Positions 1 to 64,000 of a stretch of 64,000 nucleotides of DNA are shown here, in pieces (the first letter of the stretch is position 1; every line of letters starts with the position of its first letter). The notes beneath the pieces were generated by a model. It saw only the letters and a list, made by a program, of their open reading frames with translations, was not told the DNA's origin and searched no databases. The stretch is taken from the NCBI GenBank assembly GCA_021292105.1, contig CM037865.1, positions 20,663,428 to 20,727,427 on the forward strand, written 5' to 3'. The DNA comes from Anadara kagoshimensis (taxonomy: Eukaryota; Mollusca; Bivalvia; Arcoida; Arcidae). Position numbers and translations under genes: made by a program.

Positions 1-346
1 CATTAATATGTGCCAGTAATTGTTTCATTAAACACATTTCTTATTTCATAGTCCAAACCCATCTCCTGCAAATTGACAAATTATCCCCCACGTCAGGCGC
101 AGACGAGACACACAAATACTATCAAGAAGTAATTTAGAATTTTTTTAATATGTCGATATTGCCGCTTCCGAATCATTGGTTTCAATTAGATCTCGAATAA
201 TCAATGATGAAAGAGTTGTTGTGTGTTTATCTAGTCTTTCCAGAAGAGCACGTGTCATCTCCATAAGTTTAAATATTGGATTAATACCGTGTGGAATTCC
301 TCAATGCCAAGCTAAGAGAGCAAATGTAATATTAACAAGTCATAGA
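1..346. other. Anonymous AT-rich sequence
   Basis: No gene, RNA or clear repeat is seen. The last ~100 bp (from about 250) may be a diverged lead-in to the first copy of the 330-bp block that follows, but the match is weak. Confidence 0.4.
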
Positions 347-680
347 GGCAAGCTCGTGTCAATCACAAGTTTTCTATTGGCCAGTTAATCACTCTAAAGA
401 AGTTTTTCTCCTGGGATAGCATATGTAAAGTCATGGAGATCATTCAAGAAAATTAAATACTTTGAACATTCAAAAAAGCTATAAATTAATTGTAAACTCA
501 TCTGAAATACCAATATTGGCAATTTTGAAGGAAAGTTAACTTTTTATTAGCCAGAAATAGCTTTCCAAATTGACATTATACGTTACTATTAGCTTTCAAA
601 ACTTAATAAGTTTTGTGAAAAAAATGTTTAAGAGTTCAACGTACTCTAGACCGGATCATGCAATCATGAAAATGCTTTGT
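347..680 (+). repeat. Family R block, copy 1 of 4
   Basis: First of four copies of a ~330-bp block that starts near CAAGCTCGTGTCAATCACAA and continues through GACGTTTTTCTCCTGGGA and AATACCAATATTGG to GTTCAACGTACTC. The other copies begin near 1525, 2512 and 3512, so spacing is close to 1 kb. Reading frames are short and not conserved between copies, so it is treated as non-coding. I do not recognise the family. Confidence 0.75.
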
Positions 681-689
681 TTAGTTTTG

Positions 690-800
690 TTTAGTCTAAC
701 TTGTCAGTTCCAAAGTTTTTGCTTTGCTTCTGGATTGTGATTCGGAAATGGATTAGTATGTTTGTTTTTGATTTAGTCTTTTTCATGTTTCTTTTTTATT
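690..800 (+). mobile_element. LINE-like retrotransposon 3' end (family A), plus strand
   Basis: This is a 3'-UTR fragment of the window's most abundant repeat. It runs from ACTTGTCAGTTCCAAAG through CTTTGCTTCTGGATTGTGA to the shared 3' boundary GTTTGTTTTTGATT. The 5' part, with the GGAAGTG/CTTCCGGAGC segment and pol, is missing, as expected of a 5'-truncated insertion. Confidence 0.6.
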
Positions 801-985
801 TTTGGAAGCATTTTATATGCATGTACTATGCAACCACATCATTTAGCTATAACGTCTACATAAACCATTATTACATCAACCGTTAATCAAATATAGGTTT
901 AAAACAAAAAAACTACTTTAAATTTTTAAAAACATATTGGCGTATCTGTATCTAAATAAACATATAAAACAAGCATACCATTAAA

Positions 986-1139
986 GAGTTGAGTTAAGTA
1001 ATGTCCCAGTCAAAAATATTTCACTTATATCAAGACGTCGACAGCTATACGCAAAGTGCAGAAATTGTGCCTGTGCGTTGCGCTGATGACATTATACAGC
1101 AGGGTTCTTCGTCGTGTCACGGGACCTCGTTTATCAAAT
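986..1139 (-). mobile_element. tRNA-derived SINE, 3' part only
   Basis: The sequence is the reverse complement of the SINE body and tail seen complete at 30544-30890: TGAGTTAAGTAATG, AAATATTTCACTTATATC, GACGTCGACAGCTATA, GACATTATACAGCAGGGTTC and GTGTCACGGGACCTCG. The tRNA-like head with the A and B boxes is absent, so this copy is 5'-truncated. Confidence 0.8.
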
Positions 1140-1524
1140 CACAATACAAAACTTGAAAACGACCAAATTAAGTCAAACACGGTAGCTTTCCACTAGGACA
1201 AGGGTGATGGTGATCGTAAGGGTTAATATCTCCTGTTTCGCTAGCTAGAAATTAGGAATAAAGAGAAGCATAGAATATAAGTTAATTGATGAGAAAGCAG
1301 TACTATGCATTATGAACTACTAAAATAATTCTTTGTATGGACCTTTTTGTACTGAGCTTCTATGGCGCTAACATCTAAATTTGTACTTTAACAATCCAGC
1401 AACATATTAAGTGACAAGATACAATTAACTGATCTAAATAAATATCTTACATATACTGATTCAATTACAAGTCAAGTAAGGCTTTCTACCTGTCGATACT
1501 TTCACATAGATGTCATTTGTAGAA

Positions 1525-1850
1525 GCAAGCTCGTGTCAATCACAAGTTTTCTATTGGCTAGTTAATCATTATAAAGACGTTTTTCTCTTGGGATAACAGA
1601 GATTATTCAAGAAAATTAAATACTTTGAGCATTCAAAACAGCTATAATTTTTTAGTAAGAACTGATCTGAAATACCAATATTGGCAATTTTGAAGGAAAG
1701 TTAACTTTTTATACACCAGAAATAGTGTTCTTAATTGATATTCTACATTATATTAGCTTTTAGACCTATATATATTTGTTAATAAAACTGTTTAAGAGTT
1801 CAACGTACTTTACACCATAGCGTGTGATGATGGAAGTGCTTTTTGTTCAA
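1525..1850 (+). repeat. Family R block, copy 2
   Basis: Near-collinear with copy 1 from AGCAAGCTCGTGTCAATCAC to AAGAGTTCAACGTACTT. It lacks the GCATATGTAAAGTC segment after TGGGATAAC. Confidence 0.75.
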
Positions 1851-1954
1851 TCTCTTTAAGTGTCTTTCTCTGAACAAAGACGCCCGATGATTTAGATGCT
1901 TGTACTATTTCTATTTGCTACAGTGATAATATAATAAATATAACATAACGGTCA

Positions 1955-2285
1955 ATGTCCAAATCACAATCCCAAAAGCAATATGTAAACAGTGAAAACT
2001 GGCAAATTCATTTAAATACGTTAACTACAAATTCCACCAAAGAATTGAGAACGGGTGCTCTAGAAGAGTACCCATCTCCTGTTTATGTATCTGCAACCGC
2101 CACTAGTGAAATCAAAATCAAAATTGAGAGTGTAAAGAACATGGAACAATGGCTTGCAAAAATATCCAAAATAATTTTGAATACAAAGACATCATACTTA
2201 CTTCAAAAAATAAAAAATGCATGTGCTATAGTACCAAATTTTAATCAAGTAAAGCTACTATGTCACATAAATCAGTTTTAAAACA
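1955..2285 (-). pseudogene. Retrotransposon pol C-terminal fragment plus 3' UTR
   Basis: Family A copy in minus orientation. Read on the minus strand from about 2230, one frame gives KYDVFVFKIILDIFAS, which lines up with KFDVSVSRIALDIFDIS in the better copy at 31758-32045. The rest (2110 down to 1955) is 3' UTR, including the CACCTCCTGTTTA-like and CCAAATCACAATCC segments. The plus-strand open frame of about 108 codons across this interval is a shadow of the repeat and is not conserved in other copies. Confidence 0.55.
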
Positions 2286-2344
2286 TATTAAGTATATAAT
2301 TCAAAACAATAATGAGTAAATCAGTAGTTTGCGTTGTAAAAACT

Positions 2345-2400
2345 TCTAAAATATAGTTGACAATCAAAAACAAACATACTTATCCATGTCAGATACTAAT
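2345..2400 (-). mobile_element. Retrotransposon 3'-terminal stub (family A)
   Basis: Only the last few dozen bases of the family A 3' end are recognisable (AATCAAAAACAAACATACTT, ATCCATGTC). The rest of the element is missing. Confidence 0.35.
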
Positions 2401-2511
2401 GGCACGATAAAATAAAGTAATCTCAATAAATATCTTACAGTTACTCAATCAATTACAAGTCAAGTTAGGTATTCTACCAGTCGATACTTTCACATTCATG
2501 TCATTTGTATA

Positions 2512-2845
2512 GGCAAGCTCGTGCCAATCACAAGTATTCTATTGGCCAGCTAATTATTATAAAGACGTTTTTCTCCTGGGATATGTAAAGTCCTGGAGAT
2601 CATTAAAAAACAAATATTTTGAACATTCAAAAAACTGTAAATAAATTGCCTTAACTCTTCTTAAACACTAAATATTATTGGTTATTCTGGAGAATAGTTA
2701 ACTTTTTATAAACCAGAAATAGCCTTATTAGTTGATATTCTACGTTCATACAATACAAATGTTAAAACTAGATAAATTTAGAAATGAGATTTATTTAAAC
2801 GTTTAACGTACATTCGAACTCAACGTACGGTGATGAAAAATCCTT
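2512..2845 (+). repeat. Family R block, copy 3
   Basis: Begins GCAAGCTCGTGCCAATCACA and ends near the ACGTACGGTGATG-type motif. It is more diverged than copies 1 and 2, with CTTAAACACTAAATATTATTGG replacing the usual ATCTGAAATACCAATATTGG context. Confidence 0.7.
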
Positions 2846-3324
2846 TGTTCATTTTCATTATGTGTTTTATTTTCGCAAAAGACGTTATATGTTTTATAGA
2901 TACGTACAATGCAGGCATGTTGAAAGTTGAAGTCTAAGCTATCAAATTAGTACCTAATCACTTAGTTATATAACTCGATATCGATATCGGTCGACAGCCT
3001 TTAGATGGCTAACTATTGCCAACTCGGCAGTTGAACGTCGGTGACTTCTTTCTGTTACATCTGTGTTACTTACTTTGTGACACGTCCGTAATGTACTTCT
3101 GGTATTTAATTGTATGCATAATACTAAGGTCAAGCGTACCTTTATATATAAAATATATTGCATGTGTCATGGACCCCAAAATAGGCTAATTTGAATACGT
3201 TTAAAGGTAAATTAGTTTACAGCACATCTCTATCTCACTGGATATACTTCAGCAATGATGGAAAAAGTCGTACAAATATTTTCAAAATTATTAAAACTCA
3301 AACACAAATATGTCGGTTTATATC

Positions 3325-3440
3325 CAAATAAAAATCCCAAAAGAAAGGTAAAAGATTTCAAACTGACAAATTAATTTAAACAACGTGATCTTCCACCAGG
3401 GAAGTGAAGCCTGGTCATTTTTCCGTGCATATTTGTACCT
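3325..3440 (-). mobile_element. Retrotransposon 3' end (family A), minus strand
   Basis: Contains the minus-strand 3' UTR signature in order: TCCAAATAAAAATCCCAAAA, AAACTGACAAATTAATTTAA, CTTCCACCAGGGAAGTGAAG. The pol end is not present. Confidence 0.65.
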
Positions 3441-3511
3441 TTGTGTAATCAGTTTTAGTAACATTACTAATATAGTTGTACTTTAAAGATCAGCGACATA
3501 TAAAGCAACAA

Positions 3512-3815
3512 GATTGGCCAGTTAATCATTCTAAAGACGTTTTTCTCCTGGGAAAGCATATGTAAAGTCATGGAAATCATTCAAGAAAATTAAATACTTT
3601 AAACATTCAAAAAAGCTATAAATTAATTGCAAGAACTCATCTGAAATACCAATATTGGATATTCGGGAGGAAAGTTAACTTTTTATAAGCCCGAAATAGT
3701 CTTCTTTATTGATATTCTACTTTCTCATTAGTTTTAAAACTTGATATTTTTGTGAATCAATTTCTGTAAGAGTTTATCGTACTCTCGACCTAAACATACG
3801 GTGATAGAAGACGTT
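3512..3815 (+). repeat. Family R block, copy 4
   Basis: Starts inside the unit at TTGGCCAGTTAATCATTC, so the CAAGCTCGTGTC lead is deleted. It then follows copy 1 closely to GAGTTTATCGTACTC. The upstream flank resembles the flank of copy 2, which indicates an internal deletion rather than independent insertion. Confidence 0.75.
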
Positions 3816-3859
3816 TTGATGAGTCCCTTTGTGTATTTTCTTAAAAAAGTTCTATGTTT

Positions 3860-4110
3860 ATAGCCACGTAAAGTACAGACCTGTCAAAACATCTATAAAA
3901 TAATCAAAATCAATTTCATATGAGGTTAGTCCTTTTGTCTTTTTCAATTGTGGTAGAATAAAATAGGTATTCCCCATATCACTTGATAAATTACACCATA
4001 CGCATTGTATGTTACTTATCATAATGGGCATAACTAAGAGATGCAGAAATAAATTTTATGCAATAAATGTGTGTATTAAGAATTTTATGACGAAATAACG
4101 TAAATAGTTT
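3860..4110. other. Anonymous AT-rich spacer
   Basis: Only a possible stub of a family P MITE terminus (TACAGACCTGTCAAAA near 3876) is seen. Nothing else is recognised. Confidence 0.35.
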
Positions 4111-4114
4111 TGGT

Positions 4115-4205
4115 TTCTTAATTTTGGTCAAAGCACTACTGATGAGGAATTGTATTCGGCCGTCTAGAGATGTAAAATTAAAACTGATATAATATGTAAT
4201 TTATA
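4115..4205 (+). repeat. Family B repeat fragment
   Basis: Carries the family B signature GCACTACTGATGAGGAATTG followed by GGCCGTCTAGAGATGTAAAA. The same segment occurs at 4440-4600, 33820-33900, 34505-35275, 40985-41215 (inverted) and 53650-53880. Confidence 0.7.
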
Positions 4206-4439
4206 ACAGAACATAGTCATATTCTATGTTTCTGTTTCAATGAATGGAAATGTCAAAAAACATAGGTAAATTCTCATGTGTCTTCGAAATACAGTAAACT
4301 ATTTTAAATGCCTCTATCATCAATGTTAACAATTGGGTTCCCTAGCGCATCACATAACTCGTATTTCCTTCATGAACCTTAAACGAAGTTTTCTTCGTAA
4401 AATAGACGTCACATGCGATCTGAATGGATTCCTTATCTC

Positions 4440-4605
4440 AAAACTAATTATTTTTAGCTAAACTTGGTAAAATATATTTTTGGCCCTTTGGGTAACATTT
4501 CAACATCTTGAAAAAATATTGGTTTTTCAATTTTGGACCAAGCACTACTGATGAGGAATTGTATTTCAAAACGACAGTCTAGTAATTAAAACTGGTAATA
4601 TTAAA
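4440..4605 (+). repeat. Family B repeat fragment
   Basis: Contains two consecutive family B segments, TAGCTAAACTTGGTAAAATA and TTTGGACCAAGCACTACTGA, in the same order and spacing as in the tandem copies near 34.5-35.3 kb. Confidence 0.7.
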
Positions 4606-4750
4606 ATTCTTAAAAATAATTATTTCGCACTACGCAATGGGATATGACGTGCAGTTCGCTGGCGAACCGTGTAAACAGAGACAGTCGTGTATGACATCTG
4701 TTTATCAACACACCTTCAACAGCAGATAATTTGGAGCTAGTAAATGTCTG

Positions 4751-4795
4751 ATGATCACCAGAATTGTTTTAATACTATTTTATTTCGTTTATTCT
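4751..4795 (+). CDS. Speculative signal-peptide-like first exon
   Basis: An ATG at 4751 opens a 15-codon frame reading MITRIVLILFYFVYS, a short basic start followed by a hydrophobic run, and is followed at once by GTAAGT (4796-4801), a perfect 5' splice-donor core. The ~130 bp upstream (4616-4745) is richer in G+C than its surroundings and free of the local repeats. No downstream exon is recognised, and an out-of-frame ATG lies at 4744. This may be chance: GTAAGT occurs about every 4 kb per strand in random DNA. Confidence 0.15.
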
Positions 4796-4801
4796 GTAAG
4801 T

Positions 4802-5270
4802 CAATATAACTTACTTGTAAATATAAATATTCATTACTAGATTAACCATATTTATTACCACAATTGTCTGAAATCAAACTGGTAAAAATTCGATTTAAAT
4901 GGGTTTTTTACAACAAAAAGGTAGTTTTACACCCTATATCACAAGTATTATCACACATATTATTACATTTCAGACTATGATTACGTAACAATACATGTAT
5001 ATGGTATACAGAACTAATATTTGTAGAAAATAACGAAAATAACGTGTATATTTTCAATTTGATAACCAAATTGCAGTTATTATTTTCATTGGTTGGTGTT
5101 ATTTTGTGTATTTATAAACTGTACTTGTTTTCATCGGAACTCGGATTGACATTTTCCTATCAAATTCCATAAGAAGTGAGTGATTCTATTTGTATTCTTT
5201 ATTCTTTCCTAAGATATATAAACAAAAAATCTTCTACAATAAAGAACACACTGTTTATCCTACAGTATAC
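4802..5270. other. Anonymous AT-rich stretch
   Basis: No feature is seen. If the candidate exon at 4751 were real, this would be the start of its intron. Confidence 0.35.
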
Positions 5271-5272
5271 GC

Positions 5273-5495
5273 ACAGTCCTGACAAACGTTTAACACTTAG
5301 CCAACGCAAAGACGTAGCAGCTCATCTGTCGCCCAGTGACTGAGATATTATAGATACCTAATAACATAAAAACAGGCGAGAGATAGCAGCTCTCAAAAGG
5401 AAATCTGTGACGATATAGCTTAGGACCAAAATGAACTGTAAATGACACTACTCTGATAAGTATCGTTGTGCAAGTTCTCGACAAGTCTGTACTGT
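5273..5495. mobile_element. Family P TIR MITE, copy 1
   Basis: Left end ACAGTCCTGACAAACGTTTAA and right end GTTCTCGACAAGTCTGTACT are diverged inverted copies of the family P terminus (TACAGACCTGTCGAAAGTTT / AAACTTTCGACAGGTCTGTA). Length (~220 bp) and internal GCCAACG and CAGCT motifs match the other P copies. No transposase is encoded. Confidence 0.7.
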
Positions 5496-5499
5496 ATCT

Positions 5500-6760
5500 C
5501 ATTGTAAAATCCAATAATTTGAATGTTTAACAAGCGTAAGTGATTGCAATGCGTTATTGAATTGAAGCATGTTGTTCTAATACATCATACAGACAAAAGT
5601 ATAATCTGATTGAAGACGTTTCATGTTAGTTTTTAATGATTTTAGGTATTTTTATTTTCGGTTTTCTTTACAGATCATACGTCATGCTGTTTGAGATTAT
5701 AAACATGCATTCATAATCATGTTAAATAAACAGCGAATATTTTCTCCTGTTTTGTTTTGTTACTTCTTTGATACAGAACTTGAACAATAGATGCCTTTTA
5801 CGAAAAATGAAATCTAGCCTTTATGGCATTAGATCTTTAGAAAATCTGTCTTATTCTTTATCTTTTTTTTATTTTTTAACTGTTTTTCTCTTTAATATTT
5901 TTGCAAATTATAAATTTATAATTTCGTATGTACATGTGTAGATATATAGCATACTGAGAGAGAAGAGAGAGAGAGACAGAATGAGAGAGAGAGTCTAATG
6001 AGAATTATTATAAGAACACTCATAAACTAACAACGACTTATCTACAAGTAAGATATGTACATGGTTACCAAAAGCTTCTTCAACATATATAACTATATAA
6101 ATAGATTAAAGCCTTAAGTATCTGAAGACGGCAATCATGCACACATATTTCGGAAAAGGATTATATCATAAACTTATGCAAGATTTAAAAAAATGTACAT
6201 TTAATGTACAATATAAGATAATTTTTTCTATAATAAACAATATCATTCTGTACTCACATTAAAATAAATTCATATAAAGACGGTTCTTTTTCCATCTCTA
6301 ATGACTTTGAGAAATCAATTGTTGTAGAATCCTAGTAGAATTGTCTATACAAAACGATAAATCACATACACTAATGTGTTAGGAGTCGGACTGCCCGGGA
6401 TTATATAACAGTCTATTGTATCTAGTAAATAGATTTTACAGACAACAAATGTACATATGGGCAATATGTTGATAAAAATATATATACTTAATGTTCTTAT
6501 TATGAGGCGCAATTTCGTGTATTCCATATACGGATATCGCTGTAAGTTTTAAGCAATTTTAAGTAAGTTCATTGCAAATGTAGGTTTCCTTCAATTTAGG
6601 TTGTGTTTTTATATTCGGTTTTCATGCTGTTTAAGATCATTTGTATTAATACATATTACTGATAATGGTTTAAGCAATAAGCCTTGATCCTTCATTTATA
6701 TACATTTTATGTCTCCTAAACAAAAAGAAAAGGACTTTATTGTCAAACACAAAAATACCT
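5500..6760. other. Anonymous AT-rich stretch with a short GA-rich tract
   Basis: At 5956-5993 lies an imperfect (GA)n tract interrupted by AAG, ACA and ATG steps. Otherwise no gene or recognisable repeat is seen. Confidence 0.4.
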
Positions 6761-6761
6761 G

Positions 6762-6935
6762 TCAATGTCCAAATCTTGTTCATAAGCAAATCTAGTTAAA
6801 CACGTTATTTTCAACTAGGTAAGTGAGACCGGTGGTTCCGGAAGGGCAAGCACCTCCTGTTTAGGAAGCTACAACCGCCACATATGAAATCAATATTTAG
6901 TATAAAAGGAACATATACCTACCGTCAAATAGACG
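6762..6935 (-). mobile_element. Retrotransposon 3' end (family A), minus strand
   Basis: Well-preserved 3' UTR on the minus strand: CAATGTCCAAATC, TAAACACGTTA, GGTAAGTGAGACCGGTGGTT, CCGGAAGGGCAAGCACCTCC, GCTACAACCGCCACATATGA. It stops just before the pol-coding part. Confidence 0.75.
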
Positions 6936-7119
6936 TCAAAAATTATCAGAGACCGCAAATTGCTGAATATTAGTTTGCACACTTGATCTTTCGTGGTGAA
7001 ATAAACAGGCATTCCTGTTTTATTATTATTTTATAATTTCCTTAATTCTCGCATAAAACAAGAAAAATATTATAAATAGATATAAATCAAACCCAATAAG
7101 TAAACAATACTTTTTAAAA

Positions 7120-7265
7120 ATCATTTTACTAAAACCAAAACACCAATCAAAGTCCAAAGCATAATTCAAAAGCAAAAAAAAACCTTTACATTTGCAAATG
7201 AAGTTACACACGTGTTCATCTAGGGAAGCGGAATTTGTGCTTAGATATTGTAAGCACAAATATGT
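7120..7265 (-). mobile_element. Retrotransposon 3' end (family A), diverged
   Basis: Order of segments (AACCAAAACACCAATC, GTCCAAAGCATAATTC, AAAAGC, ACACGTGTTCATCTAGGGAA) matches the family A minus-strand 3' UTR with many substitutions. Confidence 0.5.
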
Positions 7266-8330
7266 AGTCATGTTATGATATAAAGCACCGGGAACTGGTT
7301 TTAAGATTTAGAGATATTCTTCACTATGATAGATAACCAAACTTTTCTGTAATAAGTTACACATTGTCTAAAAAATCAATACGTTTCAACAACGTATGCA
7401 TTTCAATAACAAAACAGATTCTTTATTTGTATGAAGTCATAGATACTTAGAATCAAAATCAAAACATGTTTTCAAACATTACAACATAAAAACTAAATCA
7501 TGATATAAAACATATTGTTTGGAACAGTAGCGTATAGAGAAAAACTGATTCATTTCAACATTCTACCAATATGACTCTAGGCAAACTGTTCTGAATATAG
7601 AGTTTAATTAGATTTATGTTTTGTGTGAGGAATGTTCTTTCATTTTTAAATAACAACAAAAAATATTTTCATATCTAATAATTCAATTTATGGACTTTTT
7701 CAAACAACAAATCATCAATTTAAATTACAATACAGAAGCAGCAAGTCCAATAATAACATTCATATAATGCCCGTACGTCGTCTTTAAGATGACGTCAATG
7801 AGAGCCAATCCTACATGTAAAATAACAGAAAAGGTCGGAACAATCAAAATGTTTAAAACAAAGGAGAATTGAATTATATGTAATTATGAAAAATAATGTA
7901 TTTTCTGTTTTTAAAACATTTATGTTTTAGTTTGCAACTTAAATGATCATACATTACATGGTCTTAGATTATAGGCATGCAATTCATTTCATATATATAA
8001 GAGTTGTGAGTTTGATACGACTCGACGTTAGTTGCTAGCTAAAACAACGGTACGTAGTCTTTAGTCATAAGAGCTGTAACGCCGATTTGTTAGTTTTTAT
8101 TTTTAGTTTTTTAACATTCAAAATAGCAAATAATTATAAAAGTGACCAAAACATTGAAGTGAGTTTTATGTCTGTAAACATTCGACATTTGACAATACGC
8201 AATATTATGCTGGGATATGTCATAATTTCCTCAAAACTTTTTATCATTTTTGTTTTATTTACAAAGTAAGAGAGTCATGAATAATTTAATTGACAAAGTC
8301 ATATTCATAACCATAATGAGTTGTAATGAA
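7266..8330. other. Anonymous AT-rich stretch
   Basis: No coding exon, RNA gene or assigned repeat is seen. One TGACGTCA octamer lies near 7791. Confidence 0.4.
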
Positions 8331-8344
8331 ACAAATTCAAATCA

Positions 8345-10960
8345 GGATGGGACTATTCTATTTCTAGGGTGCTTTTACAAAGGTAGTGTCGTAGTTTGTC
8401 AGTTTTTTTACCTGTATAACACATATAATTGCACATGTAAACGTATTATCGCCCGAGACTACCATGATTACATAACTTTGTATCACAAATCACCATATTT
8501 ACAAATGCATTATCGCCCGAGACGGAAAATGTCATTTAGATTTATTTCATATATCATATCACATGCACTAATCCATTATCGGTCCATGTTACGTAACAGT
8601 ATATAATAGATTTGTTTAAAACGAATACGTATACGAACAAATTGATGGCTAAAATAGTAATTGTGTGTAATATATACATGCATGCAGCATATGGCAGTGT
8701 TAAACACGACACTGGTATTTTTGTAATATATGTAAAAACGGTTACGTGCCAGTAAAAACTGTACAATTTTAAAATGTACTTACAATGCGAACTGGTCATC
8801 AGCAATAATTATATAATAATTGTTAAAAAGCAAATTTATAACCATGTTTATTTGATAGCAAATACATGTAAAATCATATGAGATGGTACCTCTTTATTTC
8901 TCTGATGCATGTATAAAAGAAGAACGTGTTGTAGTTAGCCACTTTTATTCTCTATATCACATATTATTTCATATACGCCAATGCATTATCGCTCGAGACA
9001 CACAAGATAATTTAGTTTTATTTTATATATTACATCACATGCACTAATGCATTATCGTTCAAGATAACATAACGGTATACGAGATATAATAAATAAATTT
9101 GTTGAAAACAAACACGTATATGAGCAATTTGATGGACAAAATGAATTAATAACATGTACTATATACGTGTATGCTGCACACGGTGATGTTAAGCACGTCG
9201 AGTATTTTTGCCAAATATAGAAATAAACAGTTAACATTTCAACTTAAACTGTATACATTTCTAAAATGTACTAACAATGTGAGACCGTCATCAACAAGAC
9301 TTAAGAAATAGTTGTTTAAAGCATATTTATTACTCATATTTCTGATATTTCATAATTAGTTGAAATCGTATAAATTCATATATTGATGGAACTATTTTCC
9401 TTCACGGATGTTTTTACAAAGGTAGTAGCGTAGATTATCGATTTGATTTCCTAAATCATATATTATTTCACATGTAAACCAATGCATCAACGACCAGCTG
9501 GGGACCCACGATTTGAAAGTTTAATATCATATATCACATATTATGTCATATGCACTATTTTACTTATCGGATGGCTTTCCAAAAGAAGTGTCGTAATTTG
9601 CCAGTTTAATTACCCGTATCACATATTTTCTCACATGTACGAATGCATTATCGCCCGAGACGGACAATGCCACTTAGTTTTATTTGATATATTATATCAC
9701 ATGCACTAATCCATTATCGGTCCATGTTACGTAACAGTATAAAATAGATTTGTTTAAGCCAAATACGTATACAAACAGTCAATTTAGAGTAATTTTGTTT
9801 ACTATCTATACATGTTATATGTAGACGGCTCTGTTAAATACGACGGGTATTTTTTGCAACACGTAAAAGCAAATATAGATGCAGCTTGTCATTTGACACG
9901 TGTAAATTTTCGACATCATGTCAGACTATGGCTTTATGTTTTCTACAATTTCCTGCAGAAGAACTTAAACTATTTATAGTTTTTATTTCAATGTCAGGTG
10001 ATCGTCAGGATTTATATTATAATTGTTAAAAGCATATTGATAACCATAATCAGCCGTAATCAAATAAAGTCATACAAGGATGGGGCTATTTTATTTCTCG
10101 GATATTTTTACAGTGTTGTTATTTTCTAGTTTCATTTTATTTATAACATACCATGCACTAATGCATTATCACTCAAAATTACATAACAGTACACGAAACA
10201 CAGTAAACAGATCTAAAGAAAACAAATGCGTATATGAACAATTTGATGGGCAAAATAGAGATTATATGAGAATATTGTACATGTATATGTATCCTACAGA
10301 CGGCTCCATTAAACACAACAAGTGTTTTTATAGAGAAAGTGTTGTAGTTTTCCAGTTTTATTCTCTATATCATATTATTTCACACAAATATACAAATGCA
10401 TTATCGCCCAGGACAAGCACGATTATTTAGTTTTATTTGACAGATATTGTACAGAATTTTATAGATAAAAATTAAATAAAAACTAACGACAGTATGATTC
10501 TTTATATCGAATACACAATATTCCATTTTAACTAACATTAAAATTACAAAATACAAGATATATGCACAAAACATTATTTACCGATTTTACAATATAATTA
10601 CACAAAAATGTCACCTGATAAAGTGAAAAACCAATTAGGGTTTAGCCCAAGGGTTATTGGAACACATTCAAAAAGAAAGTTGTTCTATCTTGTATTTTGT
10701 AATTTTAAGTTAGTTAAAATGTAAGCTTGATACGGAATATTGTGTATTTAAAATATATTGCGATATGAAGAATCATGCTGTCGTTACATTTTATTTTAGT
10801 TTTATTTTACTCATTATATCACATGCAATAATGCATTGTTGGTCAAGATTATATAGCGGTATAAGAGATGCAGTGGTAGAATTGTTTCAATAAAATGCAT
10901 ATGAACAATTTGAAGTCACAATAAAGCAATACCGTGTACTACATACGCGTATGGTTATGT
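8345..10960. repeat. Degenerate 500-700-bp-period array
   Basis: Unit beginnings resembling GATGGGACTATTCTATTTCT occur near 8345, 8882, 9383 and 10079. Each is followed by AATGCATTATCGCCCGAGAC, TATATCACATGCACTAAT and, in most, CATTATCGGTCCATGTTACG and AAATACGTATAC. A fifth, partial unit resumes at about 10800. The CATTATCGCCCGAGAC segment is also duplicated inside units (8442/8506 and 9644). Identity between units is moderate, so the array is old. No frame is conserved across units. Confidence 0.7.
10439..10794. mobile_element. 356-bp hairpin element inserted in the array
   Basis: Long inverted arms (about 10457-10563 and 10687-10794) share TAACGACAG.ATGATTCTT, AATACACAATATTCC and TTTTAACTAAC..TAAAATTAC. 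The single-copy loop carries AGGGTTTAGCCCAAGGGTTA. It interrupts an array unit, and the 13-mer TTTAGTTTTATTT lies on both sides (10426-10438 and 10795-10807), consistent with a target-site duplication or with shared array sequence. No transposase is present. The right arm carries a ~20-bp extra segment around GTAAGCTTGAT. Confidence 0.65.
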
Positions 10961-11164
10961 CATAGTAGTTTAAGTGAATATATAATTGTGTGTTTGTGGA
11001 TGGGTGGTTGTTTTGTCTGCGTGTGTGTAACATTTCTGTTTCATATGTGCATTTGTTTGAAAACTGAAAACAAATTGAAATCAAAACAATAAAAATGGTT
11101 ATAAAATTCCAAATAATGTTAATTGATGATGCATTCACAAAACAAAAAACATAGCAGTTCATTT

Positions 11165-11565
11165 TCAAATTTCAATGCGGAAAGCAAAGTAAAACTTAAA
11201 AACTGGCAAATAAACATAGCACGAACCTTAACCAGAGAAGTATGTAGCTAGCTGGCCCCCATTAACGTAGAGAATGAAAGAAACGTGGAACTTTAGGATG
11301 TCTAATAAACCCAGGGTAATTTTGGATATAATATTTACCAAAAATATATTGTGACGACACCTTTTTCAGGACCTTAGTTAGTATAGGCTTTCAATATTCC
11401 TGAGTCAACAATAATTTGTAAGCAGTTTGCTAAAGTTTTGTTATAAAAAGTCCCCGTGGTTAAAACAAGCTCCACCATAGCGTATTTATTGTGAAACAAA
11501 TACGCCATAAGCAGGAGAAGCAGGTATGTTGCTGCATATAAAAGGAAAGATGACAATAGAAAATT
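11165..11565 (-). pseudogene. Retrotransposon pol C-terminal fragment plus 3' UTR
   Basis: Minus-strand translation from about 11517 gives AYGVFVSQ*IRYGGACFNHG, matching AYGVFVFQLIRYGRACFHYG in the copy at 31758-32045. This is the conserved C-terminal part of a reverse-transcriptase polyprotein. Later codons include stops and frame shifts (LLTNYC, then NIESLY). Below 11370 it runs into the 3' UTR, which here lacks the CACCTCCTGTTTA core. It is a dead, 5'-truncated insertion. Confidence 0.6.
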
Positions 11566-11634
11566 TGAAGTCATCATGTTTGTCACTTGTTTATAGGTGT
11601 AAAGCTATCATGCTTTAGGAACACTCCCAAGAAT

Positions 11635-12240
11635 GTACTGGCTAATAATTAAAAAATGACATACAACTTGCATTTTGAGTTTTTGGAATACACGTAAATC
11701 TACACACCATTGAACATATAATACAGGACCAAAATATAACTTGACCAAACATTTCATTGGTGACATTTAACATACTTTTCGAATTCTCAGAATAAATCAA
11801 CCAATCGCTTAACGCAAAACATGCATTTTAAATTTTCAGCACAAAATAGACCACACATGTCACAGATAACAAAGGACTCAAAATTAAGTAATTCAATAGC
11901 ATTAGTGATTAGATTTAACTTTCATTAATTCTCAGAATAAATCGACCAATCAATTTACAGTTGACATAGAGCCTAAAAAGTAGTTGACAAATATTTTAAG
12001 ACTTTACATAAAGCTTACATTCCAAGTTTTCAGAGTTAGTCGACCAATCAATTTTTCCAAAAGTTTTAGCATAAATCCACCAATCACTTGAAAGATAACA
12101 TAGGACGCAAAATATATCAACAAATCATTTAAAACAAAACTTGCAGTTCAAATTCTCAATATAAATCAACCAATTACTTAAGAGATACATATATACTGTA
12201 CATATCTAATTCTGTGGATTATCAACCAATTTACATTCAT
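11635..12240. repeat. Degenerate tandem repeat with AATCAACCAATC motif
   Basis: The phrase TTCTCAGAATAAATC(A/G)ACCAATCA or a close variant recurs near 11780, 11930, 12030, 12070 and 12160, usually preceded by CATTTAAA/TTGCATTT and followed by a variant of GATAACATAGGACNCAAAAT. Spacing ranges from about 50 to 150 bp. The array therefore carries several CCAAT boxes, but nothing indicates promoter function. Confidence 0.55.
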
Positions 12241-12307
12241 GACAGAAAGTGTTACGTCGGCTTTCCGTGATTGATATTCCGCTAATTGATAACATTTTGA
12301 CATGCAT

Positions 12308-12519
12308 ACAGTACTGACCTGTCAAAAATTTAACAAAGAACAAATTAGTTCAGAATTTGCATCTCATCTCGAGTCCCTTAAATCGTCAGCTTTACGGCAG
12401 CTGGTATCTAACGGCACCATTTCGGTCACTAGCAATCCATATATCTAAGCCACTCAGCAGTCAAGCTTTTGTTCCTTCTCGTTTAAGAGGTGTGGATTTT
12501 TAGACAGGTCTCTTCTGTA
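12308..12519. mobile_element. Family P TIR MITE, copy 2
   Basis: Left end ACAGTACTGACCTGTCAAAA and right end TTTTTAGACAGGTCTCTTCT. The interior carries CGGCAGCTGG and a GGCACCATTTCGG run typical of the family. The right TIR is diverged. Confidence 0.65.
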
Positions 12520-12746
12520 TGTAACATCAAATTACACGGTATATTCGATATATTTGGTCTTTATATTTGTCAAAAAATTGACAAAATGTCAAAATATTTA
12601 CCACATGTCATGTAAAGTGTGTTCCCGTCATTACGATCCGTACTTTTCCCATTAAATAAATCCATTATTTCTAGGAAATCATTCCAGTCACGTAATTGGG
12701 ACGAGTATTCCGTTTCTACATCTTCTTTACAGACCTTGTTGAATAT

Positions 12747-12952
12747 ACAGCAGAGACCTGTAGAAAGTTTAACACTGAACTTAACGTAAAGGAGTAAACG
12801 CTCGGCTACTAAATGTCTCAGATGTGGATAACTAGGGACAGAAAAGCCTCAAAGAGATAGAAAAAAGCTGACGAAATAAAGCCAAGAATAACTGTCGATT
12901 GATTAGACATTAACTTTTTGCATAATGTTAAACTTTCGACAGGTCGGTGCTA
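12747..12952. mobile_element. Family P TIR MITE, copy 3
   Basis: Left end ACAGCAGAGACCTGTAGAAA with AGTTTAACACTGAA. Right end TTAAACTTTCGACAGGTCGG. Only ~230 bp separate it from copy 2, so two independent P insertions lie side by side in similar orientation. Confidence 0.7.
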
Positions 12953-12959
12953 TAAACAA

Positions 12960-14270
12960 TTAATTATTTCCTTTCAAAACGCAGTAAACATGCGTATTTC
13001 TTGTTTTTTGTCCGCTCATGATCTTTACTGTATGTGAAAATTGGTAACTGATTAATGACAGGATTTTAATTGGTGTATTGTCTTTTAAATATTGAAATTA
13101 ACTCCTATCTTTTAGAAAGTTTGTACGTTTTCACAAGTGATGCACTCAACATGTACTATAGAGGCTATTTAAAGTTATTCATATTCCATTTAAATGCGTT
13201 CCTTTATGTTGTCGATCATATTTTATTGTCAATCATACAAGAGGGAGAGATTTAAACCATTGTATGTAAAGTTACTATTGTATGATAGATCATTGTTTAC
13301 AAAACTTTGATTAAATTTTATTAAATGGTGTTTAAAAAATAGTAAAATTCTAAAATCTAGAAGTTACAATTGTTCTGTATATGCAGTAAAAACTACTGTA
13401 AGTGAAAAAAAATCAAACTTTATTCAAATTTATTTGATTTTCTATGGATATAAAGAGAATTTCACTGTCACAGTCACAGTGGTTCCTACAGTAATTCAAT
13501 GTAAAGGCTATTCACCCTCGTCAGATCATTGAAAAACAGTATACAAACAATCATTGAAACAATTCCACAACATATGATTCTGTGTACAGTTATCGAATTT
13601 AGAGCTGACGTTATTGTACATCATATAATAAAATATTGAATCAGGGATTCTTTATCATTTATCAAAGTCTAGAAACCTATAACAGAACAATAGCAAGCAA
13701 TATGACAATAAATCATCATAGGATTGGAAATAACCAAAATCAGCTCTCTATGAATCAAATTGACGTCACAGGTCAAAGGTCATAGGTTAAACGTCATGTC
13801 GAGTGTTTAAAGAGAAAAATCACATTTTATATCATTTCTGATGCACTTTGGTTGAAATGTGTTTGGTAACGAGTTACGCAATATTAAGCAAAATAAGATA
13901 CCGGTATACAATATATATACATTATTACATAGCAATATATACTTCCCATAGAAATTAAACGTTAAATCCCGAGGTGTTACCGTGCAATATATACCGATAC
14001 TTCAATATATACCGATATTTGCACGTTAACTTTGTTCCAGTCAGAGGTTGCCCTAATCAATTTTTTCATATTGCACGCTTTATCACATGACGCTGTCGTT
14101 TATGACGTCATACGATTGTTGTCGATTTCATCGCTGTGTTGTTTGTCATATTACACTAGTTCTTATATCCATTTACAAGAACTAGCGTAATATGTATGTA
14201 CTGTACAGCAAAATGGTATTTTACATGAAATACTTGACGGAAGTAAACGAAATTTATTTTGATATATAAT
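12960..14270. other. Anonymous stretch
   Basis: No gene is seen. Small local features only: TGACGTCA near 13764 and 14104, and an 18-bp near-tandem CAATATATACCGATA pair at about 13984-14020. Confidence 0.4.
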
Positions 14271-14273
14271 AAA

Positions 14274-14395
14274 AGGGTTATTGAACTGATATTGTGAAAT
14301 ATTGTCCCGAGTTGACAGGACATTTGCACGAGCCTTTTATTGAACTGATATTGTAAAATATTGTGAAATATTCATAATATCAATTCAATAACCCT
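14274..14395. mobile_element. Short inverted-repeat (hairpin) element
   Basis: AGGGTTATTGAACTGATATT at 14274 is matched by its near-complement AATATCAATTCAATAACCCT ending at 14395. Inside, the left arm is repeated directly at about 14337. The core reads GTCCCGAGTTGACAGGACAT. The size and structure suggest a mini MITE. Confidence 0.55.
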
Positions 14396-14398
14396 ATA

Positions 14399-14743
14399 GT
14401 ACTGACATGCTTTAAACACTAGGCTAACGAATTAATGTCTACTCGTAAGTCCATTCCGGCTTTCTTTAGCTATATTTGAAAGTTATTTCCGGAAGCTGCT
14501 ACCTACTAGTATCTTTTGGTAGCATTACGGTCCTTACTATCCATACCTCGGTTACCCAAGAGCAAAACTTAAAAATATATAAAAACATCAGACCGGGCAA
14601 GAGCACCTTCATTCTTTAATCCTTACCCCAAAAGACTATCACCGCCAGAGCGAGTCCGTTGCTGTCGAACTAGGTACCCTAAAAAGGTACTTCGATTCCT
14701 TTTTCGTAAACTTACTGTAAAACTTTCGACAGGTCTCTACTGT
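14399..14743. mobile_element. Family P TIR MITE, copy 4 (long)
   Basis: Left end GTACTGACATGCTTTAAACA is weak. Right end TAAAACTTTCGACAGGTCTC is strong. The interior has GGCTAACGA and GGAAGCTGCTACC. It is ~345 bp, longer than the usual 205-220 bp, so it holds an extra insertion or an expanded centre. Confidence 0.55.
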
Positions 14744-15189
14744 TTGCATGTACAAATCATGGAGCTGTGTCTTGGAAGATATTGTTTGATAGAAAAACCA
14801 ATCATCGCTGTTATAGCTTATATTAATTTCACATTGATTAGAAGTCATCTATGTGTTCTTACGTCGAGGAATGTGTATTGGGTGTCATTTAAAACATCAG
14901 GAAATGTGTATTGACTGTCATCTTCGATCTGACCATTTAACATCGGTATTATCCATCATTGCCTGGTATTGGCTCAGTCAAGAAACTATTTTAAAAGTGT
15001 TGAAGTTCCGATAGATATAAAAACTTACGAGATCACTAAGATAACCGTCTTAAGTCGACATTTGCAAATCGCTGTATCCCGGCATTAACATTTACCATTT
15101 GGCTACCTGAACTTTTAGATATTTGTTTTTTTTCTTTTTACAAAATAAATGTTTTTGTACTTGAAGCAGAGCATTTAAGCGCGTTGCTG

Positions 15190-15718
15190 TACAGTCCAGA
15201 CATGTTGAAAGTTTTAACACTTACCTAACGAAGGGGGATCGACACCTGGCTGCTGAGTAGCCGAAATATAGATAACCATATTATATATATAGCTAACGAA
15301 ATGAATTGAGTAATGGTGTTTAACGTCCAAGTCAAGAATATATCACTGATATCGAGACGTCACCAACTATAGGCGAAGGTGCGGAAACTTTGCCTGAACA
15401 GTGTGTCGATGGCATTATACAGCAGGGTTCTTTATCGTGCCACGCCTAACGTGACACGGGACCTCTTTTATTTATTTCCCATCCGACAGAAACTTGACTT
15501 TAATTTCCTAATGCCGAGTGATTGGCGAAAGAACAGTCACTACCCACTTTTAAGTCTTGGGTCAGACCCCGTAAGGGTTCGAACCCACGACCTCCCACCT
15601 ATACGGAACGAACACTCTACCGTTTGAGCTACCGCAGTGGTTCACGAGATGAGCTGCCTATTCGGGTTCGGCACCAGTTTATAATCCCAGTACTAATTTT
15701 TTGACAGGCCTGTACTGT
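15190..15718. mobile_element. Family P TIR MITE, copy 5, interrupted by a SINE
   Basis: Left end TACAGTCCAGACATGTTGAA followed by TTAACACTTACCTAACG. Right end TTTTTTGACAGGCCTGTACT. The middle is occupied by a complete SINE (15303-15640). Removing it leaves a MITE of about 190 bp, near the family norm, so the SINE landed in an existing MITE. Confidence 0.75.
15303..15640 (-). mobile_element. tRNA-derived SINE, near full length
   Basis: Read on the minus strand it starts ACTGCGGTAGCTCAAACGGT (A-box region), continues AGAGTGTTCGTTCCGTATA and GGGTTCGAACCCTTACGGGG (B box GGTTCGAACCC), then the conserved body AAGTGGGTAGTGACTGTTCT, CACTCGGCATTAGGAAATTA and ACCATTACTCAATTC tail. The A/B boxes form an internal RNA polymerase III promoter of the tRNA type. 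It is a SINE rather than a tRNA gene because a ~265-bp unrelated body follows. Confidence 0.88.
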
Positions 15719-15719
15719 C

Positions 15720-16285
15720 TTTACAAGTCAATCAAATCTTCGTTTGATATCTTTGGTCATCTAACATGGATAAAACGTGTCCCTTACAATAACAATCTCC
15801 AGTCTATGATACAGGCCTGGTTACCAATAAATGAATCCAATTACATTTCTTTGGATATCCATGATTACATTTCAGTCACAAAGAAGCTGTACTAGGCGTG
15901 TATTATATAGTGTGTGTTACAGTTTATAATTCATCTTGACTCGCAATACAGTACTGATATAATAGAGTGCAGTAATAGAGTTTTAAGCCTCAATCAGAAT
16001 TTTTTCCTGATATATCGAGTCATGCATGGTATGTTGGAGTTAATAGGAGTATTTGGAAAAAACTCCCTACCTTCGGCAAACGAACTGAAAAATTTCTAAC
16101 ACTACTATCAGCCTCGAGTCAGGGTTCCAACTTAGGTGTTGGCAGGCACAATGACCCGTAACAAGCGCTTTGAACCAGTTGGTCATCGAAATTCCTTCAA
16201 TCGTCAAGCAATTCTCATTATAGAAATTAGAACATTTAAACCAAACATCTACTGCCTTTATTTGCTTAGCGTTTCATAAAGAGTA
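15720..16285. other. Anonymous stretch
   Basis: Two short open frames (60-64 codons) lack homology that I recognise. No repeat is assigned. Confidence 0.35.
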
Positions 16286-16466
16286 CCAGGGGCGGATCCA
16301 GGATTTTTTGAAAGGGAGAGTTGAGAATTACTAGTATATCAATGCTAGGTGCGAGTACCGAAGGCACGAGCTTCCAGAGACGTGGGGTCTAGTAAACGCG
16401 ATCCGGAACAACAAGTATACAGAAATGGGTTGTTACATTAACATATGGGGTCACATCAGTCAATAG

Positions 16467-16489
16467 CTCTCTCTCTCTCTCTCTCTCTC
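16467..16489. repeat. (CT)n microsatellite
   Basis: Uninterrupted CT dinucleotides, 23 bp, inside the hAT-like MITE. Confidence 0.97.
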
Positions 16490-16521
16490 AAATTTTGCAA
16501 AGGGGGTTGCAACCCCCGCAA

Positions 16522-16536
16522 CCCCCCCCCCCCCCC
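16522..16536. repeat. Poly-C tract
   Basis: Fifteen consecutive C, preceded by a GGGGGTTGCAACCCCC palindrome (16502-16517). Such runs are prone to sequencing and assembly error. Confidence 0.95.
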
Positions 16537-16559
16537 GTTAAATCCACCACTTAGTACAG

Positions 16560-17985
16560 ATTACAAAAACACATATAGCAACTAATGTGAAGCATAATTT
16601 AAAACCGTTTCTCCCAAAAATAAATGGATATGTTATACTGAAATATATATACCTTCATGTTGAACATTTCTCTTGAGATCAAGTTGTGCTTATTTCTTAG
16701 ATACATGTGTATTTCCATTATTCTTTCTTAAAAATAATAGGTCTTCAGACGATAAAGCAATGATAATGATACAATACCAGTACTTCTCTTACAAAGCTGA
16801 ATATTGATACTACTTATATTTATCTGTTGGTAAAACAAACAAAATTGTGGAGGGTCACACGGTAGTTTGTGGGGGTAATACGAATTAATTATTAACGCAG
16901 TTGTTAATTGTTTCAACATATTGAAAAATTCCATGGTTTTAACACATTGAGTTGATGCAGATATCTTTGTGATGTTCTTGAAAGCTTTCTTAATATAAAG
17001 ATATTGGAATATGATTATTTAACATGATGGTGCAATAATATTATTACTTTTACAGGTGTTTCCAATTCTCGCAATGGGGCTCGCTATTATAGCACTTGAT
17101 CAACAAAGACCTTAAGGTTTGTGCGCAATGTTTCGGAAAACGTTTACTTTACCAATTCCAGGAATAACGTCGTTTTTAGGGACAACATGAACTGATATGA
17201 TTCATTATACATTGTGCTTAACGTAATGTTGAAAATAGAGAAAATTTTGCGTCAGGTAATTTTCGTGAAAATTGTCATTTCAAGATATTCGAACAAGTTT
17301 ATTTTTGCGCCATCGAAAGATAATTGAAAATGCAAATGAATGATATGAAAATAAAGCATTTTCCGTGAAAGTTTTATTTTCGCGCTTTGTAACTTTCGCG
17401 AATTAACGCAAAAATAGTCCTATTTACAGCAATGGCTCATCCCTGTAGCTTGAAATTTTCCATTTCAATAATTGACGAGTATTAATTTAATTCAAATTAC
17501 AATCAATTATTTTATCAGAACAAATTTAAAGTGAGTTTGACAAAATCAGATAGTATTTACTCTCGAAACAACACGATGACATCTCTAAGTCAGGGTATAC
17601 AAACTCGACACTTTAAAAAGCATATCTAATAGGAACGGTTGTATCTCTAAATCAACATCTAAGCTTCGTAAGTATCACCCTGACGATTGATTGTGTGTTT
17701 AAGTTTGGCAGCACTCAGACAGTTCAATGACATCACTGTCAAGTTTGATATGTATAATTATGTAACTGTATGGTAAAACTATAAGATTGAAATCAACAAT
17801 TATCGGAAATTTGTCTGGATTTCTTTCGAAATTTGATACTCAATGTTTCAATAAATAATGTATACATGTATATAACTGAAAAGATGACGGTGGCAATGCA
17901 ATCTTTTTATGAAAAGTATAAGTTCCTAGTTTACAATCATTTCTTATAGTTCCCATCATTTCATGTACCCCTTTCATTTTAAATT
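16560..17985. other. Anonymous stretch with a TTTCGCG-rich segment
   Basis: No gene is seen. At about 17240-17430 several TTTCGTGAAA, TTTTCGCGC and TTTCGCGAATTAACGC motifs cluster, ending in AGTCCTATTTACAG. This resembles the edge of a dispersed element, but its other end is not identifiable. Confidence 0.35.
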
Positions 17986-17992
17986 TTGATCA

Positions 17993-18060
17993 CACGTGAC
18001 ACCAGGCGCTTACACTTCCGCAGCACCCGGTCCCACTTCCTTGGTGAAAATATTTAACCT
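17993..18060 (+). mobile_element. Retrotransposon 3' end fragment (family A)
   Basis: CACACGTGACACCAGG, GCGCTTACACTTCCG, AGCACCCGGTCCCACTTCCT and TGGTGAAAA follow the plus-strand 3' UTR order. The 3' terminal part is lost. Confidence 0.55.
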
Positions 18061-18061
18061 T

Positions 18062-18830
18062 TTTTTACCTTTTTTTGGTTTTTTTATTTTGAGATAATAA
18101 TTTGGACATGTGTTGGCATGGCGCTTTTTATAAGAATATTTTCCTAAACGTAAATCTTCATAATTTCGTTTGTTTTAAACACACAGAGGGTTTGAAGATG
18201 TCATTTAGTGGTTCATCGAATTAACAACACCACTGGTATTTTTTAATTTTCAACACAGTGAGGAGTGTTATAATCAGTAGTATCTATATATTAAAACCCA
18301 TCTTTTATTTCTTCGTTTCACGCGTTTGAAATTTCTTAAGGTCATGTACATATTTTTCTTCTACACACGTGATTCAGACACAAATCCATTAATTCTATTT
18401 GTGTGTTCGTGGTTTTCCATATGTTTATCATTTGTTATTTAATCACCCTACAATATTATATAAATAACATACAGGTTATAAGTAATATTACTTCTATTTT
18501 TCTTTAATCTTGTAGACACGTTCTTTTGTCAAGATTAAAATCTCATATACACATTACATATTTACCATTTCCATTTCCATGATTTCATGGCCCATTTAAA
18601 CGAAATTAAAAAGTTTAACTTTATACCTATATAATATTATAATCTAATTATAATCTAGTTTTATACCTTTTTACAGAAAACCCACTTCTATGTTTTGAGT
18701 TAATGTAAATTCAAAGAAATAAATCATTTCACCAAAATCTAATTTCACAGTGGCAAAGATGTTCACAGTGTTCTAATTAGATATTAGGCATACCGTATAA
18801 TGAAAATGAAAATAATATAGAAACGGTTGC
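18062..18830. other. Anonymous AT-rich stretch
   Basis: Poly-T-rich start, otherwise no recognised feature. Confidence 0.4.
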
Positions 18831-18831
18831 A

Positions 18832-19048
18832 GTACAGGCCTGTCAAAAATTTAACACTGCTAACGAATCACTGCCGAAGAAGCAGCTAGTTTTGGGTTCT
18901 CGTTAGCTACATATCAACAGATTTCGCTAGTTATCATCTATCTGTTGGCAGTTTTTCTGCCACTAGTTTCAGAAATCTAAGTCACTCGGCAGTCAAGCTT
19001 CGACTCCTTTTTGTTAGTTTGGTGTTTAACTTTTGACAGGCCTGTACT
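18832..19048. mobile_element. Family P TIR MITE, copy 6 (best preserved)
   Basis: Left end GTACAGGCCTGTCAAAAATT then TAACACTGCTAACGA. Right end TTTAACTTTTGACAGGCCTG with CAAGCTTCGACTCCTTTTTG further in. The TIRs can be extended inward to about 40 bp through the GCTAACGA / TCGTTAGC-type motif, so the element can fold into an imperfect hairpin. Interior motifs GAAGCAGCTAG and GTTAGCTACAT recur in other copies. Confidence 0.8.
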
Positions 19049-19049
19049 A

Positions 19050-19332
19050 CTTTATCACTATTGCAAGAATACCACATGGGGAATCGTGAAGAATTTATAT
19101 TGGAATGGAATGCTGTTTTTCATTCAAGTTTAACATTCATCTTACTTGTTTTTCGTTTTGTTAGAAGTCCCTATTAGCTTAGTTTAATGAATCTTACTTG
19201 TCTTCTCCACTTTGAAAATAATTCGTCACTATTCATATTATACCACAAAAAAAACATTGATTTAAACAACCAACATTATAATTATGAGAGAGAGAGTATT
19301 CGCGAGTTGCTGTTTGTTGTCATTATCTTTCG
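19050..19332. other. Anonymous stretch
   Basis: No feature recognised. Confidence 0.35.
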
Positions 19333-19333
19333 A

Positions 19334-19374
<41 letters not shown>
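19333..19374. repeat. (GA)n microsatellite
   Basis: About 42 bp of GA with one AAA interruption. It creates an Arg-Glu run in a 132-codon open frame on the plus strand and a Ser-Leu run on the minus strand. Both are by-products of the microsatellite rather than genes. Confidence 0.97.
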
Positions 19375-19865
19375 ACAAGTAGTATTCATGCAATTGTCTT
19401 TCAGAAATTATTTTGATTATGACAACAAATGTCCAAAGCAAACCATTGTTGAAGTTAAAGCAACTTACAAATCGATAGCTATCAAACGCATGCTGAAAAC
19501 GACCATGTATGCAAAGAAATACTCTGAAGTGACATTCTTGAAACTCAAGCATTCTAAAGGGATACACTGTCCTGGGACTGAATAAAAGTATCTATCATAG
19601 CGTATTAGCCATTTTAATAATTCAACATGTTTGGTATAGTGTATTTGTTACATTCGCATGAGACTGGACCCAGATGTTGATAAGAAAATGATGTTGTATT
19701 GTCCCTGTATGAGTCTAATTTGGGTAATTGGGAAAAACAAAATTAATTATCTATCATTTTTGTATATGCTTTGAACTTTAAGCGAACCCTTACAGCATTT
19801 TTTTAACTAAACGATTGTGAGTGTTTGCTAAAACATAATTAATTCAATTTGCTATTGCGTTTGTT

Positions 19866-19868
<3 letters not shown>
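19375..19868. other. Anonymous stretch
   Basis: An open frame continues to 19585 after the GA tract but shows no recognisable domain. Nothing else is seen. Confidence 0.35.

Positions 19869-19901
<33 letters not shown>
19869..19901. repeat. (GA)n microsatellite
   Basis: Pure GA, 33 bp. Confidence 0.97.
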
Positions 19902-19902
<1 letters not shown>

Positions 19903-20610
19903 AATCACGCGTATGTTTACATAAGTCAGAAAACAACTTACTAGATTTCGAAGAAGCGAGGATGTGACCGTAATTCATAGTAAAGTTCTTTCTAACAAAT
20001 CATTAAAAAGCCTGCTGGAAAAGTTAGGCTATTCAGGGACTTGGTCTGTTGCTGCTTTACAACCTAACACTTAATAGACATTGAATGCTACTGATACCAA
20101 GATGTTTACTAACAATGCCAATGACATATAGTGCGTCAAGTTTGACCTTTAATTTGAATATTAAATTGAGCCAATAAACTGTGAGATTAAGGTAAGACAG
20201 TATGTTTTATTATCATAAATACCCGGCACCCAGTATTACTATCATCTTTATTCACTATAAAAATAGAATTAAAAACAAATATATATTTGAGATTAAAATT
20301 TATTGAAATAGGAACCAAGATCCCAATCTTGTCGATTGACAGCAAGTATCACTAGGCCAGATCTAGAAAAGCACTAAATCAAATTCATGACCTTGGCCAA
20401 GGTAAACGACGTCTTTTGTCATCTTCCGTATGAGCTCAATGATCAAGTATCACTTCGATGTCTTTTTCAAAAAAAAAAAGAAAAGAAAAGAAAAATATAT
20501 TAAATTTTAAAAAAAGTAAATAAAAAATCATTATTCAAAAATCAAAGCACCGGCGGTGGACAACCACATATCTTGTTCTCAGGTATCGCTTCCCTGGTAG
20601 AAGGTCTCGT
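19902..20610. other. Anonymous stretch with A-rich purine tract
   Basis: At 20469-20495 lies an A/AAAAG tract. No gene or assigned repeat is seen. Confidence 0.4.
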
Positions 20611-20705
20611 GTTTAACCAAGCTTGTCATTTTCAAAGTTTTTTACTTTGCTTCTGGATTGTAATTCGGACATGTATGAATATGTTTGTTTTTGATTTAAT
20701 AAATG
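20600..20705 (+). mobile_element. Retrotransposon 3' end (family A), plus strand
   Basis: GGTCTCGTGTTTAACC, CTTGTCATTTTCAAAG, CTTTGCTTCTGGATTGTAAT and the terminal ATGTTTGTTTTTGATTTAA are in the canonical order, ending at the shared 3' boundary. Confidence 0.65.
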
Positions 20706-20709
20706 AGTT

Positions 20710-21735
20710 TATGACGCCGTGATGTATTCTCTTCTAAGGCATGGTTATTCCAAATTAGTGCAAAACTCTTTAGACTGTGTCTGTAAGCATTTAACCCTTT
20801 ATCATGATAAAAATCTATTAAAGAGAATGGCACAATATATCTTCTGATTGTTCAAAAGACTATCAATTAATTAGTCAAGTAGATTTATAAGAATTAATTG
20901 AAATAATATATAAAAATGAGAGCGATTGTTTGAAGTCAACATATGAAGTCCACTTACATCGCTTTATATGCCGTTATTATCGGTTATTTCCCGTCGTTAT
21001 TACTTTTAAAGGGGAGAATTTGGTATTAAGGTAGCTTATTTGTGCCGTGATTTCACCCTTTTTGGAAAGATTTTGAATGCGCTAAAACGCTCAAATGACA
21101 GCATTTCAACAAAGCACCAAGTTAACCAAGTGGATTAATGTTTTATGTCCGATTTTTGCCACTTTCATACAATTCATTTGTATTTTTGGCGGTAAGTAAT
21201 GGGTTGGTGGATAAAACCAGAATATTTAAAGAAAATCACCAAAAAACAAGACAACGGACCATTTATCTCGCATTCGGATCTGTTCGAATGGAATTTGAAC
21301 CTAAGCACTACAAATACAAACCTAACGATCTGTGTTCATTTCATTACCCAAAAAGCAAAGTAGACAAGAAATTAACTTTCAATATTGGAAGAGGAAAAAC
21401 GAAACCAAAATATCAAAAAAAAAATTAAGGGATGTTTATGTGTTTACTATAAAGGGGATGGGGATCTTATGGCATAAATCGGCTACCGTAAAACTCTAGT
21501 GCTCATAACACTTTTGCAACACTTATCTAAATGCATATTCAACATAATGAAGTACTTCGTAAACAAATTATCCGAAAAATCTACACGGGCGCTACACCTA
21601 ACAAACTTTTATATTTAATCTTTTTAAAATTATGAAACTTTGTATTATCAAGAATATTCAATATAATACAAATTAGATAAGTTACAATGCAAGTACAAAA
21701 ACCCATTATTTCGCCACAGTACACAAATAGTAAAT
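20710..21735. other. Anonymous stretch with one modest open frame
   Basis: A 96-codon frame (21138-21428) begins at an ATG and contains GTAAGT after its 18th codon (21192). I recognise no domain, and the basic, low-complexity C-terminus argues against a real protein. No repeat family is assigned. Confidence 0.3.
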
Positions 21736-21740
21736 ATAAT

Positions 21741-21954
21741 GTACATGCCTGTCGAAAATTTAACAACAAGCTTTAGAAAGACGCCGTAGTTCGGTTTCCA
21801 AATGGCAAAGACAAATTTGCCAAAAAGCTGTCGAGAGTTAAAAAGGAGCTAACAAAAAACTGTTGTGGTATATAGCTAACGAGGGGCGAGATGACCTGTC
21901 GATTCGGCACCAATTCGTTAGGTTATTGTTTAACTTTCGACAGATCTTTACTGT
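21741..21954. mobile_element. Family P TIR MITE, copy 7
   Basis: Left end GTACATGCCTGTCGAAAATT and right end TTTAACTTTCGACAGATCTT. The interior includes AAAAAGCTGTCGAGAGTTA and ATAGCTAACGAGGGGCGAGA, motifs shared with copy 9. Confidence 0.8.
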
Positions 21955-22372
21955 ATATAGGAGCTTCCACTTAATCAATACAATTAATGACTAGTACAGA
22001 TTTCCGTACGAATATATCCCCTCTAATTGATCATAAGTACCGGTGTTTGAGTTTTGCTTTTTAACTCTTTGCGTAAATATTCAGCATCGTGTTTGTTTTT
22101 TGTCAGTGTATTCCGTTTTTATAGACATTATATCTTGACGAGTCATCTATAGTTTATAATGAATATAATCATTATGTATATAAGTATATTTCCGTTGATC
22201 ATTTGAAGAAAACGTAAAAACGGTATACTAATATCCTATACAGAAGTGCGCGTACTTAGTTTGTAGTAGGGATCTACATAAAAGCAATCGAAGAATATAT
22301 ACATTGTACATTTCTGTTAGTGTTTAGTTTTTCTTACAAATTATTTACAATAAAAATTAACTTATATTATAC

Positions 22373-22467
22373 ATTTATTGCCTTTGAGTGAGGGAGATAT
22401 GAACATTTGTTCACCCGCAACAAGTCATATTTCCCGAGGGCGAAGCCCTCAAATAAAGGCAATAAAT
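22373..22467. mobile_element. Small hairpin element (~95 bp)
   Basis: TTTATTGCCTTTGAGTGAGG at 22373 and CCTCAAATAAAGGCAATAAA ending 22466 are inverted copies with small mismatches. The centre holds the palindrome GAACATTTGTTC and GGGCGAAGCCC. It probably belongs to a non-autonomous foldback or MITE family. Confidence 0.55.
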
Positions 22468-22635
22468 TGTTTATTATACCGAAAGATAACCATTGTAATA
22501 AGAAAGACAGAAAGAAAAAAAAATATTCAAAAAAGACAGCCTTAAAACATCATCCTTCTCCGATTCATTGCCTTTTTCTCCTATCGGAACTCGTCGGAGG
22601 CAAACGCTAGAACGTCGTGACCGATTCTCCATCGT

Positions 22636-22856
22636 TGACGTCATATAATTGTGACGTCATGGTGTGTTCCGAAGAGGTGGGATATGGTGTTTTCAGAGGG
22701 ATACACGATGTTATCTTCCATCTTCCAATGTTGGAGATAGAGATTTCCGCTTGAAGAAACGATGGAAGAAATTTCTATCTTCACCTCCACGTGCTTATCT
22801 TCCTCCTCGTGCGGCTTTCAGTGACGTCACAATCAAAGGACAATTAAATGACGTCA
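22636..22856. promoter_or_regulatory. Four CRE-like TGACGTCA palindromes in an inverted arrangement
   Basis: TGACGTCA occurs exactly at 22636, 22652, 22822 and 22849. The left pair is separated by TATAATTG and the right pair by CAATCAAAGGACAATTAAA, which read as rough inverted copies (ATTTAATTG and GATTG). TGACGTCA is the full cAMP-response element bound by CREB/ATF factors, but the inverted layout suggests the pairs may be termini of a small transposon. The interior is GC-richer and contains TCTTCCATCTTCC and TCTTCACCTCCACG. Confidence 0.35.
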
Positions 22857-23033
22857 TATCGTCATATGTATAAACATACAATTTGTATAAACTAAAATCA
22901 GGTACATTCTGTCCGATGGTCATATTTATTTTTATGTAAAACGTTAAATAACAAAGTTAGATTTACAAAGATGGCGTCGAAGTCGATGTAACTGATACAT
23001 CAAGCCAAAAATTGTCATCAAAATGGAAGAAAA

Positions 23034-23192
23034 AGAATCAATCATGAGTTTATCCATGTAGGATAGGGAAATCTCACCCTCTCGGGGTTAAATATTTTTG
23101 TCAAAAACTCGGCAAGCCTCGTCTCTGACTGAAATATTCAACCCCTCGGGTGAGATTTCCCTATCCTACATGGATACTCATGATAGATTCTA
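23034..23192. mobile_element. Long hairpin element (~160 bp)
   Basis: Arms of about 66-70 bp (23034-23103 and 23127-23192) are almost perfect inverted copies, sharing TATCCATGTAGGATAGGGAA and ATCTCACCC with a loop of ~23 bp (AAACTCGGCAAGCCTCGTCT). The close match of the arms implies recent origin or ongoing correction. No coding capacity. Confidence 0.75.
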
Positions 23193-23199
23193 TTATTCT

Positions 23200-23680
23200 C
23201 CACCCTGATCACATGATCCAAAGATCCAATCAAATTACAGATAGTATCGTATTTTTCTAATGAGGTATAATAAAAAACGTTATACAGAGAAGCTATAAAA
23301 CTTACATTATTCTTGTTTGAATTATTTACACGGCCGGCAAAACAGGAGACTGATCATAAGAAAACGCATGTTCAGACGGATGATGCTATACCTTTATATT
23401 GTAATGGTGATTGAGGCAACATTCTTGACTGACAATAGCGAGTAGAGTAGAGATTTAGTAATTGTAAGACTAAATATTTCCCCGGAGAAAACCACCACCG
23501 ACCTAAATTATTATTGTTGCCATTGTTGTTGCTTTTGTTGCCGTTGCGTTATGTAATAAGGTGTATTTTATAAAGTTTGGCCATTTGGGTAAAAGTGGTC
23601 ATGATCATACATTGACTTGTGCGTTGAATAAAACTTAATGTATGTCGTATGTTTTTCATCTATTTTATAAATCACTATTA
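23200..23680. other. Anonymous stretch
   Basis: No feature recognised apart from a short TTGTTGCCATTGTTGTTGC run near 23513. Confidence 0.35.
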
Positions 23681-23977
23681 TGCGGTAGTTCAGTTGGTAA
23701 AGTGCTCGCTCCGCAAGTGGGAGATTGTTGGTTCGATCCCCGGCCGGGTCTGACCCAAGACTTGAAAGTGGGTAGTGACTTTCCCCATGCACTCAGTATG
23801 ACGAAATGAAAGTCACGGTTCTTTCGGGTGGGAATTTTGAATAAACGAGATCCCACGTCACGGCAGGCGTGGCAAAAATCGAACACTGCTGTTCAATACC
23901 ATCAGCGAATTGCACATCCAAAATGTCTGCACCTGGCATAGCTGGCGACGTCTCGGTATAAGTGAAATATTCTCAAC
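23681..23977 (+). mobile_element. tRNA-derived SINE, tail-less
   Basis: Starts TGCGGTAGTTCAGTTGGTAA (A box) with GTTGGTTCGATCCCCGGCCG (B box), then CTTGAAAGTGGGTAGTGACT, CGAAATGAAAGTCACGGTTC, AACGAGATCCCACGTCACG and GGTATAAGTGAAATATTCTC. The GACGTTAAACACC/ACTC tail is missing. The element runs straight into the right half of a P MITE at about 23978. Confidence 0.85.
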
Positions 23978-24137
23978 TCGGCCCCTCATTAGCTACATCT
24001 CGACAGCTCTTGTGTCTATATTTTTTAATCTTTCTTGCATCTTTTCGGCCACGCCCTATTTTTATTACGATCATTTGACAGTCCGTCATCGACTCCGTGT
24101 CGTTATCGACGTGTTAAACTTTTGACAGGTCTGTATT
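23978..24137. mobile_element. Family P TIR MITE, right part only (copy 8)
   Basis: The right end GTTAAACTTTTGACAGGTCT is intact, with interior CATTAGCTACATCTCGACAG and TCGACTCCGTGTCGTTATCG. The left half is absent and its place is taken by the SINE, so a SINE insertion plus deletion, or a recombination, removed it. Confidence 0.7.
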
Positions 24138-24289
24138 GATCACCAGTCTCTCTTTTTTTTGTGGTGATGGATAATGGTAGGAATTGAATAAAAACGGTAT
24201 CATTGTATTAACAGACAATGTTGGTATAGAATAAAGATCATATCAGGATATGTGTACGTGTCTTGATGTTGATATTGAATTGTTAATCA

Positions 24290-24292
<3 letters not shown>

Positions 24293-24337
<45 letters not shown>
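24293..24337. repeat. (GA)n microsatellite
   Basis: Pure GA, 45 bp, the longest dinucleotide run in the window. Confidence 0.98.
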
Positions 24338-24338
<1 letters not shown>

Positions 24339-24339
24339 A

Positions 24340-24900
24340 TCTGAAACTATAAGTAATTTACGTTAATAACAATTTAAATATATTTATGGAGTGCATGTTC
24401 GATGTTAGTAAAAATAATATATTTTAAAACATTAACTTTAAGTCATAGTTAGGGCCTACATTAAAAGTTAAATAGTGATATCGCTGCATACCATTTTAGT
24501 GTTATCCAGAGTCGAATTGTATAATTTAAAAGTTTCAATGCAATAGAAATTTTTTATCTAAATCAATTACATTTGGTTGCAGTGCAGTCTATTACCAAAT
24601 ATATATTCTGTTTCATTGTCTTATTCATACCATGGGACCACGCGTCCATTTGAAGCTATTACCAAGTTCTTTCCCGTGCTACTAAAAGCTTACATGAAGG
24701 ATGTTCAAAATTAGAACTGGCACAAATTGTCCATATACTATCCATATATTAAGCGAAAACCTACTTAGACATCTATTGCTGTGTCAAATTGGCAATTTGA
24801 TCAAAAACATAAATACTAATTACTTTTGAAGTATTACATAACCGACTGGCAGATTTGGATGGAAATTACCCGAGGGAAATAATTCAAATTAGGCCTTGAA
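24340..24900. other. Anonymous stretch
   Basis: No gene or assigned repeat is seen. Confidence 0.4.
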
Positions 24901-25121
24901 TACAGTTCAGACATGTCGAAAGTTTTACACTTAGTTAACAAAAAGGCGTCAAATCTCAGTTGCCTAGTGGCAGTAATATGGGTAGCTAGTGACTCTAAAG
25001 CTGCCACGAGATAGCAGCTGTCGAAAAGATATCGAGATATAGATTACAAGGGGCGAGATTAGATGTTGATTCAGCAACAATCCATTAGCATAGTGTAAAA
25101 CGTTCGACAGAACTTTACTGT
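24901..25121. mobile_element. Family P TIR MITE, copy 9
   Basis: Left end TACAGTTCAGACATGTCGAA and right end GTAAAACGTTCGACAGAACT. The interior TAGCAGCTGTCGAAAAG and ATTACAAGGGGCGAGAT matches copy 7. Confidence 0.75.
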
Positions 25122-25324
25122 GCAATGTACTTCTATTCAAAGTTAAATTGTTTTTGAAACATCAAAAAAGCACAATTAGAGCATCGTAAATAGTATACAT
25201 GTACCAATAGAATGATGTTAAACAAACTCCAGACAAGATATTTGAATATCATAAATACCATTTAACAGCCGTATAATATAGCAAATTAAAAACTGTAGAG
25301 AAATCGGTCATTTTCAGTAAGATC

Positions 25325-25462
25325 TTGAAAAAGTGTTTTCAACAACGACCAGCTTTTTGATACAGAGACATCATACATATCAACAATATTGATATGACGG
25401 CCATTAATTATTAAAGGTCTTGATAAGCATAGGCTTGTTATATCCCTTAGTGATCAAAAATA
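25325..25462 (-). pseudogene. Retrotransposon pol C-terminal fragment
   Basis: On the minus strand one frame reads KGYNKPMLIKTF and, after a frame shift, another reads NGRHINIVDMYDVSVSKSW. Both line up with QGYCKPRLIKAL and HGRYHSDVYKFDVSVSR in the copy at 31758-32045. The first block and the GRHxxxVxxYDVSVS block are the most conserved parts of this polyprotein end. The 3' UTR does not follow, so the fragment is internally truncated. Confidence 0.6.
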
Positions 25463-26025
25463 CATGTAACATTCAATGGCCGTATAATATAAACTTAACT
25501 AGTTTGCGGTGGTATGAAGAATTGAGTGTTAAAATCATTGTTGGCCTTGGTGTCACATTTACGTGAAAACAATAACATTTTTTCATTTTAAAACTGATTG
25601 CAAACACCAAAAACAAATGAGTTGTCAATGAAAAACGTTTAATCCTTTTTGAAAAAAAAAATAATGAACGGGTTTTACTGTTAAATTTGTTCACTTAACT
25701 CTAACACAAACCTTTAATAATTAGTTAAGTGGTTTTGAAGTAATGTACATGTAAAAATACCAAAAAATATTCTTGTTTTCGCAAGAGGCCATTTCAAAAA
25801 GGCAATTAACGATCAATGAAAACGTGTCTTTATTTCATGTAAAAAGAACAATGCCAGACAGTCTGCCTTTCCATTACCAAGGAAATTAATTGAAACAAGT
25901 AACAACAGTGTCTTCCATATAGTAAAAAAATTGAGAAATATTATGCGAAGACAAAACAATAAAGTTTTGAAATGATGTATTCTCCAAATTTTTTGCGGAG
26001 TTAGAGAAATAGCATGGAAGTAAAC
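25463..26025. other. Anonymous stretch
   Basis: GGCCGTATAATATAAACTTA near 25480 resembles CAGCCGTATAATATAGCAAA near 25267, a local direct repeat around the pol fragment. Nothing else is seen. Confidence 0.35.
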
Positions 26026-26029
26026 CATG

Positions 26030-26230
26030 AACTTCTACCAGCAAATTGAAGCCAGGTGCTCCGGAAGGGCGAGCTTCTCCTGTTGAACTAGCTTTACGCA
26101 TAATATGTAAACCGGAAATTGAGAATGAAAGAAACATGACACTATATGATGTCAAATATATCCGTGGTAGTTTTGGTATACAACGATATCATACTTATTT
26201 ACAATATTTTGTTGACGACCATTGTAATGA
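26030..26230 (-). pseudogene. Retrotransposon pol C-terminal fragment plus 3' UTR
   Basis: The minus strand reads NGRQQNIVNKYDIVVYQN from about 26227, equivalent to the GRHxxxVxxYDVSVS block, then passes into 3' UTR with TTAGCTAGTTCAACAGGAGA-type sequence and CGCCCTTCCGGAGCACCTGG. The intervening pol codons are interrupted. Confidence 0.55.
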
Positions 26231-26244
26231 CAGTCAATGAATAT

Positions 26245-26320
26245 GATGCAAAACACTGGAACACTAAATACACCTAAGCAAAAGAATGTCATTCAAATAA
26301 TATATTGTAAAAATTAACAC
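26245..26320 (+). repeat. Short dispersed repeat (pair with 29810)
   Basis: ATGCAAAACACTGGAACACTA then TACACCTAAG, AGAATGTCATTCAAATAAT and ATATTGT are matched at 29810-29880 by ATGCAAAACACTACAAGAAT, TACACCTATG and AGAATGTCATTAAAATAAT. The family is unknown. Both copies lie near or downstream of retrotransposon pieces. Confidence 0.5.
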
Positions 26321-26384
26321 TGTTTTCCTATAGGGAATATCAAAATAGCATTCTGGATACTCACAAATCCCAAATGGTAATCAA

Positions 26385-26565
26385 CATCATACATACTTAT
26401 CCATGTCCGAAACAAAATCCAGAAGCAAAGCAAAAACTTTGGAACTGACAAATCATGTTAGACATGTGAACTTCCATCAGGGAAGTGAGGCCGGTGCTCC
26501 GGAAGGGTAGGCACCTCGTATTTAGCTGGCTACATCCGCAACGTTTGTAAGATATTAATCAAAAT
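26385..26565 (-). mobile_element. Retrotransposon 3' end (family A), minus strand
   Basis: Well-preserved 3' UTR: ATCCATGTCCGAAACAAAAT, AGCAAAGCAAAAACTTTGGA, CATGTGAACTTCCATCAGGG, AAGTGAGGCCGGTGCTCCGG, AAGGGTAGGCACCTCGTATT. It ends before pol. Confidence 0.78.
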
Positions 26566-27080
26566 TATGTTCACAAAACGCTTAAGAAGGATGTGGGTAC
26601 ATTTTTTGCACATTTATATTTTAAACACATTTTTTCGTGGTAGATGTGCTTTATATGAAGGAGTCATAATTCGTTTATTGAATACACACTTGTATAATTA
26701 CACGGCAAAATGATAACCACTAAAGGTATTTGAGGAACGCCATGTAAAACTTCTGTCTAATGTAGAATTTATTTCTAAGTATTTTCCTGATAACGTGATT
26801 CAGCTCAATATCTCATAGCCGACTTCATCTCAAGTGTGTTGTTACAACATAAAGGAAATACGTGATTTTCAGCGTTTCCTGTAACAAATAAACTCTAGTA
26901 TAATAATCCTTTTATATAGTCTTTTCACAGAGAAATTAATAAAACCAAAATGTGTTCTAATTGACATATAAAGGATATATATGATAAAATGCGGTAACGT
27001 TTTAATCCACGATAAAGGTGGACTGGTCGTAATGGTTTGATTCCGTTATGTGATTTCACAGATGACAAGTGTACTTCGGT
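26566..27080. other. Anonymous stretch
   Basis: No gene or assigned repeat is seen. Confidence 0.35.
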
Positions 27081-27215
27081 AGATCGGAGGTTCTTACCCT
27101 TCCGATCACACTTCCCTAGTGGATATTCACGGGTTAATCTTCATTTTTTAATTTTTCAAAAAATATTTTGCTTTTGGGAATATGATTGGAACATGGTAAA
27201 TGTGTTTTTGATTAT
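27080..27215 (+). mobile_element. Retrotransposon 3' end (family A), diverged
   Basis: GGAGGTTCTTACCCTTCCGA, TCACACTTCCCTAGTGGATA and ATTTTGCTTTTGGGAATATG with TTGGAACATGG follow the plus-strand 3' UTR order. Confidence 0.6.
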
Positions 27216-27714
27216 AGTAATGCAAACCACTTATATCCTGATTTCATTATGCCATTAATAAGAATAGAACATATCTATAAACGGAAATGGGACCGTGTTA
27301 CACTATAAAGAGTAAGAAGATTAAGATATAACATCGTCTACCGGGTATTCGGTTCCAATCTAATTTGATCAGCATTACTCTGATTAGTTTTTTAGGTAGA
27401 TTGTGAATTGAACATGGATCAGTACGTTTGTGTTTTATAATACCACTGTTACATTGTTTTAACAATTATAATAATTTCCTCTATCTCTTTGTCCCATGTT
27501 CTTTAACACTTTGGTATACATCAAATTAAAAAAGTTTCAGAGTAGCACTGTTGAATAAGACAACACTATACTTAAAAACAGACATCAACACGGGTACACT
27601 GTTGACACTCTTATAGACTTGATAACACAAATAAGTTAGAATATAAAACTTGTGATATCTCTCTGTTCAAAGTTGTAAAAAGCGTTTTGCACCTCGTTGT
27701 ATCATATGAATAAT
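27216..27714. other. Anonymous stretch
   Basis: No feature recognised. Confidence 0.35.
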
Positions 27715-27955
27715 TGATAAATAGTGAAAGTGAAATCGCAATACAAACACATTTCTTTTATGCAAGCATTCGATCTGTAGAAAAACAATTTGATAAGTAG
27801 CAAAAGTGATATTGCAGAATAAACACATTTCTTCTTGTGTGACGATTCGATTTGTAGGAAAACCAGTTTGATAAGTAGTGCTAGTGGAGGTGAAATTGTA
27901 ATATAAACACTTTTCTCTTTATGTGTACATTCGTTTTGTAGAAAAACAATTTTCC
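27715..27955. repeat. Three-copy ~77-bp tandem repeat
   Basis: Units begin TGATAAATAGTGAAAGTGAA (27715), TGATAAGTAGCAAAAGTGAT (27791) and TGATAAGTAGTGCTAGTGGA (27869). Each continues with ATAAACACATTTCTT-like sequence and CATTCGATTTGTAGAAAAAC. The third unit has a small GGAGGTGAA insertion. No frame is shared by the three units. Confidence 0.8.
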
Positions 27956-28302
27956 ATCTTCTGGGAAATGAAACAATGATTTAGCAAATCAAGCAAAATA
28001 ATTTATAATTGTAAATATAGATCTACAGAAGCTCCTGACTTTTCTGACCTTGTAATTGTCTCATGGTATATCGATCTTAACTGTCTTGGAAACATATAAC
28101 AATATTACTATAAATTCATCCAATATATCGGAATCGTATAGCTGTATTTTAATCTCACATGTTTGATATTATCTAGGTCATTGGTTTTTGTCCCAAGCCT
28201 TTTTCTTTAATACTTTTATGCAAAAATGTATTGCTAGTTTTTTTCAGAAAACATATTTGCAAAAATTTTCAATACGGCAATATGTATATAGACCAAAAAG
28301 CA
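27956..28302. other. Anonymous stretch
   Basis: No feature recognised. Confidence 0.35.
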
Positions 28303-28330
28303 ATTAGATAGGTTCTTAATTGGCAACATA

Positions 28331-28480
28331 CAGTAGAACTTCGATATCTCGAATACCACGGATAACTCGAAGTCATTATTTTGTCCCGACCAGTTTTCTA
28401 TATAAACTATATAAATTCAACTTCGATAACTCAAACTTCTATGATTCGAATGCCCCCGATAACTCGAAGTAATGTTAAGG
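28331..28480 (+). mobile_element. Pogo-like transposon end (single TIR)
   Basis: TA followed by CAGTAGAACTTCGATATCTC at 28331 is a typical pogo/Tigger-type (Tc1-mariner superfamily) terminus. Variants of ACTTCGATAACTC and GATAACTCGAAGTAATG repeat inside. No opposite end is found. The block sits between two copies of a ~25-bp sequence (GTTCTTNATTGGCAACATAC at about 28312 and 28533). Confidence 0.5.
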
Positions 28481-28559
28481 TGCAAAATTTTAAATTGTAT
28501 GACAAACTACCTTCTAAAACCTTCTAGATATGTTCTTGATTGGCAACATACATGTATAC

Positions 28560-29505
28560 AGCATTTCAGCAAATTTGCAAAAAAAGATGATTGGCTTGAT
28601 TATGAACCATATCCCGTAACTCTACGTGGAACACATTTCAGTTAGTTTCTGCAAAAAACAATTCTTTTAGATTGAACTTTTAAGTCCACGCAGAACATCA
28701 AATTCATCAAAAGCAAAAAAAAAATAGATTTATCTGACATTCATGAAAATGAAATTTGTATCTGAAAGCATGCACTTAGCACAAGTCAACGCAACCAAGA
28801 ACACAAAACAACACGACTAAATTAGAGAAACAACCAAACAAGACATAAAGGGCAGACACATATTAGTACTACTCAAATAAACAACTACAACCGACAATCC
28901 TTAAATAAAGATTATGACAATTACATGTTTGGACGTTTTAGTCTGAAAAAAGAAATGACAAATATGAGTGCCAAGTTGTTTTAAGTCTGTTTCTTCTATT
29001 TCAATTGCAAATTTAGAACGAAAAATGTAAAAGTACAGTTTAAAAGACAAATAAAATACAAATTGCTTATGGTATTTAAACTGGTTTATAGGTGCTTAAC
29101 AATTTAATGGACTTGCAAAACATTACATTTTCAATTACGAATAAAATAAATGTTTCTCTAGTTTATTTAACAATCTGTTAAAGACGAGATAATCGCCGGT
29201 TATTGGGTAGTCTCTTTACTTTAGATTGACAATGTTTTCTGTAATGATAGGATTATGTATATATACTTATTTGTCACAAGCTATAATGCGTGTATTGGCA
29301 TTTTAGAACTAGCAATTTATTTAATAATGAACCCGTATGTTTAAGTTATAGATAAAACCTTAACCTAAACAATGCACTGAGATATTTAGAATCAATAGAA
29401 AAACATTGAAAGCCAGTTTTCTGAATATTGGTTTAAATCGCGTTAAATAACATGCATCACTTCTCCATTATTGACTCTGTAAAAGTTTACATCATTTTCA
29501 ACAGA
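28560..29505. other. Anonymous AT-rich stretch
   Basis: No gene or assigned repeat is seen. Confidence 0.4.
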
Positions 29506-29507
29506 TA

Positions 29508-29699
29508 ATGAACATCGAAGAACAAATGGTAAACAACCGCAATTTTAAACATGTGCCTTTTTCCCATTGGGTTGATCAAATTCTAGAGTGGCAGCGTATA
29601 CATCCTTTAAGCAACATCTTAGCCAATATGCATCTGTCCTTTCTTGTCTTTTCTTGTTTAGCTGTTTTTATAATTAAGTTGTGTTGTCTGTGTTCTTAG
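29508..29699 (+). other. 63-codon open frame, not recognised
   Basis: It starts at an ATG with a polar N-terminal half and a hydrophobic segment (residues ~43-58, rich in Leu, Val, Phe, Cys). No homology comes to mind and no splice signals clearly bound it. It could be chance in AT-rich DNA. Confidence 0.12.
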
Positions 29700-30295
29700 T
29701 TGCTTTAGTGTCAAGTACATGTACATGTTTGCATTAAGGTACATATCTGTTGGCTACGGTCATTGTCCTTGCAACCAAATTCTTTAATGTCAAGTTGTGA
29801 TTTAAGTGTAATGCAAAACACTACAAGAATACACCTATGACTTAGAATGTCATTAAAATAATATATTGTCATTTTTAGACAAGTGTCATATGACCTTTTT
29901 GATATCCCTTGCCACTAGCATTTTCAACAGGTACATAAATCACCACTTACATTAACGCCTATACAAGCCGTTGTAGACAGCATTCATTCTTTATAGTTTA
30001 TGTAACTGGGATCTTAAGAGAATACTTTACTAATAGGCATCACAAAGAGAGTTCCAGTTTATAAATTATGAGGCGTTGTTATCCATATCCGTTATTTTTT
30101 TGGTGTCGACCTTTCTTGCATTCTCTCTTGCTAATAACTATATAAAGAATACAGTATTGTAGCTCCAAATTAGTCAACGTCATCACGGACATGATAAGGT
30201 CGTTTTATGAAGGAAGCACGGTATGTTTCTACGTATTCATGTGAAAACCATGGTTGTAGGTGGCAATTGTAAAAAAAACCATTACGTAACATCTG
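29700..30295. other. Anonymous stretch containing the second short dispersed repeat
   Basis: The 29810-29880 segment pairs with 26245-26320. Nothing else is seen. Confidence 0.4.
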
Positions 30296-30299
30296 AATC

Positions 30300-30480
30300 A
30301 ATCACAAACCTACCGGTTCATGTCCAACATTAAAACTTTCAAAACTGACAAATTAATACTTAATCCTCTTGTTAATATTCACAAACGTGAATATTAACAA
30401 GAGGAGTTAGAAAGAAGGTTTCTTTGAAAGGGAAAGCATCTTCTATTTATCTAGCGATGTTTGAAATCAGGCGAATATTA
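30300..30480 (-). mobile_element. Retrotransposon 3' end (family A) carrying a perfect hairpin
   Basis: The flanking parts are family A (TTCATGTCCAACATTAAAAC, AAACTGACAAATTAATACTT, then GGAAAGCATCTTCTATTTAT and CTAGCGATG). Where other copies have GTGAACTTCCACCAGGGAAG, this copy has an 18-bp perfect inverted repeat with a 4-base loop (30365-30404). Confidence 0.65.
30365..30404. repeat. Perfect 18-bp-arm palindrome
   Basis: CCTCTTGTTAATATTCAC, loop AAAC, GTGAATATTAACAAGAGG. One further base pairs outside (30364/30405). It is not followed by a T run and this is not a bacterial context, so it is not read as a terminator. Confidence 0.97.
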
Positions 30481-30543
30481 TACGAGTCTGATAAAATCTC
30501 CTAATAAAATATTACACGATGATACTCTTTTGTTAAAGGAAAC

Positions 30544-30890
30544 CTACGGTAGCTCAGTTGGTAGAGTGCTCGCTCCGTAAGTAGGAGGTCATATGTTCGA
30601 GTCCCGATCGGATTTGACCCAAGACTTGAAAGTGGGTAGTGACTGTTCTTTTGCCAAGCACTCGGCATTACGAAATGAAAGTCACGGTTCTTTTGGATAG
30701 GAATTTAATATAAACGAGATCCCGTGTCACGCTGGTCTTGGCACAGTAAACAACCATGTTGTATAATGCCATCAGCGCAACGCACAGGTAAAATTTTTTA
30801 CCTTCGCCTATAACTGTCGACGTCTTGATATAAGTGAAATATTCTTGACTGAGACGTTAAACACCATTACTCAACTCACTCACTCACTCT
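30544..30890 (+). mobile_element. tRNA-derived SINE, full length
   Basis: This is the best full copy. Head TACGGTAGCTCAGTTGGTAG (A box) and ATGTTCGAGTCCCGATCGG (B box GTTCGAGTCCC). Body CTTGAAAGTGGGTAGTGACT, GCACTCGGCATTACGAAATG, AAACGAGATCCCGTGTCACG, ATAATGCCATCAGCGCAACG, TTCGCCTATAACTGTCGACG. Tail CTGAGACGTTAAACACCATT followed by a short (ACTC)n run. It has an internal Pol III promoter and no coding capacity, and would depend on a LINE for mobility. About 347 bp. Confidence 0.92.
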
Positions 30891-31615
30891 TATGTTGAAG
30901 TAAAAGACTTGAACCGGTTTTACTCCACATGATAACTTATCTTTTTTTACCTAGCCCCTCTAGCCAAGTGCACAAGTACTGCGATTAAAAGTTGGCAATA
31001 GACGTGGGAATCTTTAATTAGATAATATCGAATATAAAATAACATATTTCATATTCGTAATTCACTGCAAATACCGAAATTCCCAGAAGCTGAAATAGAT
31101 TGATTATCAGGCCAAGGCTGATTCAACATCACCGTTGATATAAAGGACAAATTCGGATACTAGTATATGCCGGCAACAGATCACAAACTTACCTAATATA
31201 TTGTCTACTTTCTTACTTTAAAATAACTGAAAGAATAATTATTCTAAAACTAATTCCAGAAAAAGTACTAAATTTTATAAATTCAATTTGAGGCAGATAT
31301 ATTTATCCCAATATGACATTACAGTATATGAATCATTTATTATATTAAATTCGCTTTAGATACAAAAAATAAAGTTATATCTTAAATTTGTTTCTAGAAA
31401 ATGTTTCATGAGATAGAACACATTACTCAATGCAGGGTTGTGGAAGCTCCCAAAATTGTTGGGTTTTCTTGAATTAATGTTTATTCAGGTATCTTGATGC
31501 TAATTTATTTGAATTATATTCCCGCTGTTTCTAAACAAGTTACGCCTATTGCTTATTGCGTAATATTAGTATATGCTCAAAAGAGGAAGTAAATCTTTCT
31601 TCTCAATACATGATA
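30891..31615. other. Anonymous stretch
   Basis: No gene or assigned repeat is seen. Confidence 0.4.
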
Positions 31616-31617
31616 AT

Positions 31618-32045
31618 CATCAAAAACAAACATACTAATCAACGTGGACTTCCACCAGGGAAGTGAGGCCGGGTGCTCCGGAAGGGTAAGCACCTCCTGT
31701 TTAACTATCTACACCCGCCACGTGTGTAAATCAAAATTGTGTGAAAGGAACATGGAACTACGAGATGTCAAATATATCCAGGGCAATCCTGGACACAGAG
31801 ACATCAAACTTATAAACATCACTGTGATAACGGCCATGCAACTTTTTGAGGGCCTTGATAAGCCTAGGCTTGCAATATCCCTGAGTCAACAATCCATTTG
31901 CTAGCGGTCTGCTTCGTTGTACATAGCCCCCGTAGTGGAAACAAGCTCTACCATAGCGAATTAATTGGAAAACAAATACACCATAAGCTTGAGCTTTTAT
32001 CATACGATACCCAAATAAAACGACATGTATGGAGGATTTATACAA
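31618..32045 (-). pseudogene. Retrotransposon pol C-terminus plus 3' UTR (best copy)
   Basis: The minus strand is open from 32045 to 31758 (95 codons). It contains AYGVFVFQLIRYGRACFHYG (residues ~36-55), LLTQGYCKPRLIKALKKLHG and RYHSDVYKFDVSVSRIALDI near its end. I recognise this as the conserved C-terminal end of reverse-transcriptase polyproteins widespread in cnidarian, lancelet and bivalve genomes, from memory and without a search. The RT catalytic domain lies upstream in such elements and is absent here. Below 31758 the 3' UTR follows to about 31618 with TTAAACAGGAGGTGCTTACC and CTTCCGGAGCACCCGGCCTC. It is a 5'-truncated, non-functional insertion. Confidence 0.65.
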
Positions 32046-32635
32046 TTATTGATGTCTTAGACCCATGAACTTAGACCCATGTGTTGTATCTTATATCGAT
32101 TGTAAAAACGAAGAAGGTAAATATCTACAAAAGTGTATTAGGCAATAGCCAATTAAGAACACAAAACAATATAAGTTAACAAGTTAATAACAAAAAGAGG
32201 TAAGAAAAACAAGTAAGACTATAAAATTCACCGACTGGACTGGAACTGGAGTATATATCCAGCGTTTGGTTATAAAAGTACTATTATATGACCTTCTAAC
32301 ATCCAATATTTTAAAGTCGAGGTCAAATTGTATAATTGATGTGAATCTCTGTAATTGGATTTCCAAATCCACACACAAAGACCCAGTTAAATAAATAAAA
32401 CTCTATATTATGATATATATATTATATTTTATACAAAAACTGCAGATCTTTGTCTCTTGGGTTATTTTAAAACATATCATCCAAACAATAAATTTTAACA
32501 ATAGTCGGCATTTATTTCCTTTTTATAGATTAAATTTATCATCAAAAACGAAATCGTATAACTTTCTGATCGAACACAATAAAAGAAGAAACATTGCTCT
32601 AAATTCTTTGTAGACGACCATCATTTTACGAAATA
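32046..32635. other. Anonymous AT-rich stretch
   Basis: Two open frames of 64-67 codons show no recognisable domain. Nothing else is seen. Confidence 0.35.
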
Positions 32636-32639
32636 AAAC

Positions 32640-32865
32640 AGCAATTCACAATAGTTTGAAAATTTTATAGATTAATTATATTGCTAAATCTATCACTGAT
32701 ATTGATTCAATAATTCAGTTCTCCTAGTGGCTAAACTACAAGAGATGGAATGATGTTCCAACTTATTATAAAAAATACGTCTGCAACTGAATGAGTAATA
32801 TGACCAGTTTATCCACAAATTGCTATTAAACAAACATTGTTAATCGTAGCGATCTCAACACTATT
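32640..32865 (-). repeat. Family D repeat
   Basis: Shares TCAGTTCTCCTAG, TACGTCTGCAACTGA.TGAG and GACCAGTTTATCCAC-type segments with the D copies at 35650, 36580 (same orientation), 38640 and 39690 (opposite). It is followed within ~30 bp by a family A 3' end. Confidence 0.5.
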
Positions 32866-32884
32866 TTTTATCATTCTGTATAAA

Positions 32885-33125
32885 GTTATATAATTTCATC
32901 AAACACGAGCATATAGGTCCATGTTCAAATCACAACACCAAATGCATAGAAAAGAAACTTTAATAAACTAATTTAACTTTAACTTTCGAACTTCTACAAG
33001 GGAAGCGAGACCGGGTGCCCCGAAAGACAAGCTCTCACTGGCCATATGTATATTCAAGATGGATGAAAGAGAACGGGAAAATAGGACATGAAATATATCA
33101 ATGTCAACTTTGTAATTGAAATTAT
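32885..33125 (-). mobile_element. Retrotransposon 3' end (family A), minus strand
   Basis: AGGTCCATGTTCAAATCACA, CGAACTTCTACAAGGGAAGC, GAGACCGGGTGCCCCGAAAG and a GAACGGGAAAATAGGACATG, AAATATATCAATG run toward pol. Only a trace of the pol end remains. Confidence 0.65.
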
Positions 33126-33815
33126 GTTTATATATTATATATTGATAATATTACATGAGATTGGGAAATATATTTGTGTAAGTTATATTATGTTTCGTGA
33201 AAATGATTATGCCTTTGTTTAGAAATCGTGAAAAGTGTGATGCTTTTAATTACACACCGCATCATTGATTTAATACAACTGATAATAATGTAATTTGCAG
33301 CACTCAATGCAGCCAGCCAAAAACAGTAATCTTTAATTAGAGCGCCAAAATCATTAAGTTCTTTTCATTATGCAAATGGCCAGAAAAGACGCATCATCCG
33401 AAGTCCAATTTCCAATACTGAACAAAATTAGCTTCTCTTTTGGTACTAAATCATACCACTTTGAACATGCATTAAATAATAGAAAAGGAAAAGATCATAT
33501 TCATAATTAACCTTTCAAATTGGAAACGGGTAACATGGATTTTGAAGTATTGCTGGTTTTATTACACAAAGTTGAAGAGAATCTCGATATACTGAAACAG
33601 AATATTTCATTTATATTTTTTACTTATTTCTAGGATAAAAAGGCCCTCCAAACATTTCTATGATAAATTTAAAATGTCTCATAATTATCTCTTTCATCCA
33701 TCCATTCTCAATTGATTGCACACAATCTAGCTAGACATGAGGGTATATCCCTTCCGTAATAAACGGGATCACGGTACCGGTGTGATCCTTGTTTGACTAA
33801 ATTGACCCTTTGAGA
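33126..33815. other. Anonymous AT-rich stretch
   Basis: No gene is seen. GGATCACGGTACCGGTGTGATCC-like dyad near 33768-33790 lies just before a family B copy. Confidence 0.35.
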
Positions 33816-33819
33816 TTTC

Positions 33820-33900
33820 ACAATTTTGGTCCAAGCACTACTATCCAGGTATGGTATTTCGAGATGGCCGTCTAGTACTGTTAAGTATAATATCTAATTT
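33820..33900 (+). repeat. Family B repeat fragment
   Basis: GATTTCACAATTTTGGTCCA, AGCACTACT and ATGGCCGTCTAGTACTGTTA mark the family. Confidence 0.65.
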
Positions 33901-33914
33901 ATCAGCTTTTTCTT

Positions 33915-33975
33915 TTTTATCGGATTGTGATTTAGACATTGACCTGTATGTTGGTTTTTGATTGTATTATTCTTT
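33915..33975 (+). mobile_element. Retrotransposon 3'-terminal stub (family A)
   Basis: GGATTGTGATTTAGACATTG then GTATGTTGGTTTTTGATT is the last ~60 bp of the plus-strand 3' end. Confidence 0.5.
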
Positions 33976-34204
33976 ATTTTTCTAAAACAAGATACAGTGC
34001 AGATGTGACATTGTGTATTTTGTCTCTTTTTTATAAAACAGATATCAATCAGAAAGCTATTTTGTAATCCATTTAGCCTCACTGTATTAGATTTAATTCT
34101 AGTATGTTTATTTTCAAATACAGCAGATATTTCTATGATATGAAAACTAAAATTAAATACAATTAAATAATGCAACATAATATCAATTTGTCTAAGGACA
34201 ATCC

Positions 34205-34300
34205 ATCTAGAGATATCAGTTACTGTGGCGCTTTGGAGATTTGAGATATAGCTTAGTCTATAATAACCGTTTATTCACGTGTATTGTTACGGCCTTATTG
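34205..34300 (-). repeat. Family D fragment
   Basis: TTTGGAGATTTGAGATATAG with the TAGTCTATAATAACC context matches the start of other D copies. Short and diverged. Confidence 0.35.
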
Positions 34301-34504
34301 GCATTGAAATCAGGACAATCTTCCCCTAGCTCTTTATAACTGAATTTTGTTTGCTATTCATTGAGTAATATGTTCTTAAATGGTGTTTGTTTACTACGCA
34401 ATGTATATCAATGTGTTTCATCTTAAGCAATAAATAGGATATATTTGTAGAAAGTAGGATTTATTATTGTATCTCGAATTATATAAATTAAAAAATGATT
34501 GAAT

Positions 34505-35275
34505 TGAAATGCGAGGATACATAAATTTTGGTCTCACAATTTTGGTCCAAACACTACTGATGAGGCATTTCGAAACAGCCGTCAAGTGCTGGCTGTGAAA
34601 TCATAACTGGTATAACCACTGAACCGATATCTATGTTGGTGTACGGTTTCCCGATGATATCAAAACTCAGTAAGTAAACATTGTGCAATATTATCAACAA
34701 TTGTTTAAATTTGCTGCTAGTTAAAATCTTAAATTCCTCAAACACTAAGGTATACTCCCTCATGCAAAGTTTTTTTCTTAGCTAAATTTGGTAAAATATA
34801 TTTTGGTCGCTTGGGTATCTTTTCAACGTTTTGAATAAAATTTTGGTTTCATAATTTCGGCCCAAGCACTACTGATAAGGAATTGTATTCCTGAAAGACC
34901 GTCTACTGCTGTAAACTAAAACTGGTATGTAATTTAAACAACTGAATCGGTATCGCTGCTGATGGATGTTTCCCCGAGGATATCACAAACTCAGTAGGAA
35001 ATCATTGTGTATTATTGTCAGATATATACAATTGTCTAAATTCGCTTCTAGTTAAAATGTTCAACTCCTCAAAAACTAACCCCCTAATGCAAAGTTTTTT
35101 TTAAATTTGGTAAAATATATTTTGGTCCTTTGGTTTTCTTTTTTTAACATCTTGAATAAAGTTTTAGTTTCACAAGTTTGGTCCAAGCATTACTGATAAG
35201 GAAATGTATTCCGAAAAAGCCGTCTAGCGATGTAAAATTAAAACTGCTATAATATATACTTTATGAAAATTTATC
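34505..35275 (+). repeat. Family B tandem repeat, ~315-bp unit, about 2.5 copies
   Basis: AAGCACTACTGAT(G/A)AGGAATT-type segments recur near 34548, 34865 and 35185. Each of the first two is followed by AAAACTGGTATAA/TGTAA, CTGAAYCGRTATCKMTG, GATATCA.AAACTCAGTA and CTAGTTAAAAT. TTGGTAAAATATATTTTGGT links the units. Reading frames are broken in every unit. Confidence 0.8.
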
Positions 35276-35339
35276 TTTTATAAGTTAGTCATTTTATTTT
35301 TAAATGAAGATTTTACATAGTTATACAATTTAATTAAAA

Positions 35340-35575
35340 AAACAAATTACAATGTACTTCGATATATCCGCTATAGCAGAACATAAACAAACAAACCAAT
35401 ATTGTCGCAATCCAAAAAGGAAGTGAGGCCATGTCATGGAAAGTAAGAACCTCCTGTTTCACTAGCTACACCCGTCAGATGTAAAATCAAAATCGAAATT
35501 GAGAATCAAAGGAACATTGCAGTACAGAACGACAAATATATCAATGTTAAAATTGGAGATCATACAAACAATTCA
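35340..35575 (-). mobile_element. Retrotransposon 3' end (family A), minus strand
   Basis: AATCCAAAAAGGAAGTGAGG, AGAACCTCCTGTTTCACTAG, CTACACCCGTCAGATGTAAA and GAGAATCAAAGGAACATTGC follow the minus-strand order toward pol. CGACAAATATATCAATGT marks the beginning of a corrupted pol end. Confidence 0.7.
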
Positions 35576-35649
35576 GTAAGTAAACAACATCCGTCATTAA
35601 TTAGATTTAAGTCTGTTATTATGGTATTAAATACATATTAAACAATGAG

Positions 35650-35905
35650 ATAATAAAATATTACTTCTAAAATTCTTTTTGTAGATAATCCTTATAGATA
35701 GCACAGTAACACACAATTCATCAACCATTACTTGATTTTGGAGATTTGCGATAATGCTAGACTCATCATTAACGTTGATTTTCCTAACATAATGTATAAT
35801 GAACATTGAGATGTGAACGGTTTTCCCGCCATTTATAAACGGGTTATATCTGCTTCTGATTGTATGACCATTATTGCTTGTAGTTTACAATCAAACAAAT
35901 TGAAT
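35650..35905 (-). repeat. Family D repeat
   Basis: TTTTGGAGATTTGCGATAAT, GCTAGACTCATCATTAACGT, TTCCCGCCATTTATAAACGG and CTGCTTCTGATTGTATGACC are shared with D copies elsewhere, ending TACAATCAAACAAATTGA. Confidence 0.65.
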
Positions 35906-36575
35906 GTAATTATAGGGCGTGAAAGAATCTTGTACTATGTGAAGGTTTAATGTTGTGTTAGAACGAGAAAATTCAATGTTGATTTTTTGTATTTAAAGAC
36001 CTTAATGCTACTAGCTCTAAGCACCATGAAAAGTGAAAAAGCAACAACAAATAACGTTAATAAACCAAAACAAGCAACATCATTTTTTCTAAGAAATAAG
36101 GACGGCTATATTTGGACACATTTATATCTTTTAATAACAAATATTTGTACAGTTGTATTACATTTAAATTTTTTTTGAAATTGAACAAATTGACCTAGAC
36201 CCTACATTTGTACGAGAAAAAGCCACGTGTAGTTTCATTTTTTAATAACAGATGCTAAAATGAAAGCAGAAGAAACTAAAAAATACCAAGATGTATTGTG
36301 ATGACGTCATAATCCTTGTTCTCAATTGTAAGAGTACATAGCAAATGGTAGATATTAGCATTTTCTATCATTGTATGTTTCTAACAAAGCCCATGTGGTT
36401 TGTTAAATAAAATATACCATTCTTCAATCAAACATGCCTAGACATCATTACACTATATTGTTAATGAATTAAATTACAATCATTCTATTTTCAAATTCAT
36501 TATGTTACCCTTTTGTACTTATGCTTAAACTGACTGAAAATGAAACATTATCTTGAAACTTTTTTGGTAGACTCT
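35906..36575. other. Anonymous stretch
   Basis: A 63-codon frame at 35987-36178 is AT-rich and unrecognised. TGACGTCA lies near 36303. Confidence 0.35.
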
Positions 36576-36579
36576 CCAG

Positions 36580-36775
36580 ATTGAAATAATGAAGTCATAC
36601 AACTGTTTTGAATTTTTTTTGAGATTTATGAAATCAACACTATCGGACATTATTCAGCTCTACTAGTGCAATATAATGGACATTAGGTCCGCCATTCGTA
36701 AAATCAATTACGTCTGTTACTGATTGAGTGATTGGCCATTTACAACCAGACAAACATAATTTAATAGACGTAATC
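36580..36775 (-). repeat. Family D repeat
   Basis: TTTTTTGAGATTTATGAAAT, CTCTACTAGTGCAATATAAT, GGACATTAGGTCCGCCATTC and TACGTCTGTTACTGATTGAG correspond to the D unit. It is directly followed by a family A 3' end. Confidence 0.6.
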
Positions 36776-36930
36776 AACAACAAACATACTGATCCATGTT
36801 GAAATCACAAGACAAAATTCAAAGTAAATACATACTTCTAAACCTGACAAAACAAGTAAAATACGAGGATTGTCGTCAGATAAGTTAATCTATGTGCTCA
36901 AGAAGGTTAATCGTATATTCTAAATATGTG
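36776..36930 (-). mobile_element. Retrotransposon 3' end (family A), diverged
   Basis: AACAACAAACATACTGATCC, ATGTTGAAATCACAAGAC and AACCTGACAAAACAAG begin the minus-strand 3' end. The GTCGTCAGATAAGTTAAT and TGTGCTCAAGAAGG parts are degenerate. Confidence 0.55.
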
Positions 36931-38465
36931 AATCTTGCGTGATGCCTCATAAACAAAGAGTTTGTATCTATATATAAAGTAAAAGGGAATGATTGTCACC
37001 TTCTAAATCTAAACCTTTCTTCCAACAAGTGTTACATTTAGTATGCGGGGTTATTATCACTCCGCCACAATACAAAAATGGGTTGTAATCAGTGATTTCG
37101 ATGGCAAAACAAAACATTTATTAATTGAGTTTGAGTCAACATGTATAACAATTGACCTGAGGACCAAACTGTTACTTCAGGTCATTGTAACAACTCCCAA
37201 TGAAGTCCAACGCTTAATTAGGCATCAAATTACATACCCCTAATGAAGTCAGACTTCATTAGGCGTTGACAATTTTGACGTCAAATGAAGTCAAATGATT
37301 GAGATTCCAGACAAGGAGTCTTTTTGGAATTACAAAATTAAATCATAAACAAAATTGAACATTTGTATTTGACTTTTCGGCAAGAGCCTCAATCTTTGGA
37401 CTTCATTAGTCGTCGTCGAAAAGAGGCGTTTTGCTTCATTATGAGTTGTTTCAAGTCATGATAGTGCCAGTGGTTGCATTGCAAGCCAACAATCAAAAGA
37501 TTACGTGGAAAGAAAGAAACAATAAACACTCATATCTTTTAATTTTTTTTTTATTATTTGAGAAAAAATAAAAAGTAAATAAATTGGTATGTTTGGCAAC
37601 GGTATTGGTATGTCATTAAATTTGGCATGAAACGTGTTAACGTCATAATTCAATATTTTAACCATATTTACTTTGAAGAAACCCTAATTAAAAATAACAA
37701 AAATATATTTTATGGTCTTTAAAAGTCCCATGCCTTTGAAATAGTCACGTTATAAGGAAGAAATAAAAGTAGAGTACAAAGCGTTATTCACCCTTAGTGA
37801 TGTTTAACCACCCTAGACATTATGATTTATGACACAAAATGAAAATTTATGGTTCTTTTAGGTCCTTTATAATGTAATTAGTCAAAACATATTATGTCAG
37901 CAAAGATTCCCCATACCCGGTGGTAATATACGGATTGCAGTTAGAATGTTCAAATTCAATTTATCTATTTCAGTTTTCTTTTTTCCAATTTTAAGTTTCT
38001 CTGCACTTTATCATTATAACAATAACTAACAATCAGTTTCAGTTGTTAAGTTACAACAGCTACAACCAGTTTTCATACTTTATTAACACTTCTGGTTATA
38101 ACCAACTACACATACGCTACAGTGCGCCTCCAATGTTGAAAATTCTGTAATCAGTAGTGTTTAATATGTGGTCTTTTCCTTCTCAATTATTATCATTAGT
38201 ATTATTATAATTGATACTAATATTTATCAATTTATTTTTTATTATAATCTGTATTAATATTATTGATTATGATATTTATTTATTCATTTCATTATTAATT
38301 CTATTTTATCTTTGCATTGCCTTGTTTGGTTGGTTTATCATAACTTGTATTGTTTTTGCTTGTTTTATCTGTTTTTCATTTGCAAATTTCTTTTCTTATA
38401 TTTTCAACATATCTGCAGAAATAAAAATCCACTAGTTTCTCATCCTTCTATTCAATTTGTTTTAT
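36931..38465. other. Anonymous AT-rich stretch with two small dyads
   Basis: No gene is seen. A perfect dyad CCTAATGAAGTC-A-GACTTCATTAGG lies at 37239-37263, and a 12-13-bp inverted pair (ATTGACCTGA / TTCAGGTCAT) lies at about 37148-37188. AT-rich open frames near 38.2-38.5 kb are compositional. Confidence 0.4.
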
Positions 38466-38471
38466 TGTATA

Positions 38472-38633
38472 CAGTCAAACCTGTCTATAAAGGCCACCCA
38501 AGGGAACCAGCAAAAGTGGCCTTTATGTACAGGCTCAAATAATATGAATAAAGAACAATTGGGATACAATTCTACTGGTCTTTATAAGCAGGTGGCCTTT
38601 ATATAGAGGTGGTCTTTAAGGCAGGTATGACTG
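38472..38633. mobile_element. Pogo-like MITE, 162 bp
   Basis: Ends are CAGTCAAACCTGTCTATAAA and, inverted, CAGTCATACCTGCCTTAAAG. It is flanked by TA on both sides (38470-38471 and 38634-38635). CAGT...ACTG termini with a TA target duplication are characteristic of pogo/Tc1-mariner-derived MITEs. Interior AGGTGGCCTTTATATAGAGG and AAGTGGCCTTTATGTACAGG form a second inverted pair. Confidence 0.82.
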
Positions 38634-38639
38634 TATTTA

Positions 38640-38812
38640 CAGAATTAATGATCGTTTACACTATTAGTAGCAAACGTAATTTGTTTATAAAAAGCGGAGA
38701 TATCGTCAGCTCCCCAATGTTCATATCTGTTCTAATGGTGGCTTTAGCTTTATCGTCAATCTCAAAAATATTGTAAAAGCTTATGTATGACAATGATATC
38801 TCTAAAAAGATT
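38640..38812 (+). repeat. Family D repeat
   Basis: AGTAGCAAACGTAATTTGTT, CGGAGATATCGTCAGCTCCC and TTATCGTCAATCTCAAAAAT are the plus-strand version of the D unit, adjacent to the pogo-like MITE. Confidence 0.6.
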
Positions 38813-38815
38813 GTC

Positions 38816-38973
38816 AATTCATACATTATTGTTTTTTCCTGAGGGGCCTGTGCTACTAAAGTATTGTCTTGGGAAGTAAAATGTCTGAGTTGAAGGTAAA
38901 TTTACTATACTCCCAAAGACAATATTATAATAGCACAGGTCCTGATGGAAAACACAATTATGTATGACATTAT
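38816..38973. repeat. Long hairpin with ~60-bp arms
   Basis: Left arm 38819-38878 and right arm 38909-38970 pair across a ~31-bp loop. Shared segments include TCATACAT.ATTGT.TTTTCC, CCTGTGCTA and ATTGTCTT.GGGA. Arm identity is high, with scattered differences. It could be a foldback element or an inverted duplication at the edge of the D repeat. Confidence 0.7.
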
Positions 38974-38979
38974 GAAATA

Positions 38980-39685
38980 CAGTACTGACATGGCATAATT
39001 TGTTAAATTATATTCATAAAAATCATAAATTTTCAACAACACTGTTTATTAAACTTACCATACTACAATGTAGCAACATTATGGTTGAATAGAGTTAATC
39101 TCAGCAAAACGTGACGCCACCACTATTGTAAACAGATGCAGACGATCACTGGCGACTTTGACAAGACTATAAGGGGAATGTCCGGTTTCCTAGGACACAC
39201 AAGAGTATGGTTTTATTCTGGAAGTAAAGTACCAGTCTGGAAAAACAATAGTAAAGTGCTGCCAAGGGAAAGCCGTTGTGGCTAAGGAAAACCAGAATCA
39301 GAAACTATACAAAGTATGGTCTATGTAGATACCCGATCAATATCCTAAATTTTATCATGCAATGTACTAACTTGTGTGTATAAAAATGTTCCGATTCAAT
39401 TTGAAATTTAACTGTATTTCCTGTTTAAGATATAGACAAAGAAACATTTAATACAGTGTTCGCCCAATGTCTGCAATTCCATCATCACATGGCCTTCTTG
39501 TTTTTTTATTTTATGTTTCATCTTCATTATCAATTTTGTTTTCTTGTGTCTTTTAATCATGATGTTTCTTGATCTTGATTTAGTTTACTGCTAACAAATA
39601 CCTCTGTGTCTTAGTTGCAGATGACCTTTTTCTATTTAAAGCATACAGAAAACGATTCAAAACCACAATTTTATCTTTTTTGTAC
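38980..39685. other. Anonymous stretch with one GC-richer open frame
   Basis: At 39136-39285 a 49-codon ATG-to-TAA frame is visibly richer in G+C than its surroundings and begins MQTITGDFDKTIRGMSGFLG. I do not recognise it. It could be a decayed exon or a fragment of an element. Confidence 0.25.
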
Positions 39686-39689
39686 TCAA

Positions 39690-39905
39690 TTTGTTTGATT
39701 GTAAATTTATAGCATTAATGGTAGTTTGCACAATCAGTAGCAGACGTAACTCGTTTATATATGGCGGGAATATCGTCCGTATCTTAATGACAATTATATG
39801 TTGTGGTAGGAGAACTGAATCAACGTTTATGATGGTTTTAGCATTATCGCCAATCTCCAAAATATTGTAATAACCGATGTTTTACAACATTACGATATTA
39901 TCTTT
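39690..39905 (+). repeat. Family D repeat
   Basis: TCAATTTGTTTGATTGTAAA, ATCAGTAGCAGACGTAACTC, TATATATGGCGGGAATATCG, AGGAGAACTGAATCAACGTT and TTATCGCCAATCTCCAAAAT. This is the clearest D copy. Its 67-codon minus-strand frame is not kept in the other copies. Confidence 0.65.
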
Positions 39906-40224
39906 AAACAGTTTTTCTATACTGTCTATAAAAAGGTTCCAATTCTATTTCCCATTGCATTGTGTTTATTTTGAATTTGAGATAATAAAATAAATACTAA
40001 TGATGTTTTTTTTAAGATTTACAAGTCTGCATCAAATCTAATTCACAATACAAATACAATGTAAATGCAATTGCCGATGTTTGATAGAGAATGTTATCAT
40101 TCAAATCCATTGTTAAAATAGACAAAATCCAGCGACATTGCCATCTGCAGTCTTTAAAAAAGCATATTAATGTCATAATTCGTTGGATAGTTATACTGTA
40201 ATCTTGAATTGGATTTGACATTAA

Positions 40225-40330
40225 AACATATATGATATGCCATGTTCATCTTAATTTGTCATTTTCTAAGTTTTTACTTTGTTTTGGATTGTGATTAGGT
40301 CATGGATTAGAATATACGTTTGTTTTTGAT
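40225..40330 (+). mobile_element. Retrotransposon 3' end (family A), plus strand
   Basis: TTAATTTGTCATTTTCTAAG, TTTGGATTGTGATTAGGTCA, TGGATTAGAATATACG and TTTGTTTTTGATAC reach the shared 3' boundary. Confidence 0.6.
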
Positions 40331-40465
40331 ACTGATAGACTATACAGCAACATCCAGAGATGCAATAAGATGGACGTCAAGATAGATGCAAAGAGAAAAC
40401 CAGGAAAGCTTTGGAGACAAGAAGTTAAAGAAAATTTCGCGTGGAACAAAGTGCCAACGTTATAA
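40331..40465 (+). other. Possible short coding fragment
   Basis: An open frame free of stops from 40331 to TAA at 40463 gives a lysine-rich sequence including KMDVKIDAKRKPGKLWRQEV. Its composition is more protein-like than most of the window. It begins exactly where the retrotransposon 3' end stops. The identity is unknown. It may be an old exon or a captured transcript piece. Confidence 0.2.
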
Positions 40466-40469
40466 AAGG

Positions 40470-40980
40470 ACATAATGCACTGTAGATCTCCGGAGGAATA
40501 GTTTTGTGTTCTATATACCACTATGTAGACATGTAATTTTAACACCAATTTTCGAGTTTTTTAAAGGCTAGTTATCGTCATTTCGTGAATTGCCATCGCA
40601 TGCCGGTATTAATTAGCAGTGATAGAAGCAGTTTTGATGTTTTCATAAAACACATAGTACATATTTATACTTTTAATTATTTTAAATTCATAACGTAGTC
40701 ATAAATATTCATGTAACCTTACATGAAACTACCATTTCACTATTCCCGACCACTCCCACCCTCTCTTTATTGGCATTATCTTTGTTTCTTAACAAACTTT
40801 CCCAAAACCTTACACATTTGAAGTACATTATTAAACATTTCTCTAAAATAATAACAACAATAAAATAACTTTTATGGTTTCTGATTTAGAACCTCATATA
40901 TATGTAGGATTGGTTGCTCATTGTTTGGTGAAATAAGGTTTATTTCTAACACTATGCAAAAAATGTATAACACTAGTTAT
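40470..40980. other. Anonymous stretch
   Basis: No feature recognised. Confidence 0.35.
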
Positions 40981-40984
40981 AATT

Positions 40985-41215
40985 TTACAGCACTATACGA
41001 CCGTTTCAGAACACAAATCCTCACCAATAGTTCTTCGACGAAAAATGTGAAATCAAAATATTTTCCAACATGTTGAAAAGATACCCAAAGGACATATGTA
41101 TATTTTACCAAATTTAGCTAAGTCAATTCTTTGCATGAGGGAGTTTACCTTAGTATTTAGGAATTTTAGATTCAACTAGCAGAAAATTTAGACATAGTTA
41201 TCTCTGTTAATATTC
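40985..41215 (-). repeat. Family B repeat, inverted copy
   Basis: GTTGAAAAGATACCCAAAGG, ATTTTACCAAATTTAGCTAA, TTTGCATGAGGGAGTTTACC and TTAGTATTTAGGAATTTTAG are the reverse complement of the B unit at 34.7-34.9 kb. Confidence 0.75.
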
Positions 41216-41740
41216 AACAATCATTGCCTACATAATATTCTTATTTGTGTTAAAAATTATTTGAAACTGTAATAAAACTGCTTCGTAACTTTAATGTTAT
41301 TTTAGTCAATTTTTTACACAATATATTTATAAACAAACTCATAAATACAAGCTTTTTTACACTTTTAACTGATAATTTGTGATTTTTATTAGATGACAAT
41401 GAAATTGTGACAGTTTCATCTAAACGATTCTATGCGATATATGTTAGTAACATTGTAGTTAGGCCACAGGATGTTAAACAACACTGTCAATCCATTTGTA
41501 TTGCTTTGATTAGTCTGCCAGACACATGGGTTGTTCCTGTAATCAAATTTGGTGCATCAAATTAGTCAATTTTAAATCATCATTGGTGAAACTGTAGCCC
41601 ACCCCCGCAAACCTATTATAGAATAGAATCAAATGTTAGGTAATCAAATACAAACACACCAGTCCATCGTCAAATCACAAGTAAATACTTTCAAAACATT
41701 TCCAAATCGTTACATCTATATTAAAACACTTTACTATGCA
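41216..41740. other. Mostly anonymous, with a diverged retrotransposon stub
   Basis: AATACAAACACACCAGTCCA, TCGTCAAATCACAAGTAAAT near 41648 is a weak minus-strand family A 3' end. No other feature is seen. Confidence 0.35.
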
Positions 41741-41745
41741 ATTAC

Positions 41746-43400
41746 AGCTATTTAAGCAAGGGCCGTACAATGAATCAAGTCAATTGTGTTTTGCATATTT
41801 CAAGGTTCAACAAATTTCCCTGTCGCATTATAGAACAAAATGAGGTATCATAAGACGTTATGTAATATTCATTGGTATTTAGGTACATCGTACTCTAATG
41901 TTCATTGCAATATACCACAAAACATTTCACCAGCAATCTCATTAGTTTCTATTGATGTAAGAATTCTGTGTATACAGAGTACTGCAAATGTCTAACATTG
42001 TCCGTGGCTTTGAAATAACTCTCCCAAAGGCTGTGATTATCTTACGTTTGTAGTGATATATCGTGAAAATGTATTTACAAGAAATTTCATTATAACACCC
42101 TTGATGTTATATTTAAAGTATTTGTATACAAAATATTTCACATAATTATAACCATTGAACAATCGCCTGAATCATAGACGCAGACGATTGCTTTCTTGAC
42201 AAATATTTCAACAAATAATTTTGTAGACTTTTTTAACCCATACAAATTAAATTGTTGTTCGCCTTTTATTTTCTATTTACAGTCTTTGTTCATAGAGCCC
42301 TTTCTATTTAGACAATTATTGTCTTCCTTCCAACGTGTACGTACTTAATTAGTCAATACTGGCTGTAATCATATTCAGAGATACCAAACTGACCAATCCT
42401 CCAGACTTTCAGTCCTAACTCCCTGGTGAAAATTATTTGGTTTAATTAGTTTGGGAGATTTCAAACTTTTTTAACCCGTACAAACTAAATTCTTCGCCTA
42501 CAGTCTTTGGTCATAGAGCGCTATCTATTCAGGCAATTATTGTTCGCCTTTCAATGAGTATGTACTTAGTCAATACTGACTGCAGCCACTTTCAGACATA
42601 CCAAATTGCTTACCCCAAAACAATTAGTAAACACCTCCCTGGTGGAAATTCACATGTTTACTTAGTTTAAAGTTTTCAAACTTTATATTTTGCTTTTTGG
42701 ATTGTGATTTGATTTGGACATTAATCGGTGTGATTGTTTTCCATTAATTCGTTGTTGTTTCTGTATTCAAATCACTTTAATTGTAATTACAGTTATTTAA
42801 CCATCGTGTATACAATCGATCAAGTCAATTGCGTTTTGCGTATTTCAAGGTTCGATGAATTTCCCCGTAGCATTATGGAACATAATGATATATTATAACG
42901 TTATGTAACATCTATTGGTATTTAGGTTCGTCGTACTCTAATGTTCATTGCAATATACCACAAAACATTTCACCAGCAATCTCATTATTTTCAATGATGT
43001 AAGAATTGTGTGGATAAAGAATACGTCAAAATAAATAGAAACTACGACCTGTAAATGTTTAACATTGTCCGTAGCTTTGAAATGACTCTCCCAAAGGCTG
43101 TGATTATCTTACACATAATGTCGCGATGTATTTACAAGAAATTCTATTATAACGCTCTTGATGTTATATTTTAAGTATTTGTATACAAAATACTTCACAT
43201 AATTACAACCATTGAACAATCGTCTGTACCAAAGAGGCAGACGATTGCTTTCTTTACAAATATTTCAACAAATATTTTTGTAGATATTTTGGTACACAGA
43301 CAAATCAAATTGGTTGTTGCCTTTCATTTCTATTTACTGTCCTTGTTCATAGGATACTCTATTTATTTAGACAATTATTGTCCGCTATACAAAGTGTATT
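41746..43400. repeat. Two-copy ~1,043-bp tandem duplication
   Basis: Copy 1 (41746-42370) and copy 2 (42787-43400) are collinear: CAATCAAGTCAATTG, ATTTCAAGGTTC, TCGTACTCTAATGTTCATTG, AATATACCACAAAACATTTC, ACTCTCCCAAAGGCTGTGAT, TATTTGTATACAAAATA and CAGACGATTGCTTTCTT. Between them, a shorter ~240-bp unit is itself doubled (42229-42463 and 42467-42660: TTTTTTAACCC.TACAAA, ACAGTCTTTG.TCATAGAG, GTCAATACTG.CTG). No frame is conserved. Confidence 0.85.
42600..42765 (+). mobile_element. Retrotransposon 3' end (family A), plus strand
   Basis: AACACCTCCCTGGTGGAAAT, TTCACATGTTTACTTAG, AAGTTTTCAAACTTTATATT and TTTTTGGATTGTGATTTG lie in the interval between the two long duplicates. Confidence 0.6.
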
Positions 43401-43820
43401 TACAAAGTCAATAATGGCCGTAGTCACATTCCGGCATTCCCAATTGTTGTCCGTGATTCAGGGTCTTTTCATAGTTAATTTTTCAAATTCAGACTTACGC
43501 TATCAGGATGTATTTGCTGACTGAAGCCAATTCAGACATATTAAATTGTTTTCCGTGTTACAGAATATTTTTATGACCAATTTTCTAATTCAGACATGAC
43601 CAATTATTTCAACCTTTTCAGTTGTTTTTGCTGACCGAAGCTAATTCAGACAAACCAGATTGCTGCCCGTCGTTCATAGTACATCTTTTAGATTCAGAAG
43701 TCTTTCAGTGTATTTTTCTAATGCATTTGCTAAATCCAGACATACTCAATTGTTTTTAGCATTACAATGTGTACTTACTGTCCATCCTGTTCAGACAATG
43801 AAGTCTAGTACCAGACAGAC
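43400..43820. repeat. Degenerate ~120-bp repeats
   Basis: Variants of GCTGACTGAAGCCAATTCAGACA recur (about 43509, 43629, and more loosely 43430 and 43730), each followed by ...AAATTGTTTTCCGT-like sequence and TTCAGA. It continues the duplication zone. Confidence 0.55.
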
Positions 43821-43984
43821 AATCGTGAAGAAATTAATATACAAGGATTTATGTCGGAGAATGATTGACATTCTCTTGTATCTACTACAACAGGGTCAAC
43901 ATTTATCAGACATTAATTACCTTATTTGTTTCTATCATATACAAAAAATGTCAGATATGAAGAGAAAATTACTGGAAAAAAGAT

Positions 43985-44615
43985 AGGAAATAGACAATGA
44001 AAGATTCTGATATAACTCTATCGTCTGCTGCAAAGTTGTGATGTCTTCCGTCGTATGTATATGACAGTTCTAATTGTTTTGCATTTGCATAAATATAGCG
44101 GAAAATAAAGGTCCAAGTTAGAATAATTTTTGACGCTTAAATCGAGAGGGCATCGGCAAAAAAAGTTGCAAAATAGACAATGAAAGATTCAGACATATCT
44201 CTATCGTCTGCTTCAAAGTACCAATGTCTGTTGTCATATGTATACCATGTATGATTGCTTTACATTCGCATAAATTTAGAAAAAACGAAGAATTTTTGTT
44301 CCAGTCAGGATTATTTCGCTTATATCGAGACGTCAGCGGTAAACAAACATCGAAAAAAGTCATTAAAACTCATGCATTTGCATAAGATATAGACGAAATA
44401 CGAAGTAAAGGGATTTTGTGTCGTTTATATCGAGACGTCATCCACAAAACAAGCTGCAAATTAAAGGATCTGACATAACTCTATCGTCTGCTGCAACGTT
44501 GCGATGGTAAAATTAAACCATATATATCGAGACGTCATCGGCAAACAAGCTGCAGAAATAAATATGAAATATTCTGACTCTATCGTCTGCTGCAAAGTTG
44601 ATGTATGTTTATGAC
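43985..44615. repeat. Tandem array built partly from a SINE tail
   Basis: Two modules alternate. One is AAAGATTCTGATATAACTCTA with TCGTCTGCTGCAAAGTTG (near 43999, 44180, 44465, 44567). The other is TCGCTTATATCGAGACGTCA with GGCAAACAAGCTGCA (near 44112, 44300, 44405, 44515). The second matches the 3' body of the window's SINE (CCAGTCAA...TTTCACTTATATC.AGACGTC). Spacing is about 110-190 bp. Confidence 0.7.
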
Positions 44616-44619
44616 AATT

Positions 44620-46600
44620 GTGACTGTTTTGCAGTTTGATATATCGACCAAATAGCCATGGGACCCGGTGGTAGCTAACAATATCTAATTCGACTAAGTT
44701 CTTTTTTAATGTCTATATAATTATATCTATTGGGTTTATCATATAAATAATGTTTCATTTGAATATAAACTTTAGATATAATGGTCGTAATTATCTAAAC
44801 ATGTCTGTAATAATGAATAATTTATTTTAAAATTTGAGTAATTCAGTTGAATTTGCATTTTCAAAATTTCTTGTTAATTGATATATGCTCTAAATAGCCT
44901 TGTTCGAATGGATTCTCACGACATTTAGGCTAATACACGTGAAATTGAGTGTGACTATTTTGATCTAAACATGCAATCATAGATATTTTAACTAAAACTT
45001 TTAGCAAAAATTCACGTTAATTTGATGATCCAATACTGAAATTTATTATTAACACTGCTGTGCCCATGGGAACATTTCTCTTGAGTCAAGTTTTAATAAA
45101 ATGGTTGGCTGGTATAACCTCAAAAACTTCAGATAATACAATATTAAAAATGTTTCGCGTTTGGCTTTGATTGATGAATGAAACTGCATTTATACCTTTG
45201 AGAACAAAACAAAAGCCAGACAAACAATCATCTTTTTTCTTTTAACATTTGATAGATAGGACGTTTCTAAAGTACTTTTTTCTTGATTTGCATCTAATGT
45301 ATATTACCCACATCTTAAACTTAACTTTTAATCCATCATGAAAAATTCGGCAAATCTTATTCCGAATACACTTAATCAAAAACAATTGACATTATATATT
45401 AGACAGTCGTACATTGTAGTTGATATTTAGGTGTATCACATATTTGTTTTAGGAAAATGGTTCCTATGGTAACCTGATTTATTTTCTATAACATTTTTGC
45501 TATTAAAACACAAATAATTCCCTTACATTCACGCAATTTAGTGTAAAATGTTAAAACTGGGGGAAAATAATCTCGTTGAATAAAAGAGTTCCCTATTTCA
45601 CAAATCGCCGTCATTCCAAATGGGCACCATAAATATAATTTGTTTGAACGTTTACCAACAGAATTAAAGAAATAAGACCGCTTATATAAGTATTGGTCAT
45701 TTAAATCGTCATTAAGTGGCTGGACTTGACAAACATTATGTTACATTCTGTTGTAACAACATGATACAACATTACCACAGGATGATGCTCTTTGTACAAA
45801 AGAATATTTCCCATTCCTCATTGTCGTTTATAACACCGAGCACCAACATACAGAAAGTACAGCCCAGAGGACATAAAATACGGTCAAGTAGTTGCTTGAC
45901 TTATAGATGTCAGACGTTAAAGTAGTTTGGAGTGTGGAGATAAAGCACATTAGGAAATAGCAATAAAGCAATAAACACATTAGTGCAATTAGGCTAATAT
46001 ATACATGTCAATGTATAAATGTTAAAATATAAATCCCAGAGGTGTTGATTTATGGTTTAGGTAATTAAAGCCTTCCCAAATTAACATTAACAACTTTTCC
46101 TAACTGGCTATAATATTTATATCTATAAAAGTAATAATAAAAATGATACCATCATATGATTTGTACGTTTTTATGATTTGTTGGTCATTGTTAGGAACAA
46201 AAAGGCTTTGATTGTGCGTATTTGTGAATTATTATTTATAAAATCAGAAAACGTTTTGAAAGTGTTCCAAAAATACATGTTTTATAACTACATCACTGAA
46301 ACTCCGATGTCCTTTAAGGGTAGAAAATTTTATAAAACAATGGCCTCAATATGTGTTGTCTTCTCTTCTTTTGCTATTTTTTCCATTTACTTGTGTTCCA
46401 TCGTGGTGTGTTTTCTTTGTCTTCGCTGTTGCCAAGTACTTGTTATTAAATTGAAAGTTTCTTGTTTTATAAATTTTTTATTTAGCGGCACTTACCAGCA
46501 CTAACACAAATTACATACTTCACAGTGTAAAAATTAATATCAACGACTAATTACGATATCCGACTAACTTAAAATTCTTGTCTGTATAGATTTACCGTTA
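44620..46600. other. Anonymous stretch
   Basis: A 108-codon frame at 46178-46504 opens with TTG rather than ATG. It has a hydrophobic segment but no recognised domain. No repeat family is assigned. Confidence 0.35.
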
Positions 46601-48730
46601 GATTTAGTCTAAATATACAAGAGACATACTACTAACAATTGGCAAAGACACAGACCCATAAACATTGTTGAGAAAGAATTTACCTACAAAAATGCAAAAC
46701 ATCGGATAAGTATTTACATAGTGTTTATTGCTATAGACAGAATCATTGCAACAATTGTTCTGAATACCTTTGTTTTTGTTATAAAGTGTTGAAAACATTG
46801 TTTGTTTAGATATTATTGTTACCTGTATAAGTCAGGTGTTTGTGTGTTTTTTGGGGTTGTTTTTAGTTTATGTTGTATTCAACCTGACATTTATCTGTCA
46901 ATAAGAATAATATATAATTCCATAAGTAGACTGTAAACGTTTTTCTTGAATTCCTATGTACTTGTAAATACCTGTCCCTTGATCATGATAGAAACTGCTT
47001 TGGAAATACTCCGTATTTTAGATAAATATGTTTATGCTGTGAAGATTTTATCAAAATTCGGTTTTTATTTTTAACGTACTTCAACAAAATGATATAATCC
47101 GTGTAATATGAATAATATATTTAATAAATGCAATATTGCCAAAAGGCACACCATCAGTCAACAAAGATCACATCGCAGCGAAATAGTAAAATAATTATAA
47201 AAAAAACCATAAAAATTACATCAATAAAGGCAATGGTTATATGTAAATCGCAATAGCCATTGCAACGAAGAACACAACATAATGCAACTCCAAACCTTGC
47301 AAAAAACGCCAATAGAGTGAGAAACAATTTGTATAAAGGAGTGTGTCTAAATACTGCGGTAAATAATTTGTTTGCCGGTCAAATTTCTTTTATCCAGATT
47401 TTTCTTTATCGTGTACGGAGACACAAAGACAAGAGAACTAGGTTTGACGTTTCATCATAAAGACTTCTTTAGTAGTGTGTTTTTACAGTTCTGGTATTGG
47501 CAGCAAAAATGAAACTTTTTATAAACTTTCAAATGAAGTTCAAACCAACAACCGTTGAGTCAGAAAACCGGTAATATTACCACTTCGCCATGTTCGCCAA
47601 AATTTCGGCAGCTTTTCCGAACCAAATGATCATATGATGCATACTAAATAAAAAGGATGAATTTAATGTAAATTAAAACTACATATTGAAAATTGTTTTG
47701 ACAGCAATAGCAAAACAAATTCAGCTATAAAGTGATTATGATTAATCACTTAAGTTCAAAGTTTAATTCAGAATATTAAAAATGAAAAAACAAACTATTT
47801 CTGTAATTGAACAGACTCTGCATCATCAATTAGTATGCATAATTTAACCCAGCCATTAAGCATCTCTTTATGAAAGCGTTAAGTTTTCCTTTTCCCTCAT
47901 TTAACAACGGAAAATTGTAATTTGGTTTTATTTGATACTAGAAAACCCATTAAAAGATCAATGTGCTATAACCGTTGACACAAAACATCATCAAATATGA
48001 ATGAATACTTAATTGATTTTTCAATGACTTCAAGATGGAACTTGTTGTATTGATACAATTCGTCTTCAAAACAAATTTGTTGCTTATTTTAGGGGTCGGA
48101 ATGGATAAAAAGGTTAGCAAGTCACAGTCTCTCACCGCTTTGATTCATATCCAAATACGACAGAAATCCTTTTTGAGACTGTGGTTTTCTCTTTGTATTT
48201 TAACTTTCTCAATCATTCAAGAATGTGCCGCCTTGATTCTTGAATCTTCGTGGTGCGACCATTGCTTTTCTCCATTTGTCTTTTATTGTGAAAGTACACT
48301 TGAATTGCTATACCCACGAGTTTTCTATGCTGAATATACAATATTCTAGTATGCTTTTTTAAGAATAAACCTATCAAAATGGAGTAAATTTTTATTCAAT
48401 ATATGGAAGAATGTCATTTAAACTAGAAAACAGTATTACATACCAGAATTACAATAAATTTAATTTTTTGTTTCAAACTTTGTTGAATCCAAATCCCATA
48501 GTTTTATTGAATTTTATAGTTTTTTTACATGATTATTCTTTGGTGCATTTATCATTGTATTGCTTTAATTTCAGAAAAACGTTGAATCTTCAAAGAATTA
48601 GACACAAACCCTTAAAGCAATCGTAAGTAATTAAAATGGTTTTATCAGAGTAATAAGATAATTCCGTATTACATAATTACTCGATATAATGTTATTACTT
48701 GTAAAACCTTGTCGTTAGTAATGTGTTTAT
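46601..48730. other. Anonymous AT-rich stretch
   Basis: Several open frames of 60-104 codons, none recognised, none bounded by convincing splice sites. No assigned repeat. Confidence 0.35.
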
Positions 48731-48734
48731 ATTT

Positions 48735-48905
48735 CCCAAGGGAAAACATTTCTCGGTAAGTGGTTAGTCCCAAATACGAATAACTCGATAACTAGTTTTT
48801 ACAAAAGAATAACATCTTTCGGAATCTGGTAAGTCCCGGAGAATGGAATCAGTCGGTATATTGCTAGTCCCAAAAATCATTAGTCTGTATCGAGTCCAAG
48901 AATAA
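48735..48905. repeat. Degenerate ~40-bp minisatellite, block 1
   Basis: Repeating theme TCGGTA...GGTTAGTCCCAAAGAATAAC, seen as CTCGGTAAGTGGTTAGTCCC, TCGGAATCTGGTAAGTCCCG and TCGGTATATTGCTAGTCCCA. Units are 35-45 bp and strongly diverged. Confidence 0.6.
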
Positions 48906-49287
48906 TATCACACATTCTCACACATGTGACCAAGGAATCTAGCTATTTCACTGGTGCTAGATTTTCCTGTCTCGTCCTGGTTGAGACAGATCACACAAAC
49001 AATCTCACGCAATAATTGGTTTTTTCTGACCTTATAGTTTTCTTCTATGAAAAATAAAGGGCATTCCAAATGAGACACGATCACTTATGAACACTTAACA
49101 GATGACGTCATAATGGTTTCGCGCAAGAACGTCAACACAATTCGATGACGTAATTATCAGAAATCGAAGGCACTGATGGAGCATGGAAACTGACCATTTG
49201 GTGCAAATATTTAATTAAAACATTTATCATAGAAATATATATCTCTGTCTTACATTGTTGCCGGTGTAAGATTCTATTAATATCAAC
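48906..49287. other. Unrelated segment between minisatellite blocks
   Basis: GAATCTAGCTATTTCACTGG, TGCTAGATTTTCCTGTCTCG and GGTTGAGACAGATC form small dyads. TGACGTCA lies near 49084. No gene is seen. Confidence 0.4.
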
Positions 49288-49565
49288 TTAGTCCCAAGAG
49301 AATAGCGTCGGTTTTTGGTCAGGTTAGTCCTAGAGAAAACAAATATGTCTACATATGGTTATTCCCAGATAATAACGTCACTTGATATGTGGAAAGTCCG
49401 AGAGAAAAACATCTGTCAGTATACAGTTAGTCAATCCGTCTATATCTGTAAAGTATGAGAGGATAACAACTCGGTAGCTCGTTAGTACCGGCGAAATATC
49501 GCAGTCGATAATAGTAAGTCTCGAAGAATTATATTCGTCGGTATTTCGATAGCCCGTGTGCAAAG
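49288..49565. repeat. Degenerate ~42-bp minisatellite, block 2
   Basis: Same theme as block 1: TTAGTCCCAAGAGAATAGCG, GTTAGTCCTAGAGAAAACAA, GTTATTCCCAGATAATAACG, GAAAGTCCGAGAGAAAAACA, GTAAGTCTCGAAGAATTATA. About six or seven units are traceable. Confidence 0.65.
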
Positions 49566-50555
49566 AAAAAAGAGACATGTACTTTAACTTATGATCGAAT
49601 AATTATCAAGGACATTCTGAATGCTTAAGATTACAATACTATGCTCTAAATACCCTTTCATTTTAATCATGTTATTCAAGGACAATTTGAAAATCTTTAG
49701 CAATACATTGCCTCACTATTTAGTTCTAAGCCTTGTTCAGATACAATATTTGAACAATAGAATCTCATTCAATAACTATCTGAATTATATAATTTGGCTT
49801 TTAATGAAGGCTTAATAAAATAAATCCGTTATCGTGTTAAAACGTTGTACTTTATTTTGTTACGATATTGTGTTACAAAACTAATTACTTTGTTAGTCAA
49901 AAAGCAAAAGATGTTTGTAATGTAATTATGGTGTTATTTCACAATATCGTTTTTCAAAAGTCGATTATTATTAGATGTCAGCCGTTATTTTCTCTTAGTA
50001 CTGATTACTGCATTGTGGTGTTTCATCCTATTGGATTGAATACTCGAAATAAGATTTAATTTTCTACAATTAAATCCATTTATCTAAGTAATATGCGACC
50101 CAATTATAATGGTATTATATCTTCTTTTTTCCTGTTTCATATTTTCTATTTGTTATTGTTATTTTTGTTCAGATATTTGATTTTCCCTTGTCTTTTTCAA
50201 TCTATAAGTATGAAACACTTATTTTCTATTATCGTAATGGGTACTCTTGATCCATATAATCCTGAAATATTACAAAGTAGCGTACATTCCATAGTTTAAT
50301 ATTGAATAATCAAAGTTTCGTGGTGTAAAAGATTCGTAGTTTTGTAATTTAACAGATAGATTTAGACATGATTGTATTATTGCGCCTTATCTGGCCATTT
50401 ACTTTTATAAATACAACATTTAGGTCCTAAATTAGTGTTGTGTTAATATGCGTTTGAATATCGTCTTTTTGTCTAGTAAGACAGCAAATCGGGAGTAGCA
50501 GAGTACCTGACCATCTTTTATCCTCTTAGATGCATACATGACTTCATGCTCCATG
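49566..50555. other. Anonymous AT-rich stretch
   Basis: No gene or assigned repeat is seen. Open frames of 63-68 codons are AT-driven. Confidence 0.35.
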
Positions 50556-50559
50556 TACT

Positions 50560-50745
50560 TTTCACACACATGACGGATGTAGCTAGGTAACCAGTAGGTG
50601 CTTACCCTTCCACAACATACGGCCTCACTTCCCTGTGGAATTTCACGTGTCTAACCTGACTTGTCAGTTCCAAAGTTTTGACTTTGCTTTTGGATAGTCA
50701 TTTGGACATGTTATAGTATAGTATGTTTGTTTTTTTATATATCAT
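50560..50745 (+). mobile_element. Retrotransposon 3' end (family A), plus strand
   Basis: GACGGATGTAGCTAGGTAAC, GGTGCTTACCCTTCCACAAC, GGCCTCACTTCCCTGTGGAA, TTTCACGTGTCTAACCTGAC, CTTTGCTTTTGGATAGTCAT and TATGTTTGTTTTTTTATA. It contains the complete 3' UTR without pol. Confidence 0.8.
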
Positions 50746-50864
50746 TTTACAGTACAAAACTACCGTTGAGCCGACTCATTATTGCATTAATTCGGACATA
50801 GATTCGTATGTTTTTATTACATATTGGTCAGCATACAAGTAATCCTGTTAATCGTGACAGTTGA

Positions 50865-51030
50865 AGCAAGCTACCGGAGGTGCTTATCCTTCCGGAGTAC
50901 CCGTTGAAACTTTCCTGTTTGAAGTCCACGTGTTTCACCTAATTTGTCAGTTTTAAAATTTTTACTTTGCTTTGGTATTGTGATTTGCATACGGGTTAGT
51001 ATGTTTGTTTTTGTTTTTTTATATAAATGT
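50865..51030 (+). mobile_element. Retrotransposon 3' end (family A), second copy in tandem orientation
   Basis: CAAGCTACCGGAGGTGCTTA, TCCTTCCGGAGTACCCGTTG, GAAGTCCACGTGTTTCACCT, AATTTGTCAGTTTTAAAATT, ACGGGTTAGTATGTTTG. It lies ~120 bp after the previous copy in the same orientation. Two copies in tandem may be a local duplication. Confidence 0.78.
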
Positions 51031-52328
51031 TTACATCAAATTAATTTCTCAATATTATGTCCGTCGATTATCAATTCCCATTATAATTTATCTCTTACAG
51101 AAATATAAACCATCAAAACACGTGAAATAGAATATTATTGTTTCAATAAACTGTGCTTTTTTGCAAGCTTTCAACGTAGCCCTCACAAATAGGCATTTCC
51201 TTTTTGATACATTACTTCGTATTTGTAAAATACACATAAGAATCGTCAATATAAGTACTAAAGTAGGAAATACATTTAATTATTTAAAAGGGCTTGAACA
51301 ATTTGTATTAAATTCCAACAATAATTCCGATAGAATGTCATTTGATAAATGTTTGTGAGAGCCATCAGTAGAAAATGTTAACCTTCATTTCCAAGCACAA
51401 TTATTTGTTTTACGTTTCTAAGAGCCATCAAAATGAGCGTTGAAGTAGAAAATATATTTTATGTTCGTTTTTACTTTTATTTTAAGGAAGTCGACCTACT
51501 TTCCCCCTTGATAGCTAATGAGTGTTTAATTATTATTGGCACCCTAGTAAAGCAGTTCTTTTTGATCAGGGTAATCAAGTTTGAAGACCATAAACTCTAT
51601 TCCAATGACATCTTTATATTGTCTTCCTTGTATCTGTTATGTTAGTAATTTACTTTTGGTTTCCTGAGATAATAGTCAACTCATAATTCCAAGTATAATC
51701 CCTCTTGTTACAAGGATAGCGCCATCAGTACGCTGTAGTAAGCATCGTAAAATCAGAAGTAAAACGGCTTATTTCAAAGGTTTGGCTAATCATAAAACGT
51801 CATTTTACATATAAAAATATCGATGTTATTGTTAAGAGTCAAGTATATTGTAAGTAATGTGTACTTTTGGATAAAATAAACACAAACATTTCAATACAAT
51901 ATCTATTTCTATGTATTCCATTTGTGATGATTTTAGATGGTACTGTTAACTTCACGAAACTCTTAATCAAGTATAATGGGTTTTGTAACATAAATTTTGA
52001 TAATCATCGTATTGAGGTATCGGTGTCCTTTTTAATTACCAAATATCTTAAAAATACTGTATATTGGGGAAGTATAGAGGTTGATTCCTATCCTTATATA
52101 GGTCTTTTTCAACAACGTTATACTGTAAATTAAAGCTTGAAAGCGAAATAACTACAATAATTAAATTGGTGTAGATGTGGCAAAACAAGACCAAATGCAT
52201 ATAAACAAAAGGAAATTAAAGGACATTATTTGCATCATGACAACAATAACAAGAACAACATTGTATCCCAAATGAAATATATCCAATAGCATTCAAATGA
52301 AGTGCAAATAGCGTCATCCAGCATAATG
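51031..52328. other. Anonymous AT-rich stretch
   Basis: Open frames at 51161-51358, 51433-51645 and 51867-52133 (65-88 codons) are not recognised, and some use non-ATG starts. GAGCCATCA recurs near 51359 and 51422. No gene is claimed. Confidence 0.3.
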
Positions 52329-52330
52329 TA

Positions 52331-52489
52331 CAATCAAACCTGTCTATAAAGTCCATCCAAGAAAACCAGTAAAGGTGGCCTTTATATGCATGTTCAAATA
52401 ATTTGAATATAGAACAATTGGGATATATTTCTACTGGCCTTTAAGCAGGTGGCCCTTAAATAGTGTGGCCTTTAATGCAGGTTTGACTG
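52331..52489. mobile_element. Pogo-like MITE, 159 bp, second copy
   Basis: Ends CAATCAAACCTGTCTATAAA and, inverted, CAGTCAAACCTGCATTAAAG with TA on both sides (52329-52330, 52490-52491). It is collinear with the 38472 copy throughout, sharing GAACAATTGGGATA, TTCTACTGG and AAGCAGGTGGCC. Confidence 0.85.
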
Positions 52490-52498
52490 TATTGTGAC

Positions 52499-52504
<6 letters not shown>

Positions 52505-52543
<39 letters not shown>
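52505..52543. repeat. (CT)n microsatellite
   Basis: Pure TC/CT, 39 bp, directly after the pogo-like MITE. Confidence 0.98.
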
Positions 52544-52549
<6 letters not shown>

Positions 52550-53645
52550 GACTAATTACAATATGCTGAGAGATTAACGTTTTCTGTTCTCTCTATGTTA
52601 GAATATCGTGTTATGTATGAGCTATAGACCTGATGACAGACTTGTCTGATATCGCATCTAACGTACTCTTCTTTTCCTCTGATGAATGGTGTTGAAGTGT
52701 ATCCAGGTAGCACGTTACAAGGTATTTGCAAATTACAGGACAAAAATATTCAAGTTTTACAAACAAAGTCATATCTATGCACTTGTTTTTCTTCCGGATG
52801 CAACTCTAGCGTTAAATTGATGAAGTCTGGAAGGTCATTGCGTACATTATAATGCTTATCATTTCTCTAGTACCTTGGTACGACTTTTCTTTTCTTTTTT
52901 ATAGAGTACAAACCTGACGAAAGACTAACAAAAACCTAACGTGAAGGATCCGAAGCTCGGATACCGAGTACCCGAGATATGGAAACTAAGTGGCCCAGTG
53001 ATCCATCTTTGAAGATAGAATCCCATCAAACATTTACTGGGGCATCTGAATGCATTTTTATATGGCCACCAGAAATTCGAGGTAAATGGAGAATACACAG
53101 TCAAAAGGAATGCTTGAAGTGTAGCAGTTAGCATAAGGATGGGTAATTTGTTGCATGAAGTCAAAAGTCTATCAAAACTATACAACGCTCACAAACAGAA
53201 AATTTATTTTTATAAAAAAAACTATATGCTATCAATAGATAAAAACTCGTTTAACTGAAAATATTACAATATTGTATAAGTAGGTCAACTAAATACAAAT
53301 TACGAAGTCATAAAGCCATTATCCATTTATGATTTATTATAACTGTGTGGGAAATTATGGATGAAAAAAACAAATTAAGTAAAATATACAAATAGTTGTT
53401 ATTATTAACATTTGATACTATATCTGTACTATGATACCATGTGTGTTTTAAATTTGTATTAATAATGTATTGAAAAAAGCTGATAATAATGTAAGGTATA
53501 CTTGTCACTTGTTATGTAAAAGCAGTGAATTGTTGTGATGAAACATGACACGACAGGATAAGAACCAAGAAACAAGTCATAACGAATAAAAAATATGGAA
53601 CAAGATCAACACAGTAACTAATATAAATGTTAGAAATACACTATT
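52544..53645. other. Anonymous stretch with P-like MITE traces
   Basis: GTACAAACCTGACGAAAGAC at 52907 followed by CTAACAAAAACCTAACGTG resembles a family P left end with no matching right end. No gene is seen. Confidence 0.35.
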
Positions 53646-53649
53646 TTAT

Positions 53650-53880
53650 AAATTTGCTGATAGTTAAAATTTGAAATTCTAAAAAGCTAAGGTTTACTCC
53701 CTCGTGCAAAGTATTTACTTTTAATGTACTTTTGGTATCTTTTCAACATCTTCAAAAAATTATTTGGTTTCACAATTTTGTCAAAACACTGCTGATGAAG
53801 GATTGTATTGCGAGACGGTCGTCTATTGCTGTAAAATTTAAATTGGTATGATATGTGTTTTAATGCACATTATCTATTAA
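53650..53880 (+). repeat. Family B repeat
   Basis: TGCTGATAGTTAAAATTTGA, CTAAGGTTTACTCCCTCGTG, TTTTGGTATCTTTTCAACAT, CACTGCTGATGAAGGATTGT and GACGGTCGTCTATTGCTGTA. It is collinear with the 34.7-35.0 kb unit. Confidence 0.75.
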
Positions 53881-54670
53881 AATGTTGAAAGTGAAAGAAA
53901 AACAGGAATGGGACCGTAACACTGCCGGAATAACAGTCATAAACTTTTAACTGGGATGAGACATATTACATTCTTAATTTTATCATAATCATTTGCGATG
54001 TTTCATAATTTCTAAACCCATCAAAGTTTAAAAAATAAATTACAATTCATCCTAATTCATCCTAATATTATATATTAAATGAAGATTAATTGCCTTAGCA
54101 GGTTTTAAAAGCAAATTAACTTCGTTTTTAAATCCAAAAATAAGTTATCATCTTTAGAAGCATTTTGAAAATACTGCAAATTTATGATTTGCAAATGGTA
54201 TAAATAGACCATTATGACATTATGATAATAGCTTTTGACATTGAAATGCAACATGTTATTTTGTATGCAAACAGGTTTCAAAGTTTTTAGGTGTGGAATA
54301 CATAACCAAGTTACTTGAAATTTAAATTATTTTAAGCTCCCAATTTATATTATTTTACCTAGAGTTTTTCTTGAAATTTTTTATATTTCTTTTAACAGTT
54401 CAGTTCCCTTATTCAACAAATTTTAACACGGTAATAAAAATACACACACAGAAGATTTTGTACAAGGTATTATATAGACAAAATATAAAACGGCTCACTA
54501 GATATATATTTGTTAATTGTTTCCTAAAACAGTTGTGATATTTATACGACAAAGTACCAAACTCAAACTGAAAAATTACAATTATTTTTGCAATATTGTC
54601 AACTAAAGACACAATTCGAATATATCAATTACAACAAATGTTTCAAATACTCCTTTTACATATCAAAGTA
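53881..54670. other. Anonymous AT-rich stretch
   Basis: 54080-54280 (GATTAATTGCCTTAGCAGG, AAGCAAATTAACTTCGTTTT, GATTTGCAAATGGTATAAAT) resembles 58015-58200 (GATTAACCGCCCCGGCACG, AAGCAAAATTAACTTCTTTT, GATTTGCATAAGGTATAAAT), so a ~200-bp segment is present on both sides of the satellite-bearing element. No gene is seen. Confidence 0.4.
54080..54280 (+). repeat. Flanking direct repeat, left copy
   Basis: Matches 58015-58210 in order over ~200 bp (TTAACTTC.TTTTTAAATC, AAGTTATCA, GATTTGCA.A.GGTATAAATAGA, ATTATGATA). Both continue toward GTAAACGTTTTAAG / GCAAACAGGTTTCAAAG-like sequence and later CCTTATTCAACAAATTTTAA / CCTTGTTCAACAAATTTTAA. Confidence 0.6.
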
Positions 54671-55395
54671 TATGACAACAAGAGGCCCAATAGGGCCTGT
54701 GATGCTCAACTGGCAGCTAATTTACATTTTTGATAAATAACATGCAAATCTTGTGAAATGGCATTCCCCCTCCATTTTACAATTGCAACTGGAACCAAAG
54801 TGGTTGGAAACCAAATCTGCATTGGTTTTTCATGTTATTGCTATGTATAGGAACAGAAGCCAACTTGGATTTTGGCTGATATGCCAGACACAACTTTGGA
54901 TTACTGTTACTAAAGGACTTTTCATGCTGTATTAGGTTAGAATTGGCCAATTGAGGAGAAAATTTTCAATGATTTGATTGCAACAAACATCTTATTTGTA
55001 CACTGCCTGAAAATTGGGTCAACAACTTTTTTTCAGGAAAGGTAAAACGTTAGGTCATAACCTTCACAATTGACCTTGACCTCATTTTGAAGGTAATTAC
55101 AAGAATATTTCAAAACTGAAAACCCCATGTCATTATCTGATCAAATAGTGAAGATATAACAATTTCAGCAATTTTTTAACCTTTCTCTATACATCAAAAT
55201 ACTAGTTGAATTAATATCTACAACATTCTAATATATATGCCTATAGAAAAAGTTAATAGTTTTCAAGATAATTAAGCATTTCAGTATTATTTCATATCTG
55301 TGACCTTGACTTTTGAACCCCTGACCTTAATCTATTTATCACAATGATCGTTACATCAATATCAACAATATTCTAATATACATGCCTATACAAAA

Positions 55396-57480
55396 CTAGA
55401 CATCTACTTTCTAATTCTCAAATTTGAACTAAATCGATCCATAACTAAACAGGTAATGACCATTTATAGGTTTTTGCTATTTATAGCAATGGTGGCCATC
55501 TTGGATGTAGCAGGAAGTTGATTTGTACAAACTTTAATCTACTCCACCTAGGGACTTTCCACACCAAATTTGGCATCATTTGGGTATGTGGTTTCAGAGA
55601 AGAAGATTTTCAAAGAATTGCCTAAATTTAGCATCTAATTTGCATATTCCGCTAATTACGAGCAAACAGAAAAAGTTACAAAAAACCTGTTACATATATT
55701 AAATGGCTAGACATCTACTTTCTAAATCTCAAATTTGAACTAAATCGGTCCATAAATAAACATGTAACGACCATTTATAGGTTTTTGCTATTTATAGCAA
55801 TGGTGGCCATCTTGGATGTAGCAGGAAGTTGATTTGTACAAACTTTAATCTACTCCACCTAGGGACTTTCCACACCAAATTTGGCATCATTTGGGTATGT
55901 GGTTTCAGAGAAGAAGATTTTCAAAGAATTGCCTAAATTTAGCATCTAATTTGCATATTCCGCTAATTATGAGCAAACAGAAAAAGTTACAAAAAAACCT
56001 GTTACATATATTAAATGGCTAGACATCTACTTTCTAAATCTCAAATTTGAACTAAATCGGTCCATAAATAAACATGTAATGACCATTTATAGGTTTTTGC
56101 TATTTATAACAATGGCGGCCATCTTGGATGCCGCACGAAGTATATTTGTACAAACTTTAATCTACTCCACCTAGGGACTTTCCAAACCATATTTGGCATC
56201 ATTTGGGTATATGGTTTCAGAGAAGAAGATTTTCAAAGAATCGACTAAATTTAGCATCTAATTTGCATATTCCGCTAATTACGAGCAAACAGAAAAAGTT
56301 ACAGAAAAACCCGTTACATATATTAAATGGCTAGACATCTACTTTCTAAATCTCAAATTTGAACTAAATCGGTCCATAAATAAACATGTAACGACCATTT
56401 ATAGGTTTTTGCTATTTATAGCAATGGTGGCCATCTTGGATGTAGCAGGAAGTTGATTTGTACAAACTTTAATCTACTCCACCTAGGGACTTTCCACACC
56501 AAATTTGGCATCATTTGGGTATGTGGTTTCAGAGAAGAAGATTTTCAAAGAATTGCCTAAATTTAGCATCTAATTTGCATATTCCGCTAATTACGAGCAA
56601 ACAGAAAAAGTTACAGAAAAACCCGTTACATATATTAAATGGCTAGACATCTACTTTCTAAATCTCAAATTTGAACTAAATCGGTCCATAAATAAACATG
56701 TAACGACCATTTATAGGTTTTTGCTATTTATAGCAATGGCGGCCATCTTGGATGCCGCACGAAGTTGATTTGTACAAACTTTAATCTACTCCACCTAGGG
56801 ACTTTCCACACCAAATTTGGCATTATTTGGGTATGTGGTTTCAGAGAAGAAGATTTTCAAAGAATTGCCTAAATTTAGCATCTAATTTGCATATTCCGCT
56901 AATTACGAGCAAACAGAAAAAGTTACAGAAAAACCCGTTACATATATTAAATGGCTAGACATCTACTTTCTAAATCTCAAATTTGAACTAAATCGGTCCA
57001 TAAATAAACATGTAACGACCATTTATAGGTTTTTGCTATTTATAGCAATGGCGGCCATCTTGGATGCCGCACGAAGTTGATTTGTACAAACTTTAATCTA
57101 CTTCACCTAGGGACTTTCCACACCAAATTTGGCATCATTTGGATATGTGGTTTCAGAGAAGAAGATTTTCAAAGAATTGCCTAAATTTAGCATCTAATTT
57201 GCATATTCCGCTAATTACGAGCAAACAGAAAAAGTTACAAAAAAACCCGTTACATATATTAAATGGCTAGACATCTACTTTCTAAATCTCAAATTTGAAC
57301 TAAATCGGTCCATAAATAAACATGTAACGACCATTTATAGGTTTTTGCTATTTATAGCAATGGCGGCCATCTTGGATGCCGCAGGAAGTTGATTTGTACA
57401 AACTTTAATCTACTCCACCTAAGGACTTTCCACACCAAATTTGGTTTCAATTGGCCCAGTGGTTTCAGAGGAGAAGATTA
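55396..57480 (+). repeat. 312-bp satellite array, 6.7 units
   Basis: Units begin CTAGACATCTACTTTCTAAA at 55396, 55707, 56019, 56331, 56643, 56955 and 57267, so the period is 311-312 bp with almost no length drift. The last unit is cut after ~210 bp, where TTGGCATCATTTGGGTATG is replaced by TTGGTTTCAATTGGCCCAGT. Each unit contains TTGCTATTTATAGCAA (a short dyad), GGCCATCTTGGATG and TAGGGACTTTCCACACCAAA. Two sequence types of the GGCCATCTTGGATG region alternate irregularly. Confidence 0.95.
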
Positions 57481-57486
57481 AAGTTT

Positions 57487-57538
57487 ACGCACGGACGCAC
57501 GCACGGACGCACGGACGCACGGACGCACGGACACACGC
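57487..57538. repeat. (ACGGACGC)n-type microsatellite
   Basis: Variants of ACGGACGCACGGACGC run for ~52 bp just inside the 3' hairpin of the element, the position where pearl-type elements carry their microsatellite. Confidence 0.93.
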
Positions 57539-57552
57539 TTCACCATGGCATA

Positions 57553-57580
57553 AGCTCAGCTGGCTATAGCCAGTTGAGCT
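57553..57580. other. 3' terminal hairpin of the satellite-bearing element
   Basis: AGCTCAGCTGGC, loop TATA, GCCAGTTGAGCT: 11 of 12 pairs plus one G-T wobble. It is probably the 3' end structure of a rolling-circle element. Confidence 0.85.
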
Positions 57581-57585
57581 AAAAA

Positions 57586-57740
57586 TGAATAAAACAAACT
57601 TGAATCGACACTATTGGGTTGAGTTTAGATGCAGTATATCATAGAAAACCAGTATCAATTACGTAACATGTTGAACGTAAACAAACAAAATTGAAACGGA
57701 AAATAACCGTCATAATAAAAAGCAAACACAGCAATCAGTT
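57586..57740. other. Anonymous spacer
   Basis: No feature recognised. Confidence 0.35.
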
Positions 57741-57880
57741 CACGTCCAAACGGCAATTCTAGTGCAAAGTAAACGCTTTGAAAACTTAACTTGCAAATTA
57801 AGTTTAACAAAACAACCGCCACCAGAAAAGTGAAGCCAGAGCGTCTGGAAACTTAACATTCAAATTTTCAACTGGGAAGC
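57740..57880 (-). mobile_element. Retrotransposon 3' end (family A), diverged
   Basis: TTCACGTCCAAACGGCAATT, AGTGCAAAGTAAACGCTTTG, AAAACTTAACTTGCAAATTA and GCCACCAGAAAAGTGAAGCC, AGAGCGTCTGGAA. The minus-strand order is kept with many substitutions. Confidence 0.55.
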
Positions 57881-58014
57881 GAAATAAATCAGTCTTATTT
57901 CCAAGGAGAATGAAAATCTTTATGGTTTGCGATATTTCATTATTAAATTAAAACTCATCAAATTTTTTAAATTAAATTAAAATGTTTACAAATTCATCCT
58001 TATACAAAGCTCCT

Positions 58015-58350
58015 TGATGAAGATTAACCGCCCCGGCACGTTTTAAAGCAAAATTAACTTCTTTTTTAAATCGAAAATTAAGTTATCAGCCGTAGTTCTA
58101 AGCGTTTTGAACAAAACTCAAATTTATGATTTGCATAAGGTATAAATAGACAATTATGATATTATGATATGTGCTTTTGGCACTTCAAAGCAACAGGTTA
58201 TATTGCCTGTAAACGTTTTAAGATTATTCGTTCATGTTTGTGCAGAATATATAATTTAGTGTGTAAACATATCAATAATTTTAGTTCCAAATTTCTCTTA
58301 ATTCATCCATTAGTTCCTTTTTATTACTTCCCTTGTTCAACAAATTTTAA
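58015..58350 (+). repeat. Flanking direct repeat, right copy
   Basis: Partner of 54080-54420 (GATTAACCGCCCCGGCACGT, AAGTTATCAG, GATTTGCATAAGGTATAAAT, CCCTTGTTCAACAAATTTTA). The pair brackets the satellite-bearing element at a distance of ~260-430 bp on each side. Confidence 0.6.
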
Positions 58351-58382
58351 CACATAAATCACAAAAACATTTTAAAACTACA

Positions 58383-58555
58383 CTGCGAAAACTAAATTGG
58401 TAGATTGCTCACTCCGTATGTGAGAAGTCGGGGTTTGAACCCCGGCCAGGTATGACCAAGACTTAGAAATAGGCAGCGACTGCTCTATCGACAAACGAAT
58501 AGCATTTAGAAATGAATGGTAGTCCTGCACAAGAGATCGTTAACCCGATGCATAT
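58383..58555 (+). mobile_element. tRNA-derived SINE, 5' head only
   Basis: CTGCGAAAACTAAATTGGTA and GATTGCTCACTCCGTATGTG (decayed A-box region), GGGGTTTGAACCCCGGCCAG (B box GGTTTGAACCC) and CAAGACTTAGAAATAGGCAG, CGACTGCTC. The second half of the SINE is lost or unrecognisable. It is not a functional tRNA gene. Confidence 0.75.
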
Positions 58556-59330
58556 AATTTGGCTAATTTTTTCTGAAATCTTTAGTTTAACTTCAAAAAA
58601 AAAAAACTTCTCCACAAAACATTTCTTTTGTAACGTGTCTACTTATTAATCCCATGTTGTGAATTAACGGATTACATGAAGAATAGTGTTCATCAAACAA
58701 TACATAAATCATACATAATGCCAATTACACGAAGGAAAATGCGTAGGCATGTTAATATGTGTGTGACAGATTAATACGAATTGTTACGTATACAATATAA
58801 ATATAATAGAAGTACAAAGTAAACGTGGAAAATTGTAAGTATGCATATTGTACATTTTCTTAAATACCAGACAGTCTGAATTGGGGAATTGAATTTGTGC
58901 AACTTATTTGCATCATGACAAATTTCTGCAGTATAAATTAACATGATCGTTCGAAACAGAATTTGTTTTTAAACAACGTAGTACTAATTAGTGGATTTGC
59001 TTTTGGCTAGGCAGGGCTGACGACTAGTAATTGGTTACTAATAAAAGAGAAGTTCGCTACCAGTAGACAATTACTGGGTGGAGAAATGTTAGCTTCTTGA
59101 AGAAAAATGTACGTTTTTAGTAGCTGGTTGCCATTAACCATCAACATATGTTTCCATCCCATGTCCACTTTACCTACAAATTCATCGAAAGGATAGGTCA
59201 AAGCAGATTTATAAAGTTTACAGATTGGCTTTCAATATCAACATTTCTCATTAGTACTTGGCAACCTTTTTGTAAGTTTAAATAATTTTTGCAAAATACA
59301 AACATCGTACATCAGCTTACAGGCGATCGT
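58556..59330. other. Anonymous stretch
   Basis: A 64-codon minus-strand frame at 59007-59201 with two similar LLVxNxxxxxNQLL-like stretches is not recognised. Nothing else is seen. Confidence 0.3.
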
Positions 59331-59331
59331 T

Positions 59332-59385
<54 letters not shown>
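59331..59385. repeat. (TTTA)n microsatellite
   Basis: About 13 TTTA units. A second, shorter run follows at 59411-59434, and three ~17-bp repeats of TGTTATTNCCAGGTTC type lie at about 59443-59490. Confidence 0.96.
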
Positions 59386-59388
<3 letters not shown>

Positions 59389-59410
59389 ATTTATTTACAG
59401 ACTACCGTTT

Positions 59411-59434
59411 AATTTATTTATTTATTTATTTATA
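59411..59434. repeat. (TTTA)n microsatellite, short
   Basis: AATTTATTTATTTATTTATT and TATA, separated from the long run by a TTTACAGACTACCG spacer. Confidence 0.93.
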
Positions 59435-59776
59435 AATTTGTGTTTGTTATTGCCAAGTTCCTGTTATTTCCAGGCTCGTGTTATTTAGGGTCATTATCCA
59501 GCTGGTAATATGTACATTTCATCTTAAATACCACGCATTTCTAATTACTATAAAGCCTTTGTACAGTAAGTGTTATAACTTATAATTAAAAAGTCGACTT
59601 TGTAAAATCATCCCTTGCAAGACATTAACTTGAACAGCCAACATGTGGAAGAAATTGACTTCAATTGTTAAATAATAACATAAACAAATTTGTATATTTA
59701 ACACGTGTCTGTTCTTTCATTTTTGCAATATCTTCAAAGTGCCAGCTGATCTTGAGTAAAGTATTAACAACAAAAG

Positions 59777-59986
59777 TACAGGCCTGTCGAAATTTTAACA
59801 CCAAAGTAACAAATAAGTGCCGAGTCAGCAGCAAACATCGGTCCCTCGTTATGCAAATTTTCCCAGCTGCTGATTATCTCTCGGCAATGTGTCGATAACT
59901 AGCTATCTATATTTTGACCGCTTGGCAGCCAAGTATCGACTCCTTTCCGTTAGCTCGATGTTAAACTTTCTACAGGTCTGTATTGT
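59777..59986. mobile_element. Family P TIR MITE, copy 10
   Basis: Left end GTACAGGCCTGTCGAAATTT with TAACACCAAAGTAACAAATA. Right end GTTAAACTTTCTACAGGTCT, with TCGACTCCTTTCCGTTAGCT just inside. ~210 bp, close to copy 6 in length and layout. Confidence 0.8.
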
Positions 59987-60129
59987 ACCTCTATGATGTT
60001 ATAAATGTCATGCACGTGTAACGGAACACAATCGGCTTTTAGTTTGACTTTTATGGGTTTTTTACCAGCACGTAGTTTTGTATTTATTTTTGGTAGTAGG
60101 TAGTTGTATTGTAATAACCTCACCGATAC

Positions 60130-60265
60130 TTTTTATTCACAAACATACTCAGCCATATACAAATTACCATCCAAAAGAAATGTAAAACTTTTAAAAACTG
60201 GCAAAATAAGTTTAACATGTACATTTTTCCCAGGAAGTGAGGAGGGGTATCTCTGTGTAAAAATC
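60130..60265 (-). mobile_element. Retrotransposon 3' end (family A), minus strand
   Basis: AACATACTCAGCCATATACA, AATTACCATCCAAAAGAAAT, TTTTAAAAACTGGCAAAATA, AGTTTAACATGTACATTTTT and CCCAGGAAGTGAGGAGGGG. Confidence 0.65.
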
Positions 60266-60276
60266 AAATACTTCTA

Positions 60277-60402
60277 GTAAAACCTGGACATAAAGACCAT
60301 ATAGAAGTTTTGGTTCAAATACGATACAAAAGGAACTTAATATACTGGTCTGAATGGATAGGCAGCCTTTATATAGTGGGGTCGATATGGCAGGTTTTTC
60401 TG
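60277..60402. mobile_element. Pogo-like MITE, third, diverged copy
   Basis: TAGTAAAACCTGGACATAAA at the left and GGCAGGTTTTTCTGTA at the right, with CTTTATATAGTGGGGTCGAT inside, correspond to the 38472 and 52331 copies. The CAGT ends are mutated and ~30 bp of the middle is missing. Confidence 0.6.
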
Positions 60403-60865
60403 TAATTGTTAATTTCCTGTATAACAAAAAATCCAACCACTATCGTTATTGTTACTATCCGTATGGGAATTAATTATAGGCAGGATTTCTCTAAAAATAT
60501 TTCAACGTTCAATAGTGAGGTTTTTGAACTTTCGATTTCGGAAGTAATTTCGTCTCTTTATAGGGACATTGGCTCACGAGTGACCTACACACGTTTTACA
60601 TATCACAGCGCATCTCAGTTTAGGTTCATATCCCACTGTCGAAATGGCAGTGATTGTCTCCAGGTATTCTGGTTTTCCAACGTCCAGGAACTGAACTCCT
60701 CGATACAAGTAATCTTGACTTGGCCATAAAATTCCATTACTCCACTCGCCACTCATCATTATTTACTATGCTGGAGTGTTGTAAATAATTAGCAAAAGAA
60801 TATATTAAATTAGAACGAAGCTTTATCAGAACAACCACGTTTATATAGTTTTAACAACTGTTTTT
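60403..60865. other. Anonymous stretch with a possible element-derived frame
   Basis: The minus strand at 60574-60759 is open for 61 codons and includes YRGVQFLDVGKPEYLE. This resembles short peptides seen in repeat-derived predicted proteins of invertebrates, by memory only. The plus strand is also open for 107 codons (TTG start not ATG). No firm call. Confidence 0.25.
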
Positions 60866-60866
60866 A

Positions 60867-61113
60867 TACTCAACAAAAAAGTTAGGGACCATTGTAAAAT
60901 TTGAAATAAAAATCCAAAAACTGAAAAATGTAAAATCCATTTGTATTTTGTTCTCATTCTTTTCTTGCGCCAAAAATGTTGTAAAGTAATTTTTCGTGTA
61001 TGAAATAAAATCTCCTAAATGAAATAAGGAGAAATGTGAATATGAAATTATATGATTTATATTCTATAAAATAAAATGATTTTGGTGTTGTCCTTAACTT
61101 GTTTTGTTGAGTA
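60867..61113. mobile_element. TIR MITE with TACTCAACAAAA ends, 247 bp
   Basis: Left end TACTCAACAAAAAAGTTAGG and right end, inverted, TACTCAACAAAACAAGTTAA. TA flanks both ends (60865-60866, 61114-61115). Interior is AT-rich and non-coding, with ATGAAATAAAATCTCC and CCAAAAATGTTGTAAAG. A Tc1/mariner-type origin is likely because of the TA flank. Confidence 0.72.
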
Positions 61114-61289
61114 TATACATATATATATATAACTTACGATGTAGTGAGAAATGTATATACTTTCAGATGCAATTAAAGATAGGGAGAAACGATATGTAAT
61201 AAATTTGACTTAATGAACGGACTCTTTAATTGCTTGGATTTTGGCTTTAAATAAAACCAGGATTTATTTGAATTTTCTCGAAACTTACA

Positions 61290-62160
61290 TTTAGTATTTT
61301 AACGCAATTCTTTACAAGCATTAACAGCTTTTATGCCACAAAGCCCAATATTGTCGAACCATTGACAACATTGTGATAGGTTATTTTAACCGTAGAATTT
61401 CACAAAATAATTCACGTTGACTGGATTTTAAATTCCAATGACCGCCTAGCACTCGGAAGATGACTCTAAATAAAGTTTTTTATTGCGTATAAGTCATTAA
61501 GAGAACCCCTAAGAGAATGCTGCCCTATTACATCTTACTTTAATAGATTTTGACAAATAACCGTGTTTGGTAACAATCGAATTGGACTTGTTTGTTCCGA
61601 TTGGAACAATACGTCCATAAATTGCTTGTGTTGTCCGAAATAGTTGGGGTTGTCTAAAGATTGTTTTAAAGAGACCGCAAGGTTTTTTGTTTTCATGCAA
61701 GCTAAATAAGTATTTTAACATTGTTATTTTCGAATTTTAGCAGCTTCCGTGCAACAAAGCCTAATTTTGGCTTTCTATTGTCAATATTGTGGCCATTCTC
61801 AATTTTGAATACACACGTTTCAGATGTTGCTAGCTAAACAGAAGGTGTTGACCCTTCCGGAGCATAGGTCTCACGTCCTTGGTGAAAGCTCGTAAGTTCA
61901 ATTAAAATTGCCAGTCTACAATGTATTAAGTTTTAGGGGAGACAGTTGAACATGGATCGCTTTTTTATTTAACCACAGACATTCCTATCGTTTGATCGAT
62001 ATATTAACCAATGACCGATTAGCACTCCAAGCAGCGAGCACTCTTAACAAAACAATTTATTCTGTACGATTTTCGTAAAGGAATCCTCAAGAGGATACTG
62101 TTATTTCACACTTTATCTTAATATAGTTTGACACATTACCATGTTTGGTACCGATCACAT
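61290..62160. repeat. Two-copy segmental duplication, second copy split by a retrotransposon
   Basis: Copy 1 (61290-61595) and copy 2 (61705-62160) share AGTATTTTAAC, CAAAGCC.AAT, TTGTCAA.ATTGTG, CCAATGACCG..TAGCACTC, AAGAG.AT.CTG, ACATTACCATGTTTGGTA-type segments in order. Copy 2 is longer by ~150 bp because a family A 3' end lies inside it. Confidence 0.6.
61800..61965 (+). mobile_element. Retrotransposon 3' end (family A), plus strand
   Basis: CACACGTTTCAGATGTTGCT, AGCTAAACAGAAGGTGTTGA, CCCTTCCGGAGCATAGGTCT, CACGTCCTTGGTGAAAGC and AATTAAAATTGCCAG. It sits inside the second copy of the 61.3-62.2 kb duplication. Confidence 0.7.
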
Positions 62161-62610
62161 TTGACTACACTGCATGTATGTTATCAAACAAAAATTAGAT
62201 GTAATTGTGTAGTCCAGACAGAATACGTGGGAGACGATGGTTCTTCCTACAACATCGCAATGTTTTATCCAATTTTGAAGGTAAAGTGTAAAACGTGGAC
62301 TGGATTGACCCCTGAATGGACTCTGATTCTATTGGACTCATCGACTGGACCGTTGGGTTAGCCTGGACTTCTATTTGATCTTAGAGACTGGAGTGTTGGA
62401 TAAGATTGGACTCTTAAACTGAGCTAATGGACTGGTTCGATAGACTCAAGCTTTTTAAAAAATCATTTTAGAATCAAAATTATTATTAACAGTATTCACA
62501 GTCTAAATCATTGTATATAAAAGTCTTTCCCAAGAATCCAATTCATGAGTCCAGTCCAACAGTCCACTCAAAGGGTCTAATACAATCCAAGAGACCATAT
62601 CAGTCCAAAT
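62161..62610. repeat. GGACT-rich / AGTCC-rich imperfect inverted region
   Basis: From about 62290 to 62450 the plus strand is studded with TGGACT (ACGTGGACTGGATTG, GAATGGACTCTG, ATTGGACTCATCGACTGGAC, AGACTGGAGTG, ATTGGACTCTT, AATGGACTGG). From 62535 to 62605 the complement appears (GAGTCCAGTCCAACAGTCCA, GGGTCTAATACAATCCAAG, ATCAGTCCAAATTT). A 77-codon open frame ending at 62361 overlaps the left part and is probably incidental. Confidence 0.55.
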
Positions 62611-63065
62611 TTAACACTCTGCCAATTTCAGGAAGAAATAGAGTAATCGACGATTTTTTTTATATAAATGTAACTCTTCACGATTGCTTTTATTTGATTT
62701 TACATTCTTGAAATGGATGTAATATTAAGCGACCCACAACATTGTAAATCGCTTCCCTTAATTTCTAAACATCTGCTGCGTGAGTTTTCTATCATTATAA
62801 ATTCCTTAGCTGGATTTTTAGATAAATCAATCAAGTAAATAAAGTAAACAGTAAACAAAGTTTTACTCTTTCCTTTGATATGTCGTTTAAACATTTACTC
62901 ACTATTCATTGGTATCAATATACTTATTTTAAAAGTGATATCATTAACTCTATTCAGTGATGCAAGTGAATAAACTATCAATTCTTAAGGTAAATAGACA
63001 ACATGTGGGAAAGTGAATTTTCCTTGCCGTTAACCTTAACTGGTTCATCTGTTGTAAGTATAATG
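62611..63065. other. Anonymous AT-rich stretch
   Basis: No gene or assigned repeat is seen. Confidence 0.4.
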
Positions 63066-63069
63066 TGAC

Positions 63070-63315
63070 TAGGGGAGTGGTATACCTGTCTACGCCATAC
63101 TGACTATGTGAGCTAGCACGTTAAAGTCGCCCTGCTTGCGCGCTAGTACAAAGCAGACCAAACAACACACTCACACTTCACATGCATACACGAGCTTGTT
63201 CATAGATTAATCCATAGAAATTAAAAAATAGTTCTTGTCGCGAATAGCTGAAAAATTGATGATGAAAAAAAAGCTGATGCGACGTTAAGAAACATCCAAC
63301 GAACCAAGAAACCAA
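63070..63315 (+). mobile_element. Possible second SINE-type or short element
   Basis: A GC-richer block (GCTAGCACGTTAAAGTCGCC, CTGCTTGCGCGCTAGTAC) leads to AGCTGATGCGACGTTAAG and ACATCCAACGAACCAAG, which resembles the GACGTTAAAC-plus-A/C-rich tail style of molluscan SINEs. No tRNA head or A/B boxes are found. Confidence 0.3.
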
Positions 63316-64000
63316 CACAAGGTAAATAGACAAACAACATTGAACTGTCCGTTTGACCTTTCATTGGTAATAGTCTAATACGACGTTTCATCTGTTATAT
63401 GACATAGGTAGTGTTAGGATTCACATTTAAAACATTAACTATGTATGTTTACATGATGTAGAAAATATAAATACCTGTGTCACCTTTATATAAATGCACT
63501 TGTTTATAATACACATTTAAAGTAGTGGTAAAGTGGGGACAGAATAACCGTGTTTGCCTATATCTATGTGTGCTCTTTGACAAAAAATCGTTTTAAAAAA
63601 ATCCAACGAAAACAAGATCACAAAACAACCAACAATCCGACTAAGAAGAAAATTGGGACAATCTACTTTTCAGGAGCAAATGTTCTCAAATTAAAGCAAA
63701 AAAAGTATTTTCTACATGTAATTGAAAAACCGTGGAGGAATTTTTACGCAGGAAATATATGCGGGAAACAAATTTAGCCAGGTGTTTCTCAGAGATATTT
63801 TTGCACTTCTTGCAAAAATATCAATGTTCTGAAGGCCATTTTTGAAGTTATAAACAACACCATAAACACCATAAACAATTTTGAACGAATTCATCATCGA
63901 AATATAAGTAAAATATGCATATATTGATTGGTCAATAATAAATATATGGTTTTCTGTAGAAGCGATCAAATTACCTCGGCTTAAGAGCAATCTGAGCGAT
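63316..64000. other. Anonymous stretch to the window edge
   Basis: Open frames of 75-92 codons (63550-63777 plus, 63712-63990 minus) show no recognised domain. A short ATAAACACC direct doublet lies near 63860. No gene is claimed. Confidence 0.35.

Follow-up and report, generated by a model that had tools for sequence, protein, structure and literature searches.

A probable non-autonomous Helentron of Anadara kagoshimensis and an autonomous Helentron family with the same ends and the same 312-bp array

Structure of the element

The window, a stretch of 64,000 nucleotides from the genome of Anadara kagoshimensis, contains at 54677-57585 a discrete element for which the initial annotation had listed two hairpins, inverted motifs, a microsatellite and a satellite core. 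All of these marks were found where it had placed them. The right hairpin had been taken for the 3' one, and this orientation had to be reversed: the 5' end lies at the right, and the hairpin at the left forms the 3' palindrome. In the HINE layout set out in PMC7492417 and PMC4067079, the 5' flank holds a subterminal inverted repeat (subTIR), a complementary inverted repeat (IR) and a microsatellite, while the 3' flank holds a subTIR and a palindrome. Because this layout fits in one orientation only, the element is assigned to the minus strand. Its parts are as follows.

54677..57585, minus strand: whole HINE, with the canonical 5' end at the right and the 3' end at the left
54677..55178, minus strand: 3' module, of which only the final 40 bp match autonomous family A (95%)
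54683..54698, minus strand: 3' palindrome, AGGCCC-TATT-GGGCCT in canonical reading and AGGCCC-AATA-GGGCCT on the forward strand
54704..54714, minus strand: 3' subTIR, GCCAGTTGAGC in canonical reading, with the forward letters GCTCAACTGGC at 54704
55179..55395, minus strand: second repeat of 145 bp, vestigial, about 1.5 copies (at 55179-55250 and 55324-55395)
55396..57479, minus strand: 312-bp satellite-like array of six complete units, with a partial one of 212 bp on the canonical 5' side
57437..57486, minus strand: conserved 5'-module segment, also recognisable inside the units (at about unit positions 169-212)
57487..57537, minus strand: microsatellite, GTCCGTGC in canonical reading and ACGGACGC on the forward strand, marking the HINE left flank
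57554..57579, minus strand: 5' hairpin, made of the subTIR GCTCAACTGGC (57579-57569), TATA and the complementary IR GCCAGCTGAGC (57564-57554), with 10 of 11 positions paired
57581..57585, no strand assigned: terminal A run (a 5' T run in canonical reading), probably target DNA

On the minus strand the element reads TTTTTAGCTCAACTGGC-TATA-GCCAGCTGAGC...GTCCGTGC...array...GCCAGTTGAGC-ATCAC-AGGCCCTATTGGGCCT-CTTGTT, and the right hairpin appears on the forward strand as GCTCAGCTGGC-TATA-GCCAGTTGAGC at 57554-57579, with GCCAGTTGAGC at 57569. The two subTIRs, GCTCAACTGGC and GCCAGTTGAGC, are complementary at all 11 positions, and the palindrome AGGCCCTATTGGGCCT lies 5 bp past the 3' subTIR. The element thus has the subTIRs (about 11-15 bp in HINEs generally), the IR complementary to the 5' subTIR, the microsatellite on that side and the 3' palindrome by which HINEs are recognised. 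The left boundary at 54677 was supported by a genome search with 54670-55270, in which 29 of 40 scored matches, the window itself among the 40, start at query position 8, which corresponds to 54677; the others start between query positions 1 and 11.

The array at 55396-57479 comprises 6.7 copies of the 312-bp unit with 96% matches, which bears out the nearly seven units initially reported. Its last unit is the partial one (212 bp) and continues into the conserved 5' flank. The 312-bp unit had also been considered a possible dimer, which it is not: identity at a shift of 156 is 33.3%, level with other shifts, and no half-unit periodicity is present. The 145-bp repeat of the window element is related to the 5' array of a second autonomous Helentron described below (family B), being 77-87% identical to various units of that array.

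Copies in the host genome and insertion sites

The host genome (1,115,223,567 bp in 36 contigs) was searched with parts of the element. The marks proved to be much commoner than chance would give. For the end motif GCTCAACTGGCW, 2,034 occurrences were counted, against 98 of a reversed control. Allowing up to 3 mismatches, the 31-bp 3' hairpin end containing the palindrome has 1,579 copies and the unit junction 2,512 occurrences, each against 0 for its control. Places were listed for 100 of the 1,579 3' ends and for 40 of 2,644 candidate places of the 3' module. Twenty subTIR pairs spaced less than 10 kb apart, part of those among 100 listed GCTCAACTGGCW places, were fetched for inspection. All 20 have the neighbouring left hairpin sequence and the right IR, and 18 have an exact AGGCCCAATAGGGCCT; the same end sequences bound the 20 pairs and the copies on contigs C13, C15 and C18. 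The cores between these ends vary and consist of the 312-bp array only, of 145-bp repeats only (loci L012, L026 and L028) or of both, so that the ends do co-occur around other cores, as the rolling-circle interpretation in the initial annotation had demanded.

A further pair of subTIRs on C1, 11.2 kb apart, has the same marks with an altered palindrome. It was considered as an autonomous candidate and rejected, two of its three scanned frames being parts of a reverse transcriptase and the third having no match; the genome profile search likewise returned no PF14214 match at this pair.

Two copies are nearly indistinguishable from the window element. The copy on C15 differs by 0 mismatches and 1 gap over 2,910 columns (99.97% identical) and the copy on C13 by 1 mismatch and 6 gap positions (99.76%), the array being included in both comparisons. 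With the flanks of the C13 and C15 copies unrelated, this near-identity means that the window copy moved very recently, with its array complete on arrival.

An empty-site test was carried out for one insertion, that of the sister copy L011. When the L011 flanks were joined without the element, 39 of 40 scored places (from 162 candidates) ran continuously across the junction at 80-85%, the sole exception being L011 itself. Five of the empty sites were read, and they place the element between TT and an A run (...TT | AAAAA...) with no target duplication. This insertion accordingly has the T-rich target and the lack of target duplication typical of HINEs, and its alignment with the five empty sites is the reason for regarding the A run at 57581-57585 in the window as probable target DNA. 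L011 and another element, L023, occupy equivalent positions within two copies of a different repeat. Transduction of a 3' flank between these two was therefore rejected, both flanks being about 81-83% alike as is expected of one point in two repeat copies.

Pattern scans of IMG/VR, which carry little weight, gave 0 matches for a 5'-flank segment and for a right-end motif, the latter query having run into the host flank. The letters of the end sequences were also sought in the literature, and the matches listed were unrelated by title.

Array units and their turnover

Homogeneity of the units had been noted initially and holds in so far as the units of the window are 94-99% identical to each other. 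It is little greater within an element than between elements, however: over 133 units, the mean difference was 4.2% within an element (451 pairs) and 5.2% between elements (8,327 pairs). Once near-identical copies and the loci L009 and L014 had been dropped, 92 units from 13 elements remained. In this reduced set the corresponding values were 3.9% within elements and 4.4% between elements at different positions, and for 44 of the 92 units the closest relative, ties included, was a unit of the same element. Between the elements of this set, the unit adjoining the 5' end differs by 2.9% (78 pairs), against 3.9-5.3% at the next six places.

The copy on C18 has 11.7 units, compared with 6.7 in the window element, yet outside the array the two have 4 differences in a 3' module of about 720 bp and 0 in a 5' module of 106 bp. 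Within the C18 array near-identical units recur at a spacing of 3 and 4 units, and units 3 and 6 are identical. Unit number therefore changes by multi-unit blocks between near-identical elements. Together with the 44 units whose nearest relatives lie in their own element, the block duplication in C18 indicates that growth inside elements happens, which counts against a wholly passive array. Recent expansion at the window locus, which the homogeneity had initially suggested, is rejected: the same 6.7-unit array is carried by the C13 and C15 copies, so here the array arrived whole.

The location of the units was examined through 100 listed exact unit junctions (C1 and the first 9.2 Mb of C2), which form 21 clusters. 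An exact subTIR lies within 6 kb of 20 of these clusters, and in 17 of the 18 listed clusters that have an exact 5' subTIR the nearest exact junction is 265-309 bp from it, the distance being 609 bp in the other one. Array orientation is constant in the sense that the 5' subTIR is on the expected side in 17 of the 21 listed clusters and in the one at 609 bp; the remaining 3 have no exact 5' subTIR among the places listed. No long free 312-bp array occurs among the 100 junctions. The proposal that the transposon seeds satellite DNA consequently found no support in this sample, in which nearly every cluster is close to element ends.

An autonomous Helentron family with the same ends

A profile search of the host genome with Helitron_like_N (PF14214) gave 104 matches, while none of 14 controls was positive. 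Nineteen of the matches have the same score and profile range and are referred to here as family A; 16 of the 19 lie in an open frame of 2,529 aa. One family A match on C1 is flanked by subTIR matches of 5' type and of 3' type from the GCTCAACTGGCW search. Offsets taken from this copy were used to predict both ends of nine further copies, which were fetched with the first. The 5' subTIR was at the predicted place in all 10 copies, with the IR intact in 9 and damaged in 1, and the 3' subTIR and palindrome were likewise at their predicted places in all 10 copies checked (of 19). The flanks of the 10 copies differ and their lengths are equal within about 20 bp. The initial annotation had called for an autonomous relative with Rep and helicase sharing these termini, and family A is such a relative in every copy checked. 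The Helentron or Pearl-like identity first suggested is upheld accordingly, the window element being of Helentron type (HINE/Pearl-like).

One family A copy was read end to end. It is 23,485 bp long and encodes Rep, PIF1 helicase and endonuclease in the single 2,529-aa frame. Scanned as two adjoining pieces, the frame matched Helitron_like_N (9.5e-26), PIF1 (5.1e-23), DUF6570 (6.6e-23) and Herpes_teg_N (6.3e-9). The C-terminus matched Exo_endo_phos_2 at 1.1e-5, with 25.7 bits against a Pfam cut-off of 27.4, and the motifs of that domain are present. Motifs of the HUH, double-Tyr, Walker and endonuclease types can be recognised as HVH, YIVSYISK, GGAGVGKS, GDFN and SDH. Family A hence combines in one frame a Rep with HUH and two Tyr, a PIF1 helicase and a C-terminal AP-type endonuclease, the combination expected of a Helentron. 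A downstream frame of 240 aa has a weak RPA-like match (Rep_fac-A_C, 0.0046), which is below the cut-off. Relatives of the Helentron protein numbered 816, of which 120 were listed. Those of the 120 that have a named source come from bivalves (Argopecten, Pecten, Saccostrea, Pinctada and Mytilus), the exceptions being one invertebrate metagenome and two MAGs labelled as bacterial symbionts; the best match is 73%.

The fully read copy terminates in a decayed element that retains an old 5' hairpin and units of about 76%, which would fit the bypassing of a former 3' end.

The same copy has a 312-bp period at 99-1208, adjoining its 5' hairpin. Over canonical positions 1-1206 the window element is 94.7% identical to family A and locus L016 is 98.0% identical; the two full, well-conserved units of family A have no mismatch to two L016 units. 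Family A units differ from HINE units by a mean of 5.8% (254 pairs), compared with a mean of 4.5% between HINE units of different elements (7,556 pairs, with L009 and L014 left out), and are thus on average a little farther from HINE units than these are from each other between elements. The remaining family A copies probably have the array too, judging from their 5' start and near-constant length. Locus L009 is 99.94% and 99.57% identical to family A on its two sides and is apparently an internal-deletion form of it.

A second autonomous Helentron and the origin of the array

A second autonomous Helentron, family B, is represented by one copy of about 18 kb with a 2,611-aa frame, the protein of which is 49.5% identical to that of family A. 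Its subTIRs, GCTCACCTGA and TCAGGTGAGC, are unlike those of the window element, and after its 5' hairpin region comes a 145-bp array. In the PF14214 search 21 matches have scores like that of family B. Both autonomous elements read therefore have an array near the 5' hairpin, of 312 bp in A and of 145 bp in B. Family A, which encodes the enzymes and looks capable of mobilising the window element, has this array next to the shared ends, so that the satellite seems an integral component of the transposon and not a chance acquisition.

Family A is not the source of the 3' module of the window element, which spans about 500 bp, or of the 145-bp repeats beside it. The window element is on this reading a chimera, in which an A-type 5' half is joined to a 3' module and a 145-bp repeat of other Helentron descent, and the foreign 3' half, with only its last 40 bp A-like, suggests recombination or template switching between lineages. 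Taken together, the element is very probably a non-autonomous Helentron (HINE) on the minus strand, with a 5' module (T run, hairpin of subTIR and IR, and microsatellite) and 312-bp array that belong with family A and a middle and 3' part from a different lineage of Helentrons.

A route of transposition can be sketched from these features. The family A protein would nick at the T run of the 5' end, by the hairpin; the rolling-circle strand so displaced would pass through the array and carry it along, and synthesis would stop at the 3' palindrome. A jump takes the array along whole, and unit number changes when blocks of several units are duplicated or lost. The roles given here to the protein, the hairpin and the palindrome are predictions from sequence.

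Alternative explanations

It is conceivable, though on balance unlikely, that a different autonomous Helentron, the owner of the 3' module and the 145-bp repeats, moves the element and that family A merely lent the 5' half by recombination or template switching. The origin of the window 3' module outside family A, the 145-bp array at the 5' end of family B and the HINEs L012, L026 and L028, which hold 145-bp repeats without the 312-bp array, are all in keeping with such a driver. Moreover, no listed Rep match lies within 300 kb of any of the 40 listed places of the 3' module, so another autonomous element could be the true driver. However, the subTIRs of family B differ, and the subTIR and palindrome of the window element match family A at both ends. 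A more improbable account is that the array was a satellite already in the genome, which the element took up as filler DNA, and is no part of the Helentron. Capture is one of the scenarios put forward in PMC7492417, and HINEs with the same ends do hold different cores, but the fully read autonomous copy carries the 312-bp array in the corresponding position, the 5'-flank segment is recognisable inside the units, and the listed junctions keep a nearly fixed distance from the 5' subTIR with no long free array among them. An early capture of the array, before families A and B split, may have taken place.

Short inverted repeats and hairpins at both ends might also indicate a MITE or foldback DNA transposon with terminal inverted repeats, as Pearl was first described. 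Since the repeats are subterminal, the two ends are unlike, the insertion tested (L011) has no target duplication and the partner with the same ends encodes Rep and helicase, we consider this identity very improbable. Assembly artefact or segmental duplication in place of transposition is hardly credible at all: L011 and L023 do occupy one point in two copies of another repeat, yet copies with constant boundaries and differing flanks are spread over many contigs. Membership of the window element in the Helentrons, with a 5' half of family A type, remains the preferred reading.

Comparison with known elements

Elements of this general kind are well established in bivalves. A noticeable fraction of the oyster genome consists of satellite-bearing HINEs, and HINEs with satellite cores have been documented in PMC7492417, PMC8268682 and PMC11136912. 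The closest likeness is to Cg_HINE of Crassostrea gigas, which according to PMC7492417 shares the layout of 5' subTIR, complementary IR and microsatellite (of GTCC type), satellite-like array in fixed orientation, and 3' subTIR and palindrome. That account also describes T-rich targets and no target duplication, as at the L011 insertion, and some elements with two arrays, as in the window element. The monomer consensus lengths of Cg_HINE are 138-181 bp, compared with 312 bp here. Pearl elements (CvA, CvE and CvG) are likened by description only, being bivalve non-autonomous Helentrons with short tandem arrays of core repeats (PMC7492417, PMC11136912); their core units are about 160 bp long, and the 312-bp unit does not conform to that length. 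The Helitron-related satellite DNAs CgiSat02/03 of C. gigas, likewise compared by description, are 437 bp long (PMC8268682), and since Helitron-linked monomers above 180 bp thus exist, 312 bp is not extraordinary.

Outside bivalves, DINE-1/HINE-Mo and Helentrons as presented in PMC4067079 share the subTIRs, the IR, the 3' palindrome, the TT preference and a partner with Rep, helicase and endonuclease, and some HINEs of that type hold tandem repeats. The mite HINEs in that paper are simple deletion derivatives of their partner, and pairs of HINE and Helentron with more than 95% identity are reported there from other animals, a pattern that is not one reported for oyster elements. L009 appears to follow it. 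The window element does not, with 94.7% over 1.2 kb, slightly below that value, and a foreign 3' half that makes it a chimera under the reading preferred here. Helentrons with herpes-tegument-like deubiquitinase (VTD) domains, from molluscs among others, are described in PMC9741609, and family A shares with them Herpes_teg_N and the C-terminal endonuclease.

Significance

Satellite-bearing HINEs such as Cg_HINE and Pearl were already known, and the advance here is an autonomous partner with the same array. The C. gigas study, in its own account of its HINEs, could tie no autonomous element to them and did not identify a partner (PMC7492417); in the present genome there is a candidate that has the same termini and bears the array. 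No report of an array-bearing autonomous partner in bivalves was found in the open-access literature searched.

As a tentative suggestion, which we rate as rather doubtful, the 5' array could be a working part of Helentrons, with each autonomous lineage having its own satellite, perhaps as sites for binding or melting by Rep/helicase at the start of the rolling circle; the dispersed satellites of bivalves would then be a by-product. The finding bears on whether the satellites of HINEs are captured or intrinsic and on which enzyme moves them. Family A and the window element form a concrete pair for transposition assays, and, since some elements are almost identical except in the array itself, its growth can be traced from one to another.

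Genomic distribution

Contig C3 of the host assembly (69.9 Mb, 6.3% of the assembly) carried 24 of the 104 matches to PF14214, the profile that marks Helentron Rep genes, against about 6.5 expected from its length, although matches in this genome profile search are not independent. By contrast, among the 100 matches listed for exact 3' ends of the HINE (non-autonomous Helentron), only 13 were on C3 versus 26 on C2, a contig of similar length.

Other repeats and elements

The window contains further tandem repeats:
38576-38626 and 52435-52482, a pair of short tandem repeats whose units are related (TGGTCTTTATAAGCAGG and TGGCCTTTAAGCAGG)
27722-27952, 84-bp repeat, 2.9 copies, 74% matches

The two short repeats perhaps belong to another mobile element family. 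Elsewhere, an 11.3-kb element with similar ends (L059-L060, C1:31714566-31726600) encloses a reverse transcriptase gene split into two separated parts. Downstream of the 3' end of family B, an autonomous Helentron, lies a different, seemingly complete HINE (L087/L088, at about C9:18131056-18132220), with the subterminal inverted repeat GCTCACCTGAG and 6.6 copies of a 144-bp repeat close to its 5' hairpin.

Insertion site and internal structure

Two HINE copies are 99.85% identical:
C1:14404670-14408859, HINE L011
C2:762516-766708, HINE L023

Both are inserted at the identical nucleotide in two copies of another repeat, the flanks of which are only 81-83% alike. This shared insertion point may reflect either strong site preference or gene conversion.

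The following repeats were located within the autonomous families:
Family A 6199-6764, 63-bp tandem repeat, 9 copies
Family B (L086) 7938-8680, 63-bp tandem repeat, 11.8 copies
Family A (L085) 22829-23423, degraded 5' hairpin and 312-bp units

The 63-bp repeats lie in the N-terminal half of the Helentron frame in each family. The degraded hairpin and 312-bp units lie shortly before the 3' end of family A, and the present 3' end looks as if it had been acquired from an older HINE inserted there.
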